A stretch of 64,000 bases of DNA. It comes from Pyrinomonadaceae bacterium (GTDB lineage: Bacteria > Acidobacteriota > Blastocatellia > Pyrinomonadales > Pyrinomonadaceae). Under the pieces are notes generated by a model. The model was not told where the DNA came from. It did no database searches and saw only the letters and a program-made list of their open reading frames with translations. Where the stretch lies: NCBI GenBank assembly GCA_030841085.1, contig JAVEDP010000020.1, positions 62,001-126,000 of the forward strand. Reading direction: 5' to 3'. Positions 1 to 64,000 of the stretch are shown here, in pieces; within the stretch, counting starts at the first letter, position 1, and the number at the start of each line of letters is the position of its first letter. Made by a program: the position numbers and the translations under genes.

Positions 1-1
1 C

Positions 2-346
2 ACTCCGCGCGACGCGCTGACTCGTCTGGAAACAATGATTCAAATGACCGGCATGCGTTTGTCCGATCGCGCGATGCGCCAGCAGATCGCATCCGCCATC
101 AATCTGGTGGTCCAGGTTGCCCGTTTATCCGATGGCACTCGACGCGTTACTTCCATTTCTGAAATCACGGGAATGGAAGGCGAAACAATCACGATGCAGG
201 AAATTTTCCAATACGAACGCACCGGCGTGGACTCGAATGGAATGGTGATTGGGCGCTTTCGTCCCACCGGAATTCGCCCGCGCTTTGCCGAACGACTCAA
301 GACCAGCGGGTTCACGTTGCCGCGCGTCTTTTTCGAGGAAGCCTAG
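2..346 (+). CDS. cpaF: CpaF/TadA family secretion ATPase, C-terminal end (partial)
   Basis: This is the last 114 codons of the Tad pilus assembly ATPase; the start lies left of the window, and the frame is open from base 2. The CpaF family is the cytoplasmic hexameric ATPase that powers Tad/Flp pilus assembly. The visible part holds the conserved C-terminal helical region: RDALTRLE and [15 protein letters not shown] followed by a stretch matching the usual [23 protein letters not shown] pattern, then the [11 protein letters not shown] strand. The Walker motifs lie outside the window. It is followed after 5 bases by tadB, so the genes are almost certainly co-transcribed. Confidence 0.88.
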
Positions 347-351
347 AACCC

Positions 352-1317
352 ATGTTCATCTCCTTCTTAGTTTTTCTGTTTGGACTGTTCCTCGTGCTCG
401 GCGCGTACCTGCTCGCCACACATGGCACCGACGCCAAACGTGCGCGACTGCGACAACGCCTTTCGGAAGCGCTGCTCCATTCGGCTCACACCGAAGACAC
501 GGAAGTTGTGCTCGCGCGCGCCGAGTTGATGAGTGAGATTCCCTGGTTGAATCGTTCGCTCGTGCGCATGCAGGCGGCACTGCAATTAAAAAGGATGTTG
601 GACCAGGCGGACCTGCACATCACACCGTCGCGGTTGGTTATGTTTTCAGGAATGGCCGGGATGATGGCAGCGCTCGCCGCATCGATGATCACCGTTTCCA
701 TCCTGGTGATGTTCGTTGCTGGAATTGTCGCCGCTTCGCTGCCGTTCGTTCACGTTTGGTGGAAACGGAAGAAGCGCTTCGAACACTTTCTCGAGCATCT
801 GCCTGACGCCCTGGATTTGATGAGCCGCGCGCTAAGCGCTGGTCACGCCTTTTCGGAAGCGATGCATATGGTGTCAGCCGAAATGCCGGAACCGATCGCT
901 ACTGAGTTTCGCAAAACTTACGAAGAACAAAACCTTGGTCTGTCGCTGAAGCTCGCGCTGGAAAATCTGATAGACCGCATTCCGTTGCTCGATTTACGGA
1001 TGTGCGTGACGGCGGTGCTGATTCAACGCGAAACCGGCGGCAACCTCGCCGAGATTCTGGAAAAAGTCGCCTATACCATTCGCGAGCGCTTTCGCATCAT
1101 GGGCGATTTGAAAACATTGACAACCAGCTCGCGGATGTCGGCGTGGCTTTTGTGCGGGCTGCCGATCTTCGTGACTATCGCCATCACGGCAATGAATCCC
1201 GATTACATGACGGTGTTGTGGAAAGATCCGCGCGGCCATTACCTGATTGCCACCGCGCTGTTCTTACAAGTGACTGGCATGATGATTGTGCGAAAAATTT
1301 TGAGGATAAAAATTTGA
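352..1317 (+). CDS. tadB: TadB-like type II secretion system F family protein
   Basis: 321-residue inner-membrane platform protein of the Tad pilus. The N-terminus is a hydrophobic helix (FISFLVFLFGLFLVLGAYL). A second membrane pair lies near residues 95-130, then a cytoplasmic T2SSF domain with the typical LPDALDLMSRALSAGHAFSEAM and a conserved AVLIQRETGGNLAEIL helix (about residues 220-235). The C-terminal half carries two more hydrophobic helices. In the family, TadB and TadC form the membrane platform on which the ATPase acts. It lies directly after cpaF and before tadC, the usual order. The gap to tadC is unusually long (218 bases) and filled with repeats. Confidence 0.88.
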   Translation: MFISFLVFLFGLFLVLGAYLLATHGTDAKRARLRQRLSEALLHSAHTEDTEVVLARAELMSEIPWLNRSLVRMQAALQLKRMLDQADLHITPSRLVMFSGMAGMMAALAASMITVSILVMFVAGIVAASLPFVHVWWKRKKRFEHFLEHLPDALDLMSRALSAGHAFSEAMHMVSAEMPEPIATEFRKTYEEQNLGLSLKLALENLIDRIPLLDLRMCVTAVLIQRETGGNLAEILEKVAYTIRERFRIMGDLKTLTTSSRMSAWLLCGLPIFVTIAITAMNPDYMTVLWKDPRGHYLIATALFLQVTGMMIVRKILRIKI

Positions 1318-1334
1318 AACCTGGTTTGAAACTT

Positions 1335-1534
1335 GGTCAGTTGTCAGTGGTTAGTGGTCCGTTGCAGAAAGCCGGCCGAGCCAACCTGCCAAGACAGACC
1401 CACTGACGCCATGAACCCCCAACCAAGAACGACACCAAAGTTATCGACGGACCACTGACCACTGACAACTGACCACCAACTACAAACTGCGGATGAAAAA
1501 TGCAACTGACCACTGACAACTGACCACTGACTAA
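1335..1534. repeat. Inverted word-array repeat between tadB and tadC
   Basis: Three copies of a GTCAGT/GTGGTC word array. The first (1335-1362) and second (1447-1474) are 28-base inverted copies with a single difference, which in RNA would be a G-U pair, so the operon mRNA could form a 28-bp stem around an 84-base loop. A third copy in the second orientation (1503-1534) runs up to the tadC ATG. No protein-coding potential is seen here. Confidence 0.85.
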
Positions 1535-1535
1535 A

Positions 1536-2468
1536 ATGCTAATAATCATCGCCATCTCCACTTTCGTTTGTATCTCGCTCGCGATGCTCGGCGCGTACTG
1601 GCTTTTGTATCGCCCGCAAAGCGCGGCAACCGAACGGCTGAAGCGCCTGGGTGAAAACAATGCTGGTCCGGTCGCAAGCGCGGTCAACTTGGACGAGCGT
1701 CGTCCCAATACCGATTTGGCCCAACGCCTCGCGTCGCCCGTTAGTCGTCTATTGCCGCCTTCAGCCGCCGAAGCAAAGAAATTGCAGCAGCAGTTAATGC
1801 AGGCGGGATTTAGATCGCCGGGCGCCGCCGTCACATATCGCGCGATTCAAGTTTGCACCCTTGCAGGTTTGCCGGCGCTGGTCGCACTCGTTTGCGCGTT
1901 AATGGCGCGGCCGCTGCAAAGCGCTGTGCTCTACATTTTGTTCGCCTTCGTTATTGGATTTTTCCTGCCGCGTTATGCGCTACGCCGCATGATTCGGTCG
2001 CGGCAACAACTGGTGCGCTGGGGCTTGGCTGACGCGCTCGATTTGATGGTGATTTCAATCGAAGCGGGCCTGGGCCTGAACGCGGCGATGGTGAAGGTAA
2101 GCACCGAGCTGAAGGAAGTTCATCCGGACATCAGTGACGAGTTTGAACTCGCAAACCTCGAAATTCGCGTGGGCCGCGATCGCGATGAGGCATTGCGCAA
2201 TCTCGCTGAGCGGACTGGTGTTGAAGATTTGCGCAGCCTGGTTGCGATGTTGATTCAGACTGACAAGTTTGGAACCTCCATCGCCAAAGCCATTCGCGCT
2301 TTTTCAGATTCACTGCGCACCAAACGGCGGCAGCGCGCGGAACAGGCCGCGCAAAAGGCCGCAGTTAAGCTCTTGTTCCCCCTCGCTTGTTTCCTGTTTC
2401 CCACGTTGTTCATCGCGATTCTTGGCCCAGCCGCACTGCAACTAATGGATACCCTCGGCAAGATGTAA
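1536..2468 (+). CDS. tadC: TadC-like type II secretion system F family protein
   Basis: 310-residue second platform protein of the Tad pilus. It has an N-terminal membrane helix (about residues 1-22), two central membrane helices (about 107-150), a cytoplasmic T2SSF domain with ADALDLMVISIEAGLGLNAAM and LVAMLIQTDKFGTSIAKAIR, and a C-terminal hydrophobic helix (LLFPLACFLFPTLFIAIL). The ATG is preceded directly by a repeat copy, and I see no Shine-Dalgarno sequence, so translation may be weak or coupled differently from its neighbours. It is followed after 12 bases by a TPR gene with a good AAAGGAG site. Confidence 0.88.
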   Translation: MLIIIAISTFVCISLAMLGAYWLLYRPQSAATERLKRLGENNAGPVASAVNLDERRPNTDLAQRLASPVSRLLPPSAAEAKKLQQQLMQAGFRSPGAAVTYRAIQVCTLAGLPALVALVCALMARPLQSAVLYILFAFVIGFFLPRYALRRMIRSRQQLVRWGLADALDLMVISIEAGLGLNAAMVKVSTELKEVHPDISDEFELANLEIRVGRDRDEALRNLAERTGVEDLRSLVAMLIQTDKFGTSIAKAIRAFSDSLRTKRRQRAEQAAQKAAVKLLFPLACFLFPTLFIAILGPAALQLMDTLGKM

Positions 2469-2480
2469 AGGAGTCTAGTT

Positions 2481-3449
2481 ATGAATAAGCGAACAATACT
2501 CGCCGTTCTAATCGCATTTGTTTTGGCCATTGGCGCCACCGCGATGTGGAGCGCCACGACCACCGAACGCGAAGGCGACGCTGACGTGAATGCAATTGAA
2601 GATTCGGGGTCGATCGCCGGTGGTGCTAAGGAACAAAAAAAGGGCGGCAACAAAGTGGTCAAGGTCCTGGCCGCTCCTTTCAAGGCAATAGGAAGGCTGT
2701 TTGGCCATGGCGACGATCATAAGTTGCGCCGCATGACCGAGAAGGATGCCGACCAGTTTGAGAGCGTAGGCGTCGAACGCGTTGAAGATGTCCGCAACCC
2801 ATCGCCGGCGAAAATGAATGCGACAGCTTCCGCGAAAGAACACCTCGCGAGCGGGCGCTCCTATTTATTGAATGGTCGACTCAACGAAGCAATTGCTGAA
2901 CTTTCAACCGCCGCTTCGCTGGATCCGAAATTGAGTGAGGCGCACAACCTGCTCGGCGTTGCTTACGATCAGAAAGGTCTTGCCGAACGCGCTCGCGATT
3001 CTTATGAACGCGCGGTGAAGGTGGAACCAGAAGACGCTGAGACGCTGAACAATCTTGGTTTCTCGCTTTATCAAAACGGAAATTATCGCGCGGCCGTCGA
3101 TCGTTTGAAACGCGCCGTGAAGTTGGAACCGACAAACGAGCGCATCCTCAACAATCTCGGTCTGGCCCTATGTCGTCTCGGCAAGTTTCAAGAAGCATTC
3201 AGGCATTTCGCACGTGCGGCTGGGCCGTGGATGGGAAATTTGAACACGGCCCGCATGCTCGAAAGATTCGGTCGTGAAGAAGATGCGATCAGGTACTACG
3301 AAGACGCGCGCCGCATTGATCCGAATTCAGGCTTTGCGCTTAGGCGCCTCGCCGATCTTTACAAACGCCTTGGCAAACTGGAACAGGCTGAAGCGGCGAA
3401 AAACGCATTGGACGGAATTCCAACTACTGTTGCGGCGGCGGGACAATAG
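2481..3449 (+). CDS. Tetratricopeptide repeat protein, TadD-like, at the Tad locus
   Basis: 322 residues. The N-terminus is a membrane anchor or signal sequence (residues 7-25), followed by a charged linker. From about residue 115 to 310 there are about four to five TPR units, recognisable by the patterns LNEAIAELSTAASLDPK, AHNLLGVAYDQKGL, LNNLGFSLYQNGNYRAAV and LNNLGLALCRLGKFQEA. TadD in other Tad loci is a TPR lipoprotein; this protein occupies the same place, but I see no clear lipobox, so tadD-like is the safest name. The start is supported by AAAGGAG about 8 bases upstream. It probably acts as an assembly scaffold at the inner membrane or in the periplasm (inference). Confidence 0.8.
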   Translation: MNKRTILAVLIAFVLAIGATAMWSATTTEREGDADVNAIEDSGSIAGGAKEQKKGGNKVVKVLAAPFKAIGRLFGHGDDHKLRRMTEKDADQFESVGVERVEDVRNPSPAKMNATASAKEHLASGRSYLLNGRLNEAIAELSTAASLDPKLSEAHNLLGVAYDQKGLAERARDSYERAVKVEPEDAETLNNLGFSLYQNGNYRAAVDRLKRAVKLEPTNERILNNLGLALCRLGKFQEAFRHFARAAGPWMGNLNTARMLERFGREEDAIRYYEDARRIDPNSGFALRRLADLYKRLGKLEQAEAAKNALDGIPTTVAAAGQ

Positions 3450-3483
3450 TTCCGACTTAACTGCCCTGGAAAGGTGAACAACG

Positions 3484-4833
3484 ATGATGTCGCCTACAAC
3501 GATGCTCTCGCGTGCGGAAGTTGAAGCAATGGGCCCGCCCGTGCCCGAAGAGTTGGCGGATTTGGGAGTTGGTGAAGGATTTCTTTGCGAACTGGCATTG
3601 AAGCACATCGCGATGCTTCCCGAGCCGACGACGACTGCTGTAGCCGAGCGGCTGCATTTGCCGCGCGCCCTCACCGAAGAAATTCTGCAAAAGCTTTATC
3701 GCGAGAAATTGATCGAGGTGCGTCTGCAAACGACCGTCGGTTCTACGCGTTATGCGATGTTGGACCATGGCTGGGACCGTTTGATTCGACTGCTTGCCGT
3801 TTGCGGGTACAGCGGCGCCGCGCCTGTCTCGCTTAACGATTACGCGCACATGATGCGTTTGCAGTCGATCCCTTCGCATGCGGCTTCGATGGATACCGTG
3901 CGCCAGGCATTTCACGATTTGATTTTGCCGGACTCGCTGTTGCAAACACTTGGTTGCGTCATCAATTCCAGACGCTCACTCTTCCTGACCGGCTTACCCG
4001 GCACCGGAAAAACTGCCGTCGCCGAACGTATTAATGGCGCGTTGCCGGGCGCGATTTGGATTCCTTACGCGGTTGAGATCGATGGCCAGATCATTCGCGT
4101 GTTCGATTCGCACTGCCACCGCGCCGCCTCAACCGAAGTAACGCCGGTTGAATATGACCGCCGTTGGGTGTTGATTGATCGGCCGCTGGTTGTCGTTGGC
4201 GGGGAACTGACTTTGGAGAATGCCGATCTCACCTGGAGCGACACGGCCAAGTTTTATGAAGCGCCGTTTCAGATGAAGTCCAACGGCGGCACGCTTGTGA
4301 TTGACGATTTTGGCCGGCAACGCGTCGCGCCTCAGGACTTGCTCAATCGTTGGATCGTTCCGCTGGAACGTCGCGTCGATTATCTCGCGCTGCACACCGG
4401 CAAGAAAATAGAAGTTCCTTTTGAACAACTCGTCGTCTTCTCGACGAACCTGGATGAGAAGGATCTTGCGGACCAGGCTTTTCTTCGGCGCATGGGTTAT
4501 CGCGCGCGAGTTGAGCCGCCGACAGCGCGCGCCTACATCGAAATCTTCAAGCGCCAGGCTTACAACCGCGGAATTCAATGCGATGAGCCGGCGCTCGATC
4601 ACGTGCTGAACAAATATCGTATTGAACATCGCCAAATGAAGGGATGCGAACCGCGCGATCTGCTCGACCGCATAACCGACCTTTGCTTGTTTGATGGCCA
4701 TTCGTTGGCGCTCACCCCAGCGGTCATCGACGTTGCGTGGCGTAACTACTTCGGCGCGTCGCACTCTTTTGCACCAATGGCCACGCAGGAAACAATGATT
4801 GAAAGGACCTTGGCCGATCCGCTGGAACTGTAA
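3484..4833 (+). CDS. AAA+ ATPase with N-terminal winged-helix-like region
   Basis: 449 residues, cytoplasmic, no signal peptide. Residues about 30-110 look like a winged-helix domain (TTTAVAERLHLPRALTEEILQKLYREKLIEV). The ATPase core has Walker A GLPGTGKT (from residue 170), Walker B TLVIDDFG (about 271-278), and a sensor-1 strand VVFSTNLD (about 317-324), followed by an arginine-rich FLRRMGYRARVE. A helical lid follows. It resembles MoxR-like or ATP-dependent remodelling ATPases, but the substrate cannot be read from the sequence. Its place 34 bases after the TPR gene suggests a role with the Tad pilus, perhaps regulatory; this is inference. Confidence 0.8.
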   Translation: MMSPTTMLSRAEVEAMGPPVPEELADLGVGEGFLCELALKHIAMLPEPTTTAVAERLHLPRALTEEILQKLYREKLIEVRLQTTVGSTRYAMLDHGWDRLIRLLAVCGYSGAAPVSLNDYAHMMRLQSIPSHAASMDTVRQAFHDLILPDSLLQTLGCVINSRRSLFLTGLPGTGKTAVAERINGALPGAIWIPYAVEIDGQIIRVFDSHCHRAASTEVTPVEYDRRWVLIDRPLVVVGGELTLENADLTWSDTAKFYEAPFQMKSNGGTLVIDDFGRQRVAPQDLLNRWIVPLERRVDYLALHTGKKIEVPFEQLVVFSTNLDEKDLADQAFLRRMGYRARVEPPTARAYIEIFKRQAYNRGIQCDEPALDHVLNKYRIEHRQMKGCEPRDLLDRITDLCLFDGHSLALTPAVIDVAWRNYFGASHSFAPMATQETMIERTLADPLEL

Positions 4834-4856
4834 AAAAAACTTCCAGGCGCCACTAA

Positions 4857-5849
4857 ATGAACTTTCAATACCGCACAGTCCGGGTTCTCGCCATCTGCGC
4901 AATGATCGCGTGTTGCTTCTGCGTGGCTGACGCCAGGAAAACCAAAGCACGGCACCGCAAGTTACCGCCGACTCAAGTGGAGGAACCCCAGCCTGGAATT
5001 CATTTGAAGTTGATCGACGGCAGCAGTTTTCCTGTCGATGAAGCGTGGGAAAGCCCACAGGGAATCTGGTATCAGCGCGGCGGGATAAGTCACTTGATCG
5101 CTCGCGAACGCGTGAAGGGAATCGAGCGCGGTGTGAAATCAAAGCCGCACGGCGACGACCTCGTAGTTAAGGTTCCTGAGCCTGAGAAGCAAAAGCCGGA
5201 GCCCGGCGATGGACCAGCCTGGATTTATCTGCTGGGCGGAGCGCGCGTCGAAGCTGATAACGCCACCGAATCAGCGGCGGGTGTCTGGTACCGGCGCGGT
5301 TCGCTCTCGATCTTTGTCGAGCGCGCCCGCGTGGACCACATTGAACGCGAGCTGGAAAGTCTGGCTGAATCCGACTCTCCTAATAAAAAGGAGCGGGGCT
5401 GGACAACTGGAAAGCCAAGCATTGATAGCTTTATCAGACAGAGTGGTGTGCGGTACGGCGTCGATCCTTATTTGATTTTTTGCGTGATGGAACAGGAATC
5501 ACATTTCAACACGCGCGCGTTATCGCCAAAGGGCGCGCGCGGCTTAATGCAGTTAATGCCCGGCACCAGCGCGCGTCTGGGCGTCAGGCATCCATCTGAT
5601 CCGGCACAAAACATTGCCGGCGGCACGCTTTATCTGCGCCAACTGTTGGAACAGTTCAATGGACGCATCGATCTGGTGTTGGCCAGCTACAACGCGGGTG
5701 AAGGCGCGGTTATGAAATTTGGTGGCCGGGTTCCACCGTATCGCGAGACGCGGGATTATGTGAAGCGAATCAGCTATCGCTACCGGCGCACAAAGTCTGT
5801 CGCCGTCGTTCCGACTTCAGCCATCACCTCAGCCAACGCCGGGAATTGA
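4857..5849 (+). CDS. Secreted lytic transglycosylase (SLT domain)
   Basis: 330 residues. A signal peptide (about 1-26, VLAICAMIACCFCVADA) is followed by two related stretches of about 60 residues (HLKLIDGSSFPVDEAWESPQG and a later IYLLGGARVEADNATESAAG copy), then a C-terminal SLT domain from about residue 190. The catalytic glutamate is E214 in VMEQESHF; ALSPKGARGLMQLMPGT and VLASYNAGEGAV are the classic SLT motifs. The family cleaves peptidoglycan glycan strands to 1,6-anhydro ends. The position after the Tad genes suggests it opens the wall for pilus assembly (inference). The N-terminal repeats are unlike the usual LysM domain and may be a protein-binding part. Confidence 0.88.
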   Translation: MNFQYRTVRVLAICAMIACCFCVADARKTKARHRKLPPTQVEEPQPGIHLKLIDGSSFPVDEAWESPQGIWYQRGGISHLIARERVKGIERGVKSKPHGDDLVVKVPEPEKQKPEPGDGPAWIYLLGGARVEADNATESAAGVWYRRGSLSIFVERARVDHIERELESLAESDSPNKKERGWTTGKPSIDSFIRQSGVRYGVDPYLIFCVMEQESHFNTRALSPKGARGLMQLMPGTSARLGVRHPSDPAQNIAGGTLYLRQLLEQFNGRIDLVLASYNAGEGAVMKFGGRVPPYRETRDYVKRISYRYRRTKSVAVVPTSAITSANAGN

Positions 5850-5879
5850 GAGTCGCGTGCGGTCACGAAACGGATATTA

Positions 5880-6599
5880 ATGAAATCTATTCTTAAGTTT
5901 CTACTCATTGCGCTCATTATTTCGCTGGCGTCGGTGGCGAGGGCCCAGTCGCCAGCGACTGCGATGACCAACAGCGCTGTCATTAAGTTGGTGCGCGCCG
6001 GATTCAAAGACAAAACTGTTATCGCAATCATTCACAGCCGGCCGAATCGTTTTGATCTCGATCCCGATCGCTTGATTGAGCTTAAACACAACGGTGTTAG
6101 TGAAAACATTATTCTCGCCATGCTGTCGCAGAGTGACAACCTTTTCGTTGAGGACGATTTGAGTTTTCCAGACAGCAATCCCACAAACAAAAAATCAAAT
6201 GCAGAGTCTGGCGGTAACGACATCTTTGGCGACCGCGCCGGAACAAGGGGCGAGACGCGGGGAAGGGGAACAAGCGGCTCGAACCAGGGCGACCGAACAA
6301 CAACTGGCAGCGCAACGGTGCGCATCCTTAGGCCACCGGCCGACGAGAAGGGTGCCGGCCTGAAATTGGAAAAGACACCAACGCTAACTAACGAATCGAT
6401 CATTGGTCTGGTTGATGCAGGCTTCTCCGAAGGCACCATCATCAAGCGCATCGAAGACTCGCCGGTAGACTTTGATCTTTCCGATCCAAGAGTTACAGAG
6501 CTGCGCCGGCACCGCGTCACAGAACCGGTGATCATCGCCATGAAAACCGCCACACGTTACGAGTCGGATTCGAACCAGCCGAAAATCAGATCCAATTAG
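5880..6599 (+). CDS. Secreted protein of unknown function with two copies of a 54-residue repeat
   Basis: 239 residues. Signal peptide about 1-22 (LLIALIISLASVARA). Two similar blocks, residues 31-84 and 171-224, share the pattern N-x-x-[VI]-I-x-L-V-x-A-G-F and FDL-x-[DS]-x-R-[LV]-x-E-L-[KR]-x-x-x-V-[ST]-E-x-[VI]-I-x-A-M. They are joined by a Gly/Thr/Arg-rich, low-complexity linker (about 100-150). I do not recognise a named family. Each block is predicted helical by eye. It lies between the lytic transglycosylase and the VWA protein, 30 and 6 bases away, so the three are likely one operon. Confidence 0.75.
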   Translation: MKSILKFLLIALIISLASVARAQSPATAMTNSAVIKLVRAGFKDKTVIAIIHSRPNRFDLDPDRLIELKHNGVSENIILAMLSQSDNLFVEDDLSFPDSNPTNKKSNAESGGNDIFGDRAGTRGETRGRGTSGSNQGDRTTTGSATVRILRPPADEKGAGLKLEKTPTLTNESIIGLVDAGFSEGTIIKRIEDSPVDFDLSDPRVTELRRHRVTEPVIIAMKTATRYESDSNQPKIRSN

Positions 6600-6605
6600 C
6601 ATTCA

Positions 6606-7652
6606 ATGTGGTTGAGGAAAACATCTATATTGGCGCTGTTGTTCTTTCTCATCGGCACCGCATGCGTCGCGTCGACGCAAGCGCAAAATCCCTCGCCTAA
6701 ACCGACTCCTCAAAAAGACGAACAGGAAATTGATCCGGATGATGTCATTTCGGTTAGCACGACTGAAGTGCTGCTGCCGGTGACTGTGCGCGATCGCTCA
6801 GGCCGGCTGGTGACTGATCTGAGTCGGAAAGACTTTCGCGTGTTTGAGAACGGAATCGAACAGGCACTCAGCGATCTTAGTTTGCGCCAGGTGCCGGTGG
6901 ACGTCGTGCTGATGATCGATGCTTCTTCATCCGCGGCAAAAAATCTCGACGACTTTCGCGTTGCTGCTGAAGGATTTGCCGCGCACCTCGACGCAGAAGA
7001 TCGCGTCAGCTTGATCCAGTTTGATGACCGAGTGGCGCTGCTTCAGGATTGGACACGAAGCCTGGTGCAGTTGCATCGTGCCTTGAAGAGAGTAGCGCCG
7101 GGCACGTTCACGCGGTTTCATGATGCGGTGCTGTTGGCCTCTCGCGATCAGTTGGCACGTCCGACTGCTCGTCACGCAGTTATCGTCCTAACCGACGGCA
7201 TCGATAGTGGTCGCGGCTCAACCTTTGAAGCGGCCCTGCGAGCTGCTCTTCAATCTCAAACTGCAATTTATGTAGTTAGCAATACGCAGATCGAGCGTTC
7301 AGCTAAGCAGGAAGAACTTTCGCTTTTGCTGTCGGCGAGCGATTCTGTCCGGCGGTTCAACCAGCTTCGGATTGATGACTTACAACTCGGTCTGGCTGCG
7401 CTTGATGCGAGCGAACAAAATCTCGAACAGTTGACCGCGGCAACCGGTGGCAGACTTTACAAACCGGCGAGCTTTAAAGATTTGGAAAAGACCTATGCCG
7501 AGGTCGCTGACGAGCTAAGGCATCAGTACGCCCTTTACTATGCGCCATTGAATGCGAAGAAGGACGGCCAGTTCAGACGTGTCCGCGTCGAGACTTCGAA
7601 TCCCACTCATCAGGTAACCGCGCGTGTTGGTTACTTCTCCGGCAAGCTTTAG
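6606..7652 (+). CDS. VWFA-related domain protein of the acidobacterial type, secreted
   Basis: 348 residues. Signal peptide about 1-27 ending STQAQ, then a Pro/Lys-rich spacer. A beta region with the family signature VLLPVTVRDRSGRLVTDLSRKDFRVFENG (about residues 57-85, shown here in part only) leads into a von Willebrand A domain whose MIDAS motif is DASSS (about 107-111) with the later LTDGIDSG. The match is to the VWFA-related family (TIGR03436) that is strongly expanded in Acidobacteriota. The VWA fold usually binds a divalent metal and a protein ligand; no ligand is known to me. It ends a six-gene + strand run. Confidence 0.85.
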   Translation: MWLRKTSILALLFFLIGTACVASTQAQNPSPKPTPQKDEQEIDPDDVISVSTTEVLLPVTVRDRSGRLVTDLSRKDFRVFENGIEQALSDLSLRQVPVDVVLMIDASSSAAKNLDDFRVAAEGFAAHLDAEDRVSLIQFDDRVALLQDWTRSLVQLHRALKRVAPGTFTRFHDAVLLASRDQLARPTARHAVIVLTDGIDSGRGSTFEAALRAALQSQTAIYVVSNTQIERSAKQEELSLLLSASDSVRRFNQLRIDDLQLGLAALDASEQNLEQLTAATGGRLYKPASFKDLEKTYAEVADELRHQYALYYAPLNAKKDGQFRRVRVETSNPTHQVTARVGYFSGKL

Positions 7653-7957
7653 AAAGCTCGCCAACTCTTGCTGCGAAAACCCAACAATTGCCACTTGGCG
7701 AATGGCGGCCAAAATGCTACGCTATGCGCCCGCGGGACCAGCGCGCGTCGCAGTGATACACATTGAACGCTAAAGTCCGCAGCAGAATTCTAGCGGTTTC
7801 GCCGATAAGTCTAAATATCTTAACAGTTGGCGGACAAGAGCTGATGGCGGCATGGTCATTGCGAAGAATTTCTGGAAGTTTGCGAGGCGACGTGTGCTTT
7901 CCCTCTATCGCAAACAAGCAATTTTAATCAAACAGTAGAGAGTTTCGAGGAGAAAAG
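7653..7957. other. Intergenic region, no gene seen
   Basis: 305 bases without a convincing coding frame in either direction. The last 25 bases hold an AT-rich stretch and GAGGAGAAAAG, the ribosome binding site of the next gene. No repeat of the intergenic families described here was found in it, and no clear promoter. Confidence 0.5.
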
Positions 7958-9997
7958 ATGCGACTAATCAAGCGCGCCGAAAAGGGATTGACCCTGGCAG
8001 CCGGCGGCCTTCACGACGTTATTCAGTCGGTTAATAAATACAAACCGAACCCGTCATTTACCCCCAAGTGGTCAGACAAGCCACTGCTGAAATCGTGGCA
8101 GAAGAGCAAGCCGACGCTTGGCTGGCCGCGCACGACCGATTCGCTTTGTCCCAATTGCGTGATCGAAGCCAGAGAATCAATTCTCAGCGGCAAGCAGGAT
8201 GTCAGCGTTCTTATTAATGAGAAGGTTGGCGAAATCAAGGCGCAGATTATTGAACGCGACGGCGAAGTCTGGATGGTAAAGGATTGTCCGATCCACGGGC
8301 ACTTCGAAGACATGATGGCCATCGACGTCAAGTTTCTGACGCACATCGAAAAAATGTTTCCCGGGCGCGACATCGATGCTCACAACGACGAGAAGCTGCA
8401 CAACCACGGCACCAGCACTATCAAGTATGGTCGCGGCGCTGTCTTGACGGTTGACCTTACGAATCGCTGCAACATGATGTGCGACCCCTGCTTCATGGAC
8501 GCGAACCAGGTTGGCTTCGTCCACGAGCTAAGCATGGATGAGATCAAGGAAATTCTCGACAATGCGATTTCGATTAAACCGCGCAGGCAAATGTCGGTTC
8601 AGTTTTCAGGTGGTGAGCCATCGATTTCCCCGCACTTTCTCGAGTCGATCAAATATTCACGCAAGGTTGGTTACAACAGCGTGCAAGCCGCGACAAACGG
8701 AATTGAATTTGCCAAGAGCAAAGAGTTCTGTCGTGAAGCTGCTGCCGCCGGCTTGCGTTATGTCTATCTGCAATTTGACGGCATCGGCAACGACGCCAAC
8801 AGTCATCGCCAGGTTGGCAATTTGTTTGACGTGAAGATGCGCGCCATCAATAACCTGCATGAAGCAGGTGTTGAGATCGTGCTCGTCACCACCCTCGTGA
8901 ACGGTATCAACAACGACCAGGTTGGTTCGATCGTTCGTTTCGCTCTCGACAATCCCAAGAAGATTGCGTTTCTTTCGTTCCAGCCGGTTTCGTTTACCGG
9001 TCGCGACGAAGAAATTACGCCGCAGCGTCGCCTGCAACAGCGCTATACGCTTTCGCATCTTGCGCACGACGTCAAGGATCAGGTCGGAATCACTGAGCCC
9101 ACGCGCGATTGGTTTCCTCTTTCTCTGATGGGCGCGTTTGCTGACTTTGCGGATTTGGTCCATGGACCACAGGCCGAATGGGGCCAGGTGTCCTGCGGTT
9201 GCCATCCGAACTGTGGCGTCGGCACGGCGGTGATGGTGGACAAGGAAACGCGCGAAATGCGCCCGGTACCGGAGTTCCTGAATATTCCGGGGCTGGTGAA
9301 AGATATGCAGAAGATCACTGACGCCGCGCGCGGCAAGTGGATGTCGAATTTGATGATGGGCCTGGCGCTGCTCAAGCATTACAACCCGTACAAATCGCCA
9401 TCGCAGTTTACGCTTTACGAACTCTTCAAAAAGTTTGACAAATCGTTTGGCTTAACCGGCAAAGATTACGGCAAGGTTGGCGGCGATCGCTCGGAAGACG
9501 ACATCAAGATGCGTCGCGCCGATCGTTGGAACTTCTTGTTTATCGCGGGCATGTGGTTCCAGGACTTGTTCAACTATGATTTCCGTCGCACAGAGATGTG
9601 CATCATTCCTTACGGAACGCAGGAAGGTGAGATTTCATTCTGTGCCTACAACACGGGCATTGGCTGGAGAAACATCATCGAGAACATGCATCAGAATGCA
9701 ACCGTCGCAAAATGGTATGAAGAGAATGGCCGTCACGAAATCTTTGCTCGCGGCAAGGAAGTCGAACTCGCGGATAAGGCACACAATATGGTCTTGAATC
9801 CGATCGACCTGGCGCGGCCCAACAAGCCCGAGATGGAAGGTCCCAAGACCGCGCATGAAGAAGCCGTGATGATGCGCAAGCTTTACCAGGAGATGGTACT
9901 GAAGAAGCAGCTCGATGTTAAGGAAGCCGATAAGCCGGTCCAGATTCAAAGTCTGAGCCGCAAAAAGCAGGAAGCACCTGAAGCGGTTCTCGCTTAG
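7958..9997 (+). CDS. Radical SAM protein of the tetraether/membrane-spanning lipid synthase (Tes/Mss, MJ0619) type
   Basis: 679 residues, soluble. The radical SAM cluster motif is C171-x3-C175-x2-C178 (LTNRCNMMCDPC), with the glycine-rich FSGGEPS strand after it. An N-terminal metal-site domain has C64PNC67 and DC110PIHGHFED. The C-terminal part has C413-G-C415-HPN-C419 and the paired MC548IIPYG and SFC562AYN motifs. This pattern of extra cysteines is what I know from archaeal Tes (MJ0619), which joins lipid tails carbon to carbon, and from bacterial homologues proposed to make membrane-spanning lipids. Acidobacteria of this group make iso-diabolic acid, so that is the likely product. The gene stands alone with a strong GAGGAG site. 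The substrate is inferred. Confidence 0.75.
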   Translation: MRLIKRAEKGLTLAAGGLHDVIQSVNKYKPNPSFTPKWSDKPLLKSWQKSKPTLGWPRTTDSLCPNCVIEARESILSGKQDVSVLINEKVGEIKAQIIERDGEVWMVKDCPIHGHFEDMMAIDVKFLTHIEKMFPGRDIDAHNDEKLHNHGTSTIKYGRGAVLTVDLTNRCNMMCDPCFMDANQVGFVHELSMDEIKEILDNAISIKPRRQMSVQFSGGEPSISPHFLESIKYSRKVGYNSVQAATNGIEFAKSKEFCREAAAAGLRYVYLQFDGIGNDANSHRQVGNLFDVKMRAINNLHEAGVEIVLVTTLVNGINNDQVGSIVRFALDNPKKIAFLSFQPVSFTGRDEEITPQRRLQQRYTLSHLAHDVKDQVGITEPTRDWFPLSLMGAFADFADLVHGPQAEWGQVSCGCHPNCGVGTAVMVDKETREMRPVPEFLNIPGLVKDMQKITDAARGKWMSNLMMGLALLKHYNPYKSPSQFTLYELFKKFDKSFGLTGKDYGKVGGDRSEDDIKMRRADRWNFLFIAGMWFQDLFNYDFRRTEMCIIPYGTQEGEISFCAYNTGIGWRNIIENMHQNATVAKWYEENGRHEIFARGKEVELADKAHNMVLNPIDLARPNKPEMEGPKTAHEEAVMMRKLYQEMVLKKQLDVKEADKPVQIQSLSRKKQEAPEAVLA

Positions 9998-10023
9998 CTT
10001 CTGCTTTCCGGGTAGATGAAGAG

Positions 10024-10049
10024 CCCCGCGAATAGCAATGTTCGCGGGG
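10024..10049 (+). terminator. Hairpin after the radical SAM gene
   Basis: Perfect 9-bp stem CCCCGCGAA / TTCGCGGGG with an 8-base loop, 27 bases after the stop codon. There is no strong T tract, so it could stabilise the mRNA end or terminate inefficiently. Confidence 0.55.
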
Positions 10050-10056
10050 TTCACTA

Positions 10057-10170
10057 CGTGAATCGTTAATCGTGAATCGTAAATCGCAATCAAAATCAAG
10101 TGTTTGGCTACGCCTTTCGTGAGAACCGTCTTTCTGTTTCCGATTCACGATTTACGATTCAGGATTCACG
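10057..10170. repeat. Inverted word-array repeat (AATCGTGAATCGTAAATC type)
   Basis: Two 30-base arms, 10057-10086 and 10141-10170, are inverted copies matching at 26 of 30 positions. Each arm is itself a chain of near-identical words (GTGAATC, GTTAATC, GTAAATC). The same words occur again at 39685-39715. Confidence 0.8.
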
Positions 10171-10268
10171 TGTTCCGTCCTACCTACTTGACCGCAGCGG
10201 TTTTGGGCGTGTTAAATAGCCAGGTTGCAAAACAGCAGACGAAATTCTTTCAGAAAGATGAGAAGTGA

Positions 10269-10475
10269 ATGGCAATAGTTACTATTAATCAGGGCGAATC
10301 GATTGAAAGCGCTTTACGCCGTTTCAAACGCAAAGTAATGACGGAAGAGATCATCAAGGATGCGAAAAAGCACGCATTCTTTATCCCTCCAGGTCAGAAG
10401 GCGAAACTAAAATCAGCATTGGCGCGCAAACGCAACAAGAAGAAAGGCCGCATGCGCACAACTCCTCGCGACTAG
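10269..10475 (+). CDS. rpsU: Small ribosomal subunit protein bS21
   Basis: 68 residues, very basic. The family signature GESIESALRRFKRKV is at residues 9-23 and the C-terminus is a run of lysines and arginines (ARKRNKKKGRMR). bS21 binds 16S rRNA near the anti-Shine-Dalgarno end and helps initiation. The length is normal. The start is placed by GAAAGATGAGAAG just upstream. It appears to be a single-gene unit between the lipid enzyme and surE. Confidence 0.9.
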   Translation: MAIVTINQGESIESALRRFKRKVMTEEIIKDAKKHAFFIPPGQKAKLKSALARKRNKKKGRMRTTPRD

Positions 10476-10589
10476 TTTGGCCCAACCGTATACCCACGCG
10501 CATTATCGAAAAACTCAAGCAACTAGAACGCCGGGCAAGCCGCGGGCGATCGTAGAGCGAGGAGAATCCAGCGGCCAGGTGGGTTTGCT

Positions 10590-11360
10590 ATGACAAGAAT
10601 TCTACTTACGAACGACGACGGCATCCAGTCTAACGGCCTTATTAAACTTGAAGAGGCGCTTAGTCAGATTGGCGACGTTTTCGTGGTTGCGCCGGCATCG
10701 GAGATGAGCGGCGCGTCGCACAGCCTTACGCTCGCGCGACCATTGCGAATTCGCCAGATTGATTCAAGGCATTGGACCGTCGACGGCACACCAACTGACT
10801 GCGTTACGCTTGCGCTTAACAAAATTCTTTCAGCGGACGAGATGCCCGACATTTGCGCTTCCGGAATTAATCATGGCGGCAACCTCGGTGACGATGCTAC
10901 TTATTCCGGCACCGTCGCCGGAGCGCTCGAGGCGACAATCCTAGGCGTACCCGGACTCGCTTTCAGCTTGGTTGCGCGTGAGAATTTTGATTTCCGCGAA
11001 GCAGCGCAATTCGCTGTGACCGCCGTGCAAAAAGTTCTAACCGAAGGATTGCCCGATGGAACCTTGCTGAACATAAATTTTCCGGCTGGCGAGATTAAGG
11101 GTGTCAAAGTTACGCGACAGGGAATTAAGAATGCGCGCCCGGTGATCAGTGAACACATCGATCCGCGTGGCAAGCCTTATTTTTGGATCGGCGAAGAGTA
11201 CTTCAACACCAACGCAGCCGATGGCACCGATTACAATGCAATCGAACAGGGTTACATCTCGGTGACGCCCTTGAAGAGCGACATGACGGACCATAACGCG
11301 CTTACTGCTATCGAAACCTGGAACTATTTGAATGACGCCGAACTGATTCAGAAGAGCTAA
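10590..11360 (+). CDS. surE: 5'/3'-nucleotidase SurE
   Basis: 256 residues, cytoplasmic. The N-terminal ILLTNDDGI (metal-binding Asp pair), SGASHSLT and SGINHGGNLGDDATYSGTVAGA are the canonical SurE motifs. The enzyme removes phosphate from nucleoside 5'- and 3'-monophosphates with a divalent metal and is linked to stationary-phase survival. The next gene is pcm, 32 bases on; surE-pcm pairing is a widely conserved arrangement. A GCGAGGAGA sequence lies further upstream, while the site next to the ATG is weaker. Confidence 0.95.
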   Translation: MTRILLTNDDGIQSNGLIKLEEALSQIGDVFVVAPASEMSGASHSLTLARPLRIRQIDSRHWTVDGTPTDCVTLALNKILSADEMPDICASGINHGGNLGDDATYSGTVAGALEATILGVPGLAFSLVARENFDFREAAQFAVTAVQKVLTEGLPDGTLLNINFPAGEIKGVKVTRQGIKNARPVISEHIDPRGKPYFWIGEEYFNTNAADGTDYNAIEQGYISVTPLKSDMTDHNALTAIETWNYLNDAELIQKS

Positions 11361-11392
11361 GGTCGGTTTTCTTTTAGAGTTCGGAAAGCTTT

Positions 11393-12073
11393 GTGCAAAC
11401 AACCGGTCAACAGCCTTCCCATAGAAGTCAGGACTATGCCATCCCTCGCGAGCGCATGGTCGAAAGACTTCGCGACCGTTACCAAATCAAAGATCTGAAA
11501 GTGTTGGAAGCCATGCGAGCAGTCCCGCGCCACGCGTTTGTGCCGGAGGCTCTGCAATCGCGCGCCTACGGCGACCATGCATTGCCGATTAGTGGCAGTC
11601 AAACGATCTCGCAACCCTACATCGTCGCGCGCATGACTGAACTGCTTGAGTTAAAGCAGGAAAGTCGGGTACTCGAAATTGGCGCCGGATCGGGTTATCA
11701 GACTGCGGTGCTCGCAAAAATTGCCGGACAGGTTTACTCGATCGAGCGCATCGCAGATCTTGCACGCCAGGCACAGGCCCGCATTCGACAGTTGGGAATA
11801 TATAACGCGACCGTGAAATGTTTTGACGGTACGTTGGGATGGGCCACGCACGCGCCGTACGATGGAATATTGGTAGCGGCCGGCGGCCCAGACGTTCCTG
11901 AGCCATTAGTTGCGCAACTTAAGGTCGGTGGCCGGCTAGTCGTGCCCATTGGCGGCACCCGCGAATCGCAACGATTGATTCTAGTGATCAAAACCGCCAC
12001 GGGATCGACGCGGGAGGACCATGGCGCTTGTGCCTTTGTTCCACTTATCGGGCAGCACGGCTGGAACCAGTGA
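11393..12073 (+). CDS. pcm: Protein-L-isoaspartate O-methyltransferase
   Basis: 226 residues, GTG start. It methylates isoaspartyl residues in damaged proteins using S-adenosylmethionine, starting their repair. Motifs: AMRAVPRHAFVPE and the ALPISGSQTISQPYIVARM active-site stretch near residues 45-85, then the SAM motif VLEIGAGSGYQTAVLA (about 98-113). C-terminal LKVGGRLVVPIG is also typical. It is paired with surE; both are repair or housekeeping functions of stationary cells. Confidence 0.93.
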   Translation: MQTTGQQPSHRSQDYAIPRERMVERLRDRYQIKDLKVLEAMRAVPRHAFVPEALQSRAYGDHALPISGSQTISQPYIVARMTELLELKQESRVLEIGAGSGYQTAVLAKIAGQVYSIERIADLARQAQARIRQLGIYNATVKCFDGTLGWATHAPYDGILVAAGGPDVPEPLVAQLKVGGRLVVPIGGTRESQRLILVIKTATGSTREDHGACAFVPLIGQHGWNQ

Positions 12074-12144
12074 TTGCCGATTTGCGAATGCCGATTGCTT
12101 GTCTGACGTTCGTTGACTTCTGACTTCTGACTTTCTGACTCTTG
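12071..12144. repeat. Word-array repeats upstream of dedA
   Basis: Two arrays in a row: GATTGCCGATTTGCGAATGCCGATTG (given in short form, 12072-12097) and a chain of TTCTGACTTCTGACTT words (12100-12144). The second ends only 5 bases before the dedA ATG, leaving no room for a Shine-Dalgarno site. Confidence 0.75.
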
Positions 12145-12149
12145 AAACC

Positions 12150-12791
12150 ATGATCGCACGCCTACTTGAATTTCTTTCCGCCATCATAGTCGCCGTCATA
12201 TCGACGCTTGGTTATTCCGGAATTGTCTTGCTGATGGCTATCGAGTCAGCGTGCATTCCGCTGCCTTCTGAAATCATCATGCCGTTTTCGGGCTATCTTG
12301 TTTCAACCCACCTCATGAATTTGTGGTTAGTCGCTCTCGCCGGCGCCGTTGGCTGTGTGCTGGGTTCACTTGTCGCGTATTGGGTGGGCATGAAGGGCGG
12401 CCGTCCATTGATCGAAAAATATGGGCGCTACCTTTTAGTCTCCAAGCACGATCTGGATCTTGCGGATCGCTGGTTCGAAAAGCGTGGCGAGATCATTGTC
12501 TTTGTCAGCCGCATGCTACCGGCGATACGAACTTTCATCGCTTTTCCCGCCGGCGTCGCTCGGATGAATCTCAAGCGGTTCATAATCTACACCTTCGCCG
12601 GATCATTTCCCTGGTGTCTTGGCCTGGCTTATGTCGGCCAAAAGCTGGGTGAAAAGTGGAACAAAGACGACACCCTAAAGACGTGGTTTCACCGCTTTGA
12701 CTTCCTCATCGGCATCGCCGCCGTCATTCTGGCTGTCTGGTGGATTTGGCGACACGTGGGCCACCTGCGCAACGAAGACGCTCAGGCGTAA
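12150..12791 (+). CDS. DedA family membrane protein
   Basis: 213 residues with about five hydrophobic segments. DedA proteins are inner-membrane transporters; several members move undecaprenyl phosphate or phospholipids across the membrane. Family marks visible are ESACIPLPSEIIMPFSGYL (about 31-49), the FVSRMLPAIRTFIAFPAGVARM motif in the second half, and LGLAYVGQKLGEKW. No Shine-Dalgarno is seen because a repeat array ends 5 bases before the ATG. Confidence 0.9.
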   Translation: MIARLLEFLSAIIVAVISTLGYSGIVLLMAIESACIPLPSEIIMPFSGYLVSTHLMNLWLVALAGAVGCVLGSLVAYWVGMKGGRPLIEKYGRYLLVSKHDLDLADRWFEKRGEIIVFVSRMLPAIRTFIAFPAGVARMNLKRFIIYTFAGSFPWCLGLAYVGQKLGEKWNKDDTLKTWFHRFDFLIGIAAVILAVWWIWRHVGHLRNEDAQA

Positions 12792-12839
12792 CCAATCGCA
12801 ATAATTTAAGAACCCTGAATTGTAATGCGGGAAGCAAAG

Positions 12840-12886
<47 letters not shown>

Positions 12887-13291
12887 ATGGTTCCCCTTAG
12901 CAGCATTCGATCCATCGCCTGTCAAAAAGGTCCGTTTGTAAGTATTGCCTTCTTAGACGCCGGAGGATTTTACATGAGCATGGAGTTTAACACCTGATGG
13001 CCGACGAAATGTTTTGTCCCAAAACATCATAACGATTGATTAGCCTTGCTGAATTCTTGTTGACACAGTCTCCCTACTTTGTTAATTAGGCGGTTGTAAC
13101 TCAATTGATGTGTCGGTCGCCTCTCGATCCCTCAGATCTTGGACCCGAAGCGACACATATTTTTCGAGATTCCCGCGTCGAGAGAGGTTGCTAGCAAGCG
13201 CCTTTACCTAAAGCCTCTCCTTTTCCGATGACGTTCTTGCGACTGAATCTCATCCACGCAAACTAGTCTTAGACACCACTGAGGCCCTCTT
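12887..13291. other. Intergenic region at the island left end
   Basis: 405 bases with no convincing gene. It contains a short palindrome around TTTTGTCCCAAAAC at 13012-13025 and a candidate promoter. It looks less GC-rich than the neighbouring housekeeping genes, by eye. Confidence 0.5.
13060..13088 (+). promoter_or_regulatory. Candidate sigma-70 promoter for the island genes
   Basis: A perfect TTGACA at 13060-13065, then 17 bases, then TAATTA at 13083-13088. The -10 match is poor. If real, it leaves a leader of about 195 bases before the next start codon. Confidence 0.3.
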
Positions 13292-15388
13292 ATGAAAAAC
13301 ATGCTTATCTCCCTCTTGCTGATAGTTTGTTTTGGCTCCGCAACTCTGGCGCAGGACGCGCACGATTCCCAGACCAAAAAATTGCTCGAACAGGCCGCCA
13401 AAAATGGAAGGGCATTGAAGAGCGAGATCACGGTCAACTCCAGCGTTCATGTTCAGGCCGTGCTGATTCCGCGAGTCGATGCCAAGCGAGTTTTTGGCAA
13501 AGAGATTAGCGAGAATTACGCGGTGATCCAGTTAACTGTTGGCAACAAGAGCCCGACGGCGGCGTTTATTGTCCACGGAGTATTTATCGATTATCGCGAT
13601 TGGCCGCTGAGCGGAGCTGCGCCTTCCGCAATGATGGTAGAGGGCAGCACCGACAAATATCAGGCCCCCTCCGTCTCCAGCCAAGTGGCAAGTGAGGAGT
13701 ATCGGGTTGTAAGAGGGCAATTGCTTGATGCCCAGACTGACACGAATCGGAACCGTTTTCTCCGCTGGCTGACATTTGCGGGCAACCTGGCCGGCGCCTT
13801 CACGTTCTCCTTGAGTGAAGAAGGCATTATTAAGGGGATAGCCGCCGCAACCGGCGTTGGAATTCCCGGCGTCGCCACCGCGTGGCCGGATCGCACTGTG
13901 GAACAACTCAACCGGGTTAGTGACCTCGGATTTCGCACAAACAAATTGGTCCCCAAGGAATCAGCGGAAGTTATTGTTTGCTTTTTCCCCATTGATAGAT
14001 TCTTAACGCCGGGGTTTCGAAAACTCTTCTTGAAGTCACCGGCGCTATTCTTTGCGCCGTTGCAGATGCTGGTCGACCCAGCAGTCGAAAGTGATGCCAG
14101 AGCAATTCTTGGGGATTTGCTTCAAGAGGGTAACGCTGCCCAAGGCGTGACCCTCACATTCGATAGATTAAAAAACGGGCTGCAGTGTTACATGAAAGTC
14201 CGTCATCCCGACCCCGATAGGCTTGGCTATGACGTTTGCCTGGCTGAAATGGGTCTCGAAACCTATAGAGACACTCGCACAAATCAAGAGAAGGTCAGAG
14301 TCATTGTCGTAAGAGATGGTAGGGGAGACGTTGTGCTGGGTACTGACCGTAAGCCACAAGTCATCAACAAACTGGGCTTCTACCAATTCCTGGCTCTTGA
14401 TTTTATCGGCAACGTCAGTCTCAATCGCGTTACCGTGACAGTCGATGGCGTGATGGCAGTGGACGTAAATACGATCCCCGCCAGAGTCGACGAAGTTGTC
14501 ATAAATCCAGTAGCCGATTGCGGCGACGCCGGCAACGAATGTCTATGGACAAACATGACCGCCGGTGGCGGCATACGCACAGGAGTAATTCGCGGAGCCT
14601 ACCTGAAGGGCGCCGAAGTGAAACTGGCCGAGGCAGACGCGCTGACGATTACCGATCTTCAGACAATCGATGGGGAATCTACCGACGACGAGTTGCGTTT
14701 TTCCTTCAAACTGAACGCGCCGGTTCGTAATCAAACCAAGCTTCATTTCACTCTGACGAAGCCTGCCGACCGTGCTGACGGTAAACCACTTGAAAGCAAT
14801 ACATGGGAGCATGTGGTCACTTACTCTCCTTCCGCGACAGCAGTTAGCTCCGTTACGGCCGATTCGGTTTCGGCGCCGACCAAACTGAACGTTAAAGGAA
14901 AAGGGTTTAAAGCGACTCCCTTGATCGTTTCCCTCATACCGCAAGCGGGGGACGCAGTAACAGTTGAAGCCACGGCAGTGACGGCATTGACTGATACGGC
15001 CTTAGATGTGGCGGTGCCAGTCGCGGAGCTTCATCCAGGGTGCTGGCAGGTGCAGGTAAAAGCCGGAGGGTTTGCTTCGAACCAGTCAGAGATGTTTGCT
15101 GTTCCGCCTGATCCGTCCCTGGATTCCGCGGAACGCACTGAAAAATTCATATTCGTAAAAGGTAAGGACCTAATCGATTTCGGAGCCTGCGGCGGTCAGC
15201 GGGTCAGTTTCAAAGCGATGAAGACTGACAACACCAGCCCGATAGACCTTGACGTCAGAGATTGGAACAATGGAGAACCTGTACTGAAACTGCCTGACAA
15301 AATGAGGGAAGGGGAATGGAAGGTACAGGTCTTCCTAAAAGGGGTCAAAGACAAAAAGGGTGAGAAGCCTTTGACCATTCGCCCGTAA
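13292..15388 (+). CDS. Large secreted protein of unknown function with C-terminal IPT/TIG-like domains
   Basis: 698 residues. Signal peptide about 1-20 (LISLLLIVCFGSATLAQ). The N-terminal region (about 50-110) is a beta domain (YAVIQLTVGNKSPTAAFIVHG), followed by a Gly/Ala-rich hydrophobic stretch (about 160-200, TFAGNLAGAFTFSL). The second half looks like several beta sandwiches; residues about 515-610 (SSVTADSVSAPTKLNVKGKGF) resemble an IPT/TIG fold. I recognise no enzyme motif. It is followed by a strong hairpin and the patatin gene, both within the tRNA-bounded segment. It may be a periplasmic or outer-surface partner of the patatin protein, but only adjacency supports that. Confidence 0.75.
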   Translation: MKNMLISLLLIVCFGSATLAQDAHDSQTKKLLEQAAKNGRALKSEITVNSSVHVQAVLIPRVDAKRVFGKEISENYAVIQLTVGNKSPTAAFIVHGVFIDYRDWPLSGAAPSAMMVEGSTDKYQAPSVSSQVASEEYRVVRGQLLDAQTDTNRNRFLRWLTFAGNLAGAFTFSLSEEGIIKGIAAATGVGIPGVATAWPDRTVEQLNRVSDLGFRTNKLVPKESAEVIVCFFPIDRFLTPGFRKLFLKSPALFFAPLQMLVDPAVESDARAILGDLLQEGNAAQGVTLTFDRLKNGLQCYMKVRHPDPDRLGYDVCLAEMGLETYRDTRTNQEKVRVIVVRDGRGDVVLGTDRKPQVINKLGFYQFLALDFIGNVSLNRVTVTVDGVMAVDVNTIPARVDEVVINPVADCGDAGNECLWTNMTAGGGIRTGVIRGAYLKGAEVKLAEADALTITDLQTIDGESTDDELRFSFKLNAPVRNQTKLHFTLTKPADRADGKPLESNTWEHVVTYSPSATAVSSVTADSVSAPTKLNVKGKGFKATPLIVSLIPQAGDAVTVEATAVTALTDTALDVAVPVAELHPGCWQVQVKAGGFASNQSEMFAVPPDPSLDSAERTEKFIFVKGKDLIDFGACGGQRVSFKAMKTDNTSPIDLDVRDWNNGEPVLKLPDKMREGEWKVQVFLKGVKDKKGEKPLTIRP

Positions 15389-15401
15389 CCGGCCTGAAAG
15401 A

Positions 15402-15433
15402 GGGAGCGCCATGATCAATTCCATGGCGCTCCC
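15402..15433 (+). terminator. Strong hairpin between the two island genes
   Basis: Perfect 12-bp stem GGGAGCGCCATG / CATGGCGCTCCC with an 8-base loop, 14 bases after the stop codon. No T tract follows, so partial termination or 3'-end protection is more likely than full termination. Confidence 0.6.
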
Positions 15434-15534
15434 ATCTATTCGTGGCACCCGACCTCGTCTTTAAAGCTGAGACACGCGCGTCTTCTACAGCCTGACGCAC
15501 CTGCCTTTTGCAAAGCCGTTTAGGAGACTCCTCG

Positions 15535-18500
15535 ATGTCGATCAACCTCTCAGCTGGCGCGACCAAGCCACCTGCTTTCCCCCTTGCTAACTACACAAAA
15601 CAGGTACGCTTCGCAGTCGTGATGTATGGTGGCGTTTCGCTGGCTATATACATCAATGGCGTGACTCAGGAACTTCTGCACATGGTGCGTTCGACATCAG
15701 AAGGTGCCACGGACGCTAAGGATCAGGCTGTTCCACTAAAAGGTTCGGCTCTACCAGATGGCTTGAACGGAACGGGGAGAGTCTATCGGAAACTCAGCTA
15801 TCTCTTATCAGACGATGTTTTGCTAGCGGAGTGTCGCGAGTTGCTGAACGGTGCGGATCTTAATCAACGCAACACACGCTTCAGAGAGAAACTTGATGCT
15901 CTCATAAACAACAATGCAGACATCAACACAGCTTTTATCGTAGATATTTTGTCAGGCACTTCAGCAGGCGGCATCAACGCCATCTACTTGGGCAAGGCCC
16001 TGGCAAACGATCAGTCAATGGATCGCCTCAAGGAGTTATGGATAAGCGAGGGGGACATTTCCCTGCTTCTGAATGACAAACGATCGGTTAGCGGCCTCAA
16101 CCTTAACTCTCAGGACCCTCCTCAGTCTCTGCTGAACAGCCGCCGCATGTATATGAAGCTTCTCAACGCGCTCGAAGACATGGACGGGACAAATACCGCT
16201 GGCAAAAAGCGTTCGTCACCGCACGTCGACGAGCTCGATCTCTTCATTACCACTACCGACATAGAGGGTGTGCCGGTAGCGCTGCGCCTTTCAGATATGA
16301 TCGTCTACGAACGCCGTCACCGGAACGTTTTCCATTTCAAATACGCCAGAGGCGACAAACCGGAAACCGACTTCAACGACTTCGAACGTTCATTAAATCC
16401 CTTCCTGGCTTTCGCCGCTCGCTGCACCTCGTCGTTCCCTTTTGCATTTGAGCCAATGAGACTCTGCGATATTGACGAGATTCTTAAACTTTCAGCTCGC
16501 TATCGCGATCAGGTCGATTGCAAATCCGACAGCCCGAAATGGCGGCGGTTTTTTAAAGATGTATCAGATCCCTCAGCGGGTCAGCCCAACCTAAGAGTGG
16601 AGATGCGCTCGTTTGGCGACGGCGGCTACCTTGATAACAAACCATTCAGCTATGCGATAGATACGCTTGTGAGGCGACACTCCGATGTCCCGGTAGATCG
16701 AAAGCTAATCTATATCGAGCCCTCTCCTGAGCACCCCGAAGACCAACCCGAACTGGATTACAAGCCGGACGCTCTGGCCAACGTCAAGGCTGCACTATTG
16801 GACCTTCCTCCCTACGAAACGATACGCGAAGACTTGCAAAAGGTACTGGAGCGCAACCAACTCATCGAACGAGTGAGAAGGATCATTAGCGGAACTGAAA
16901 GAGATGTTCACACCAATTTATTGGCGGACCTTGAGGAACCTTTTTCTGATAGGAAGGTTGAAACCGAAAAGAAGGATTCATCCGGGCGGGGGCAGCCTGA
17001 AAACGCTAACGGATCAAAGGGGCAGTTCTGGTCTGAGAGAACCTTGACCCAGATGGTCAAGCAGTATGGCCGCTATTACCTCCCTTACCGGCACTTACGT
17101 GTCTCCTCAGTAACAGACGATTTGGCACGTTTGGTGGCCCGACTTGCAAACTTCGACGAAAACTCCGATCTCTTCCTCGCGGTACGTTGCCTTATTCGGG
17201 CCTGGCGGGAAACAACCTATAAGGACAATGGGAAACCCTCGGTAAATGCGTTTCTCTGGTACTACGATTTTCAGTATCGGCTGCGCCGGCTGAGTTTCCT
17301 GCGCAACAAGCTGGATCAGCTCTACCTGTTCGACAAGCAACTTCTGAATGATTTGAAAACGTTTGAGAAAATCAATATCGACGTAAAACTACAATTGCGA
17401 GCAAACGATACGACGCTGGGACAGGCGGAAGCGCAGACACCCGAGTTGGTACTGCAATCTTGCGGCGCCGAATTGTCCGCACATCTATCACTGATAAAAA
17501 CGAAAGGAATGGAGAAAGAGCTACGGCGATTTCGTAAAGCGCTATTACTGACCAAGGGCGAGATCAATAACGTCTACAACGATTTGAGGGTGAGAGGGAG
17601 GGAACTTAACTCTCGCCGGATGGCGGCGAAGCTCGACCCTCAAAATGAGAAGGGTGAATTACCTGCGCCGCTATTCGAGAGCGTGAAAAATATTGGCCTG
17701 ACGGCGGAGCATCTCACTCAGATACTGGGTGCTGCACCGAACGGCCTCGGTGCTGCACGAAACAACACGTCGTCCGCGACGGAAGAAGATGTGTTCCAGC
17801 GTGCAAAGGACTTTCTCGACAGGAAAGGCACGATCAGAGAAAGGTTCGGTGAGACCGCCGAACTACTCAAAGAAGAACTCTCGGCTGTGCTGCAAGGCGC
17901 TCGAAAGGATTGCGTTGGTCTTTTTAACCCAATGATAGGCTTTCCAACAAAAAGCCTCCGAGGTCTTGCCCTACAAGCTTCAGACAAATCTGAGGATTGG
18001 AGCGAGCTGATGAATCTGGCTCCGGTTAGGGCCCTGCGTAGATATTTGGGTTATTACTACAACAACTTCGATGACTACGATCAGATAAGTTTTCCAATCT
18101 TTTACGAGGCAAGTGTCGGCGAGGCTGATCTGATCGAAGTGATCCGAATAAGTCCTGAAGACGCTACCACTCTTATCGATGAACGAGCGGAAAGGAAAAA
18201 CAGCTCAGACGGAGTGGGCCGGCAAAAGCTGGCCGGCACGGCATTGCACCACTTCGGCGCTTTTCTCGATCGCGTATGGAGAAAGAACGACATCATGTGG
18301 GGCAGGCTCGATGGAGCTGAACGGCTGCTAGCTGCGCTTCTGCCTGGGGCAGAAAACGACAAGGTGAGAACCGCTCTCATAGAAGAAGCCCACGAAGCGA
18401 TCCTTTTTGAAGAGATGTCGGAGGAGAGCCGCCTGCAACTCGGCGGCTTGATGACCGAAGCCATCGTGCGTGCCGGTTCGGGTGAGCCCATTGAAGAAGC

Positions 18501-20469
18501 CATCGGCAAGGTATTGGGCAACCTGGATTCGTCGCCAATCAAGACAGGATTGGAATCCGTGATTAGAACAAGTCTGGGCAATCAGGAGCTTCTGGAATTT
18601 GTCAGGAAAAGCTACAAAGTCAATCGCCGATTGGATCCCCAAATGCTGCTCAGGGCGCTTTCGCGCTCGACCCAAATCGTGGGCAAAGTATTCGAAGACA
18701 TCGCCAACAAGAATCAACTCGATGGCAAGAGCCTGGCTTGGATCGCTCGCTTAGGCCAAATGTTTTGGGGACTTGTGGAAGTGGCAGTGCCTAACAGCAT
18801 CGCCAATCTACTTTTGAAACGCTGGTTACAGGTGATTTATGTTTTCGAATTCTTCCTGATAGTCGGCGGCATCCTTTTGTCAAGACCTGGAGCACAACAG
18901 TTTGGATGGACCGCGTTCGGGATCACCGCCATCCTCAACATAATCATTCTGATGCTAAAAGACCGCATGCAAAACCGCCGCGGAGTTTTGTATGCAACTG
19001 GCTTGGTAATCGGAATTACCTTTCTTTTTCTTGCCGCCCTCGGAGCACTCGATGTTTCAGGCGCCGTCTTTAATGTCAAAGTCGGCGAGCTGCATCCGCG
19101 AGAGTGGTTGCGGCAGAACATCCAAGCAATACTGCCCCAAGGTGGCTGGTGGGTTTATCTGCCGGCGGGTTTGTTCATAGCAATCGCCCTGCTTTTGGTC
19201 GTTGCCCTCAACCTGATAAGCGCACACAACTTTCGTTGGCTGAGTATGCGAGTGAGCTTATGGAAGAAGTGGCTGATGCAGAGTCCGCTGGCAGCGTTAA
19301 TTCCCGGGGGAAAATTCAAGCCGATCAAGTTGGACAATAACAAACTCAAGGCTGGGATCAGGTCTTATCCTGGTCCAGATGAACAGCTCTACTTGTTGCC
19401 TTTTCATCTATCAGCAGAACCTCCCGTCGAGTGGACGAGAATCTTTCACCAGCAGTTCAAAGAGGCTGCTGAGGATGAGGGCGCGGGGGTGCAGACAACC
19501 GTTTACAACGATCAGTGTTGGCTGATCGCCCCAGCCCTCAGGATTAGGGCGCTCCATTCACGTTTGAAGGTCGCTTTGGACCGCGCCAATCAAAAATATG
19601 AAGTCGTCGCCAGGGAAGAGGCGCGGGAAAGTTATCTGAATCACAAGCGGTTGGTGCAATCCCTAAAAGAGCTGCCATCCAGCGATCTTCTCTATCCTGA
19701 GATAAAGGGGACGCTCCAACATCTCGCAGAAGACGCTACCAAGCTCAGCCGGTTGCTGAGCCGAGGTGGCCGGATTGTGGGGGTGTTAACCGCCCTAACA
19801 GGCCTGGCCATCCTGCTGTTTGTTGGCGCGAACTATGTTCGGGATCCAAATGCCAATGTCGTACTACCGGCGGGCCTTCATATGCCGGGACTGGCCCTCG
19901 AGCTTGTGCGTACGCCCGCAGAAGTGGATCAGATCATTAATGCCACAGCGACCTTAAACGAAAACAGTAGCCCTTCACTAGCGACACAGTCGCTGGTATC
20001 GAACATCAAAATGGACTACTGGTTTATCGCCTGGTATGCGCTGGTTCTGGGTAGTCTCAGCATTTGGCTCTTTAAGCGGGCCTATTCGAACAAGGCCAGG
20101 AATCTTGTAATCGCCGCCGGCTTTTTGATCCCGGTTGCGGCCATTTTTGATGTGTTAGAAAACATCAGAATGTTGCGAGTACTAACGGAAGGCCTTCGCA
20201 CCCAACAGGCTATAGATGCGATTCGGTTTGCCGGAACCATGAAGTGGGCAAGTCTTTTTGTCTCTATCGGCCTTTTGGCCTGGCTCTTTATTCCTCGGAA
20301 AGACAAGGCCGCCATCATCGGTTATCTTCTGCTCTCAACCGCACTGCTGGGATTGATCGGCCTGGTTTACGCTGGAGCAATTGAAGCCGCGTTCCTCATG
20401 ATGGGTCTCAGCATGTTCGTGCTTGGGGCCGTCGTGCTGATAACTCCCCGTAGACTCGTTCTGGAATGA
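15535..20469 (+). CDS. Very large patatin-like phospholipase with C-terminal membrane domain
   Basis: 1644 residues from the ATG at 15535, chosen for the AGGAG site 8 bases upstream. It starts with VRFAVVMYGGVSLAIYINGV, the glycine-rich entry of the patatin-related protein family (TIGR03607). The nucleophile is S143 in SGTSAGG, and the catalytic aspartate is D362 in FGDGGYLDNKPF, so the Ser-Asp dyad is intact. A long helical region (about 550-1100) follows, then roughly ten hydrophobic segments: a cluster at about 1105-1240 and a second at about 1420-1640 separated by a soluble part. The family hydrolyses acyl lipids. Membrane anchoring and size suggest action on the cell's own membrane. Substrate and trigger are unknown. 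Confidence 0.85.
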   Translation: MSINLSAGATKPPAFPLANYTKQVRFAVVMYGGVSLAIYINGVTQELLHMVRSTSEGATDAKDQAVPLKGSALPDGLNGTGRVYRKLSYLLSDDVLLAECRELLNGADLNQRNTRFREKLDALINNNADINTAFIVDILSGTSAGGINAIYLGKALANDQSMDRLKELWISEGDISLLLNDKRSVSGLNLNSQDPPQSLLNSRRMYMKLLNALEDMDGTNTAGKKRSSPHVDELDLFITTTDIEGVPVALRLSDMIVYERRHRNVFHFKYARGDKPETDFNDFERSLNPFLAFAARCTSSFPFAFEPMRLCDIDEILKLSARYRDQVDCKSDSPKWRRFFKDVSDPSAGQPNLRVEMRSFGDGGYLDNKPFSYAIDTLVRRHSDVPVDRKLIYIEPSPEHPEDQPELDYKPDALANVKAALLDLPPYETIREDLQKVLERNQLIERVRRIISGTERDVHTNLLADLEEPFSDRKVETEKKDSSGRGQPENANGSKGQFWSERTLTQMVKQYGRYYLPYRHLRVSSVTDDLARLVARLANFDENSDLFLAVRCLIRAWRETTYKDNGKPSVNAFLWYYDFQYRLRRLSFLRNKLDQLYLFDKQLLNDLKTFEKINIDVKLQLRANDTTLGQAEAQTPELVLQSCGAELSAHLSLIKTKGMEKELRRFRKALLLTKGEINNVYNDLRVRGRELNSRRMAAKLDPQNEKGELPAPLFESVKNIGLTAEHLTQILGAAPNGLGAARNNTSSATEEDVFQRAKDFLDRKGTIRERFGETAELLKEELSAVLQGARKDCVGLFNPMIGFPTKSLRGLALQASDKSEDWSELMNLAPVRALRRYLGYYYNNFDDYDQISFPIFYEASVGEADLIEVIRISPEDATTLIDERAERKNSSDGVGRQKLAGTALHHFGAFLDRVWRKNDIMWGRLDGAERLLAALLPGAENDKVRTALIEEAHEAILFEEMSEESRLQLGGLMTEAIVRAGSGEPIEEAIGKVLGNLDSSPIKTGLESVIRTSLGNQELLEFVRKSYKVNRRLDPQMLLRALSRSTQIVGKVFEDIANKNQLDGKSLAWIARLGQMFWGLVEVAVPNSIANLLLKRWLQVIYVFEFFLIVGGILLSRPGAQQFGWTAFGITAILNIIILMLKDRMQNRRGVLYATGLVIGITFLFLAALGALDVSGAVFNVKVGELHPREWLRQNIQAILPQGGWWVYLPAGLFIAIALLLVVALNLISAHNFRWLSMRVSLWKKWLMQSPLAALIPGGKFKPIKLDNNKLKAGIRSYPGPDEQLYLLPFHLSAEPPVEWTRIFHQQFKEAAEDEGAGVQTTVYNDQCWLIAPALRIRALHSRLKVALDRANQKYEVVAREEARESYLNHKRLVQSLKELPSSDLLYPEIKGTLQHLAEDATKLSRLLSRGGRIVGVLTALTGLAILLFVGANYVRDPNANVVLPAGLHMPGLALELVRTPAEVDQIINATATLNENSSPSLATQSLVSNIKMDYWFIAWYALVLGSLSIWLFKRAYSNKARNLVIAAGFLIPVAAIFDVLENIRMLRVLTEGLRTQQAIDAIRFAGTMKWASLFVSIGLLAWLFIPRKDKAAIIGYLLLSTALLGLIGLVYAGAIEAAFLMMGLSMFVLGAVVLITPRRLVLE

Positions 20470-20742
20470 CGGTTTCTCAGGCCTGCTTATAGTAAAGCCG
20501 CCTATCTGGATTTTGGGTAAGGAGGAACAGAGTTGCAGGTGTATAGGTCTATCGCTTACTTAAATTGGATATCTGTGTTCCGGCAATAGCCTCTGATGGG
20601 CCACAAGGATTTGAAGACGACGCTGCGATGCATTCGTGCCGTTCAGCTTAAGAGAAATGTGCGTTCTCAAAATTTTGGTCACAAAGTGGCCATACAAGCG
20701 ATACGGCCGCCAACATTGGCAGCCGTAAGTTCTTAATATGAA
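20470..20742. other. Intergenic region between patatin gene and tRNA-Pro
   Basis: 273 bases; no integrase remnant, gene or clear terminator seen. A GGAGG site at 20521-20525 is followed only by a very short frame starting TTG and ending within 60 bases. Confidence 0.45.
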
Positions 20743-21173
<431 letters not shown>

Positions 21174-23453
21174 ATGACATCCAGTCTCCCTCCTTTTTTT
21201 TCGCGACATTATCGTGCGATCTTTGCCTCGTTGGTTTTTGCGATCGTTGGCGGTGTCGCCAACTCCGCTTACGGCGCAAACCCGAATAAAGCTCCCGTCT
21301 TAATCAGCGACTCAGCTTCGACTCGCGCCATCGCTTTGGAATCGATCACGCTGAACGCTGAGCCCTTTCCGTTGACGTCAACTGTAAAGTTCGGCAGCGA
21401 CTCGCGCACGCGCATTTGCGTCTTCGCACAAAACCTGGAATTGCTCGCCGGTGAGGGACTAACTGCATTCACCGCTGACGTTCAGGACGCAGCGGGAAAA
21501 CTATATTCGCTGAAAGTTGAATACGAAGCTCCGGTGGCCGGTTTCCCCGGGATTAGCATGCTGGTCTTGCGTTTAGCTGACGACCTCGGCGATACGGGAG
21601 ATGTTCTGCTGCGGGTAAATCTTCATGGCGTCTCGAGCAACCGCGTGCGCGTGGCGATTGGTCATCTTGGCGGTGGACCAGGCGACGACGCCGGGGCAGT
21701 TGCAACTCCAATTGTCGGCGATCCTACAGTCGCAGTTCCGGCGGTAACGCAGAACAGCTACGCCGATCCGGCGTTCGCGTCAGGTCCCGACGGTATTAGA
21801 TTTCTTGAACAGGCGACCTGGGGACCGTCAGATACTGATCTCGCGCATGTTCGCAGCGTTGGCTACGCGACTTGGCTCAACGAGCAGTTCAATACCGCGC
21901 CTCAGTTCAGCACAACCCAGTCTGACTATCCGGCGTTTTCGCTTTATCCGCAGTTTTATCCGGCCGCACCCGCGCCTCCCTGTGACAACACGACCGTTTG
22001 TTTTCGGGATAACTACACGCTCTACCCGCTGCAAAAACAGTTCTTCACAAACGCGCTGACGCAGTCTGACCAATTGAGACAGCGGGTTGCGTTTGCGCTG
22101 CACCAGTTCATCGTCGTCGGTGGCGTACAACTGAACGGCAATGAAACAAGTTGGTATGCACCTTACTTGCAGACGATTGATCGCAACGCGTTTGGTAACT
22201 TTCGCACGCTGCTGTTCGATGTCACGCTCAACCCCGGAATGGGCGAGTACTTGAACATGCGCGGCAATTCAGTTGTTAACCGCGCGAACCCAACGCCGAA
22301 CGAGAACTACGCGCGAGAGATCATGCAATTGTTCGCTATTGGGGTAGACACATTGAATCAGGACGGAACGCCGGTGCTGGATGGCCAGGGCAATCGCGTC
22401 CCGAGTTACGACCAGAATACGATTGCAAATCTGGCGCGCGTCTTTACCGGCTGGGACCTGGATGTTCCCAAACTGTGGAGCGTGGACGGAACGACCGCCG
22501 TCGCGAATTATCTCGACCCGATGGTTCCCAACGGTAACGTAAACCGGTACGACATCGCGCAAAAGACTCTCCTGCCCGACGTCGCTCACGCAAGTCCGGT
22601 TGTTGTGCCCGCCTGCAACAATTGCACTGGAAATTCTTCGGCGGTGAATCTGGCGAACACCAAGGCCTACGCGATCGCTTCGCTTAATACCGCGATCGAT
22701 AACTTGTTCAACCATCCGAACACGGGGCCGTATGTTTGCACGCAAATGATCCACCAGTTGGTTACCAGTAATCCGAGCCCTGCGTACGTGGGCCGTTGCG
22801 CGGCAGCCTTTGCTAACAACGGGTCCGGCACTCGCGGCGATATGAAGGCCGTTATTACATCCATCCTGCTGGACATCGAAGCGCGCGGCGACGTGAAGAA
22901 CGCTCCCGAGTATGGACATCTGCGTGAGCCGGTGTTGCTGATGACGCATCTAATTCGCACCTTCGGTGGAACCAGCGATGGTGTATTAGCCAGCACGCCT
23001 TTTAGTTACACCAACGACCTTGGTCAAAATCTATTCAATCCGCCAACTGTCTTCAGCTATTACCCGGCTGACTATGGTTTGCCGGGGACGAACCTCTTCG
23101 GTCCCGAGTTTGGTTTGCTCGATACCTCGACAACTTATAAGCGGGCCAACTTTGTGAACACATTGTTTCTTGGAAACAGCGGCAACGGCATTCCGATTAG
23201 CAATCCGAATCGACCGCAGGGCACACAAGTGAACACCTCGACGTATCAAGCCCTGGCCGGCAATCCGCAGCAACTGGTCGACGCGCTAAATACGAGGCTG
23301 ATGCACGGAACTATGTCGCCGGCGATGAATGCGAACATCGTTGCCAGCGTGACGGCGGTAACAAACGCAAACGCCACGACGCAAGCCCAGCAGCGTACGC
23401 AGACGGCAATCTATTTAATAGCGACCTCATCGCAGTATCAGGTGGAGAAATAG
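21174..23453 (+). CDS. DUF1800 domain protein, secreted
   Basis: 759 residues from the ATG at 21174, chosen because GGAG lies 9 bases upstream and a signal peptide follows (FASLVFAIVGGVANSAYGA). An N-terminal beta region (about 35-165) precedes the DUF1800 domain, seen from IRFLEQATWGPSDTDLAHV through PNENYAREIMQLFAIG and NTIANLARVFTGWD to LREPVLLMTHLIRTFGG. The family has no established activity; it is nearly always paired with a DUF1501 protein, as here (next gene 3 bases away). Members are common in Acidobacteriota and Planctomycetota. The two are probably exported and act together. Confidence 0.9.
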   Translation: MTSSLPPFFSRHYRAIFASLVFAIVGGVANSAYGANPNKAPVLISDSASTRAIALESITLNAEPFPLTSTVKFGSDSRTRICVFAQNLELLAGEGLTAFTADVQDAAGKLYSLKVEYEAPVAGFPGISMLVLRLADDLGDTGDVLLRVNLHGVSSNRVRVAIGHLGGGPGDDAGAVATPIVGDPTVAVPAVTQNSYADPAFASGPDGIRFLEQATWGPSDTDLAHVRSVGYATWLNEQFNTAPQFSTTQSDYPAFSLYPQFYPAAPAPPCDNTTVCFRDNYTLYPLQKQFFTNALTQSDQLRQRVAFALHQFIVVGGVQLNGNETSWYAPYLQTIDRNAFGNFRTLLFDVTLNPGMGEYLNMRGNSVVNRANPTPNENYAREIMQLFAIGVDTLNQDGTPVLDGQGNRVPSYDQNTIANLARVFTGWDLDVPKLWSVDGTTAVANYLDPMVPNGNVNRYDIAQKTLLPDVAHASPVVVPACNNCTGNSSAVNLANTKAYAIASLNTAIDNLFNHPNTGPYVCTQMIHQLVTSNPSPAYVGRCAAAFANNGSGTRGDMKAVITSILLDIEARGDVKNAPEYGHLREPVLLMTHLIRTFGGTSDGVLASTPFSYTNDLGQNLFNPPTVFSYYPADYGLPGTNLFGPEFGLLDTSTTYKRANFVNTLFLGNSGNGIPISNPNRPQGTQVNTSTYQALAGNPQQLVDALNTRLMHGTMSPAMNANIVASVTAVTNANATTQAQQRTQTAIYLIATSSQYQVEK

Positions 23454-23456
23454 ACA

Positions 23457-24992
23457 ATGAGTGAATCACGGCGCAAATTTCTCAAGACATCGGTATGCGG
23501 CTTAACGGGCGCTACGATGCTCGCCAGTTTGGACAAATTCAATCTGGTGAATGCGATGGTCCAACAACAGACCGAGGCCGCTGCGGATTACAAAGCGCTG
23601 GTTTGCATCTTTTTGAACGGCGGGTCCGACGGCAATAACATGGTGATTCCGTACGACGACTACACAGTGACGGGCGGCGGTACTACCAACGGTTACGACA
23701 ACGTACGCACCGGCTCAGGACTCGCGGTGCCTAAGTCGGCGCTGGCAAATACGAAAATTACTCCTTCAAACAGTAGCGGCGTTTCTTATGCGTTCCATCC
23801 AAATCTTTCGCCGGAGTTTGGCTCAGTTGCCGGACAGGCAAAGGGCCTGATGGATATTTGGACCGCCGGTAAACTCGCCGTGCTGTGCAATGTTGGATCT
23901 CTGGTTCGGCCAATCACTCGCGCGCAATATGCCGCGGGTACCGGCCGTCCTTATCAACTCTTCTCGCATTCAGATCAGGTCAGTCAGCAAATGACGTCGG
24001 TGGCCAACACGGTGGGCCAAACCGGTTGGGGCGGACGCATTGCCGACAAAACGAATACTCTAAACCCTAGCATGACGCTGCCGATGAATATCTCGCTGGC
24101 CGGGACGAGTCTTTTTTCCACCGGAATTAACTCGCGCCAACTGGCAATCGCGGCCGCGCCCACGACGCTCGCAAATCTATTGGTTTTGAATTGGAATGGA
24201 GTAGGCGGGGCAAATCCGAACACCAGCGGCAGCAGCTACCGCGCGCTACTGGGATTTGATACAAATTCGTTTCTGGTTAAAGCCGCAAGCGATACCACGA
24301 GTCAGGCGCTGTCTGCCGACCAGGCGTTGAATCAACCCGATCCGGCATTGGCGACAACCTTTCCAGTCACGTCTTTAGGAAACCAATTAAAGCAGATCGC
24401 AAAGCTGATCAAGATCCGTGACGCTGCCGGCATCACAATGAAACGTCAAATTTTCTTTTGTTCGGTCGGCGGGTACGACACGCACACCAATGAAACCGGA
24501 ACTGACCCTGCGAATCCTGGCGGACAATCTGCCCAATCGGGAACGCAGGGCGGACTGCTCACGCAACTGAGTCAGGCGATGAAGGCTTTCTACGACGAGA
24601 TGGTGGCGCAGGGAATGAACAACAGTGTGACGACCTTTACGCTGTCGGATTTTGGCCGCACCTTGCAACCCTCGGGTTCCGGCGCCGGCAGTGTCGGGAC
24701 GGACCACGCCTGGGGCAGTCACGCGTTCATCATGGGTGGCGCAGTGCTGGGCGGCGCTTTCTACGGATCGACACGTCCCGATGGCACCGGTTTGCCTTAC
24801 GGTTATCCGTCACTGCAGCTCGCCGGACCCGATGATACAAGCAGTAACCGTGGTCAATGGATTCCCACGACCGCCATCGATCAATATGCAGCGACACTAG
24901 CCAACTGGTACGGCCTCCCGGCCAGCGATCGAGCGTCTGTGTTTCCGAATTTGGCGACGTTTGCAACGCCGACCTTGCCGTTTCTGAGTTAA
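23457..24992 (+). CDS. DUF1501 domain protein with Tat signal
   Basis: 511 residues. The N-terminus SESRRKFLKTSVCGLTGATML is a twin-arginine signal (RRKFLK), implying export of a folded protein. DUF1501 is a sulfatase-like alkaline-phosphatase-superfamily fold. Visible marks are LVCIFLNGGSDGNNMVIPYD, VGGYDTHTNE, FTLSDFGRTLQPSGSGAG and TDHAWGSHAFIMGG, the usual DUF1501 metal-site neighbourhood. It follows DUF1800 after 3 bases, so the two are translated as a pair. A terminator-like hairpin follows. Confidence 0.9.
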   Translation: MSESRRKFLKTSVCGLTGATMLASLDKFNLVNAMVQQQTEAAADYKALVCIFLNGGSDGNNMVIPYDDYTVTGGGTTNGYDNVRTGSGLAVPKSALANTKITPSNSSGVSYAFHPNLSPEFGSVAGQAKGLMDIWTAGKLAVLCNVGSLVRPITRAQYAAGTGRPYQLFSHSDQVSQQMTSVANTVGQTGWGGRIADKTNTLNPSMTLPMNISLAGTSLFSTGINSRQLAIAAAPTTLANLLVLNWNGVGGANPNTSGSSYRALLGFDTNSFLVKAASDTTSQALSADQALNQPDPALATTFPVTSLGNQLKQIAKLIKIRDAAGITMKRQIFFCSVGGYDTHTNETGTDPANPGGQSAQSGTQGGLLTQLSQAMKAFYDEMVAQGMNNSVTTFTLSDFGRTLQPSGSGAGSVGTDHAWGSHAFIMGGAVLGGAFYGSTRPDGTGLPYGYPSLQLAGPDDTSSNRGQWIPTTAIDQYAATLANWYGLPASDRASVFPNLATFATPTLPFLS

Positions 24993-25054
24993 GCCGTTTC
25001 GGAGAGTTAATAAGCACGAGCGATTGGTTCTATCGATTAAGCGGAGAGTTGAGG

Positions 25055-25110
25055 ACCGAGGTGTTTGAACACAGGTGAAGTTTCGGTGTTCATGCGCGCT
25101 CGGTTTTTTT
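25055..25110 (+). terminator. Terminator-like structure after the DUF1501 gene
   Basis: Outer stem ACCGAG (25055-25060) / CTCGGT (25099-25104) and inner stem GAACAC / GTGTTC, followed directly by a run of seven or more T. The stem is interrupted by an internal loop, but position and T run fit a rho-independent terminator. Confidence 0.5.
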
Positions 25111-25119
25111 GTGAAGATC

Positions 25120-25203
25120 GTAAAGCAAACTGTTAGTTTGCTGGATGCGGGTTACACTCAAGTTGAGGGATTTGCACGACCGCAAACTAACAGTTTGCTT
25201 TAC
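25120..25203. repeat. Perfect 22-bp inverted repeat (MITE-like)
   Basis: Arms 25120-25141 and 25182-25203 are exact inverted copies separated by 40 bases. Each arm is itself a small palindrome (GCAAACT-GTT-AGTTTGC). It lies 38 bases before the next gene. Confidence 0.85.
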
Positions 25204-25241
25204 AACGCTCCGCGGGTTCGTTGGCGCATTGATATTTCGTA

Positions 25242-28200
25242 GTGAACTTAGAACATAAAACAATTCTGGGTTGTCTCTGCGGCGTTGTTGCGTTGTTCGG
25301 ACTCTGCTGGTCGGACTTGGCGACGAGAGTTATTGCCAGCCGAACTGCAGACAAGACCAATGTGTCAAAACCCGAAACGGCTGACGCTGTTCCGAACCCG
25401 GGACTTCGCGACTCCGCAAACCTACGTGAGTTTACCGCGCGCCTTCCGATCAGCTTTGAACAGAACATGGGCCAACTGGACAGCCGGGCAAAGTTCTCGG
25501 CTCGGGGCGCCGGCTACAATTTATTCCTTACTTCTACTGGTGCTCTCCTCGAGCTGAGCCAGAATCGCTCCAAACCGTTTCCGAAAACGCTGAAGGACCA
25601 GCACCGACGTCAAACGCGAACCTCATCATCCTTACTTTCAATGAACCTGCTGGGCGCAAATGCGCAGGCGATAACAACAGGTGTGGACCAGCTCCCTGGA
25701 CGCCGGAATTATTTCATCGGCAACGACCCGTCTAAATGGCGCACCGATGTTTCAACCTTTCGCGCCGTCCGTTATGAAGAAGTCTATCCCGGGATTAGTC
25801 TCACCTATTACGGCAACCAACAGCAGTTGGAATACGACTTCATCGTCGCTCCGGGCGCCAATCCGCAAATGATTCGCTTGGCTTTCAACCCGTCAGCGCG
25901 CCCGCGAATTTCTGCCGAAGGTGATTTGGTATTACGAGCTCCCGCCGGCGAGATCCGTCAACGCAAGCCGGTGGTCTATCAGGAGATGGACGGGCAGCGT
26001 CGTTTAGTTGACGGACACTTTGTGCTGATTGACAGGCAAACTGCAGGTTTCGAAGTTGGCCCATACGATCACACCAGCGAACTGCTTATCGATCCCACGC
26101 TGGTTTACTCGACCTATCTCGGTGGCGCCGGTGACGACCTCGGCAGCAGCATTGCCGTCGACAGCAATCACAATATTTATGTTGCCGGAACGACCAACTC
26201 AACCAACTTTCCGCTTCAAGGCGCGGCGTACAGCGCGAATGCGGGATTGGCTGACATCTTTGTGACGAAGATTGATGCGACCGGCGCAAACATTCTTTAC
26301 TCGACTTACATCGGCGGCATCGGTCAGGATCGCGGCGACGGCCTTGCGGTAGATGCAAACGGCAATGCTTACGTAGTCGGGCGGGTTGATTCTTCGTCAG
26401 TAAATTTTCCAACCACGCTTGGATCTTTTGCGCCGAATTATCGCGGCGGCGATTTTGACGGAGTTGTTTTCAAACTGAATGGACAAGGAAATGCAATTGT
26501 CTATTCCGGATTTCTTGGCGGTGAAGAAAACGATTCGACCGAAGGCGTCGTCGTTGATGCGTCGGGAAACGCCTATGTGACCGGCGGCACTAAGTCGACG
26601 GCTTTTCCCACGACCATCAATGCTTACCAGGCGACCCGCGCCGGCGACACCGACGCCTTCCTGACAAAAATAAATTCCGCGGGTTCAGGATTGCTTTACT
26701 CGACCTATCTTGGCGGCTCGGGCACCGATCGCGGCAGCGGCGTCGCGGTGGACAGCAATGGCAACGCTTATGTCACGGGCTTTACCAGCGCGAGTGACTT
26801 TCCTACCGAAAACGCTTTTCAGAATGGCTTTGGCGGAAGCTTTGATGGCTTCGTTGCCAAATTTGATACGAATGGCAGCGGCGTGAGTTCGCTGCTCTTC
26901 TGTTCGTATCTCGGCGGGACAGGTGACGACAAGGCGTACGGGATCGCGATCGACAGCGGCGGCAATAATGTTTACGTCAGCGGTCAAACATCTTCGAATA
27001 ACTTTCCGCTGCTGGCGCCGGCGCAACCGGCGTTCGGTGGATCGTTCGATGCGTTCATCGCAAAAATTTCGAACGCTGGAACGAAGGTTTATGCGACGTA
27101 TCTTGGCGGATCCGGCGATGACCGTGGTAGTGGTGTCGCTGTAAATTCCTCCGGCGCCGTTTATGTAACTGGTGCTACTTCATCCACGAATTTTCCCAGC
27201 GTTACTCCGTTACAGCTCTCCAATGGCGGGGGCTTTGACGCGTTTGTAGCAAAGCTAAATCCGGCAGGGAGCGCATTCCTTTATTCGACCTATCTGGGCG
27301 GCAGCGCAAACGAGAGCAACACCAGCACCGGCACTTCAACAAACCCGATCGCGCTTGATTCTGCCGGCAACGCTTACATCACCGGCTTTACCACGTCGAC
27401 AAATTTTCCCACTGCGACACCGTTGCAATCTACTAACGCGGGTGGCCAGGATTCTTTCATTGTGAAGATTGCGGACGCTACGCCAGCGGCCGACTTTTCG
27501 ATCTCGGTCGTGCCCGGTTCGCGGACTGTACTTCCGGGAGGCAGCACCAGCTACACAGTTACGGCAACGCCAGTCGGTGGGTTCACCGGCACGATTTCGT
27601 TAAGTGCCTCGGGTTTTTCAAACGATGCCACGGCGGCTTTCAATCCTGCGAACATCGTTATCAACGACGCGTCGGCGCAGTCGTCAACATTGACAGTCAC
27701 TACCACCGCCGCAACACCGGCAGGAAACTATTCACTCAGCGTCAACGCAACGAGCGGAAACTTGCAGCACACGGCCGCAACCCAACTGGTTGTTTCGGGA
27801 ACGCCCAGCGCAAATCTGGCGATCACAAAAACTGCGTCACCCAATCCAGCGATCTCTTTGGCAAGTCTCACCTATCGGATCGTTGTGACGAACAATGGCC
27901 CATCGCCAGCGACGAATGTATCTGTGACCGATCAGTTGCCATCAGGTCCTGCGTTTGGTTCTGCGATCCCCAGTCAAGGTTCATGCACTGGCGTAACGAC
28001 TGTGACCTGCAACCTGGGGGCTATAGCGAACGCATCGTCAGCAACCGTCAGCATCACGGTAACGCCGCAAGCAGTTGCGCAGCTCACCAACACGGCAAGT
28101 GTCGCGGGTACTGAAAACGATCCGGACCTGAATGACAATTCAGTCACGATACAGACAACGGTCGCTGCTCCTTCCAGCGGGCCAACAATGCTGGATCCTA

Positions 28201-31043
28201 ATTTGTCGGTCCAAACAGTCATCAGCGGACTCAGTCAGCCGACGAGTATCGCGCTTTTCGGTAACGCTTTTTTTGTAACTGAGAAAGACACCGGCAAGGT
28301 CAAGTTTGTTATGAACGGCGCGGTCCAGGGGATTCCGCTCGACCTTGCGGTTAACAGCGCCTCAGAACGGGGCTTGCTGGGCATGGCTTTGCATCCCAAC
28401 TTTGTGTTCAATCATTTCGTCTATCTGTATTGGACCGAGAGCAGCACGGGATCAGACTCCACGAACCTTGCCGATGTTCCGCTGTTGGGAAATCGCGTCG
28501 ATCGATACATTTGGAATGGCTCCACGCTCGTCTTTGATCGCAATCTCATCAAGCTGCGCGCTTATCAGGCTGATGCCAATCAATCGCTCCGCGGCAATCA
28601 TAACGGCGGCATTCTGCGTTTTGGTCCGGACGGCAAGCTTTACATTCTGATGGGGGACAATGGCCGCCGCGGCTTTTTGCAGAATAACCAACTCGGTCCG
28701 GTGCCGGACGATCAATATGGTGGACCAGAGCCCGACGATGCGCACCTCACCGGCTTTGTGCTTCGACTCAACGACGATGGTTCGACACCGGCGGACAATC
28801 CTTTCTACAACGCAGCGACCAGTCTGACCGGGCAGGCCGCCGCGAATATCCAAAAGCTTTATGCTTACGGCGTGCGCAATGGTTTTGGAATGGCGTTCGA
28901 TCCGCTGTCGGGAAACCTGTGGGACCAGGAAAACGGTGACGATGCGTTTGATGAAATGAATCTCATAACCGCCGGGTCTAACAATGGCTGGGTTGAGACA
29001 ATGGGTCCGGTTAGTCGCGTTGCCGAGTTCAAAGCTATTGAGTCAACCTATGGCGCCGGCAATCTACAACAGTTACGTTGGCCGCCTTCATTGATTGCCG
29101 ACACACCCGCCGGCGCGCTCGCCCGGCTTTACATGCTGCCCGGTGCACACTACAACGATCCCGAATTCAGTTGGAAATACGCGTTGGCGCCGGCAGGGAT
29201 GGGATTTGTGCAGGGCAGGGAACTCGGTCCACAGTTTGAAGGCGACATGTTGGTCGGCGCCGGGCGAACTTTTCTGTCCGGCGGTTATCTCTTCCGTTTT
29301 AAGTTGACGCCGGACCGTTTGCATTTCTCTTTCAACGATTCGCGGCTGCTTGATCTGGTCGCTGACAACACCGACAAGTTTGACATCACTGAAAGTGAGT
29401 CGCTGCTAATCGGAAAAGATTTTGGAATCGCGACCGACATCCAGACCGGGCCCAACGGCAACGTTTTCGTAGTGTCCAACACCAACGGCGCTGTTTACGA
29501 AATCACGGGCAGCCAGGCAACTCTTTATGTAGCCCAACTGACCGGAACGCAGGAAGTGCCACCCAACAGCTCAACGGCCAACGGCACGGCTACGCTGCTT
29601 CTCAGTCCGGATGAATCTACTGCGCGCGTCTCATTAAACTTTAATGGACTCTCAAGCGCGGAAACTGTCGCGCATATTCATGGACCAGGCGCGGTCGGTG
29701 TTATTGTGCCGGTGCTGTTTCCACTGCCGCAAGGGGAATTTAGCGACTTTGCGATCACGCTCACAGCTTCGGACGTCCAACATCTGAAGAACGGATTACT
29801 TTACGCGGACGTTCACAGCAACACCTTTCCGGCCGGCGAGATACGCGGGCAGTTTCAAGCGCTAACGGCTGCCAACACTGTTCAGTTTACTTCTGGAACA
29901 TTGCTGGTGGGCGAGGGAACTCAAGAAGCCGTCGTGAAGGTTACGCGCTTGGGAAACACCACAGCGCCGGCGACGGTAAACTTTGCGACCAGCGACGCTG
30001 CCGCACTCAATTGCAATGCGCTCAATACTGGAAATGCGTCCTCGCGTTGCGACTACGAAACAACTCTCGGCACCTTGAACTTCGCCGCTAATGAAACTTC
30101 GAAGACGATCTCGATTCCGTTGATTGATGATTCCTACGCCGAGGGCAACGAATCTTTCTTTGTCACGCTAAGTAATCCCGGCACCGGCGTCTCGCTGGGG
30201 TCGCCGGCCAGAATCTCAATCACCATCACCGACAACGATTCGACCAATGGCCCAAACCCGATCGACTCGCCGGAATTCTTCGTGCGGCAACACTATCTTG
30301 ATTTTCTGAATCGCGAGCCGGACCCGCCCGGCTACGCTTTCTGGACAAACGAAATTAATTTGTGCGGCACGAACCAGCAATGCATCGATGTGAAGCGCAT
30401 CAATGTTTCGGCTGCGTTTTTCCTGTCGATTGAGTTCCAGGAAACCGGTTACCTGGTTTATCGGACTTACAAAACCGCTTACGGCAACATAACTGGTACT
30501 CCGGTACCCTTGAGGCTGGAGGAATTCTTACCGGACACTCAGCGAATCGATCAGGGAATCATTGTTGGCTCGGGCAACTGGGCAGCGCAGTTGGAAAGCA
30601 ATAAGGCTGCATTCTTCGTTGACTTTGTTTCAAGGTCCCGCTTCTCTAATGCCTATCCAACAACAATGGCCCCTGCACAGTTTGTCGACGCTCTATTCTT
30701 AACCGCAGGGATCACTCCCGCATCGTCCGATCGAATCGCCGCAATAAACGAATTCGGCGGCGCCGGGAATACTTTGGATCAGGTGGCACGTGCGCGAGCA
30801 TTGCGGCGCGTGGCGGAAAACACAACCTTCAAACAGCAGGAGTTCACCCGCGCGTTTGTGTTGATGCAATACTTCGGCTACTTGAGAAGGAACCCGAATG
30901 ACCCACCCGAGCCGGGCTTGAATTTCGACGGTTACAATTTCTGGCTTAGCAAACTCAACCAGTTCAACGGCAACTTTGCCGACGCCGAAATGGTCAAGGC
31001 TTTCCTGGTGTCAGGTGAGTATCGCGGCCGGTTTGGACCCTGA
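25242..31043 (+). CDS. Giant secreted modular protein: SBBP propeller, DUF11, sugar dehydrogenase-like, CHRD, Calx-beta, DUF4214
   Basis: 1933 residues, GTG start, signal sequence about 5-35. Order by eye: an N-terminal beta domain (about 65-285, SFEQNMGQLDSRAKF and RNYFIGNDPSKWRTDV); seven or more SBBP propeller repeats (about 285-745, unit LLYSTYLGGSGTDRGSGVAVDSNGNAYV in varied form, quoted in part); an Ig-like region (about 748-850); a DUF11 repeat (about 856-975); a glucose/sorbosone dehydrogenase-like propeller (about 983-1420, GPDGKLYILMGDNG and LRLNDDGSTPADNP); a CHRD domain (about 1425-1540); Calx-beta (about 1543-1665); and DUF4214 (about 1668-1933). It probably sits outside the cell and binds or processes carbohydrate. 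No Shine-Dalgarno is clear at the GTG. Confidence 0.85.
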   Translation: MNLEHKTILGCLCGVVALFGLCWSDLATRVIASRTADKTNVSKPETADAVPNPGLRDSANLREFTARLPISFEQNMGQLDSRAKFSARGAGYNLFLTSTGALLELSQNRSKPFPKTLKDQHRRQTRTSSSLLSMNLLGANAQAITTGVDQLPGRRNYFIGNDPSKWRTDVSTFRAVRYEEVYPGISLTYYGNQQQLEYDFIVAPGANPQMIRLAFNPSARPRISAEGDLVLRAPAGEIRQRKPVVYQEMDGQRRLVDGHFVLIDRQTAGFEVGPYDHTSELLIDPTLVYSTYLGGAGDDLGSSIAVDSNHNIYVAGTTNSTNFPLQGAAYSANAGLADIFVTKIDATGANILYSTYIGGIGQDRGDGLAVDANGNAYVVGRVDSSSVNFPTTLGSFAPNYRGGDFDGVVFKLNGQGNAIVYSGFLGGEENDSTEGVVVDASGNAYVTGGTKSTAFPTTINAYQATRAGDTDAFLTKINSAGSGLLYSTYLGGSGTDRGSGVAVDSNGNAYVTGFTSASDFPTENAFQNGFGGSFDGFVAKFDTNGSGVSSLLFCSYLGGTGDDKAYGIAIDSGGNNVYVSGQTSSNNFPLLAPAQPAFGGSFDAFIAKISNAGTKVYATYLGGSGDDRGSGVAVNSSGAVYVTGATSSTNFPSVTPLQLSNGGGFDAFVAKLNPAGSAFLYSTYLGGSANESNTSTGTSTNPIALDSAGNAYITGFTTSTNFPTATPLQSTNAGGQDSFIVKIADATPAADFSISVVPGSRTVLPGGSTSYTVTATPVGGFTGTISLSASGFSNDATAAFNPANIVINDASAQSSTLTVTTTAATPAGNYSLSVNATSGNLQHTAATQLVVSGTPSANLAITKTASPNPAISLASLTYRIVVTNNGPSPATNVSVTDQLPSGPAFGSAIPSQGSCTGVTTVTCNLGAIANASSATVSITVTPQAVAQLTNTASVAGTENDPDLNDNSVTIQTTVAAPSSGPTMLDPNLSVQTVISGLSQPTSIALFGNAFFVTEKDTGKVKFVMNGAVQGIPLDLAVNSASERGLLGMALHPNFVFNHFVYLYWTESSTGSDSTNLADVPLLGNRVDRYIWNGSTLVFDRNLIKLRAYQADANQSLRGNHNGGILRFGPDGKLYILMGDNGRRGFLQNNQLGPVPDDQYGGPEPDDAHLTGFVLRLNDDGSTPADNPFYNAATSLTGQAAANIQKLYAYGVRNGFGMAFDPLSGNLWDQENGDDAFDEMNLITAGSNNGWVETMGPVSRVAEFKAIESTYGAGNLQQLRWPPSLIADTPAGALARLYMLPGAHYNDPEFSWKYALAPAGMGFVQGRELGPQFEGDMLVGAGRTFLSGGYLFRFKLTPDRLHFSFNDSRLLDLVADNTDKFDITESESLLIGKDFGIATDIQTGPNGNVFVVSNTNGAVYEITGSQATLYVAQLTGTQEVPPNSSTANGTATLLLSPDESTARVSLNFNGLSSAETVAHIHGPGAVGVIVPVLFPLPQGEFSDFAITLTASDVQHLKNGLLYADVHSNTFPAGEIRGQFQALTAANTVQFTSGTLLVGEGTQEAVVKVTRLGNTTAPATVNFATSDAAALNCNALNTGNASSRCDYETTLGTLNFAANETSKTISIPLIDDSYAEGNESFFVTLSNPGTGVSLGSPARISITITDNDSTNGPNPIDSPEFFVRQHYLDFLNREPDPPGYAFWTNEINLCGTNQQCIDVKRINVSAAFFLSIEFQETGYLVYRTYKTAYGNITGTPVPLRLEEFLPDTQRIDQGIIVGSGNWAAQLESNKAAFFVDFVSRSRFSNAYPTTMAPAQFVDALFLTAGITPASSDRIAAINEFGGAGNTLDQVARARALRRVAENTTFKQQEFTRAFVLMQYFGYLRRNPNDPPEPGLNFDGYNFWLSKLNQFNGNFADAEMVKAFLVSGEYRGRFGP

Positions 31044-31571
31044 CCTCGTTAATAGGTCGGTGACACCAGAAAAACTCTGTCTTCGACCTGCCGCCAGAGG
31101 CAACTGTTTTCGTCAAGATCGTCACTAATTCACTTCTGTCTGCCAGCTTCACAACCCGAAGTTAAGCCCAGATACGGCAATTCACTAATAGAAGGTCGCC
31201 CACCCTGCGCGCGGAAATTTACTGCGCGAGTTCTCGATCTTAGGGAATTTGCGGAAGTAATGAATTGGCAACGTAGTTGTCCAACCATAGCATTGCAGCG
31301 AAGTTGCAACCTGCGTTAGCGTTCGGTACTCCCTCCCGATAGCTAACGCACTCATCACCCGAGCCGCAGAAAAATCGAAAGGTAAATCATGCCTCGCATC
31401 CTCCGTCGCCATCGCTATGCCCAGCGGTTGCTGGTTCTTCCCTTGCTGAAAGCTCTACGCAAAGGCGTACAGACAAAAAGCACGAGTGCGCCTAAAAGAC
31501 CTACTCCCAGGTCCTCAGCTCAGACGACAGATTGTCCTGGAGGTAGGATCGCAACCAAGAGAAATGAATTT
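31044..31571. other. Intergenic region, partly homologous to the one before the next paralogue
   Basis: No gene supported. An open frame from 31389 is in phase with the following gene, but it lacks a ribosome site and reads as basic low-complexity sequence. The stretch 31395-31431 resembles 33190-33227 upstream of the next paralogue (shared words such as CTATGCCCAGC), so leader and gene appear to have been copied together. Confidence 0.55.
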
Positions 31572-33042
31572 ATGAAATTCCTTAAACCTTTCGCTGTCTT
31601 GAGCATGTTACTGCTGACCGTCGGTATTGTTCAGGCACAATATTTTACCCTGCCTGGTACTTTCTTTTACGCTATAAACTCTACCAGGCAGGTTTTTGAT
31701 CTAAGTCCCGATGGAAAGCTCGGCGTAACTGTGCGAGATAATGGCGTGCTGACCAGCTTTGACCCAATAGTCGGCACTAGCTTCGACAGTAAGACTTCTG
31801 GATTCGGCCCACTAGGCGTCCGTGTGGTGCAAACAGCAAATGGCCTCCGCGTGGTGGTGCTGACGAGTGAGGGTGGACCGCGGGCAATCTATCTTTTCGA
31901 TCTCAGTCCCACCGGACAACTTACCCAACTGGCAACAACGCAACTGACCTGTAAACTTTGTTTCCAGTGACATCGCCGGCGCCCAAGCCTGCAATGTCTT
32001 CAACGGCCGCGCTTCGTCTCGCTGTGATTACATCCCTGCCGTTGGAAAGCTTAATTTTGCACCTCGCGAAACCTCTAAATCCATGACGGTATTGATCGTC
32101 GATGATTCCTACGCCGAAGGTAACGAGACTTTTACTGTTTCTCTAAGTGCGCCTGTGGGTGCGACGTTGAATAACTCAACAGCGACGGTGACGATCAAGG
32201 ATAACGGTGATACGAATGGTCCGAATCCGATTGATCAAGCTGAGTTCTTCGTTCGACAACACTATCTGGATTTTCTTAATCGCGAACCCGATGCCGGTGG
32301 CCTGGCGTTCTGGAGTAATCAGATAACGGAGTGCCAGCAGCCGGGTGCGACCTGTGACGCTGCGGTGCGGCGCATAAACGTCTCGGCGGCTTTCTTCCTG
32401 TCGATCGAGTTTCAGGAGACCGGTTATCTGGTGGAGAGGCTCTACAAATCCGCTTACGGCGACGCGACGGGAACGTCAAACTTTGGTCCCGCACATCAAC
32501 TCGCAGTGCCAATCGTAAGACTGAATGAGTTTCTACCTGATACGCAGGAAATCGGCAGGGGATTAATAGTTGGCCAGACAGGTTGGGAGCAGGTGTTGGA
32601 AAACAACAAGGTCGCGTTCATCGCATCATTTGTGCAGCGCGTGCGCTTTACAACGGCGTTTCCAACAACGCTGACGCCAGCGCAGTTTGTTGACATGCTG
32701 TTTGCGAATGCCGGCGTGACGCCATCAGCATCAGAACGAACGTCAATTATCAATGAGTTTGGCGGAGCGGGAACCAGCGCTGATGCAGCGGCGCGTGCAC
32801 GAGCCTTGCGGCGCGTGGCAGAGAACTCAACTTTGAATCAACAGGAAAAAAACAAAGCTTTCGTCTTGATGCAATACTTTGGTTACCTGCGCCGTAACCC
32901 AAACGATCCCCAAGACACAGACTACAGCGGTTACGACTTCTGGTTAACGAAGTTGAATCAATTCAACGGCAACTTCGTCAACGCCGACATGGTCCAGGCG
33001 TTCATTGATTCCGGCGAGTATCGCGGCCGCTTTGGTCCATGA
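31572..33042 (+). pseudogene. Broken Calx-beta/DUF4214 exoprotein gene (internal deletion and frameshift)
   Basis: The 5' part (31572-31970) has a signal peptide (FLKPFAVLSMLLLTVGIVQA) and the start of a beta-propeller, and ends at a stop just after TTQLTCKLCFQ. In another frame, from about 31949, the sequence reads VNFVSSDIAGAQACNVF and continues without a stop through half a Calx-beta domain and a complete DUF4214 domain to 33042. So most of the propeller and the first half of Calx-beta are missing and the two parts are out of frame, best explained by a deletion near 31945-31955. The part from ATG 32083 could still be translated alone but would lack a signal peptide. An assembly error is possible. 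Confidence 0.75.
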
Positions 33043-33296
33043 GAACCTTTCAACGGCTTGTGCCTTGACGCATATGTTATCTCGCGGTAGCATTTCGCGA
33101 ACTCGTCAGGAGTCGCGTTAAGGCCGGGTTCTCCCGCTCGACGACGCTAGCGCCCTAACACCCTAGCCGCTGCAGCAGAAAGATAATTGTCGCATTCCTC
33201 CGCCGCTATTGTTATGCCCAGCCGTTGTTTGCGCATTCGTCACTGTTGCTTTCGGGGAGTGCGTTGTGTATCGAAATTAATCCAGGGGAAAGAAAT

Positions 33297-36200
33297 ATGT
33301 CTCACGTTAACTACCTCAGTCCTTCGAAACGGCGCAAAGCTCTAGTCATTCTGGTCTCTCTTTTGTTAGCCGTTGTCGCGCCATTTGTTTTAGCCGCAGG
33401 CGATTTTGAAGCCGGAGCTTCGGTCGCCGATGGCAATGCGATCCTGGCGCAAACCGAGTTCATAAGACAAATACCATTGACCACGAATGACGTTGCCTAC
33501 AGTGCTGCGTCGGGCAAGCTTTACGCGAGCGTGCCGAGCAGTGCGGGAAGCAACGGCAATCGTATTGCCACCGTCAATCCCGTAACCGGCAGCATCGAGA
33601 ACTCAGTATTCATTGGAAGTGAGCCAAACTTGCTGGCGATGTCCGACGATGGCAATACGCTTTACGCCACGCTCGAGGGAGCCTTTGCTATTCGCCAATT
33701 TAACACGCAAACGGAAACACCTGGTCAGCAATTCTCGGTCGGCCAGGACTCATTCTTTGGACGTTACCGGGTCAATGACCTGGCCGTAGCACCCGGCAAT
33801 CCGAACCTGATAGCAATCGCCAGACAGTATCCCGGAACCAGTCCACCCGAGGCAGGCGTTGCCATCTTTGATAACGGCGTGCAGCGACCGACCACCGGAC
33901 CGGGGCACATAGATGGCAGCGATTACATCGCGTTCTCAGCTTCCGCCGCGAAGCTCTACGGTTGCGGCATTTATAGTAGTTTGAAAACATTGAGTATTAA
34001 TAGTTCCGGCGTTACTGTCACCTCGACGGTACCTTTTTCCGTATCCACACGAATTAAGTTCAACAATGGATTAGTATTTAGCTCAAACGGACACGTAGTT
34101 AACCCTGATACTCCGGCGCTACTGGGAACCTTCTCCGGAGTGAGCTCAAATGCATTTGTTGCCGATTCTTCGGTCGGACGTGCTTACTACGTTGTAGGCG
34201 ATCAGTTTAGCGCGCTCACCTTAAAAGCCTTTGACATCAATAATTTTTTGCTGGTCGGATCGCTGACGATTCCGGGAGCTACGGGCTCTCCGACTTCGTT
34301 AATACGTTGGGGTACGAATGGCTTAGCTTTGCGGACTAGCACTAATCAATTATTTCTAATTCAAACAGCTTTGATTCCTTCGCCGGATCCTATTCCAACG
34401 CCGACCCCAACTCCTTCACCTACGCCCAGCCCGTCGCCCGCGAGCTTTCCCACTTTTGTGCGACAAGTTTCGCTTCCGACGAATGATCTGATTTATGACC
34501 AACCGACGCAGAGGCTTTATGCCAGCGTTCCCAGCACGGCCGGCAGCAATGGGAATAGCATTATCCCAATCGACCCTATAACGGGCGCGCTCGGCAGTTC
34601 AGTTTTCGTTGGTAGTGAACCGAAAAAAATGGCCCAGTCCGATGATGGCCAAACCATGTACGTTGAGTTAGATGGAGCCGCGTCTGTGCGGCGTTTCAAT
34701 ACCGCCACACAAACCGCGGGTCAACAGTTCTACTTAGGACAGGATAGTTTCAACGGGCCGTACCACCTCAGGGATCTGGCTGTAGCTCCCGGAAATCCCG
34801 GACTGGTTGCCGTTGCCCGCTCAAACGCCGGCGTTGCGATCTTTGACAACGGAGTGCAGCGCCCTAACACCGCGTCTTCCAGCGACGTGCTGGCATTCAG
34901 CAACACCGCAGCGACACTCTACGGGGGCTCTCTCCTTACCACTATGACGGTTGACGTCGGCGGGGTTACCGTTGTCGGCACGTCGAAACCGTTCACTTCC
35001 GGCAACAGTATGAAGTTCGTCAACGGTCTGGTCTACGGGGCATCCGGGCAAGTAATTGATCCAGCGAGCGGAGGCATAGTAGGAACCTTTTCCGGTTTGA
35101 GTTTCAGCAATTTTTCCCCACTGATGGCCGTAGATGCGCCGAACAATCGCGTCTTCTTTTTAACCGGTCAGAACTCAAATACGCAGTTGACTGCTTATGA
35201 CATTAACACCTTTGTTCCTCTCGGCTCAGTTACGATCGCGGGAGTTTCCGGATTTTCTGTTACTAGTTTGGTGCGCTGGGGAACTAATGGAATCGCTTTT
35301 CGGACGAATGACAAAGTCTTCATAGTGCAAACATCTCTGATTAGCTCTGCAGATCCCGTGCCGACGCCTACACCAACGCCGTCCCCCACGCCAAGTCCGT
35401 CCCCCGTTTATGTGCCCACTTTCGTGAGAAAAGTTGAGCTTCCGGCAAATGGGCTGGTTTATAGTCAGGCGACCCAGTCTCTTTATGCGAGCGTGCCCAG
35501 CAGTGCTGGCGCAATTGGAAATAGGATCGCCAAAATCACGCCTGAAACGGGAGTTGTTGATTCGTCGGTCTTCATCGGCAGCGAACCAAACAAATTGGCG
35601 CTATCGAGTGACGGCCAAACACTGTATGCAAATCTCGACGGTGCGAACTCGATCAGGCGCTTCGATATTCCAAGTCAAACGCCGGGTCCACAGTTCGCCA
35701 GCTCCCCAGCCCCAGTTGATATGGAGGTGTTACCCGGAAACAATGATTCGTTGGCCATATCACGAGGCGGTTTTACTGGGGTTGCCGTTTATGACAATGG
35801 CGTGCAGCGGCCCAAGACAGGAACCGGTTCGTATTATGCTGTCGGCCCGATCGAGTTTGGAGCATCGGCAGCGACGCTCTACGGCTATGACAGTTTTTCC
35901 AGCGGTTTTGAACTTGTGAAATTCTCAGTTGACAGCTCGGGTACGACTGTCGTTAACGTGACTAACAACCTGCTTGGTGGATTCATAAACTCGTTGAAGT
36001 TCTCCAACGGTCTTTTGTATTCGGGTGCCGGTCGGATTGTAGATCCGGAAACCAGGAAGCTGATCGGTACGTTCCAAGGGGTTGGGAATCCGAATGCAAT
36101 AGCGATTGACGCAGTTAGCGGACGAGTCTTTTACGTGTCCAGTAGCGGCTCAAACTTCGTCTTGACCGCGTTCGATCCCAATACCTTTCTGCAGATCGGA

Positions 36201-38225
36201 TCAGTGGTTCTGCCTAATGCTGCTGGTAATCCGGTTAATTTAGTCCGGTGGGGCGCAAATGGATTAGCTTTCAATACTGTAAATTCCTTTGGTTCAACCA
36301 ATGGCAGCCAAGTCTATCTGTTGCAGTCCGCCCTGGTATCGTCATCGGGTCCGGTTCCTACCGGCGTGCAGCTCAGTGCGTCCAGCATTTCGACTTTCGA
36401 AAGTGTTGGAAGTCTTCAAGTGAGCGTCTCTCGCACCGGCGATGTTACATCCGCGACTTCGGTTGATTACGCCACCAGCGACGGAACAGCGACTGCCGGA
36501 AAAGATTACACCGCCAAGAGTGGAACTCTGACTTTCGCCGCCGGAGAGCTGACTAAAACTATCACTATCTCGATCATTAACGACAACCTCTATGAAGCAG
36601 GCAGCGAAACGTTCAATCTTAGTTTGAGCAATCCAACGAACGGGGCTTTGCTTACCACGCCTGTTGCAGCGGTTACGATTAACGATGACGAGACCAAGCC
36701 GTCAGTTGCTGTTTCTTCCGTACGCGTGCTCGAAGGAAATTCGGGAACGACCACGTTCAACATAAATGTGCGTCTGTCGAACCCCACGGTGCAGGTGGTG
36801 ACACTTAATTATGCAACTCAGGATGGAACGGCTGCCTCGGGCAGCGACTACGTTGCAGCGTCCGGAACGTTAACATTTCCAGGCGAAACTACAACCGTGT
36901 CCTTCAGTCTTGTCGTTAACGGTGACACCGACATTGAGAATGATGAAACCTTATTTGTGAACCTTAGCAACGCCACCAATGTTGGTTTTGTTACGCCGCA
37001 AGGCGGCGTCACGATTGCAAATGACGACAGCTCGATTCAATTAGCTTCTTCCAGCTACTCCATCGCTGAGAGTGGCAATTCTCTAAGCGTTTCGGTTACG
37101 AGGATCGGTGATCTTTCGTCCGCGGCCACGGTGAACTACGCAACCAGCGATACTGCTGGGGTAAACAGTTGTGCCACAGTTAATGGAATTGCTTCATCGC
37201 GTTGCGACTACTCGAGTGCCTTGGGCACGGTGAGGTTTGCCGTTAATCAAACTTCCAGAACCATTTTGATTCCCATCGTCGACGACGCCTACGCCGAAGG
37301 TAGTGAGACCTTTACACTGGTACTTAGTGCCCCATCTGTTGGTGCGCTTGGGGCAGCACCCAGCGCGACCATCACAATTACGGATAACGAGAGCGTTAAC
37401 GGAAACAATCCGATCGACCAGGCCAACTTCTTTGTGCGGCTACACTATGTCGACTTTCTTAATCGTGAGCCTGACGCGAGCGGGCTGGCGTTCTGGAGTA
37501 ATCAGATCACCGAGTGCCAGCAACCGGGCGCAACGTGCAACGCTGCAGTTCGGCGGATAAATGTTTCCGCAGCCTTCTTCCTTTCGATTGAGTTTCAGGA
37601 AACTGGCTATCTTGTCGAGAGACTCTACAAAACTGCCTACGGCGACGCATCGGGAACTTCAAACTTTGGACCGACGCATCAAGTGGCGGTACCCATTATC
37701 CGGCTTACCGAATTTCTACCTGACACACAAGAGATCGGAAGAGGTTTAGTAGTGGGTCAAACAGGCTGGGAGCAGGTGTTGGAAAACAACAAGGTCGCTT
37801 TCATTCTCCAGTTCGTGCAGCGTTCCCGCTTTACATCTGCGTTCCCAACGACCCTGACGCCGGCGGAGTTTGTTGACTTGCTATTCGCGAAAGCGGGAGT
37901 AACACCATCAGCCGCGGAGCGAACGTCAATCATCAACGAGTTTAGTGGCGCCGGAACCAGCGCCAACACGGCGGCGCGCGGGCGAGCTTTTCGCCGAGTA
38001 GCGGAGAACTCAACGCTGAACCAGGCAGAAAAGAATAAGGCGTTCGTGTTGATGCAATACTTTGGTTACCTGCGCCGCAACCCAAACGATCCGCAAGACA
38101 CAGACTACAGCGGTTACGATTTCTGGCTGACGAAGTTGAATCAATTCGACGGCAACTTCGTCAACGCCGATATGGTCCAGGCGTTCATTGATTCCGGCGA
38201 GTATCGCGGCCGCTTTGGTCCGTGA
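33297..38225 (+). CDS. Giant secreted protein: three YVTN-like propellers, three Calx-beta domains, DUF4214
   Basis: 1642 residues from the ATG at 33297, preceded by AGGGGAAAG. Signal sequence about 14-36 (LVILVSLLLAVVAPFVLA). Three homologous propeller blocks follow (about 50-360, 383-685, 705-1015), each with FVRQ-x-LPTND, YASVPS-x-AGSNGN and VAIFDNGVQRP. They are joined by Pro/Thr/Ser linkers (PTPTPTPSPTPSPSP) near 366-382 and 687-705. Three Calx-beta repeats follow (about 1022-1132, 1135-1245, 1247-1367; DGTATAGKDYTAKSGTLTF type), then DUF4214 (about 1369-1642). Calx-beta binds calcium in known examples. The linkers suggest a long flexible surface protein. The DUF4214 part is nearly identical to that of its neighbours at DNA level. 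Confidence 0.85.
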   Translation: MSHVNYLSPSKRRKALVILVSLLLAVVAPFVLAAGDFEAGASVADGNAILAQTEFIRQIPLTTNDVAYSAASGKLYASVPSSAGSNGNRIATVNPVTGSIENSVFIGSEPNLLAMSDDGNTLYATLEGAFAIRQFNTQTETPGQQFSVGQDSFFGRYRVNDLAVAPGNPNLIAIARQYPGTSPPEAGVAIFDNGVQRPTTGPGHIDGSDYIAFSASAAKLYGCGIYSSLKTLSINSSGVTVTSTVPFSVSTRIKFNNGLVFSSNGHVVNPDTPALLGTFSGVSSNAFVADSSVGRAYYVVGDQFSALTLKAFDINNFLLVGSLTIPGATGSPTSLIRWGTNGLALRTSTNQLFLIQTALIPSPDPIPTPTPTPSPTPSPSPASFPTFVRQVSLPTNDLIYDQPTQRLYASVPSTAGSNGNSIIPIDPITGALGSSVFVGSEPKKMAQSDDGQTMYVELDGAASVRRFNTATQTAGQQFYLGQDSFNGPYHLRDLAVAPGNPGLVAVARSNAGVAIFDNGVQRPNTASSSDVLAFSNTAATLYGGSLLTTMTVDVGGVTVVGTSKPFTSGNSMKFVNGLVYGASGQVIDPASGGIVGTFSGLSFSNFSPLMAVDAPNNRVFFLTGQNSNTQLTAYDINTFVPLGSVTIAGVSGFSVTSLVRWGTNGIAFRTNDKVFIVQTSLISSADPVPTPTPTPSPTPSPSPVYVPTFVRKVELPANGLVYSQATQSLYASVPSSAGAIGNRIAKITPETGVVDSSVFIGSEPNKLALSSDGQTLYANLDGANSIRRFDIPSQTPGPQFASSPAPVDMEVLPGNNDSLAISRGGFTGVAVYDNGVQRPKTGTGSYYAVGPIEFGASAATLYGYDSFSSGFELVKFSVDSSGTTVVNVTNNLLGGFINSLKFSNGLLYSGAGRIVDPETRKLIGTFQGVGNPNAIAIDAVSGRVFYVSSSGSNFVLTAFDPNTFLQIGSVVLPNAAGNPVNLVRWGANGLAFNTVNSFGSTNGSQVYLLQSALVSSSGPVPTGVQLSASSISTFESVGSLQVSVSRTGDVTSATSVDYATSDGTATAGKDYTAKSGTLTFAAGELTKTITISIINDNLYEAGSETFNLSLSNPTNGALLTTPVAAVTINDDETKPSVAVSSVRVLEGNSGTTTFNINVRLSNPTVQVVTLNYATQDGTAASGSDYVAASGTLTFPGETTTVSFSLVVNGDTDIENDETLFVNLSNATNVGFVTPQGGVTIANDDSSIQLASSSYSIAESGNSLSVSVTRIGDLSSAATVNYATSDTAGVNSCATVNGIASSRCDYSSALGTVRFAVNQTSRTILIPIVDDAYAEGSETFTLVLSAPSVGALGAAPSATITITDNESVNGNNPIDQANFFVRLHYVDFLNREPDASGLAFWSNQITECQQPGATCNAAVRRINVSAAFFLSIEFQETGYLVERLYKTAYGDASGTSNFGPTHQVAVPIIRLTEFLPDTQEIGRGLVVGQTGWEQVLENNKVAFILQFVQRSRFTSAFPTTLTPAEFVDLLFAKAGVTPSAAERTSIINEFSGAGTSANTAARGRAFRRVAENSTLNQAEKNKAFVLMQYFGYLRRNPNDPQDTDYSGYDFWLTKLNQFDGNFVNADMVQAFIDSGEYRGRFGP

Positions 38226-38287
38226 TTGGCTGAGATTCCAGCATAAAATTTCCGCAGAATCCGACCCAAAGAGGCAACTTTTTCCCC

Positions 38288-38860
38288 GGCACTTCAAACT
38301 TTGGCCCAACCCATCAACTGCCGGTACCGATCGTCCGGCTGAATGAGTTTCTGCCGGATAGTCAGCAGATTGGCAGGGGATTGGTAGTCGGACAAACAGG
38401 TTGGGAGCAGGTGCTGGAAAACAACAAGATCGCTTTCATTCTTCAGTTTGTGCAGCGCTCGCGGTTTTCAACTTCTTACTCGGCGCTGCTGACCCCTCCG
38501 CAATTTGTCGACAAACTATTTGCAAATGCTGGTTTCATTCCAACAACGGCAGAACGCAATGCGGCAATCAATGAATTTGGCGGCGCGGCAGCGGCCGATA
38601 ACCAGCCGGCTCGTGCTCGTGCTTTACGACGCGTCGCAGAGAACGCCACCTTGAACGGGAACGAAAAGAATCGAGCGTTCGTGTTGATGCAATACTTTGG
38701 TTATCTGCGGCGTAACCCGAACGATCCACAAGACACAGACTATAGCGGCTACGACTTTTGGCTGACGAAGCTGAACGAGTTCAACGGCAACTTCGTCAAC
38801 GCTGACATGGTCCAGGCATTCATTGATTCCGGCGAGTATCGCGGCCGCTTCGGACCATGA
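38288..38860 (+). pseudogene. Orphan DUF4214 C-terminal fragment
   Basis: From 38288 the frame reads GTSNFGPTHQLPVPIVRLNE and continues to the DUF4214 end GEYRGRFGP, exactly matching the C-terminal two thirds of the domain in the two preceding genes. It lacks the first third of the domain, the Calx-beta part and any signal peptide. It begins abruptly 62 bases after the previous stop codon. This is most likely a recombination remnant of a further paralogue. A start at 38381 with TTG is possible but has no ribosome site. Confidence 0.8.
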
Positions 38861-38888
38861 GCTCCAGAAGGCAGAAGGATCTGACTAC

Positions 38889-38992
38889 TGGGATCGCGGG
38901 CGTCCCGCCCGCATGGCTACGTTACCACTAACGTTAAGTGATCGAATTGTTCGCGCTCCGCGCTCATTGCGGGCGAGACGCCCGCGGTCCCA
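38889..38992. repeat. 104-bp palindromic repeat, copy A (MITE-like)
   Basis: The ends are inverted copies of each other (GGGATCGCGGGCGTCCCGCC against the reverse complement of GGCGAGACGCCCGCGGTCCC). A second copy, about 90 percent alike by eye, is at 41740-41842 in the same orientation. Its spurious translation gives arginine-rich peptides. Confidence 0.85.
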
Positions 38993-39131
38993 GGAAAGTA
39001 GAGCCCTCCTTAGTACCGGGCTGAAGCCACGGTGCTATGAGAGCAGTTCGCGTCATGACTGTTACGCGAATGCTGAAGACACAGGCCACGCCAGTCATGC
39101 GGCGACTATTTGTGCAAACCCTCTTGAGAAC

Positions 39132-39653
39132 TTATTTCGGCAAGAGACTACAGGGGAGCGGATGGAAACCGCTCCATTGGAAATCTGATCCGACGGCAAT
39201 AGGTTGATCCGAAGTTACCGTTACCGCTGTCGACACATTGGTAACGCCATCGAATCCCGGCCCGCCGGCCACCGGCATTTGCCAGTTAACGTTCAACGTA
39301 TTTGCTGCGGCCAAAGCCACGGTGGTGCTGCCGGTTTGACCTGGGTACGTAGAGGCTGGACTGGTACCAGGAACGTTGGCGCCTGACAGGTTGTTTCCAT
39401 TCTTGTCCAGAATGTGTAGCGCGACGTTCGCCGTGGCCGAACCACCGTTGAAGATATAAACATCAGCCCTGGTATTACTGCCGCCGTTAGCAAAAACCGC
39501 GGGCGTACAGACCCAGACGTAGGGTGGTCCACCTCCTGAGCCTGATGATCCCGGCGGTCCCGGCGGGCCTTGTGGACCAACGCAGGCAACTGAAGCAATT
39601 AGAGAAGCGAACGCAAAACAAGCGATGGACGCGCGAAGAGAAAAGGTGTTCAT
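39132..39653 (-). CDS. Exported protein with short collagen-like segment, probable lipoprotein
   Basis: 173 residues from the ATG at 39653, supported by AAGGAG 9 bases upstream. The N-terminus is a signal peptide (SLRASIACFAFASLIASVAC) ending at a cysteine that may be lipidated, though the lipobox SVAC is not ideal. Immediately after comes GPQGPPGPPG, a short collagen-like Gly-x-Pro run. The rest is a beta-rich domain (VYIFNGGSATANVALHILDKNG, in part) of unknown function. The nucleotide repeat AATCGTAAATCG lies upstream in the leader. No partner gene is evident. Confidence 0.75.
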   Translation of the reverse strand: MNTFSLRASIACFAFASLIASVACVGPQGPPGPPGSSGSGGGPPYVWVCTPAVFANGGSNTRADVYIFNGGSATANVALHILDKNGNNLSGANVPGTSPASTYPGQTGSTTVALAAANTLNVNWQMPVAGGPGFDGVTNVSTAVTVTSDQPIAVGSDFQWSGFHPLPCSLLPK

Positions 39654-39684
39654 TGCAATCTCCTTATGGGTGAGCGAAGTGAAA

Positions 39685-39715
39685 CGTAAATCGTAAATCG
39701 TGAATTCTGAATCGG
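39685..39715. repeat. Word-array repeat (AATCGTAAATCGTGAATC type)
   Basis: A 31-base chain of the words GTAAATC, GTGAATT and CTGAATC, the same family as 10057-10170. It lies in the leader of the collagen-like lipoprotein gene. Confidence 0.7.
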
Positions 39716-39717
39716 TT

Positions 39718-39968
39718 GTCCTGAGCGCCAAAGGCGCGGGAATGTAATAGCCAGGGGCAAAGCGCTGAGCGCGGCGAAGCGCGACGCCCCTGGAAAGTTA
39801 AGCGGATAGGTTCCGAGCTCTGAAAGAGCGGCATAACGTCTCAGCGATAGAATCTATTGCGCACTTTCAGTGCTCTCCTGGCTTTTGTTGTGTCCCAGGG
39901 GCGACGTGCTTCGCTTTGCTCAGCACTTGCCCCTGGCTATTCCATCCCGCGCCTTTGGCGCTCAGGAC
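39718..39968. repeat. 250-bp element with about 75-bp inverted arms
   Basis: Arms 39718-39793 and 39895-39968 are near-identical inverted copies sharing CCTGAGCGCCAAAGGCGCGG and ATAGCCAGGGGCAA. About 100 bases of unique sequence lie between. The right arm supplies the stop codon and last residues of the monooxygenase gene, so the element has inserted at or into that gene's 3' end. Confidence 0.8.
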
Positions 39969-41605
39969 GTCGCACTTCTAATTGAGTCACCATTGAATAA
40001 GCGCGCGAAGTATTTTAGTAACGGACCCGAAGACGTGTCCGAAGAGATGAAGCCAATGTAGTTGTCGGGTCGCAGAAGCAAGTTGAACGGCTTGTCCGTG
40101 CCGAAGATTTTCACTACCGGCGGCGAAAGCCGAAGAACATATCGGTCAACCAATAGAGCATAACTTCTAATTCCGTCCAGTTCACTTTCGCGTTGCCAAC
40201 GATCCTCGGCGGGATCGTTCGGGACAGGCGGCACATCTCCGGTCTCTCCATTCGAGAAAGTAATCAGATGAAACTTTGGCGCGCGCAACTGATCGTAAAC
40301 GCTCTCGCCATCAACTTCGAAATAGGGCATACGGTCGCCGGCTTTCACCTCGAACTTATCATCTCCGTCGTTCCCTCCGATCTCGTGCATGCTTAGCGAG
40401 CCGGCGCGGTAAGTAATGCCAATCTGAGAAATCAGGATGAAGAACTTTTTGCGCACCGCCTCGATCGAGAGAATGTATTTCGCCAGCGGTGGAAATATCG
40501 TCGTACGGATCAAACCAACAAACCAATCTTTGCCCGCCGCGAGATTGAACATGCGATCGGTGGTCGCGGTCAATCTCTTCGCATTAGGCAGGCGCTCTTC
40601 GTTGTAAGTGTCCAGGATTTGCGCGTGGCCTGCGTGTTTTAGGACCAGCGCGAGTTTCCAAGCCAGGTTGTAGGAATCCTGAATTCCCGTGTTCATACCC
40701 TGCCCGCCAGCCGGTGTGTGAATGTGCGCCGCGTCGCCGGCGACAAAACATCTGCCCGCAGAAAACTTGTCGACGTGCCGCGTGTGGACCTTGTACGTTG
40801 AAAACCAATCAACGCGCGTGATGTCCAGTTCGAGTTGCGCTTCCTTCTTGATCTGCGCCTCAATCTCTTCGTAAATGATGTCGCGCTCATCTTTCTCGAG
40901 GCCTTCAGGAAAAGCGCCGACAATGCGCCAACGCTTTTCACCGGGCATGGGAAAGAAAGCGACAACGCCATGCGGTGCCAGGCAAACGGTCAAGGCGTCG
41001 TGAGTAAACTTCCAATCGATCTGCACATCGGCGACGTAGAACAAACGCTCAAAAGTGCTGCCCTCAAAAGCGAGACCGAGGCCGTGTCTGACCAGACTGT
41101 GTGGTCCATCGCAGCCAACCAGATACTTTCCTACGATGGTTTGAGCATCCGCGCGTTTGATTTTGACTTGAGCGGTCACGGTTGTGTCGTCCTGCGAAAA
41201 ACTCTCGAGTTCGGTCTGCCAAAGGACATCGCGTCCGTGCTGTTTCAGCCAATCGAACATCAGCTGCTCGTTGCGGCTTTGCTCCAATACCAGCATAAAC
41301 GGGTAGGCGCTTAGCCCTTTTCCGATGTTCGACAGTTCGACCTGGCCCAGCACTTCACCGCGTTCCAGCAGTCGCACCTTGCCGGCGATCGCTCCTTGCG
41401 CGACAGCTTTTTGCGCCAGGCCTAGTTGTTCGTAAATTTCGAGCGTGCGAGCGTGAACACCGAGAGCTTTGGAATAGGGAGTTACCCCTTCGCTCTTTTC
41501 GATGATGACAAAATCGATGTCATATCTGACGAGCTGACAGGCAAGAGCAAGGCCGGTTGGACCAGCACCGACGATGATTACGTCGGTCGTGATTGTCGTC
41601 GGCAT
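39962..41605 (-). CDS. FAD-dependent monooxygenase (aromatic-ring hydroxylase type)
   Basis: 547 residues from the ATG at 41605, which places the FAD-binding strand close to the N-terminus. The Rossmann motif is VIIVGAGPTGLALA (about 9-22), the DG motif is CDGPHSLVRHGLG near residue 165, and the GD motif is FVAGDAAHIHTPAGGQGMN with NLAWKLALVL. This matches the PheA/TfdB-like group A flavoprotein hydroxylases, which use NAD(P)H and oxygen on phenols or polyketide-like rings. A thioredoxin-like C-terminal region is suggested (about 440-547). The extreme C-terminus lies within an inverted-repeat element, so its last few residues may not be original. The substrate is unknown. Confidence 0.88.
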   Translation of the reverse strand: MPTTITTDVIIVGAGPTGLALACQLVRYDIDFVIIEKSEGVTPYSKALGVHARTLEIYEQLGLAQKAVAQGAIAGKVRLLERGEVLGQVELSNIGKGLSAYPFMLVLEQSRNEQLMFDWLKQHGRDVLWQTELESFSQDDTTVTAQVKIKRADAQTIVGKYLVGCDGPHSLVRHGLGLAFEGSTFERLFYVADVQIDWKFTHDALTVCLAPHGVVAFFPMPGEKRWRIVGAFPEGLEKDERDIIYEEIEAQIKKEAQLELDITRVDWFSTYKVHTRHVDKFSAGRCFVAGDAAHIHTPAGGQGMNTGIQDSYNLAWKLALVLKHAGHAQILDTYNEERLPNAKRLTATTDRMFNLAAGKDWFVGLIRTTIFPPLAKYILSIEAVRKKFFILISQIGITYRAGSLSMHEIGGNDGDDKFEVKAGDRMPYFEVDGESVYDQLRAPKFHLITFSNGETGDVPPVPNDPAEDRWQRESELDGIRSYALLVDRYVLRLSPPVVKIFGTDKPFNLLLRPDNYIGFISSDTSSGPLLKYFARLFNGDSIRSATS

Positions 41606-41649
41606 GGGCCAATCGTAACGGAGCAAAGTTGTAACGAGCAAGGTTTAGG

Positions 41650-41700
41650 AAGACAGGCGGAAGGCGCAGTCGGCAGTAGGCAGACGGCAGCAAGCAGAAG
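41650..41700. repeat. Word-array repeat (GGCAGTAGGCAGACGGCAG type)
   Basis: A chain of CGGCAGT, AGGCAGA and CGGCAGC words. The same words recur at 43910-43955 and 55606-55760. Confidence 0.7.
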
Positions 41701-41739
41701 CCAAGAAGCAGCAATTGCTCGTGGGCGCGGATTTTAATC

Positions 41740-41842
41740 GGATCGCGGGCGTGCCGCCCGCATGGCTGCGTTACCACTAACTTTGAGTTGATCGAATTGT
41801 TCGCGCTTCGCGCTCATTGCGGGCGGGACGCCCGCGGTCCCA
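41740..41842. repeat. 103-bp palindromic repeat, copy B (MITE-like)
   Basis: Second copy of the element at 38889-38992, same orientation, differing at scattered bases. Both copies keep the CGCGGGCG ends and the ATCGAATTGTTCGCGCT centre. Confidence 0.85.
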
Positions 41843-41851
41843 GTATTAAGG

Positions 41852-41920
41852 CTCATTACTCAGTCTCAGTCTCAGTCTCAGTCTCAGCACTCAGCACTCA
41901 GCACTCAGTACTCAGCACTC
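41852..41920. repeat. Tandem CAGTCT / CAGCACT array
   Basis: Four units of the hexamer CAGTCT run into five units of the heptamer CAGCACT (one as CAGTACT). It sits just before the 3' end of the next minus-strand gene. Confidence 0.85.
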
Positions 41921-41928
41921 AACCCCGG

Positions 41929-42712
41929 TCACGCATGTTCCAACTGCTGAGCTTCGCGTTTCGTGGCAACGTCGCGATCTTTAATTGCGGTGTAGACAAT
42001 AAAGATCACCAATATCGCCCCGAGCACGATCGACGATCCAATGGTGCCGAGATTTAGGCCGCCTCGCTCAATCGGTTTCGTGAGTACATCTCCAAAAGTG
42101 GCGCCAAACGGCCGCGTCAGCACGAAAGCGATCCAGAACAGCACTACTCGATCAACTTTTGTAAAGTAGTAAACGAGTACAACCAACGCGAGTAACGAGC
42201 CAATCAGTATCGCTCCCCCGAGAAACCCCAAACCGGAACTGTCCGCCAAAAAGTCACCCAGCGCCGTGCCGAGAGTGTTTGAAAATAAAATCGCAGTCCA
42301 GTAAAACATTTCAGCCTTCTTTGTCCGGATGTAATTAACGGACAACGTCCCTTCGCTGTAGCGCCAAACGGCGAGAACGACAATCAAGCACGAAATTAAA
42401 ATCAGCGAACCTTTCAAGTAACCGAGCCCAAGAGTTCGATCCATGTAATCGGACATCGTGGTCCCGGCGGTGCTGGTCGAAACTATGACCAACCAGTAAA
42501 TCATCGGATGATATTTTTTCGACGCAAGTTGAATCAATAAAGTGATGAAGGAAGCTCAGCAGGATTAGGGAACTGACGCCGTAGCCAACGTTCATGGTCA
42601 TCGAGAGCAGGTCACCGCCCGTTTCACCGAGGGTGGTGGCACATATCTTCATTATCCAAAAGAAGATCGTAACCTTCGCGACCTTGTTCATGGTGCTGGC
42701 GGCTTTGTTCAT
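41929..42712 (-). pseudogene. COG4705-like multi-pass membrane protein, frameshifted
   Basis: The first about 60 codons (from ATG 42712) read KVTIFFWIMKICATTLGETG and a membrane helix, then fall out of frame near 42540. The rest, from about 42537, reads IQLASKKYHPMIYWLVIVS and continues with five more membrane helices to 41929. Repeated TLGETGGD / TMSDYMDRTLGLGY / TALGDFLADSSGLG / TFGDVLTKP motifs show it is one protein of about 260 residues. The total length is one base over a multiple of three, so a single-base insertion explains it. It may be a true mutation or an assembly error. The family function is not established. Confidence 0.75.
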
Positions 42713-42823
42713 AGTTCTCTCAAGGTTCGTTAAGACCCGCTAATGGCAGCTCGTTACACGAATTCAGAACCGGGCGGTGGTGTCCCAACTGCCCGGTCTG
42801 GAACCCGACGCCGATGCGAACTG

Positions 42824-43231
42824 TTACTCGACGTGGATACCACGATGCATTGCAATGCCGCGCGCTTTCATGACGACATCGTCATCGATAAGTTCGCGGC
42901 CTGTGGTCCAACCTGTTACTTCTTCCACCGGACGTCCCAAAGCCAGTGAAAGCTTTTCATCACTAGCTTCGAAGCCGCGATTGCGCAAGTTAAGTAAAAT
43001 CTTCGCGGCTTGCTGCTGGCCCGTTCCCTTATCATCAACAATATGTTCACTGAAAAATTCGGGTTCTCTTTCCGCGCTCCCCAACACTTTGGAGAGCAAG
43101 TATGCGAGCACAGAACCGAGCCCAATGCCGGCGGCAACTATGCCAAGCCGGGGGCGGCGAGCCTTACCGTTCCTAAGTGCTTGCTGATTTTGCACGTCGA
43201 GTTTGTTATCCATTTCGAATGTGTCTCCCAC
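42824..43231 (-). CDS. Small membrane-anchored protein of unknown function
   Basis: 135 residues. A polar N-terminus, a single hydrophobic helix (about 29-47, LGIVAAGIGLGSVLAYLLSKV), and a soluble charged C-terminal part with GQQQAAKILLNLRNRGFEAS and GRPVEEVTGWTTGRELIDDDV. I do not recognise the family. An internal ATG at 43213 is an alternative start. The minus strand is preferred to the overlapping frame on the plus strand because of its ordinary composition and clear helix. Confidence 0.6.
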   Translation of the reverse strand: MGDTFEMDNKLDVQNQQALRNGKARRPRLGIVAAGIGLGSVLAYLLSKVLGSAEREPEFFSEHIVDDKGTGQQQAAKILLNLRNRGFEASDEKLSLALGRPVEEVTGWTTGRELIDDDVVMKARGIAMHRGIHVE

Positions 43232-43394
43232 CTTGTTTTTTTTGTCGACTCCAGCGATGCAACCCGAATCCCCGCCTCCGTTACAAAAACATGCACGACC
43301 GTATTCCTGCGGCGCACTTAGCGGCTGCGCGTGTACGATTTCAAGTTGTTTTCTTTCGCCGATTTACTGAAAGCAAATTGTCGGCCAATAGGTT

Positions 43395-43498
43395 AATCCG
43401 CAGATTGCACAGATTCCGCAGATGAAAACTGAGGGTAAAGGCGATAGCGTTTGAAGCCCTTGTTTTCTTATCGGTGTAATCTGCGTAATCTGTGGATT
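43395..43498. repeat. Inverted word-array repeat (AATCCGCAGATT type)
   Basis: Arms 43395-43423 and 43470-43498 are imperfect inverted copies made of GCAGATT / TAATCTG words. A third copy is at 44005-44030. Confidence 0.75.
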
Positions 43499-43647
43499 GA
43501 TTCTCACTAATGCTTTAATTAAGCACGTCGCGAGAGTATGCTAGTGGCGTCTCCCGCAAGCGTTGCCGGACATCCCCTGACCGGCTGGATCCGAATCAAC
43601 GAAAATCCTATTTGACCTTTGATTCTTTTCGGAAAGGAAACACTGCA

Positions 43648-43905
43648 ATGACAAGTCAGTTCTCAAGTTTGAAGTGGAAACAATTCGTGATTTTAAAACT
43701 AAGCGTGGCATTACTTTTGTTGCTGGGCACCTTTGCTTCCGTAGGCGCTGCGCCAGTTCCCAGCAACCGCTGTAAAGATCGGTGCAATGATGCTTATCAG
43801 CTGAGACGGGATCTATGCCGGGCAATACCACTGAAGCATGAACGCAAGACTTGCGAAAACGCCGCGAAGCGTGCGAAGGACAATTGCAAACATCGCTGCC
43901 GGTGA
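43648..43905 (+). CDS. Small secreted six-cysteine protein
   Basis: 85 residues from the ATG at 43648, preceded by GGAAAGGAAA. Signal peptide about 12-33 (LKLSVALLLLLGTFASVGAA). The mature part of about 50 residues is very basic and has six cysteines with a near-symmetric spacing: C-x3-C-x10-C-x11-C-x10-C-x3-C. The sequence between them is helix-like (CNDAYQLRRDLC, CENAAKRAKDNC). This suggests a helical hairpin clamped by three disulfides. CX3C pairs are known from alpha-hairpinin peptides, but this is likeness of pattern only. I do not recognise the family. No immunity or export gene is next to it. Confidence 0.7.
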   Translation: MTSQFSSLKWKQFVILKLSVALLLLLGTFASVGAAPVPSNRCKDRCNDAYQLRRDLCRAIPLKHERKTCENAAKRAKDNCKHRCR

Positions 43906-43909
43906 AGGT

Positions 43910-44030
43910 AGGCGACAGTCGACAGTCGGCAGGAGCAGATGGCAGAGGGCGGCAAAGAGCAGCGAGCAAAGAGCAAAAGAAGAATTGTTTGACTCTCTTC
44001 TCTCTGTGTAATCGGCGTAGTCTGCGGATT
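43910..44030. repeat. Word-array repeats between convergent genes
   Basis: GCGACAGTCGACAGTCGGCA and following GGCAGAGGGCGGCAAAGAGC words (43911-43975), then one AATCTGCG-type array (44005-44030). They lie between the stop codons of the six-cysteine gene and the DUF5522 gene. Confidence 0.65.
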
Positions 44031-44241
44031 ATTTTTCTTTGCTAAACGCGTAGGGGCAATGGCGGCAACCACTTTCGCAACAGTAGCCGCGGCGCAATAA
44101 GAAGCGCTCAGTGAATACCATCAGACTGCCTTCGAGGTAATAGTCTTCGCCTTCAATGGGAGAAGATGGCGCCTTTGCGTCGTCATGTTTGTCGGAAATA
44201 TTCTCGTCTGCTCTAAGCGCCATCTGAAAGCCCAAATCCAA
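44029..44241 (-). CDS. DUF5522 family protein (cysteine-rich C-terminus)
   Basis: 70 residues. The C-terminal half carries the family signature YYLEGSLMVFTERFLLRRG followed by CCESGCRHCPY, four clustered cysteines that probably bind a metal. The N-terminus is variable and acidic. The family is small and uncharacterised. It lies 5 bases downstream of the M1 peptidase on the same strand, so the two could share a transcript. Confidence 0.85.
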   Translation of the reverse strand: MDLGFQMALRADENISDKHDDAKAPSSPIEGEDYYLEGSLMVFTERFLLRRGYCCESGCRHCPYAFSKEK

Positions 44242-44246
44242 ACCGA

Positions 44247-45974
44247 CTACTGTTTTCTAATCACCCGCGAGTCGTCCAGAATCGCATTCTCAGGATCAAC
44301 AACCAAAGAGGTTGGAGCGAAGTCGAGCTTGATCTCTTCGACGGCATGTTTGCTCTTAGGCTCAATGACCAGGACCCGGTTGTTGTTGCCATTGACGATC
44401 CGAACGGTTACTGCATTGGGAAAAGCAGCTTCGGGTTGAGTTTGATCGAGCACCAGTCGCAGCCGTTTACTCTTAGCGGCCCAATTCCAAGTCAGCTCAT
44501 ACCGCGGATGGCCGGAGCCATAAACCCAGCGGGCAAAAAATTCCTTCAAATTCTTTCCGGAGGCTTTCTCTAGTGCCGCACATAAGTCTTCAGTCGAAGC
44601 AAGTGAGCCGCGATGGGCGTCGTAATAATCGCGAATGCCGCGAAAGAACTTCTCGTCGCCAAGCTCCTTGCGCAACATGTGCAGCACCCAGGCGCCTTTC
44701 TGATAATTGTTCGCGTTCAGTAGCCTAAACAAGTCTTCGGTTTCGGTATCATGAATCGGGATGCGGGTCGTTTTCTCAAAACTAAAATACGTATCCGCGG
44801 CCCGTTGCATGTAATCGTTGAAGCGCGCCTCGCCTTCATAGCGTTGGACCATTAAGCCGGCAAAGTAAGTTGCAAAGCCTTCGCTCAACCAAAGGTCTGA
44901 CCAGGTCGATTCCGTTACTGAATCGCCGAACCATTGATGCGCAATCTCGTGCGCCACAACTTCAACCAGACCCTGACGCACCTTGAAGACGTTGCTCAAA
45001 GGTCCGGCGACGTTTGAATCAAGCAACCGGTTCGGAAAAACAATCGCGCCGGAATTCTCCATGCCGCCAAAACGTGTGGCGCCCACAATCAACGCCAGCT
45101 TCTCGTATGGATACGGCGCGATCGTCTCACGGAAAAACGTCAGCGAAGGATTTGCGGCAGCGAAGCCAGACACGGCGTAAGCCTTATCAGGCAGCGGCAC
45201 GTAGTAACTCAACGGTGTGACGGGCACGTCTTGCATATTGATTTGAGCAAACTCGCCGACTGCGATAATCATGCAGTACGGCGGAATGGGCGCCGCCTCG
45301 GTGTAAGTCCAGGTGCGGGTAGCAGCCGATGAATTCTCAACCTGAGCGAGTTTGCCGTTCGCGACGACCAGGTCGCGCGCCGGCGCAGTAACCGTGAACC
45401 TGACCGCAGCCTTGGCTGAAGGATGATCGAAGCAGGGAATCCACTGGTGCACGCGGTCGGGCCAGTTGTCGCCGATCGCTGAAGGCTTGCCGGCTTTGTC
45501 TTTACCTAAAACCAAACCGTCCTTCGGCGTACCGTGATAGGAAACCAACACAATCGCACGCGCGTCGCGAGGCAAAGGCTTTGTGAGTTCAACTTTCAGC
45601 AAGCCTGGCGCTCGCGAAAATGGAGTCGCTGTTCCGTCTACCGTTATCGAGTCGACTGTGAGGTCACCAAAGTCAAGATCGATTAGTGAAACGTCGTTGA
45701 TGGCTTGGACCGTGATGGCAACTCGCGCGCTGGCGATCTCGCTCAGTTGATCATTGAACAGAAGCGTGATGTCGTAGTTGATAGGTTTCCAGGAATCGAT
45801 GTGACGCTCGCGGCGCGCACCGAGGGTGGAAGGCAGCGAAACGATAATTATAGACAGTGTCAGAGTTAAAAGTCTGACCCATCGGAAAAGAGCAGCCCTT
45901 GATTGTAGAAGTTCGATTCTGTCCACCATCATTTCCATCTGGAGCGAGATTGTCATTGAAACTCGGCGCCGCAC
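44247..45974 (-). CDS. M1 family metallopeptidase (aminopeptidase), exported
   Basis: 575 residues. A membrane or signal helix lies at about 31-52 (LLTLTLSIIIVSLPSTLGA). The zinc site is complete: H342-E-x-x-H346 (HEIAHQWFGD) followed after 18 residues by E365 (WLSEGFATY). The exopeptidase motif is FGGMENSGAIVF, which is the GAMEN variant GGMEN. The N-terminal beta domain (about 55-230) is typical. M1 enzymes cut N-terminal residues from peptides with one zinc. The C-terminal helical domain seen in long forms is absent, so this is a short, two- to three-domain member. The start is uncertain; ATGs at 45956, 45938 and 45932 are alternatives. Confidence 0.9.
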   Translation of the reverse strand: MRRRVSMTISLQMEMMVDRIELLQSRAALFRWVRLLTLTLSIIIVSLPSTLGARRERHIDSWKPINYDITLLFNDQLSEIASARVAITVQAINDVSLIDLDFGDLTVDSITVDGTATPFSRAPGLLKVELTKPLPRDARAIVLVSYHGTPKDGLVLGKDKAGKPSAIGDNWPDRVHQWIPCFDHPSAKAAVRFTVTAPARDLVVANGKLAQVENSSAATRTWTYTEAAPIPPYCMIIAVGEFAQINMQDVPVTPLSYYVPLPDKAYAVSGFAAANPSLTFFRETIAPYPYEKLALIVGATRFGGMENSGAIVFPNRLLDSNVAGPLSNVFKVRQGLVEVVAHEIAHQWFGDSVTESTWSDLWLSEGFATYFAGLMVQRYEGEARFNDYMQRAADTYFSFEKTTRIPIHDTETEDLFRLLNANNYQKGAWVLHMLRKELGDEKFFRGIRDYYDAHRGSLASTEDLCAALEKASGKNLKEFFARWVYGSGHPRYELTWNWAAKSKRLRLVLDQTQPEAAFPNAVTVRIVNGNNNRVLVIEPKSKHAVEEIKLDFAPTSLVVDPENAILDDSRVIRKQ

Positions 45975-45992
45975 CCGGTGCTTCGCCGCAGC

Positions 45993-46117
45993 GCGGCGAG
46001 ATGTTTATAGACTTGAGTTCTCTCCAAAGCTCTTTCCTCGGCGAATTGGAAGGCTGCCTTCTAATTCGCCGAGGAAGCCGCACGCTATGCCATTAAGACC
46101 TATAAACATTCGGCGCC
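45993..46117. repeat. Long palindromic element upstream of the M1 peptidase
   Basis: A central 14-bp perfect stem, TTCCTCGGCGAATT (46034-46047) / AATTCGCCGAGGAA (46063-46076), with a further inner GAAGG / CCTTC stem. Outer arms ATGTTTATAG (46001-46010) and CTATAAACAT (46100-46109) also pair. It is MITE-like and lies just outside the peptidase start. Confidence 0.8.
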
Positions 46118-46183
46118 TACAGCGCTCGCGATTCATGAGGGGCATTACTTCTTTCAGTTGCGGGAATTTTGTTCAACTACTAT

Positions 46184-46540
46184 TTACCGAATTCCCAACA
46201 ACAACAATGCCGAGCGATCCGAAACTTTCCTTTCCGACTCCAACCACTTGCGATAGCCGGCAAGCTCCTCGTCCTGCACGGGTCGATTACCGAGCCGGGC
46301 CGCCGGCGTCCGCTCAAATGCGCGATCAGTTAATGCCATGTGCGCGTTGCGAATCTTGAGCGGGCCCGGACCTGCAAGTGCGCGCTCCGCTGATTCCACG
46401 TCAGGAAAGAACTCGTCATAGGCGAGCAAATGCCAGACAGTCTCTGCGCCGTCACCTTCCACCGCGATAACGCGCAACAAACCGAGTGCACTCTCGAGTT
46501 GAAAAACCAAGTCGTCGCCGGCTGCAAATTGTTGTGTCAT
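46184..46540 (-). CDS. Conserved-looking protein of unknown function
   Basis: 118 residues, soluble, no signal peptide. It reads as a compact mixed domain: FAAGDDLVFQLESALGLLRVIAVEGDG, quoted in part, then WHLLAYDEFFPDVESAERAL and a C-terminal helix ELAGYRKWLESERK. Composition is that of a real protein. I do not recognise a family. It stands alone upstream of the palindromic element. Confidence 0.6.
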   Translation of the reverse strand: MTQQFAAGDDLVFQLESALGLLRVIAVEGDGAETVWHLLAYDEFFPDVESAERALAGPGPLKIRNAHMALTDRAFERTPAARLGNRPVQDEELAGYRKWLESERKVSDRSALLLLGIR

Positions 46541-46655
46541 GATTGCTCAATGCGATGTTACGAAACCAAAACGGTAACCGCAAAGTCACGAACGATTCTG
46601 CCGAATTGAAATACTTTCATTGCAAATGGGCAAACGCAAAACTAGAATCTTTCGA

Positions 46656-46731
46656 GTAGTTCAGAGTCCAAAGCTTGAGCTTGTGTAGTCGGTCACGAAA
46701 AACACAATCTGAAGATTGAACTCTTAACTAC
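46656..46731. repeat. Imperfect inverted repeat of about 30-base arms
   Basis: Arms 46656-46686 and 46702-46731 share the GTAGTT-AGAGT and TTGTGT ends in inverted order with several mismatches. It lies 10 bases before the J-domain gene. Confidence 0.55.
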
Positions 46732-46740
46732 ACCACCTGC

Positions 46741-47292
46741 ATGAGCGAGTTTAGCGCAAACAAAGACTACTATGACATTCTCGATGCGCACGAAAGTGAC
46801 TCGCGTCGCGAGCTTGAGCGCCAATACAAGCGCCTGGCCGCGCGCCGCCATCCGGACAAGGGCGGCAGTGAAGAGGAAATGAAGTCGCTGAACGAAGCAT
46901 ACCGCGTGCTGCGAAATGAAGAGACGCGCCGCCTGTATGATGCCGAGCGCGTGGCCCGACCCGTTGCGGTCATTCCCGCATCGTCGCCAACGGCGGCGGA
47001 CGTTGGTGTGCTGGGCCACGGCCTGAGCGCGCTGCTGTGTTTGCTCGTTGGTTTGTTTTTATTGGTCCTGGTGCGGCTGCAGTGGATTTGGTTTCTATGG
47101 CCGCTCGCAATTCTCGCCGTGCTCGTAATTCTGTTCGGAGTCGTAATGGCACGTAGCGCTATGCGCTCGATGAATAGATCGCTGTCAAAGTCAAACCCTT
47201 TGCGACGGCACACGCGCCTGCAAGAGGCAATGTTCTGGAGTGCGGTTGCGGGCGGCGGCTATGGCATCTATCTTCTTTTGACTTCCGTGTAG
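46741..47292 (+). CDS. J-domain protein with membrane segments
   Basis: 183 residues. An N-terminal J domain (about 8-65) has KDYYDILDAHESDSRRELERQYKRL in part and the key H37-P-D39 loop (RRHPDKGG), so it can stimulate an Hsp70 (DnaK) ATPase. Two adjacent hydrophobic helices (about 97-145) follow, then a short basic part and a weaker hydrophobic C-terminus. It lacks the zinc-finger and substrate domains of DnaJ, so it is a class C, membrane-tethered co-chaperone by architecture. Confidence 0.85.
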   Translation: MSEFSANKDYYDILDAHESDSRRELERQYKRLAARRHPDKGGSEEEMKSLNEAYRVLRNEETRRLYDAERVARPVAVIPASSPTAADVGVLGHGLSALLCLLVGLFLLVLVRLQWIWFLWPLAILAVLVILFGVVMARSAMRSMNRSLSKSNPLRRHTRLQEAMFWSAVAGGGYGIYLLLTSV

Positions 47293-47303
47293 GTAACAGT
47301 TAA

Positions 47304-47714
47304 ATGGCGACCGCGCTCGGCGAAATTAATACAATGCAAATCTCGGGTTTGGAATTTTTGTTTCTCGAAGTGAACAACCTCGAAGAGTCCGTTGCTTTCT
47401 ATCGGGACTCGTTAGGCTTTGAAGTCAGCAAACACAGTCCGGAGTCGGAACCGCCAATGGCGACGATCGAGGCCGGCAACTTAAAAATTTCCCTGGCGCA
47501 GCATCTGGAAACGATGTTGAAGCGCGGGCGCGGTGTTAGTTTTTTTATAGGAGTGAGTGACGTCGATGATTACTATAATCAGTTGCGCGCAAAAGGCGTC
47601 GAGGTTTACCCACCCGCTGATGAGGGCTGGGGCGGGCGGTTCATAACGCTGCAGGATCCAGACAAGTATCGACTTTTCTTTGTTACCTGGGGTGATGACC
47701 GTCGCGATCGTTGA
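47304..47714 (+). CDS. VOC superfamily (glyoxalase/dioxygenase-like) protein
   Basis: 136 residues. The beta-alpha-beta-beta-beta modules are clear: FLFLEVNNLEESVAFYRDSLGFEV and the second-half VSFFIGVSDVDDYYNQLRAKGVEV, with FITLQDPDKYRLFFV at the end (each quoted in part). The superfamily covers glyoxalases, dioxygenases and antibiotic-binding proteins, so the reaction cannot be named. The ATG at 47334 is an equally good start. Confidence 0.82.
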   Translation: MATALGEINTMQISGLEFLFLEVNNLEESVAFYRDSLGFEVSKHSPESEPPMATIEAGNLKISLAQHLETMLKRGRGVSFFIGVSDVDDYYNQLRAKGVEVYPPADEGWGGRFITLQDPDKYRLFFVTWGDDRRDR

Positions 47715-47740
47715 TATTTGCGCCATTTACGGGAGGACGA

Positions 47741-47956
47741 ATGGAACGACAACACACTGAAAATTTGTTTCGCCGTTATAAGGGCCAACTCGTAAACGTG
47801 AAGACGGTTTCCACCGGCATTTACAAAGGGCGAGTCGGCGAGATCACGAACGACTATGTCGCGCTCACCGATCGCGATGGCGCAGACGAGACGCAAACAT
47901 TCATATTTTTCACCGCGATTGAATCAATTGTTATTGAGGCTGCGGCCGCTCCTTAG
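47741..47956 (+). CDS. Small Sm-like protein of unknown function
   Basis: 71 residues from the ATG at 47741, which has GGGAGG 4 bases upstream. LVNVKTVSTGIYKGRVGEIT and DYVALTDRDG, followed by FIFFTAIESIVI, read as five short strands and resemble the Sm/LSm-like fold (by eye). It may bind RNA or another protein. It starts 26 bases after the VOC gene, so co-transcription is likely. Confidence 0.7.
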   Translation: MERQHTENLFRRYKGQLVNVKTVSTGIYKGRVGEITNDYVALTDRDGADETQTFIFFTAIESIVIEAAAAP

Positions 47957-48021
47957 TTGAACTCGCCAAATAAAATCGAATCTGCTAAGCTCTGTTGCAT
48001 CGATAGGACAGAATTGCAGTC

Positions 48022-49065
48022 ATGCATTCGATTAAAAATCCTCCCAACCCGTGGTTGACGCATTCGGTGGAGTGGCTCGGCGAGCCGCCGGAAGCGAAGC
48101 TCGAAGTCTTTGAAGAGACTGAGACGCGAAAAATAATCACGCACAACGACAGTCCCGACGTGGGCTTTGACTATACGATCAACTGCTACCGCGGCTGCAT
48201 TCATGGTTGCACTTACTGTTTCTCGCGGCCGACCCATGAATATCTCGGCTACGGCGCCGGCACCGACTTTGATCGCAAAATCGTTGTCAAGGTCAATGCG
48301 CCGCAATTGCTGCGCAAGGAACTGATGCGGCCCTCGTGGAAAGGCGACGAGATCGTTTTCTCCTTCACATCCGATCCGTACATTCCACTCGAGGCCCATT
48401 ACAAATTGACGCGCCAGTGTTTGGAAATTTGCGCTGAGTTTTGCAATCCGGTTGGCGTGATTACCAAGTCGGCATTGATTCGCCGCGACATCGACGTGTT
48501 GCAACGACTAACCCGCGAGGCGAAAGTTTCCGTGTTCTTCACCATTCCGTTTACCGATCGCGAAGCCGCGCGAGCAGTTGAACCTTACGCGCCTTTGCCT
48601 GATGCGCGCTTTCACGCGATGGCTGACCTGGCCGCTGCGGGCATCACGGTGGGCCTCGGCATTGCGCCAATCATTCCCGGCTTGACGACGGATATTCCTG
48701 AACTGCTCGAACGCGCCAAAGAAGCCGGCGCAACGATGGCGTTCGTAAACATGCTGCGTTTGCCCGGCAGCGTCGCGCCGTATTTTGAAGAACAATTGCG
48801 CGCGAAACTACCGACGAAAGCGGATCGCATCATGAACCGCGTACGCGAAGCGCGCGACGGCAAGTTAAACTCCGCGGTCTTCGGCGAACGCATGCGCGGC
48901 AAGGGGGAATATTGGGAGGCAATCCACAGGCTCTTCAAGATTCACTCAGAACGGCTTGGCTTTAAACAAAAAGTCAGCGCGCGCAGATGCAGCGCATACA
49001 ACTTTCCGCAGACCTACATCGCAAGCAAATCTTTTCGGTTAACGACGCCCGCCGTATCTGTTTGA
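48022..49065 (+). CDS. PA0069-family radical SAM protein
   Basis: 347 residues. The iron-sulphur motif is C59-x3-C63-x2-C66 (CIHGCTYCF), preceded by YTINCYRG and followed by [15 protein letters not shown], the pattern of the PA0069/Rv2578c group, which is related to spore photoproduct lyase. Other family marks are [12 protein letters not shown] and [14 protein letters not shown]. The function of the family is not established; DNA repair is often suggested. The gene is monocistronic by spacing. Confidence 0.88.
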
Positions 49066-49092
49066 CTAAATAATGTAGCGAGGACAAGCGCA

Positions 49093-50124
49093 ATGTCATT
49101 GGTAGACGCAAAGAGAAGGAGTAGTCGGATGTTCATGTTTTATCTTTTCGCCCTCGCGCTTGCGGTGTTTGCCGCTTGGCTCTATGGACGTTCAACGGAT
49201 CGGGTAATCGCTGAAACCAACAAAGAAACTGAGGTTGTTAAGAATGAAAACTTGAAGTTACGAAGAGACCTGGACGCCGAGACAGGGAAAGTTGCGGGAC
49301 TGCAAAAAGACGCCGCTGAAGCTCAAAGGCTACTCTCCGAGCAACAAGGCAAGACGGCAAAGCTTGAGCAAGATGCCGCTGATGCTAAGACCGCTTTGTC
49401 CCTCCAAGAAGAACGAGCAGCACGCGCTGAAAGCCAATTAGCCGGATTACAGAAAGACGCCGCCGACTCTAAAGCTGCGCAGCAACGGGTAGAAATTGAC
49501 TTGGCTAACGCAAGAACGGAGGCGGCGAAGGCAATCGAAAACGAGCGGGCTACTAGATTAAAGCTTGAGGAATCGCTTGAACCTTGGGTAATTACGATAA
49601 CGCAGCACTCGGTTGCAGAATTAAGACTCTTTTCTGGCACGCATATAATAATTTCGGTTGCGGATGACCCGGAAGCGCGCGATTTAGCGCAACAATTAGT
49701 GACCGCTCTTGGTCCGTCAGAGTGGCAGATCAAGATGACCAACCAGCCTTTGGATGGCGTATTTATGCAGGGAGTAAGATTATTAACCCGAACAGCCGGA
49801 AGACCAGACGATGCGCCAGCGCCTGCCGCAGAATTGTTAGCGATCCAGCTAAGAGATAACCATATACAAGCTGTACACCACGGCGCATTAGACGTATGGC
49901 CGAGATCCGTTCCTAATGATTGGGTAATTATCAGTATTGGCCGTCGTCCGAGTCCGTATTTTGATGCAAAGCGCGAGAGGGAATGGATAAATACCCTTCC
50001 TGAAGACGTGCGGAAGAAATTTGAGCGAGTTGAGGATGAAAGGGAGCGAACAGACAAGATACGGCGTGAGTACGACCAAGAACAGCGTCGCCGAATAATC
50101 GGGGATGCAATACAGAGACCGTGA
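49093..50124 (+). CDS. Membrane-anchored coiled-coil protein of unknown function
   Basis: 343 residues. One membrane helix (about 16-34, MFYLFALALAVFAAWLYG), then a long coiled coil (about 40-165) with repeated LQKDAAEAQ, LEQDAADAK and LQKDAADSK units. A C-terminal domain (about 165-343) has ITQHSVAELRLFSGTHIIISV and MQGVRLLTRTAGRPDDAPAPA. The start is supported by GAGGAC upstream. The base composition looks more AT-rich than its neighbours, hinting at later acquisition (by eye). I do not recognise the C-terminal domain. Confidence 0.75.
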   Translation: MSLVDAKRRSSRMFMFYLFALALAVFAAWLYGRSTDRVIAETNKETEVVKNENLKLRRDLDAETGKVAGLQKDAAEAQRLLSEQQGKTAKLEQDAADAKTALSLQEERAARAESQLAGLQKDAADSKAAQQRVEIDLANARTEAAKAIENERATRLKLEESLEPWVITITQHSVAELRLFSGTHIIISVADDPEARDLAQQLVTALGPSEWQIKMTNQPLDGVFMQGVRLLTRTAGRPDDAPAPAAELLAIQLRDNHIQAVHHGALDVWPRSVPNDWVIISIGRRPSPYFDAKREREWINTLPEDVRKKFERVEDERERTDKIRREYDQEQRRRIIGDAIQRP

Positions 50125-50257
50125 GGCGCACGGTCACACTGCGCAAACTGTACCACTACCCACTAGAGACAGAAATTGCCTCTTTATCTATAATGGCATC
50201 CGATCCAGTCGACCGCGTTCGCTACAAATAAGTTTTCGAACCAATTGAGGTGACAGC

Positions 50258-50533
50258 GTGGAAAATTTTGTTTTAGTCACAGACTTTGAAGGCCACTCGA
50301 CGATCGTCAACTTCGATAACGTGAAATTTGTTAACTACTACGCAACCGCTGAGCCCGGGGTTGAGTTTCATTTTATCGACGGCACGACGCTAATCGTGTC
50401 GAAGCAGGAAGAGGAGACGCAGCGGGTATGGGCACTGTTGAAAAGTCGAGTCTTAAAAGATCAGCCATCAGGGCCAGTCGATTTCGTAAGTAGTGGGGAG
50501 AAGTTAGCGAGTGCGAAGCTTCAGGGTTTCTAA
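50258..50533 (+). CDS. Small soluble protein of unknown function (possible paralogue of the next gene)
   Basis: 91 residues, GTG start with TTGAGG upstream. The core IVNFDNVKFVNYYATAEPGV, then EFHFIDGTTLIVSK and RVWALLK is a small beta-rich domain with a final helix. The next protein has the same order (FNVHQVVRAQF, LKIWFTSD, FVWAYLK), so the two may be paralogues. No family recognised. Confidence 0.65.
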   Translation: MENFVLVTDFEGHSTIVNFDNVKFVNYYATAEPGVEFHFIDGTTLIVSKQEEETQRVWALLKSRVLKDQPSGPVDFVSSGEKLASAKLQGF

Positions 50534-50562
50534 GGCCAACGCCTGGCACGGGAGGTACTCGC

Positions 50563-50796
50563 ATGGAGGACGACGACAGACCGCTCTTCACCATTGGAAA
50601 TCAAATGTTCAATGTTCACCAGGTGGTGCGAGCGCAGTTTTCCCCGCCGGGCGATGTCTTAAAGATTTGGTTCACTTCCGATGCTGGCTTGAAAGGCAAG
50701 CCGCTGGTTTTTAGAGGAAAACAGGGTGACTTCGTTTGGGCGTATCTGAAAACCTGCAGTGATGATTCGAAAGAGTTAATGCTTCTAACGAAATGA
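50563..50796 (+). CDS. Small soluble protein of unknown function
   Basis: 77 residues, ATG with GGGAGG upstream. FTIGNQMFNVHQVVRAQFSP and the ending GDFVWAYLKTC give a short beta domain plus helix like the preceding protein. The two genes are 29 bases apart and probably co-transcribed. No family recognised. Confidence 0.65.
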   Translation: MEDDDRPLFTIGNQMFNVHQVVRAQFSPPGDVLKIWFTSDAGLKGKPLVFRGKQGDFVWAYLKTCSDDSKELMLLTK

Positions 50797-50894
50797 AATC
50801 GAGCGCCAAAAAGTTGACAATGGCGTTGTCCCGGTTTCCCAGTACAAACGCTCAAATGCCTACATTTGCAGGGCGGAAGTAATGGAGGCTCCCC

Positions 50895-51320
50895 ATGATG
50901 TTAGTGAGACATGTGATACGTGATCGCGAGCCCTATTCGTTGAATGCGTCGGCTTCAGTTCAGGACGCGGCGGAGTTTATGGCGGCGCGCAACGTTGGCG
51001 CGGTTTGCGTGGTCGATGACAGCGGCAAATTGTTGGGCGTGTTTTCCGAGCGTGATGTACTACGCCGCGTAGTCGTGTTGCAGCGCGATCCCTCCTCGGT
51101 GAAAGTGGGCGACGTTACCAGCGAACTGCGCGCGGTCATTAACTGTGACGAAACTCCGCACCAGGCTCTCGAGCGCATGGAACTGATCGGCACGCGCCAC
51201 CTGCCGGTGGTTGACGGTGAACGTTGGGTCGGCATGCTTTCAATGCGCGATCTAATGCGAGTCGAGTTGAGCGAGCAGGGCGACGAAATCAAGTTGCTGC
51301 ACGAATACATTCAAACTTAG
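50895..51320 (+). CDS. Tandem CBS domain protein
   Basis: 141 residues, ATG with GGAGG upstream. Two CBS repeats: about 12-70 (DAAEFMAARNVGAVCVVDDSG then LGVFSERDVLRRVV) and about 78-135 (DETPHQALERMELIGTRHLPVVDGE then VGMLSMRDLM). Paired CBS domains form a Bateman module that binds adenine nucleotides or SAM and regulates partner proteins. No partner domain is fused here. The sugar dehydrogenase gene follows after 53 bases. Confidence 0.92.
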   Translation: MMLVRHVIRDREPYSLNASASVQDAAEFMAARNVGAVCVVDDSGKLLGVFSERDVLRRVVVLQRDPSSVKVGDVTSELRAVINCDETPHQALERMELIGTRHLPVVDGERWVGMLSMRDLMRVELSEQGDEIKLLHEYIQT

Positions 51321-51373
51321 TTGGCAATCGCCACCCGCAACCACGCAAAATCAGAGCTTTAAAGGAAAAAGCA

Positions 51374-52552
51374 ATGAAACGAATTCTGTTTGCCGGCTTC
51401 TGTGCACTCGTCATTCTTGCTTACGCCTGTGGCCATCCGCCGCCGGGGCGCGGCGCGGGCGAAGTCGAATCCACTTCCTCACAACCCGAACAGACTCAGA
51501 CTGCCGCACAAGGCGCAGTACAATTTCGCATTGAGACTGTCGTTAGCGGACTCGAGGTGCCGTGGTCCATTGTTTGGGCGCCGGACGGTCGCATGATTTT
51601 CACTGAGCGGCCGGGCCGTGTGCGCGTCTTCGAAAATGGCAAGTTGCGACCGCAGCCGTTGTTTGTTGTTCCGGATGTCGAGCCTGGCGGCGAAAGCGGC
51701 CTAATGAGCGTCGCGCTGCATCCGCAGTTCGCTTCCAACCACTGGCTCTATCTCTCGTACGCCTACAAAGGTGATGGCCAGCGCGTGCGCGTCGTGCGTT
51801 ATCGCGAAACCGAGGGCGGCCTAACTGATCGCAAGGTGATCATTGAGAACATTCCCGCTGCGCAGTTTCATGCCGGCTGCCGCCTTCGCTTTGGACCAGA
51901 CGGGAAACTTTATGTCACCACTGGAGATGCCACCGAGCGCGAGTTGGCGCAACGATTGGATTCACTCGCTGGAAAAACATTGAGACTGAACGACGATGGC
52001 ACGGTTCCCGCAGACAATCCCTTTATCAGTCAGGCCAACGCGCGTCCCGAGATTTGGACCTACGGCAATCGCAACGGGCAGGGAATCGATTTTCAACCTG
52101 GCACAAATCTTTGTTTCGAGACCGAGCATGGTCCAAGTGGCTTTGATGGACCAGGCGGCGGCGATGAAGTGAACATTCTTGAAAAGGGAAAGAACTATGG
52201 CTGGCCCGTGATACATCACACCGCAACCCGCGCCGGCATGGAGTCACCTCTGCTGGAGTACACACCTGCATGCGCGCCCGCCAGCGGAATGTTTTATCGC
52301 GGGAGCGCATTCCCACAGTTCAAGGGAAATTTCTTTTTCGGTTGCTTGAGGGGCACGCGGCTGATTCGCGTCGTGCTTGATGGGCGTCGCGTTGTAAGTC
52401 AGGAAAATCTACTTTCCGGCAAGTACGGCCGCATTCGCGACGTGGCGGAAGGGCCCGACGGCAACCTCTACTTCTCGACCTCGAACCGTGATGGCCGCGG
52501 TTCGCCTGCAAACGATGACGATCGCATCATTCGGCTTACACCCACCAAATAA
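51374..52552 (+). CDS. PQQ-dependent sugar dehydrogenase-like protein, exported
   Basis: 392 residues from the ATG at 51374, chosen for AAAGGAAAAAG and for the signal peptide (ILFAGFCALVILAYACG) whose cysteine may be lipidated. The six-bladed propeller of the glucose/sorbosone dehydrogenase family follows: VVSGLEVPWSIVWAPDGRMIF in part, GLMSVALHPQF, FGPDGKLYVTTGDA, LRLNDDGTVPADNPF, YGNRNGQGIDF and EHGPSGFDGPGGGDEVN. Homologues oxidise aldose sugars in the periplasm with PQQ and calcium. The same fold occurs inside the giant protein at 25242-31043. No PQQ synthesis genes are in the window. Confidence 0.9.
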   Translation: MKRILFAGFCALVILAYACGHPPPGRGAGEVESTSSQPEQTQTAAQGAVQFRIETVVSGLEVPWSIVWAPDGRMIFTERPGRVRVFENGKLRPQPLFVVPDVEPGGESGLMSVALHPQFASNHWLYLSYAYKGDGQRVRVVRYRETEGGLTDRKVIIENIPAAQFHAGCRLRFGPDGKLYVTTGDATERELAQRLDSLAGKTLRLNDDGTVPADNPFISQANARPEIWTYGNRNGQGIDFQPGTNLCFETEHGPSGFDGPGGGDEVNILEKGKNYGWPVIHHTATRAGMESPLLEYTPACAPASGMFYRGSAFPQFKGNFFFGCLRGTRLIRVVLDGRRVVSQENLLSGKYGRIRDVAEGPDGNLYFSTSNRDGRGSPANDDDRIIRLTPTK

Positions 52553-52570
52553 AGCGAAACGAAAGCAGCC

Positions 52571-52948
52571 ATGAACTTAGTTCTTAGCAAAACAGCGCTT
52601 GCAGCAACACTAGTTGTGCTGATTGGTATCTGCGCTTTAGTCGCCTCAGCCCAATCGGGACGCGGCTCAATGCATGGTTATGTCGGTTTCGAGGATCTTT
52701 CTTACCTCGAAGTCGCTGAGAAAAAAGTGCAGGCCACCATTGAATTGCGGGGTAACACAGAATTCAATCATGAACTCTATACGGCGAAAACGAACGAACA
52801 TGGCTCATACGACCTGAAGAGTATTCCAATGGGCCAATACGTGTTGAAAATCTCGTCACCGGGTTACCGCGACTACCAAACTGAGATTTACCTGCCGTCT
52901 GATTTCAATTGTAGTCTGGCGGTGATGCTGAAAAAGGAGAAACGTTAA
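52571..52948 (+). CDS. Secreted protein with carboxypeptidase-regulatory-like domain
   Basis: 125 residues. Signal peptide about 1-28 (LVVLIGICALVASAQS). The mature part is one beta-sandwich of the CarboxypepD_reg/DUF4198-like type: KKVQATIELRGNTEF, then NEHGSYDLKSIPMGQYVLKIS and SPGYRDYQTEIYLP. Such domains usually bind or stabilise surface proteins. It starts 18 bases after the sugar dehydrogenase gene and ends 4 bases before the aldolase gene, so the three are likely one transcript. Confidence 0.8.
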   Translation: MNLVLSKTALAATLVVLIGICALVASAQSGRGSMHGYVGFEDLSYLEVAEKKVQATIELRGNTEFNHELYTAKTNEHGSYDLKSIPMGQYVLKISSPGYRDYQTEIYLPSDFNCSLAVMLKKEKR

Positions 52949-52952
52949 CCGA

Positions 52953-53723
52953 ATGACTACTGCACAAAAGCAAGCGAGTATTCGCGAGCAGATTTCCAAA
53001 GAAGAATGGGAAGCGCGCGTTGACCTGGCTGCTGCCTATCGTTTGGTGGCGCATTACGGTTGGGACGATTTGATCTTCACGCATCTTTCGGCGCGCGTGC
53101 CCGGGCCCGAACATCATTTCTTAATCAATCCGTATGGGATGATGTTTGAAGAAATCACGGCATCGAGTTTGGTTAAAATAAATCTCGCCGGCGAGATCGT
53201 CCTGCCGTCGCCGTATTTCATTAATCCGGCGGGTTTCACAATTCATAGTGCGGTGCATGCGGCGCGCGAGGACGCGTTGTGCGTTATTCACCTACATACC
53301 GATCATGGCATTGCGGTGTCTGCGCAAGCTGACGGGCTATTGCCAATCTCGCAGCAGGCGCTGTTTGCGCTATCGTCGCTTGCTTATCACGACTACGAAG
53401 GACTGGCACTGAATGAAGATGAGAAATCGCGTTTGGTATCGGACCTGGGCAACAACAACAGCATGATTCTCAGGAATCATGGTTTGTTGACGATGGGAAA
53501 AACTGCGGCTGAAGCTTTTCTTTCGATGTACATGCTCGAGCGCGCTTGTCACATTCAGATCTTGTCGCAGGCGGGTGGTGGCAGTTTGTTGCAGATAGGA
53601 GAGCCAATACTGAAGAGTGTCGCCGGGCAACTGGGAGCAGTTACCGTGGGCCAGGGAGCACAACTGGCGTGGCCTGGGCTGCTACGCAAACTCGATCGAA
53701 TGGATTCGTCTTTTCGGGAATGA
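52953..53723 (+). CDS. Class II aldolase/adducin family protein
   Basis: 256 residues, cytoplasmic. The fold marks are LAAAYRLVAHYGWDDLIFTHLSAR in part, FLINPYGMMFEEITASSLVKI, the zinc-binding VIHLHTDHG and ILRNHGLLTMGKTAAEAF. This group includes L-fuculose- and ribulose-phosphate aldolases and adducin-like proteins. The exact substrate cannot be read. Its length and N-terminal extension (KEEWEARVDLAAAYR) fit the adducin-like subgroup often annotated simply as class II aldolase. Confidence 0.88.
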   Translation: MTTAQKQASIREQISKEEWEARVDLAAAYRLVAHYGWDDLIFTHLSARVPGPEHHFLINPYGMMFEEITASSLVKINLAGEIVLPSPYFINPAGFTIHSAVHAAREDALCVIHLHTDHGIAVSAQADGLLPISQQALFALSSLAYHDYEGLALNEDEKSRLVSDLGNNNSMILRNHGLLTMGKTAAEAFLSMYMLERACHIQILSQAGGGSLLQIGEPILKSVAGQLGAVTVGQGAQLAWPGLLRKLDRMDSSFRE

Positions 53724-53730
53724 GTAAAGG

Positions 53731-54381
53731 CTAACGCTTTTGCGCCAGCATTGCGGTTTTGCTCCAGCCGATGATGTGCAACGGCGGGAAACGATATTCA
53801 TGGACCATGCGGAAGTGTCGTTCTGTTTCCGCAAGAATCTTCGGACGCGGATGTGACTTGAAGCGAAAGAGGATTTCTAGAAATGCGCTGGCTAACGTGG
53901 GCCGGCAGGGTAGATGAAGCATATGGCCACCCGGCGCGATCACCCGCGCGATTTCCGACATGCCTTCCCCAAGCGGCACATATTCCAAGGCGCCGCTGGT
54001 TACCACTAAATCCAAAGAGTTATCGGCGAAGGGAAGCGAAAGCAGATTGCCTTCGGTGAAGGTCACGTCTCGTATTCGCCCCGAGCTTTCGTCCAGAGCT
54101 TTTTTCGCGGCGCTGATTGAAGTCGCGGACAGATCCAGAGCAGTGATGTTGACTGGGAATCGCAGATTTCGAAGCAACGCGAGTGTCAGCAGCCCAGTGC
54201 CGCAGCCAGCATCAAGAATTCGCCCGCCACGCGAAACCGGCAACGGGTGATTGGAAAAATACTGATCCAGCGAGCGCCCATACCCGTTCAGCTTAAAAGT
54301 TAGATCGTAAAAAGCCGCAATCTTGTCGTAATACGAGCCGGCGCGCGCCTCGTCCTTGGTTGCAGTCAGTACGTATTCCAT
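53731..54381 (-). CDS. Class I SAM-dependent methyltransferase
   Basis: 216 residues. Motif I is GGRILDAGCGTGLLTLAL (about 51-68); motif II region ITALDLSATSISAAKKAL, motif III LPFADNSLDLVVTSGALEYV and ARVIAPGGHMLHLP follow. This is a UbiE/COQ5-like small-molecule methyltransferase by motif order. The substrate is unknown. It is convergent with the aldolase gene, with only 7 bases between stop codons. Confidence 0.88.
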   Translation of the reverse strand: MEYVLTATKDEARAGSYYDKIAAFYDLTFKLNGYGRSLDQYFSNHPLPVSRGGRILDAGCGTGLLTLALLRNLRFPVNITALDLSATSISAAKKALDESSGRIRDVTFTEGNLLSLPFADNSLDLVVTSGALEYVPLGEGMSEIARVIAPGGHMLHLPCRPTLASAFLEILFRFKSHPRPKILAETERHFRMVHEYRFPPLHIIGWSKTAMLAQKR

Positions 54382-54712
54382 CTTTACTCCTAAAAATGCC
54401 TGTATATGAGAATAAATAGTCTCTCGCCGAGAGCCGCTAAGATTGGCGCGTAATTGTAGCGTCCCTTGCTTTTTTACTCAACACATAACGCTGCTATGGT
54501 GATGTTTGGATGTCCGATAAGCTTTAGCTTGTCGTAACGCCGCGACAAACTAAAGTTTATCGGACATAGGCGAGGGAGCCGACCACTGCGCGCCCTTGCC
54601 GAACTTCACAGGATCCGTCCGTAGTAACTTCAAAAATCTACCCGCCCCTCTGCAAGCATCGCAACTGAGTCCGTTCTTAGTTCATGGACTTTTCTCAAGA
54701 AAGGAATAACGC
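54382..54712. other. Intergenic region with an inverted repeat
   Basis: 331 bases between divergent genes, so promoters for both should lie here. Apart from the inverted repeat at 54511-54566 I see no gene. The last 12 bases hold AAGAAAGGAATAAC, the ribosome site of the next gene. Confidence 0.5.
54511..54566. repeat. 24-bp inverted repeat (MITE-like)
   Basis: Arms 54511-54534 and 54543-54566 are inverted copies with two differences, separated by 8 bases (TGTCCGATAA ... TTATCGGACA). Each arm contains a TAAGCTTTAGCTT-like inner palindrome, reminiscent of the element at 25120-25203. Confidence 0.8.
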
Positions 54713-55606
54713 ATGACAAAAAAGTTGATATTGGGCTGTGCGAGCCTCGCAGCGATTGTCGGGCTAGGCGCGTTCTTCGGACTCGCCGGTAAGGAACCTA
54801 TGCCGGATAGTGTCGAGAGCGCTGAGAGCGCGGCGCAATCTGATGTTGCCGTCCGAAACTTTGATTTGGAAATATTGGTGGGCGGTCGTCCACTTGAAGA
54901 ATACTACGCTCGCAACAAGAAGTACGTGGAGGCCATTCCCGGAGCGGAGTATGAAGTCACGGTTCGAAATCCATTCCCGTTTCGCGTGGCGGTGGCGTTG
55001 TCCGTCGACGGGTTGAATACTATCGACGCGCGCCGGACCAGTGCCTGGAATGCGAGCAAATGGGTGATTGAACCCTACGGAACGATTAGCATCAATGGTT
55101 GGCAAATGAGCTCCGAACGCGCGCGCCGTTTCTATTTTACTTCTGAGCAGGATTCGTATGGTGCGAAGCTGGGCCAGACTTCAAACCTTGGTGTCGTCTC
55201 GGCAGTTTTCTTCCGAGAGCTTCGTCCAATTCCGGTTCCGGTTACGCCCGCGCCACCGCCTGAACCGCGCTATGAAGAAAGAAGTGAACGCGAACGCAGT
55301 TCAACCGGAGCGGACAGCAGCGCCGGGACCAGTCAGGCTCCAAGCGCACGCGCGAACCAAGGAATAATGTCGCGTGATGACGACTATGCTGCGACGGGAA
55401 TAGGACGCTCGGTCCACAACGATGTTCAATGGGTGAACATGAACCTCGATGCCAGAGCGGTTGGTGAAGTAACGATTCGCTACGAATATTACGCGACGCT
55501 GGTTCGGCTCGGAATCATCCCAAGGCATTATCCGAGTCCCGATCCTTTAAGAAGAAGAGAAAGCGCGAGCGGCTTCGAGGATCGAAGATTTAGTCCAGAA
55601 CCGTAA
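54713..55606 (+). CDS. Exported protein of unknown function
   Basis: 297 residues. Signal or membrane helix about 6-25 (ILGCASLAAIVGLGAFFGLAG). The middle (about 45-170) is a beta domain: EILVGGRPLEEYYARNKKYV, VTVRNPFPFRVAVALSVDGLN and WVIEPYGTISINGWQMS (in part). This is followed by a Pro-rich then Ser/Arg-rich linker (about 178-225) and a C-terminal beta strand group (GEVTIRYEYYATLVRLGI). It reads as a surface or periplasmic protein. No family recognised. The preceding leader is long and contains a repeat. Confidence 0.75.
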   Translation: MTKKLILGCASLAAIVGLGAFFGLAGKEPMPDSVESAESAAQSDVAVRNFDLEILVGGRPLEEYYARNKKYVEAIPGAEYEVTVRNPFPFRVAVALSVDGLNTIDARRTSAWNASKWVIEPYGTISINGWQMSSERARRFYFTSEQDSYGAKLGQTSNLGVVSAVFFRELRPIPVPVTPAPPPEPRYEERSERERSSTGADSSAGTSQAPSARANQGIMSRDDDYAATGIGRSVHNDVQWVNMNLDARAVGEVTIRYEYYATLVRLGIIPRHYPSPDPLRRRESASGFEDRRFSPEP

Positions 55607-55760
55607 GGCAGTAGGCAGACGGCAGGAGCAGACGGCAGTCGCAGGCGACAGTGGAATTTAATGCAGGGTTGAGGTGCGCGCTTGATGTCTTTTGCCGACT
55701 GCCGAGTGCCCCTGCCTCCTGTTCCCGCCGACTGCCTACCGCCGTCTGCCGTCTGCCTAC
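55606..55760. repeat. Inverted word-array repeats between convergent genes
   Basis: An array of GGCAGTAGGCAGACGGCAGG words (55606-55651) is followed by its inverted form, made of CCGACTGCC and GCCGTCTGCC words (55693-55760). The pair spans the gap between the stop codons of the exported protein and the transglycosylase, and could fold into a large hairpin from either strand. Confidence 0.8.
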
Positions 55761-57235
55761 TTTCTTCTCAGGTCGGCAGTATACAGTTGCTGATAGACGC
55801 GGTAGTTGTTCATCACCTTTTGCACGTAGGCTTTCGTTTCATCGAAACCAACTTCGGAAGTGAACACGCCGGCGTCCTTCTGTTTCGCGCGCCGCACCCA
55901 GCGCGCGACGTTGTCTTCGCCGCCGTTGTAGGAGGCGGCAACAGCTTCCGGTAAATTGGGAAACATCGTCGCTAACTCTGCCAGGTATTCGCTGCCGAGG
56001 CGAATTGAAGTCTCGGGTTGGTAAAGTTGGTTTTCCTCGACAGATGCCATCCCTGCATGTGCGGCGTATTTTTGCGCCGCATCAATCGTCAGTTGCAGCA
56101 GTCCGCGCGCTCCCGCGGGGGATTTTGCCTGCGGACGAAACACGCTCTCTTGTTTGATTAATGCCAACACAAAACGCGGATCAAGTTTCCTTTTCGTCGC
56201 TTCGTTGATAATGATCTGCCGGTAAGGAATCGGATAGCGATCAGACACCTGGTCTATTTGCGCCTTCACAATTTCAATGCGATCGCCGGCAAACCCGCGG
56301 CTGCGTCCGTCTGCAACGCTCGCCAGATGATCGGTCGCCAGCCAGCCATAATAAGAATCCATGCCGCCCGGCACAGCCATATAAGCGCTGTAAGCCTGCG
56401 CTTGCCGGCCAGCCCGCTCAAGGCTGTAAGCTTTCAGGTAAGCGACTTCGGAAGGCGAAGTTGCCACGCCTTTCTGAAAACTCTCGCGGCTCAAATCATC
56501 TGCAGTCGTAATTGCTCTGGCCCAATTGCCCTCGGAAATCTCCAAACGTAGTTGACCAAACAGCGCGTTGGTTGCTGTCGCTGTGCCGGCGAAACGCTGT
56601 CGCGTACGCGTGACCCACGATAGCGCTTCCTGAATTCGGCCGGCCTCTCTTAACGTGTCGATAGCATTGAGGTGCGCTGTGTCGATTCGTTCGCCGTCAG
56701 GAAAGCGATTGATGTATTGAATGTAACGGTCCGCAGCCTCGGAAGTTCTGCCGAGCCGCAGCAGGGAAGCCGCGCTGAAGTTGAGACCTTCGCGGCCATC
56801 TTTGGTCGCGGGATATTCACGCGCAAGACGATCGTAGGCGGTATACGCTTCCTGATAACGACGCCCTTGAAAATACGATCGGCCCATGCCCAGTAACGCC
56901 GGCGCGACCCTGGGATCGTTAGGGTAGTAGGTTATGAGTGCCTGCCAATGTTCGCGTGCTTCATCGAAGGCGCGATTGGCAAGATAGATTGCGGCGCGAC
57001 GAAGATGCTCGTCGGGACTGAGCCGCGTCATTACACCCTTCGCGTTGCGCGCGACACGATCCTGCTTTCGCACTGTTAACAGCGCTGTGTCAGAGTTTCC
57101 CTGGACTCCAACCGGGAGCAATAGGCTCGAGAGCGATTCTGGAAGCGGCGGAAGAGCGCTCGCGCTAAGCGTCGCCGCCAATACCAGAATCAAAACGAAA
57201 GCCAGCCCCGATTCATGAAATCTTGCATTACTCAT
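55757..57235 (-). CDS. Soluble-type lytic transglycosylase with TPR superhelix
   Basis: 492 residues. Signal peptide about 9-27. A long helical TPR-like region (about 70-330; HLRRAAIYLANRAFDEAREHWQAL, LGMGRSYFQGRRYQEAYTAYDRL, in part) leads to an SLT domain (about 345-492). The catalytic glutamate is E363 in LALIKQESVFRP, with SPAGARGLLQLTIDAAQ and VAASYNGGEDNVARW as SLT motifs. This resembles Slt70, which degrades peptidoglycan to anhydro-muropeptides in the periplasm. It is the second transglycosylase of the window. The OsmC gene lies 11 bases upstream on the same strand. Confidence 0.92.
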   Translation of the reverse strand: MSNARFHESGLAFVLILVLAATLSASALPPLPESLSSLLLPVGVQGNSDTALLTVRKQDRVARNAKGVMTRLSPDEHLRRAAIYLANRAFDEAREHWQALITYYPNDPRVAPALLGMGRSYFQGRRYQEAYTAYDRLAREYPATKDGREGLNFSAASLLRLGRTSEAADRYIQYINRFPDGERIDTAHLNAIDTLREAGRIQEALSWVTRTRQRFAGTATATNALFGQLRLEISEGNWARAITTADDLSRESFQKGVATSPSEVAYLKAYSLERAGRQAQAYSAYMAVPGGMDSYYGWLATDHLASVADGRSRGFAGDRIEIVKAQIDQVSDRYPIPYRQIIINEATKRKLDPRFVLALIKQESVFRPQAKSPAGARGLLQLTIDAAQKYAAHAGMASVEENQLYQPETSIRLGSEYLAELATMFPNLPEAVAASYNGGEDNVARWVRRAKQKDAGVFTSEVGFDETKAYVQKVMNNYRVYQQLYTADLRRK

Positions 57236-57246
57236 TTGAACGGTCT

Positions 57247-57669
57247 CTATCCTTCGATGATTTCAAAGCTCGAAACGATTTCCGCGGTTGGTCGCAATGT
57301 TGCCGCTACGCTGCAGTACTTTTCTTCAGAGAGTTGTATAGCCTGCGCAACTGATTGCTCTGAAATATTACGTCCGGTGACGGTGTGATGCACTTCCATG
57401 CGCTTGTAGCTGCGCGGGTGCTCGTCACGGCGCTGTCCTCGCACTTCAACCCGATACGCTGAAACTGCTTGCCGTTTCTTTCTCAAAATTGAAACAACAT
57501 CGACGCCGGTGCATGAGCCCAAAGCTACCAGCAGCAGTTCCATGGGAGTAGGAGCCGAGTTTCGCGCGTGGTCCGTATCTAGCAAAATTGAGTGCCCAGA
57601 TGGTGTATGACCTACGAATAGGTCTGCATCTTTCAATTCAACAACTGCTTTAGGATCATCGGCGGCCAT
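57247..57669 (-). CDS. OsmC family protein
   Basis: 140 residues. The family marks are GHSILLDTDHARNSAPTPMELLLVALGSCTGVDVVSIL in part, with the reactive cysteine in GSCTG, and the second cysteine in LSEEKYCSVAATL. OsmC/Ohr proteins are thiol peroxidases that reduce organic hydroperoxides. This is the OsmC/YhfA-like form. It begins an apparent two-gene minus-strand unit with the transglycosylase. Confidence 0.92.
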   Translation of the reverse strand: MAADDPKAVVELKDADLFVGHTPSGHSILLDTDHARNSAPTPMELLLVALGSCTGVDVVSILRKKRQAVSAYRVEVRGQRRDEHPRSYKRMEVHHTVTGRNISEQSVAQAIQLSEEKYCSVAATLRPTAEIVSSFEIIEG

Positions 57670-57930
57670 TTATTTCTCCTCCACTTTGAGAATATCACAC
57701 TCGATCAACCAGTCCCTTTCGCGAGGTTACGGGACCAGAAACAAACTCTCCACATTAAGCACACTTTCGCAAAACGAATTGGAAGGGCATGGCACAGGCA
57801 TTGTAGCGGTCAGGTCACACGCACTTTACTGCTTGTTTCAAAGAGAAGATTGGGGCGCGCCGTGAGTGCGATGACATCTTAGTAATGAACCAGGAAAAGT
57901 GTTTTCAAGTTAATTCTGGAGGAAACAAAA
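57670..57930. other. Intergenic region, no gene seen
   Basis: 261 bases between divergent genes; presumably both promoters are here, but no clear -35/-10 pair stands out. It ends in TCTGGAGGAAAC, the ribosome site of the next gene. Confidence 0.45.
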
Positions 57931-59451
57931 ATGATTATGGTTAGAAAAACAATGGCTGCGTTACTAGTGGCGCTGGTCGTATCAGCGGGTGCTTCTTTTA
58001 CGCAGGCACAGCGCCAAACGTACCGCGGGACGTACCGCTCGGTACAACTGCTTTTAAGCCGAATAGGAACTGGTACCGATCAGATGCTTCGGCGGGTCAA
58101 CACCCGGAATCGAACCTTTCAAGCCGACCTTGGCAGTTCAGTGCAGAGTTTGAATTCGACCGTGTTGCAATTGAGAGAGCGGTTCAACAATCGGACATCG
58201 ACAAAGGCCGATGCGCAGGAAGTGCTTAATAGCGCCGCGCTGGTCGACAGCATGATTCGAAGGGATGCGACGGACGCGGTGACACTTCGCGTGTGGACTA
58301 ACTTGCGCGCGGATCTAAATCAACTGGCAAGCGTCTATGGATTAAGTTGGCCCACAGTTTCACAAACCTACCCGTATCCAGCCAACCAATCTCAATATGG
58401 AGTGAGCCGCTTGACGGGGACCTATCGCCTGGATGTGACGCGAAGTGATGACCCAGGTCAGGCAGCCGATCGCGCGACGCAATCGGTTCGCTATGGCGAC
58501 CGAACCGGCATCCGCGATCAAGTGGCAGCGCGCTTGGAGTCACCGGATCAGATTGCGATCGAACTTCGGGGCAGGGATGTCACCTTGGCATCATCGCGCG
58601 CACCGCAGATCACTTTCGCGGCTGACGGTACTGAGCGCGTGGAAACGACGCCCAGTGGCCGCACGATTCGTGCTCGAGCCACATTGAATGGCGAACAACT
58701 AACGGTTAGTTCAACGGGTGACACGGGCAGTCAGTTCAATGTCACGTTCGATCCGATCGATAACGGGCGGGGATTGAGAGTTACGCGCCGCGTCTATGTC
58801 CAGGGGTTGGCGAATCCCGTCGTAGTACAGAGTGTCTATCAAAAAACCTCTGACGTTGCGCGTTTTGATATCAACACCGGACCGCAGGCCTATCCATATC
58901 CAGGCAACACGGGTCCCAATGGAGACTTCGCGATAACTAACGGCGAAACTGTAATCGGCGTCCTGGAAAACGGGCTTTCGACGCAGACTGTTCGCGAAGG
59001 GGACCGTTTCACGATCACCGTGCGGCAACCTGCGCAATACGAAGGCGCAGTTATCGAAGGGCACGTTTCAAATGTTCAGCGCAGTGGCCGTCTAACTGGA
59101 CGCTCACAAATGACGATGAACTTTGACACCATCCGCCTGCGGAACGGTGGATCGTATCGCTTCGCCGGTATTCTTGAGTCAGTCAGAACAACTCAGGGAG
59201 ACATCGTCAGAGTTGATAATGAAGGGACGGTGAGAGACACCAATCAGACGACGAAGACTGAACAGCGCGCAGCCATCGGCACAGCGGTTGGAGCCATAAT
59301 TGGCGCGATAGCCGGCGGCGGCAAGGGCGCTGCCATCGGGGCGATAGTCGGCGCTGGTGGCGGTGCAGGATCTGTCTACGTTCAGGGTCGCGACGATCTT
59401 GACCTTGGAGCAGGCACGGAACTAACAATCCGCGCGTCGGGTCCCAGGTAG
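57931..59451 (+). CDS. Exported protein with C-terminal glycine zipper
   Basis: 506 residues, ATG with TGGAGG upstream. Signal peptide about 6-27 (ALLVALVVSAGASFTQAQ). A helical region (about 30-135) has SSVQSLNSTVLQLRERF. The middle is mostly beta (about 150-450; TGTYRLDVTRSDDPGQAADRA, SSTGDTGSQFNVTFD). Near the end (about 455-482) a glycine zipper occurs: AAIGTAVGAIIGAIAGGGKG and AAIGAIVGAGGGAGSV. The zipper usually packs in or across a membrane. The protein is probably envelope-associated; the family is not recognised. Confidence 0.78.
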   Translation: MIMVRKTMAALLVALVVSAGASFTQAQRQTYRGTYRSVQLLLSRIGTGTDQMLRRVNTRNRTFQADLGSSVQSLNSTVLQLRERFNNRTSTKADAQEVLNSAALVDSMIRRDATDAVTLRVWTNLRADLNQLASVYGLSWPTVSQTYPYPANQSQYGVSRLTGTYRLDVTRSDDPGQAADRATQSVRYGDRTGIRDQVAARLESPDQIAIELRGRDVTLASSRAPQITFAADGTERVETTPSGRTIRARATLNGEQLTVSSTGDTGSQFNVTFDPIDNGRGLRVTRRVYVQGLANPVVVQSVYQKTSDVARFDINTGPQAYPYPGNTGPNGDFAITNGETVIGVLENGLSTQTVREGDRFTITVRQPAQYEGAVIEGHVSNVQRSGRLTGRSQMTMNFDTIRLRNGGSYRFAGILESVRTTQGDIVRVDNEGTVRDTNQTTKTEQRAAIGTAVGAIIGAIAGGGKGAAIGAIVGAGGGAGSVYVQGRDDLDLGAGTELTIRASGPR

Positions 59452-59477
59452 GAAGCTAGTTCGCTATTTGTGCAGAA

Positions 59478-59513
59478 GGCCGGTAACGAAAGTTGCCGGC
59501 CCTCTTTTTATTT
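59478..59513 (+). terminator. Rho-independent terminator
   Basis: Stem GGCCGGTAAC / GTTGCCGGCC (10 bp, one G-T pair) with a GAAA tetraloop, followed by CTCTTTTTATTT. It lies 26 bases after the glycine-zipper stop codon. Confidence 0.85.
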
Positions 59514-59538
59514 GACGTTTGTTAATCTATGTTATTAT
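59512..59538 (+). promoter_or_regulatory. Candidate promoter for the receiver gene
   Basis: TTGACG at 59512-59517 and TATTAT at 59533-59538, 15 bases apart (16 if the -35 is read as TTTGAC). The -10 matches the consensus at five of six bases. It leaves a leader of about 85 bases with GGGAGG before the ATG. Confidence 0.4.
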
Positions 59539-59630
59539 TTGAGTCCCAGGGCCGCTAAAACGTCACAGCTTTTCCTCCCGTTATTTTGAATTGAGTTAGG
59601 GTTGATGTTCAAACGTGGGAGGCCTGACAC

Positions 59631-60077
59631 ATGCCGAGAGTTCTTTTAGTCGATGACGACGAGACTATTCGCGACACACTGTACGAACTTTTATCTGACC
59701 ATTACGTTTGCCAAACTGCGGAGACGGCCGAAAAAGCGTTTGCGCGGTTAGAGGCAGATGAATATGACGTCGTTCTCACAGACATCTCAATGCCCGGTCT
59801 TAGTGGTCTCGAACTCCTCGGGCACGTACGTCAAAAATATCCCGATACTCCCGTAATAATTATTTCCGGCATTGGCGACCAGGAACACGCACAGGGACTG
59901 ATCAGGCTCGGCGCTTTCGATTTTCTGTTGAAGCCTTTTAGTCTTGACGGAGTTGAGAAAAGCGTCAGGCGGGCTGTGGAATATCGCAAGCGACAGGCCG
60001 AAGAGAACCAATCCCAGGACGACGAAGCGTCTGGAGATCTGACGCACGCCGCCGATTGGAAGATCATAAAAAGCTAA
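59631..60077 (+). CDS. Single-domain response regulator receiver protein
   Basis: 148 residues. The receiver domain fills residues 1-122: VLLVDDDETI with the acidic D8-D9-D10 cluster, phospho-acceptor D51 (VVLTDISMPG), and the conserved switch lysine in FLLKPFS. There is no DNA-binding or enzymatic output domain, only a charged tail (about 123-148). It therefore probably acts by protein contact. It is convergent with a hybrid histidine kinase gene 23 bases away, which may be its partner, though this is only adjacency. Confidence 0.92.
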   Translation: MPRVLLVDDDETIRDTLYELLSDHYVCQTAETAEKAFARLEADEYDVVLTDISMPGLSGLELLGHVRQKYPDTPVIIISGIGDQEHAQGLIRLGAFDFLLKPFSLDGVEKSVRRAVEYRKRQAEENQSQDDEASGDLTHAADWKIIKS

Positions 60078-60100
60078 CTGTGTCTGTTTGGTTTTTGCCG

Positions 60101-62086
60101 CTATGCAGCAACGATCGCCATAGCAGCGCGTTTGACTGCGACGGTGCGCTTTCGGGACATCTCTTGCGCGATCTCGGAAATCTTTTCTGCGCGGAATGGT
60201 TTGGCAATCACCCAATCGACACCGGCTTGTTTCTGCTCGTCTGATCCCACTGCCTCGCCCCAGCCAGTCACGACGGCAATCGGTATTTCCTTATTGCGCT
60301 GGCGAATGGCGTGCGACAATTCCCATCCGCTCATGCCCGGCATTCCGACATCGGTGAATATGCCATCGAATTGATGAACTTCAAAAAGTCCCAGCGCCTC
60401 GCGGCTGCCGGGAGCCATATAGACTCGGCAACCTTCGTGTTCCAGTAAGTCGCGTAGCAACTCACGCACCGGTTCCTCGTCGTCTACGACCAATATCTTT
60501 GGCTGATTCTCGCTAAATGTGCGCGTGATATTTATGCTGCGAGCTTCGGTGCGTTGCGGCTTCGGAAGCTCGGCCTCAGAGATATTTGCTTCTTCGGTCA
60601 CTTCCGCCTTGGGCAAACTAATCATGAACTTCGTGCCAATGCCGACCTCGGAATCTACTTGTACCGAGCCTTCATGGCGACGAATGATGCCAAAACTTAC
60701 TGCCAAACCCAGACCCATTCCGGCTTTACCCTTCGTCGTAAAGAACGGATCAAAAATGCGCGACTTGACTTCGGCAGGCATGCCGGAACCCGTGTCAGCG
60801 ATCATGATGACCACCGATTCGTCGATGTCGAATGCACCCAGCGTCAGTTGACCGCCAGCCGGCATGGCATCCACGGCATTAAAGACCATGTTCACCAACA
60901 CCTCACGCAGTTCGGATTCATCGCCCATCACTCTTGCCTTGGAGCGAATTTGCAAGTCCAGGCTGATTTGTACGTTGGCAGCTTCAGCACGGTCTTTCCA
61001 ACGCGGCCTCGTAATTTCACTGACGTCAAGCAATATCTGATCAATGGAAACCGGCTCAAAGTCATGATCTCGCCGTTGCCGCGCAAAGTCCTGAATTCTC
61101 TTGACGGTCTTGGCGCCGTCCTCGGCCGTCTTGATGATGATATTAAGACCGCGACTGATTTTTTCCGGATCGTTGGTGCGCTGGATCAACTGCGCACGTC
61201 CGAGTATGCCGGCAAGTGTGTTGTTGAAATCGTGAGCGACTCCCGAAGCAAGTTCACCGAGCGCCGAGAGTTTCTCGATCTGCGAAAACTGCTCACGGAT
61301 GCGTTCCTGTTCCGCGATGTAATGGGACAACTCGGCGACGTGGCGTTCCGCTTGCTCAGCCTGTGCGACCGAGGCCTCAATGTTCTTCAGATAAGTACGG
61401 TAAGTGAAAAACACGATGGCGATAATCGGAATCGTTATTACAAGCGCATAGAAGCCAAACTGTTGAATGAGCTTTGCGATTACTGCAGCGGCAGACGCGC
61501 CGGCAAAATATGTAATCGAGGTCCAAAGATAGTGTTTCTTCCATGTCTGCCAGATAGGTTGCCGCGCCTGCAACGCGCCGCAGGTAGCGACTACGCCTGA
61601 ATTCGCTCCGTATTGAATCAGCGCCATTAGCGCCATAGCCGACACGAACTTGGCAGAGAGAGGAGCAGCACTGAGCTTGGGAACATCTCCAAAAAAGAAG
61701 CGCAACGTGTAGACGGTGACGCAGGTCGAGAGTGCCGCACATCCCAAATTGAAAGGAACAAGAATCGATTTGCGGCAGAAGCGTGAAGAAGAAAGCAGCG
61801 CCTCAGTGGCCGCCATCAGAATCGCTGCTTCGCCGCCATAAAGTAATAGCGTAAGAAAAATGAATGTATCGGAAACCGAAATGTGTGAACTGAATTGCGG
61901 AATCTTGATTACAATTCGCGAGCTGAGGAACAGCGTCAACAGCGCAATAAACAAGAAACGAAGGTCCAGCACCCGCAGGTCTAACCAGTAAGCCGCCAGG
62001 AGATACACCGCGCCGCCGCCAAGGATTGTGGCCCAGATGTAGGTCCGAGTTAACTTCTCGTGATTGCTGTCAGGGTTGAAAAACAT
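60101..62086 (-). CDS. Hybrid sensor histidine kinase with membrane sensor and receiver domain
   Basis: 661 residues. About seven hydrophobic segments (residues about 15-235) form the sensor. A coiled linker leads to a HisKA-type box with H285 (LASGVAHDFNNTLAGILG), an ATPase domain with LREVLVNMVFNAVDAM (N box), DTGSGM (G1) and GMGLGLAVSFGI (G2), then a C-terminal receiver domain (about 530-650) with phospho-acceptor D579 (FTDVGMPG). The HDFNN kinase type and the membrane sensor resemble other acidobacterial hybrid kinases. Output is probably by phosphotransfer. It is the last gene of a minus-strand group with the helical protein and the S8 protease. Confidence 0.92.
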   Translation of the reverse strand: MFFNPDSNHEKLTRTYIWATILGGGAVYLLAAYWLDLRVLDLRFLFIALLTLFLSSRIVIKIPQFSSHISVSDTFIFLTLLLYGGEAAILMAATEALLSSSRFCRKSILVPFNLGCAALSTCVTVYTLRFFFGDVPKLSAAPLSAKFVSAMALMALIQYGANSGVVATCGALQARQPIWQTWKKHYLWTSITYFAGASAAAVIAKLIQQFGFYALVITIPIIAIVFFTYRTYLKNIEASVAQAEQAERHVAELSHYIAEQERIREQFSQIEKLSALGELASGVAHDFNNTLAGILGRAQLIQRTNDPEKISRGLNIIIKTAEDGAKTVKRIQDFARQRRDHDFEPVSIDQILLDVSEITRPRWKDRAEAANVQISLDLQIRSKARVMGDESELREVLVNMVFNAVDAMPAGGQLTLGAFDIDESVVIMIADTGSGMPAEVKSRIFDPFFTTKGKAGMGLGLAVSFGIIRRHEGSVQVDSEVGIGTKFMISLPKAEVTEEANISEAELPKPQRTEARSINITRTFSENQPKILVVDDEEPVRELLRDLLEHEGCRVYMAPGSREALGLFEVHQFDGIFTDVGMPGMSGWELSHAIRQRNKEIPIAVVTGWGEAVGSDEQKQAGVDWVIAKPFRAEKISEIAQEMSRKRTVAVKRAAMAIVAA

Positions 62087-62113
62087 ATCAATTTACTCAA
62101 CTTCGTGACTGCT

Positions 62114-63091
62114 CTAGACCGCAACCGCCAAGTGGTTCCAGTCAAGCTGACCATCTGCAATTTGCGCAGGACCAAAATTCCCTGATGAAAAATGACTATC
62201 GCCGAAGCCAAGCGGAAATAGGTTTGCCAATACGGCCCTCATCCTTACCTGACCCAGCAGCGTTTCCAGGTAGCAGCGAAATTGATGAAGCACGGCCGTT
62301 AGTTGTTGCGCATCCTGTTGCGTGTCGATCCTTTCGCAAAGACTCTCGAATTGAGGCCAATCTGAATACATCAGAAGCTCCATGCTTTCATTACGAAACT
62401 TCCGGATTCCATTGGTCAGCGCGGCGCCTTCAGCTTGCTTAGGATCGTCTTCGGACGCTGATACGAGTTGAATTAGCCGGCCGAGGTCTTCACACAACTG
62501 CAATGATTGGCGAAAGCGCATGTCTGAGTTATTGAAGAGTTGTGCGCCTTCGAGTTCCGGATCAAATACCATGGCCAAGGTGATTGTTGACTGCTGGAGG
62601 CAATTCGTAAGCACGTCGTGGGCGCGGTAAAGTCTGCCAACGACAGCATGAGAATTATTGCCTGTTGCCGATATTGTCGGACTTGTTTCAAACACCCGCT
62701 GTAAATCGTGATTGACGGCGAATGAGATGCCATCAAGAGTATCAAACAATTCTTGCGTCACGACCTCAGGTCTTAAGCCGTCGCTATGAATGAAATCAAC
62801 GAGGACGCGCGCGTCATCGTGAATTAGCTGGAAAAGTTCGAAAGTTTGTTCTGCGAATTCGACCTTGCGCAGGTGAACCTCGATCATATCCAAACATTCC
62901 AACAGTCGCAGCAGATCGTCGAAGACCACATCGACAACTTCCCTAATGGCGGGCGACTCGATCCCGCTCACCACAGAGCTTATTTGGGACCGGCAGTCCA
63001 GGGTATACGGTGTGGTCGATCTGAACGTCTGCGTTGAACGAACGATGTTCGTAACGCACGATCTATTTGAAATTAGGTTTGTCATGGTCAT
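62114..63091 (-). CDS. Mostly helical soluble protein of unknown function
   Basis: 325 residues, no signal peptide. Amphipathic helices dominate: VVDVVFDDLLRLLECLDMIEVHLRKVEF in part, QTFELFQLIHDDARVLVDFIH, and HAVVGRLYRAHDVLTNCLQQSTITLAM in part. The pattern of paired helices with conserved histidines resembles Hpt or four-helix bundle proteins, but no clear motif is present. It lies 27 bases upstream of the hybrid kinase on the same strand, so a role in that signal path is plausible (inference). Confidence 0.7.
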   Translation of the reverse strand: MTMTNLISNRSCVTNIVRSTQTFRSTTPYTLDCRSQISSVVSGIESPAIREVVDVVFDDLLRLLECLDMIEVHLRKVEFAEQTFELFQLIHDDARVLVDFIHSDGLRPEVVTQELFDTLDGISFAVNHDLQRVFETSPTISATGNNSHAVVGRLYRAHDVLTNCLQQSTITLAMVFDPELEGAQLFNNSDMRFRQSLQLCEDLGRLIQLVSASEDDPKQAEGAALTNGIRKFRNESMELLMYSDWPQFESLCERIDTQQDAQQLTAVLHQFRCYLETLLGQVRMRAVLANLFPLGFGDSHFSSGNFGPAQIADGQLDWNHLAVAV

Positions 63092-63172
63092 TTCCGCACT
63101 TAGACCTTAATTGATTTGTGACTAGCCCACCGAATCTCAAAGCTTCTGAGCTTTTGCAGCGCTGTCTCAGCC

Positions 63173-64000
63173 TTACTTCATGTAGCCTGTGACATCGCCA
63201 CTGACCAGTAACGAGCTGGCGCCCATGCGATCGGAAAGCAAAACACCATCGCTGAGTAACACGCCGTCGCTGATCAGAACTCCATCCGAGAGCAGCACAC
63301 CGTCAGAAAGCAGCACGCCATCGCTCAATAGAACGCCGGCCGGCAGTAGACCAGGTCCGCTACCGAGGGTTGTGCCATTGCTAATGACAATGTTGTCAGA
63401 GAGGAGTACGCCGCTTGAGATCATCGTTAGATCCGACAACAACACTCCGTTGTTGTAGAGGGTGGCGTCTGACAGAAGAACTCCCAGTCCGTAGATTTTC
63501 TGGTATTGGGTAATCAAAGCCGGACCTTTTGCATAGGCCTGATCGGCAATAATTCCCTGGGCCCAGGAGAAAGTCGTTCCGTCGATTGTTGACTGTGGGG
63601 TCGGGGCAGCAGAGGTAAGGAGGGGCGAGCCGAGGGTGGTGGTACTGTTCAGAGTAGAGCGGACTAGTTTGCTGAGGCGCACAGCACCTTCGATGTTCAG
63701 TTCACCCGCTCCCTGTTCGAGCATATTCATATTAGGGAGTTGTTGCGCCGTGTACATGAGAATCATCTTCACCATGTTGGGCGTCAACTTTGGATTGGCC
63801 TGAAGCAGAAGTGCGGCGGCACCGGAAACTAGGGGAGCAGAGACGGATGTACCGCTCAGATACATCATTTTTTGATTAGTCTTGCCCGGAGCCATGCCGG
63901 TTTCCAATTCCGGATGAGTAGCGACCAGGTAATTATTGGCAGCTTCTGCGAAGATCAATTTGTTGCCCGGAGCCACGACGTCGGGCTTAATCAGATTGTC
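63173..64000 (-). CDS. S8 (subtilisin-like) serine peptidase, C-terminal part, with hexapeptide repeats (partial)
   Basis: 276 codons are visible; the start lies right of the window. The catalytic serine is in LSGTSVSAPLVSGAAALLLQ, preceded by KPDVVAPGNKL, which is typical of subtilases. The Asp and His of the triad lie outside. After the protease core (about the last 130 residues) comes a tail with GVLLSD hexapeptides: three spaced copies and then a run of six in a row (one as GVLISD), ending SSLLVSGDVTGYMK. Such subtilases are common in Acidobacteriota; the repeats read as a short beta-solenoid. It is probably exported. Confidence 0.88.
   Translation of the reverse strand, partial: DNLIKPDVVAPGNKLIFAEAANNYLVATHPELETGMAPGKTNQKMMYLSGTSVSAPLVSGAAALLLQANPKLTPNMVKMILMYTAQQLPNMNMLEQGAGELNIEGAVRLSKLVRSTLNSTTTLGSPLLTSAAPTPQSTIDGTTFSWAQGIIADQAYAKGPALITQYQKIYGLGVLLSDATLYNNGVLLSDLTMISSGVLLSDNIVISNGTTLGSGPGLLPAGVLLSDGVLLSDGVLLSDGVLISDGVLLSDGVLLSDRMGASSLLVSGDVTGYMK

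Follow-up and report, generated by a model that had tools for sequence, protein, structure and literature searches.

The window analysed here is a 64,000-nucleotide stretch of a Pyrinomonadaceae genome (G000:C30:62001-126000), and the assembly that contains it is 4.69 Mb in 43 contigs and 98.9% complete. An ORF on the forward strand (7958..9997), already delineated in the earlier note, has an ATG start and encodes a 679-residue member of the tetraether synthase (Tes) family of radical SAM enzymes. We refer to this form of the enzyme as type A. The nearest named record, the MAG Blastocatellia bacterium MGR_bin138 (L005), encodes a protein 99.6% identical to the window protein. Several close relatives carry the name Pyrinomonadaceae, and we take these relatives to belong to subdivision 4. 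Elsewhere in the window, a 1653-residue ORF (15508-20469) was judged by eye to have a patatin-like start with a GTSAGG motif and apparent membrane segments at its C-terminus.

The gaps between the A gene and the ORFs flanking it are 305 and 592 bases. Neighbourhoods were compared within five genes of A at 74 loci of at least 6 kb, including the window and its near copy. Phosphomannomutase-like proteins were the commonest neighbours, at only 22 of the 74 loci, followed by SurE (17) and Pcm-like proteins (15), and no lipid-gene neighbourhood was found around A in this set. Operon context was rejected as a guide to function, and within the scope of this comparison A behaved as the standalone gene that it had been said to be. 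A carrier of the Fe-S type represented by ErpA and IscA, judged by sequence, was encoded within five genes of A at nine of the 74 loci (downstream in L056, L062, L063, L064, L077, L078 and L083, upstream in L055 and L074), where A was 69-73% identical to the window protein; we regard this proximity as a suggestive functional hint only. At one locus a truncated second copy of A (L059, 5715-6122, reverse strand), corresponding to 136 residues of the N-terminal part, was located beside the full gene.

The window protein matched the Pfam radical SAM domain PF04055 (E 8.8e-20) and the N-terminal ribbon domain PF23545 (E 1.3e-13). The best NCBIfam model was Tes (NF045702; 318.3 bits, E 7.9e-95), with a score below the 450-bit cut-off, and the second was TrsS (NF045646), with 208.3 bits and a cut-off of 490. 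The best solved structure by sequence was GDGT-MAS of Methanocaldococcus jannaschii, i.e. archaeal Tes or MJ0619 (7tol, E 8e-61), and the next reached E 1.4e-6. An AlphaFold2 model built with 80 relatives (pLDDT 92.1, pTM 0.90) retrieved 7tom in Foldseek (E 2.2e-37, TM 0.88 on the target). Fold comparison yielded Z 43.9 and an rmsd of 2.5 over 480 residues for 7tom and Z 39.8 for 7tol, with the next other entry at Z 20.4, and the similarity to GDGT-MAS extended over the whole length. From these data we conclude that A has the fold of archaeal Tes and is a member of its family. The best reading is that the protein is a Tes-family enzyme that couples lipid tails.

The designation given in the earlier note, a bacterial Tes/Mss-like enzyme, is retained in its first half and doubtful in its second, at least in the Thermotoga sense of Mss. 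Both enzymes are proposed to couple fatty acids tail to tail, and the reaction type would be identical to that of T. maritima Mss, for which heterologous expression in E. coli provided confirmation (PMC11604127). Mss models are also said to share the catalytic architecture of Tes (PMC13274423). However, a control search of the T. maritima genome identified no PF23545 protein at E <= 1e-3 and no match to the Tes model at E <= 1e-40, thresholds that the window protein passes easily; the comparison was made through this genome-wide control search. Tes and Mss were also treated as separate proteins in a survey (PMC11868695). These indirect controls speak against A being a true orthologue of the Thermotoga enzyme, which appears highly improbable. 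The GMGT synthase Gms is likewise a radical SAM enzyme that forms C-C bonds in lipids, but it belongs to the SPASM-domain enzymes (PMC11186832).

To examine the metal sites, 116 A-type sequences including that of the window were aligned with 23 and 22 sequences of two further acidobacterial types, B and C, and with residues 1-490 of MJ0619, the numbering of which was verified at 16 residues named in the published structure (PMC9433317). All eleven cysteines listed previously (C64, C67, C110, C171, C175, C178, C413, C415, C419, C548 and C562) were present in the window protein. Nine of these were found in all 116 A-type sequences, C64 in 115 and C67 in 114, a degree of conservation that is beyond chance; the twelfth cysteine, C258, was not conserved. 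The ribbon domain (match at residues 57-120) contains the CX2C...CX2H rubredoxin-like metal site of the Tes family, with C64, C67, C110 and H113 as ligands by alignment to MJ0619 (8147..8296), and this site was kept in A and B with few exceptions in A. The CX3CX2C motif of the radical SAM superfamily, C171/C175/C178 (8468..8491), was invariant among the aligned sequences.

The presumed catalytic C-terminal site, which in Tes comprises Met439 and Tyr459 (PMC9433317) and, by our assignment, three cysteines, is represented by C419, C548, C562, M532 and Y552. C419, a presumed ligand of the catalytic cluster, lies with the pair C413-x-C415 at 9194..9214, and the remaining residues lie at 9551..9643. 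The residues aligned with Tes C338, M439, C455 and C470, together with the radical SAM cysteines, were kept in all 139 A and B sequences, and the residue aligned with Y459 in 138 of them. Met439 and C73/C77/C80 are numbered ligand residues in the structure report, and C73/C77/C80 plus a conserved histidine hold the cluster designated [Fe4S4]N (PMC9433317); C338, C455, C470 and H83 are presumed ligands that we assigned from the alignment. C413 and C415 were invariant in the aligned A and B proteins. The equivalent residues of MJ0619 are Leu and Ser, and among the 22 C proteins the two positions were occupied by Cys in 6 and 16 sequences, respectively.

Although the eleven cysteine positions were correct, they do not make up the complete cysteine set of archaeal Tes that the earlier note had claimed, as the ligands of [Fe4S4]N are absent. 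The columns of Tes C73, C77 and C80 are occupied by K146, H150 and S153 in the window protein and that of H83 by K156 (residues 146-156, 8393..8425, containing an HxHG(S/T)S motif), and no cysteine occurs between C110 and C171. None of the four ligands was present in any of the 139 A and B sequences, in which the segment from the ribbon to the radical SAM motif contained at most one cysteine, whereas all four were present in 22/22 C sequences. Where the lost cluster would be, H148-x-H150 and G158-R159-G160 are invariant in A and B, and S153 is nearly so. The three metal sites for which a structural check had been suggested were thus recovered by their residues, but only as the trio of rubredoxin-like site, radical SAM cluster and C-terminal cluster. 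The window protein also differs from archaeal Tes in the C413-x-C415 pair and in about 55 additional residues at its N-terminus; the median number of residues ahead of the first ribbon cysteine was 64 in A, 63 in B and 43.5 in C, compared to 8 in MJ0619, so the extension is partly common to C. Residues 3-26 (7964..8035) form an amphipathic helix in the AlphaFold2 model, with a hydrophobic moment ranking third of 661 18-mers. This helix, which is without counterpart in M. jannaschii Tes, might make contact with the membrane.

We also considered that A could be an MJ0619-like radical SAM protein of non-lipid function, e.g. a TrsS-like protein or a pterin methyltransferase, as in the Pfam name HMPTM. 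The missed Tes cut-off and the second place of the TrsS model fit such an assignment. Moreover, a Chloracidobacterium homologue with an altered C-terminal site (L184, from G153) scored 309.5 bits on the Tes model and 305.2 on TrsS, and for this reason the score of the window protein is by itself no argument for Tes function; a second one (L183, from G087) scored 271.9 and 302.6 bits, respectively. At the C-terminal site, CMCC is replaced by CQCC, CVSD or SMTD in the three Tes/TrsS-like proteins examined from Chloracidobacterium and G115. These proteins share the ribbon, the radical SAM core and a distant homology with A, and they keep [Fe4S4]N, the opposite of the arrangement in A. The whole Met/Cys/Tyr set of the C-terminal site was kept in none of six other homologues (these three, two haloarchaeal proteins and one from Persicobacter). 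The earlier note had counted it as a refutation if the protein grouped with MJ0619-like proteins that have a different function; by these six homologues, that test came out on the Tes side. In addition, the Tes authors could not corroborate earlier findings and called methanopterin in the pocket unlikely (PMC9433317). On balance, a non-lipid function of A appears improbable.

The relationship of the three types was studied with two trees, a quick tree with three Tes/TrsS-like outgroups and a careful tree for which MJ0619 served as the root. In both, A and B formed one clade inside C. The stem of this clade was long (1.71 and 1.65, respectively), and its neighbours were the C proteins from family f6 and G091. 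SH-aLRT support for this clade was 100 in the quick tree, and support was 100/100 in the careful tree when read after re-rooting. C was monophyletic in 0 of 200 bootstrap trees, and B was not monophyletic, two changes being needed in each tree. As A and B are nested inside C, the simplest account is that [Fe4S4]N was lost once, in an ancestor of Tes type; judging from these trees, which cover acidobacterial sequences and the single archaeal sequence MJ0619 and include the long A+B stem, the common ancestor of A and B was probably a Tes-type enzyme that lost this cluster. We conclude that, within the family of archaeal tetraether synthase, the window protein represents a separate branch in which one iron-sulfur cluster of the archaeal enzyme has been lost.

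Scores and identities also set C apart from A and B. The C proteins, which are about 540 residues long, were 36-45% identical to MJ0619, compared to 29-33% for A and B. Each of the 23 genomes with C, and no other genome of the sample, had a protein above the Tes cut-off, which no A or B match reached; five C proteins scored singly reached 472 to 570 bits. Identity to MJ0619 was below 30% for 33 of the 139 A and B sequences and for none of the 22 C sequences. A 30% identity filter such as that of a published survey (PMC11868695) can thus miss the A/B branch, although MJ0619 was not the query of that survey.

Of 159 acidobacterial genomes, 57 had A, 24 had B, 23 had C and 88 had at least one type. 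Named records carrying A among 80 loci included Chloracidobacterium, Aridibacter, Sulfopaludibacter, Bryobacteraceae, subdivision 13 and MAGs of gp2, gp4, gp5 and gp18. The genome of the window contains a second Tes-family copy that the earlier note had overlooked, a B paralogue (G000:C11:94528-96345; L002 1393-3411; L162) that is 54% identical to A. This protein keeps the catalytic residues and likewise lacks [Fe4S4]N. One consequence to be considered is a division of labour in which B is the main tail coupler and A carries out related coupling of other selectivity, e.g. on ether-bound or extra-methylated chains, at sn-1 versus sn-2, or towards macrocyclic versus membrane-spanning products. 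The intact catalytic residues of both proteins and the joint presence of A and B in 9 of 10 same-family genomes of the phylum sample, the window genome included, are in keeping with this arrangement, as is the richness of subdivision 4 in ether-bound iso-diabolic acid (PMC13274423). However, A is the wider form, and three Chloracidobacterium genomes contain A without B. Furthermore, in a larger set of 119 listed same-family genomes, 73 had at least two matches, 41 had one and 5 had none (E <= 1e-60, fragments counted), and among those at least 90% complete a single match was found in 25 of 72. In view of these distributions we consider such a division of labour unlikely. The proposal that two copies are the rule for the family was rejected on the same counts; since 41 genomes have a single match, the A/B pair is common but not the rule.

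The three Chloracidobacterium genomes were assigned by their A proteins, which were 91-96% identical to named Chloracidobacterium records. B and C were absent, and A was the sole type with a full Tes C-terminal site among the types aligned. We had regarded these genomes as a case with a single family member. That interpretation was withdrawn when a search with the Tes model identified two further homologues in each genome; the scores given above for L184 and L183 represent one protein of each kind. Chloracidobacterium is known to contain iso-diabolic acid (PMC12816986), but the case is not clean because of these two homologues, one of which is L184; the latter could be the coupling enzyme there.

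Published lipid analyses bear out the statement that the lineage contains iso-diabolic acid. This lipid was reported from subdivisions 1, 3, 4 and 6 of seven surveyed, with much of it ether-bound in subdivision 4 (PMC13274423), and from Pyrinomonas K22 (PMC4644332). These lipids of relatives fit tail coupling by A. E. aggregans contains iso-diabolic acid and some brGDGT (PMC13274423); its one Tes homologue is 32% identical to M. acetivorans Tes, while values of 42% and 40% were reported for Koribacter and Solibacter (PMC8941075), the latter with two Tes homologues (PMC10087280). By comparison with our identities, E. aggregans probably has an A/B-type enzyme only and Koribacter and Solibacter C-type enzymes, a typing that compares identities to two different archaeal proteins, M. 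acetivorans Tes and MJ0619. GDGTs were reported to be lacking in some Halobacteria despite the presence of Tes homologues (PMC8941075). A role of bacterial Tes homologues in making membrane-spanning lipids was suggested in 2022 (PMC8941075) and once more, for Solibacter, in a later paper (PMC10087280), so the function put forward here is not new in print, and their activity was still described as experimentally unconfirmed in 2025 (PMC11868695). We found no demonstrated activity of an A/B-branch enzyme in the accessible literature, and the titles and abstract openings of the open-licence literature described no acidobacterial branch without [Fe4S4]N. The cluster loss, the split into three types and the paralogue pair thus appear to be new.

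Taken together, A is probably a radical SAM enzyme of the Tes family that couples membrane-lipid tails in soil acidobacteria and acts on bacterial iso-C15 lipids. The data above establish its family, fold, residue sets, position in the tree and distribution, whereas substrate, product, reaction steps and electron route are inferred, the steps being taken over from M. jannaschii Tes. In that enzyme the C-terminal cluster binds the substrate carbon through a C-S bond, and two SAM are consumed per bond (PMC9433317). Two phospholipids would enter with one tail each, and SAM would be split by the cluster bound to C171/C175/C178. The resulting 5'-deoxyadenosyl radical would abstract a hydrogen from one iso-C15 tail at its terminal methyl, and the carbon radical would be stored through a C-S bond to the C-terminal [Fe4S4] cluster (C419/M532/C548/C562). 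The product would be a membrane-spanning lipid in which two fatty-acid tails are joined end to end. Without [Fe4S4]N, electrons probably reach the radical SAM cluster directly or via the rubredoxin-like iron. In M. jannaschii Tes both the ribbon iron and [Fe4S4]N are located at the surface (PMC9433317), and loss of the latter need not halt the chemistry. Counting against tail coupling by A are its score, which at 318 bits falls short of the cut-off of 450, the loss of one cofactor site of the model enzyme, an organism represented by an assembly, and a possible main role of B. Branched tetraethers and iso-diabolic acid are the basis of soil and lake temperature proxies, and acidobacteria are their main cultured makers, with enzymes still unproven. 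Three homologue types are now told apart in this phylum with a predicted cofactor content for each, and the A/B branch offers a direct test of whether Csp3-Csp3 coupling needs [Fe4S4]N.

We searched the genomes for a DUF2229 gene, which we used as a stand-in for the Ger/PlsA activator. It was present in 9 of 65 genomes with only A and/or B, in 16 of 23 with C and in 13 of 71 that lack all three types, and the T. maritima control was positive. Neither the window genome nor any of the nine same-family genomes sampled alongside it contained the gene; another explanation would therefore be needed for ether lipids in this lineage. A heme-copper oxidase match was obtained in 63 of the 65 genomes with only A and/or B (weakly in G086), in 16 of the 23 with C and in 52 of the 71 with none (Fisher p 0.0009). 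This association is weak, because the statistic ignores shared descent and most genomes with none of the types have the oxidase. We tentatively raise the possibility, which we do not favour strongly, that A and B constitute an oxygen-adapted Tes branch. One ancestor in the Acidobacteriota would have dropped the exposed [Fe4S4]N and fixed the Cys-x-Cys pair beside, in sequence, a cysteine of the catalytic cluster; aerobes would then make membrane-spanning ester lipids without the Ger/PlsA ether machinery, and A and B would share tail coupling where both occur. In G067 and G111 the A and C genes share a strand, with about 6 to 8 kb between their starts (L150 3991-5979 and 11625-13478; L151), and DUF2229 is located elsewhere in the genome.

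Several observations concern more distant homologues. On two haloarchaeal plasmids (L196 and L197) a Tes-like radical SAM gene is followed by a gene with a methyltransferase domain, and the residues aligned with Met439, Tyr459 and the [Fe4S4]N ligands are altered. Neither protein has a Cys at the aligned N-cluster positions; one has other Cys residues inside an insertion, which weakens the case for an independent loss of the cluster in these homologues. Selenocysteine in a B protein (G112) was rejected, as the reported TGA is the normal stop of the gene. A homologue nearest to the Tes/TrsS-like proteins (L200, G077:C89) contains an in-frame TGA five codons before the Cys equivalent to C419, near the place of C413 and C415, and its position would fit a selenocysteine there.
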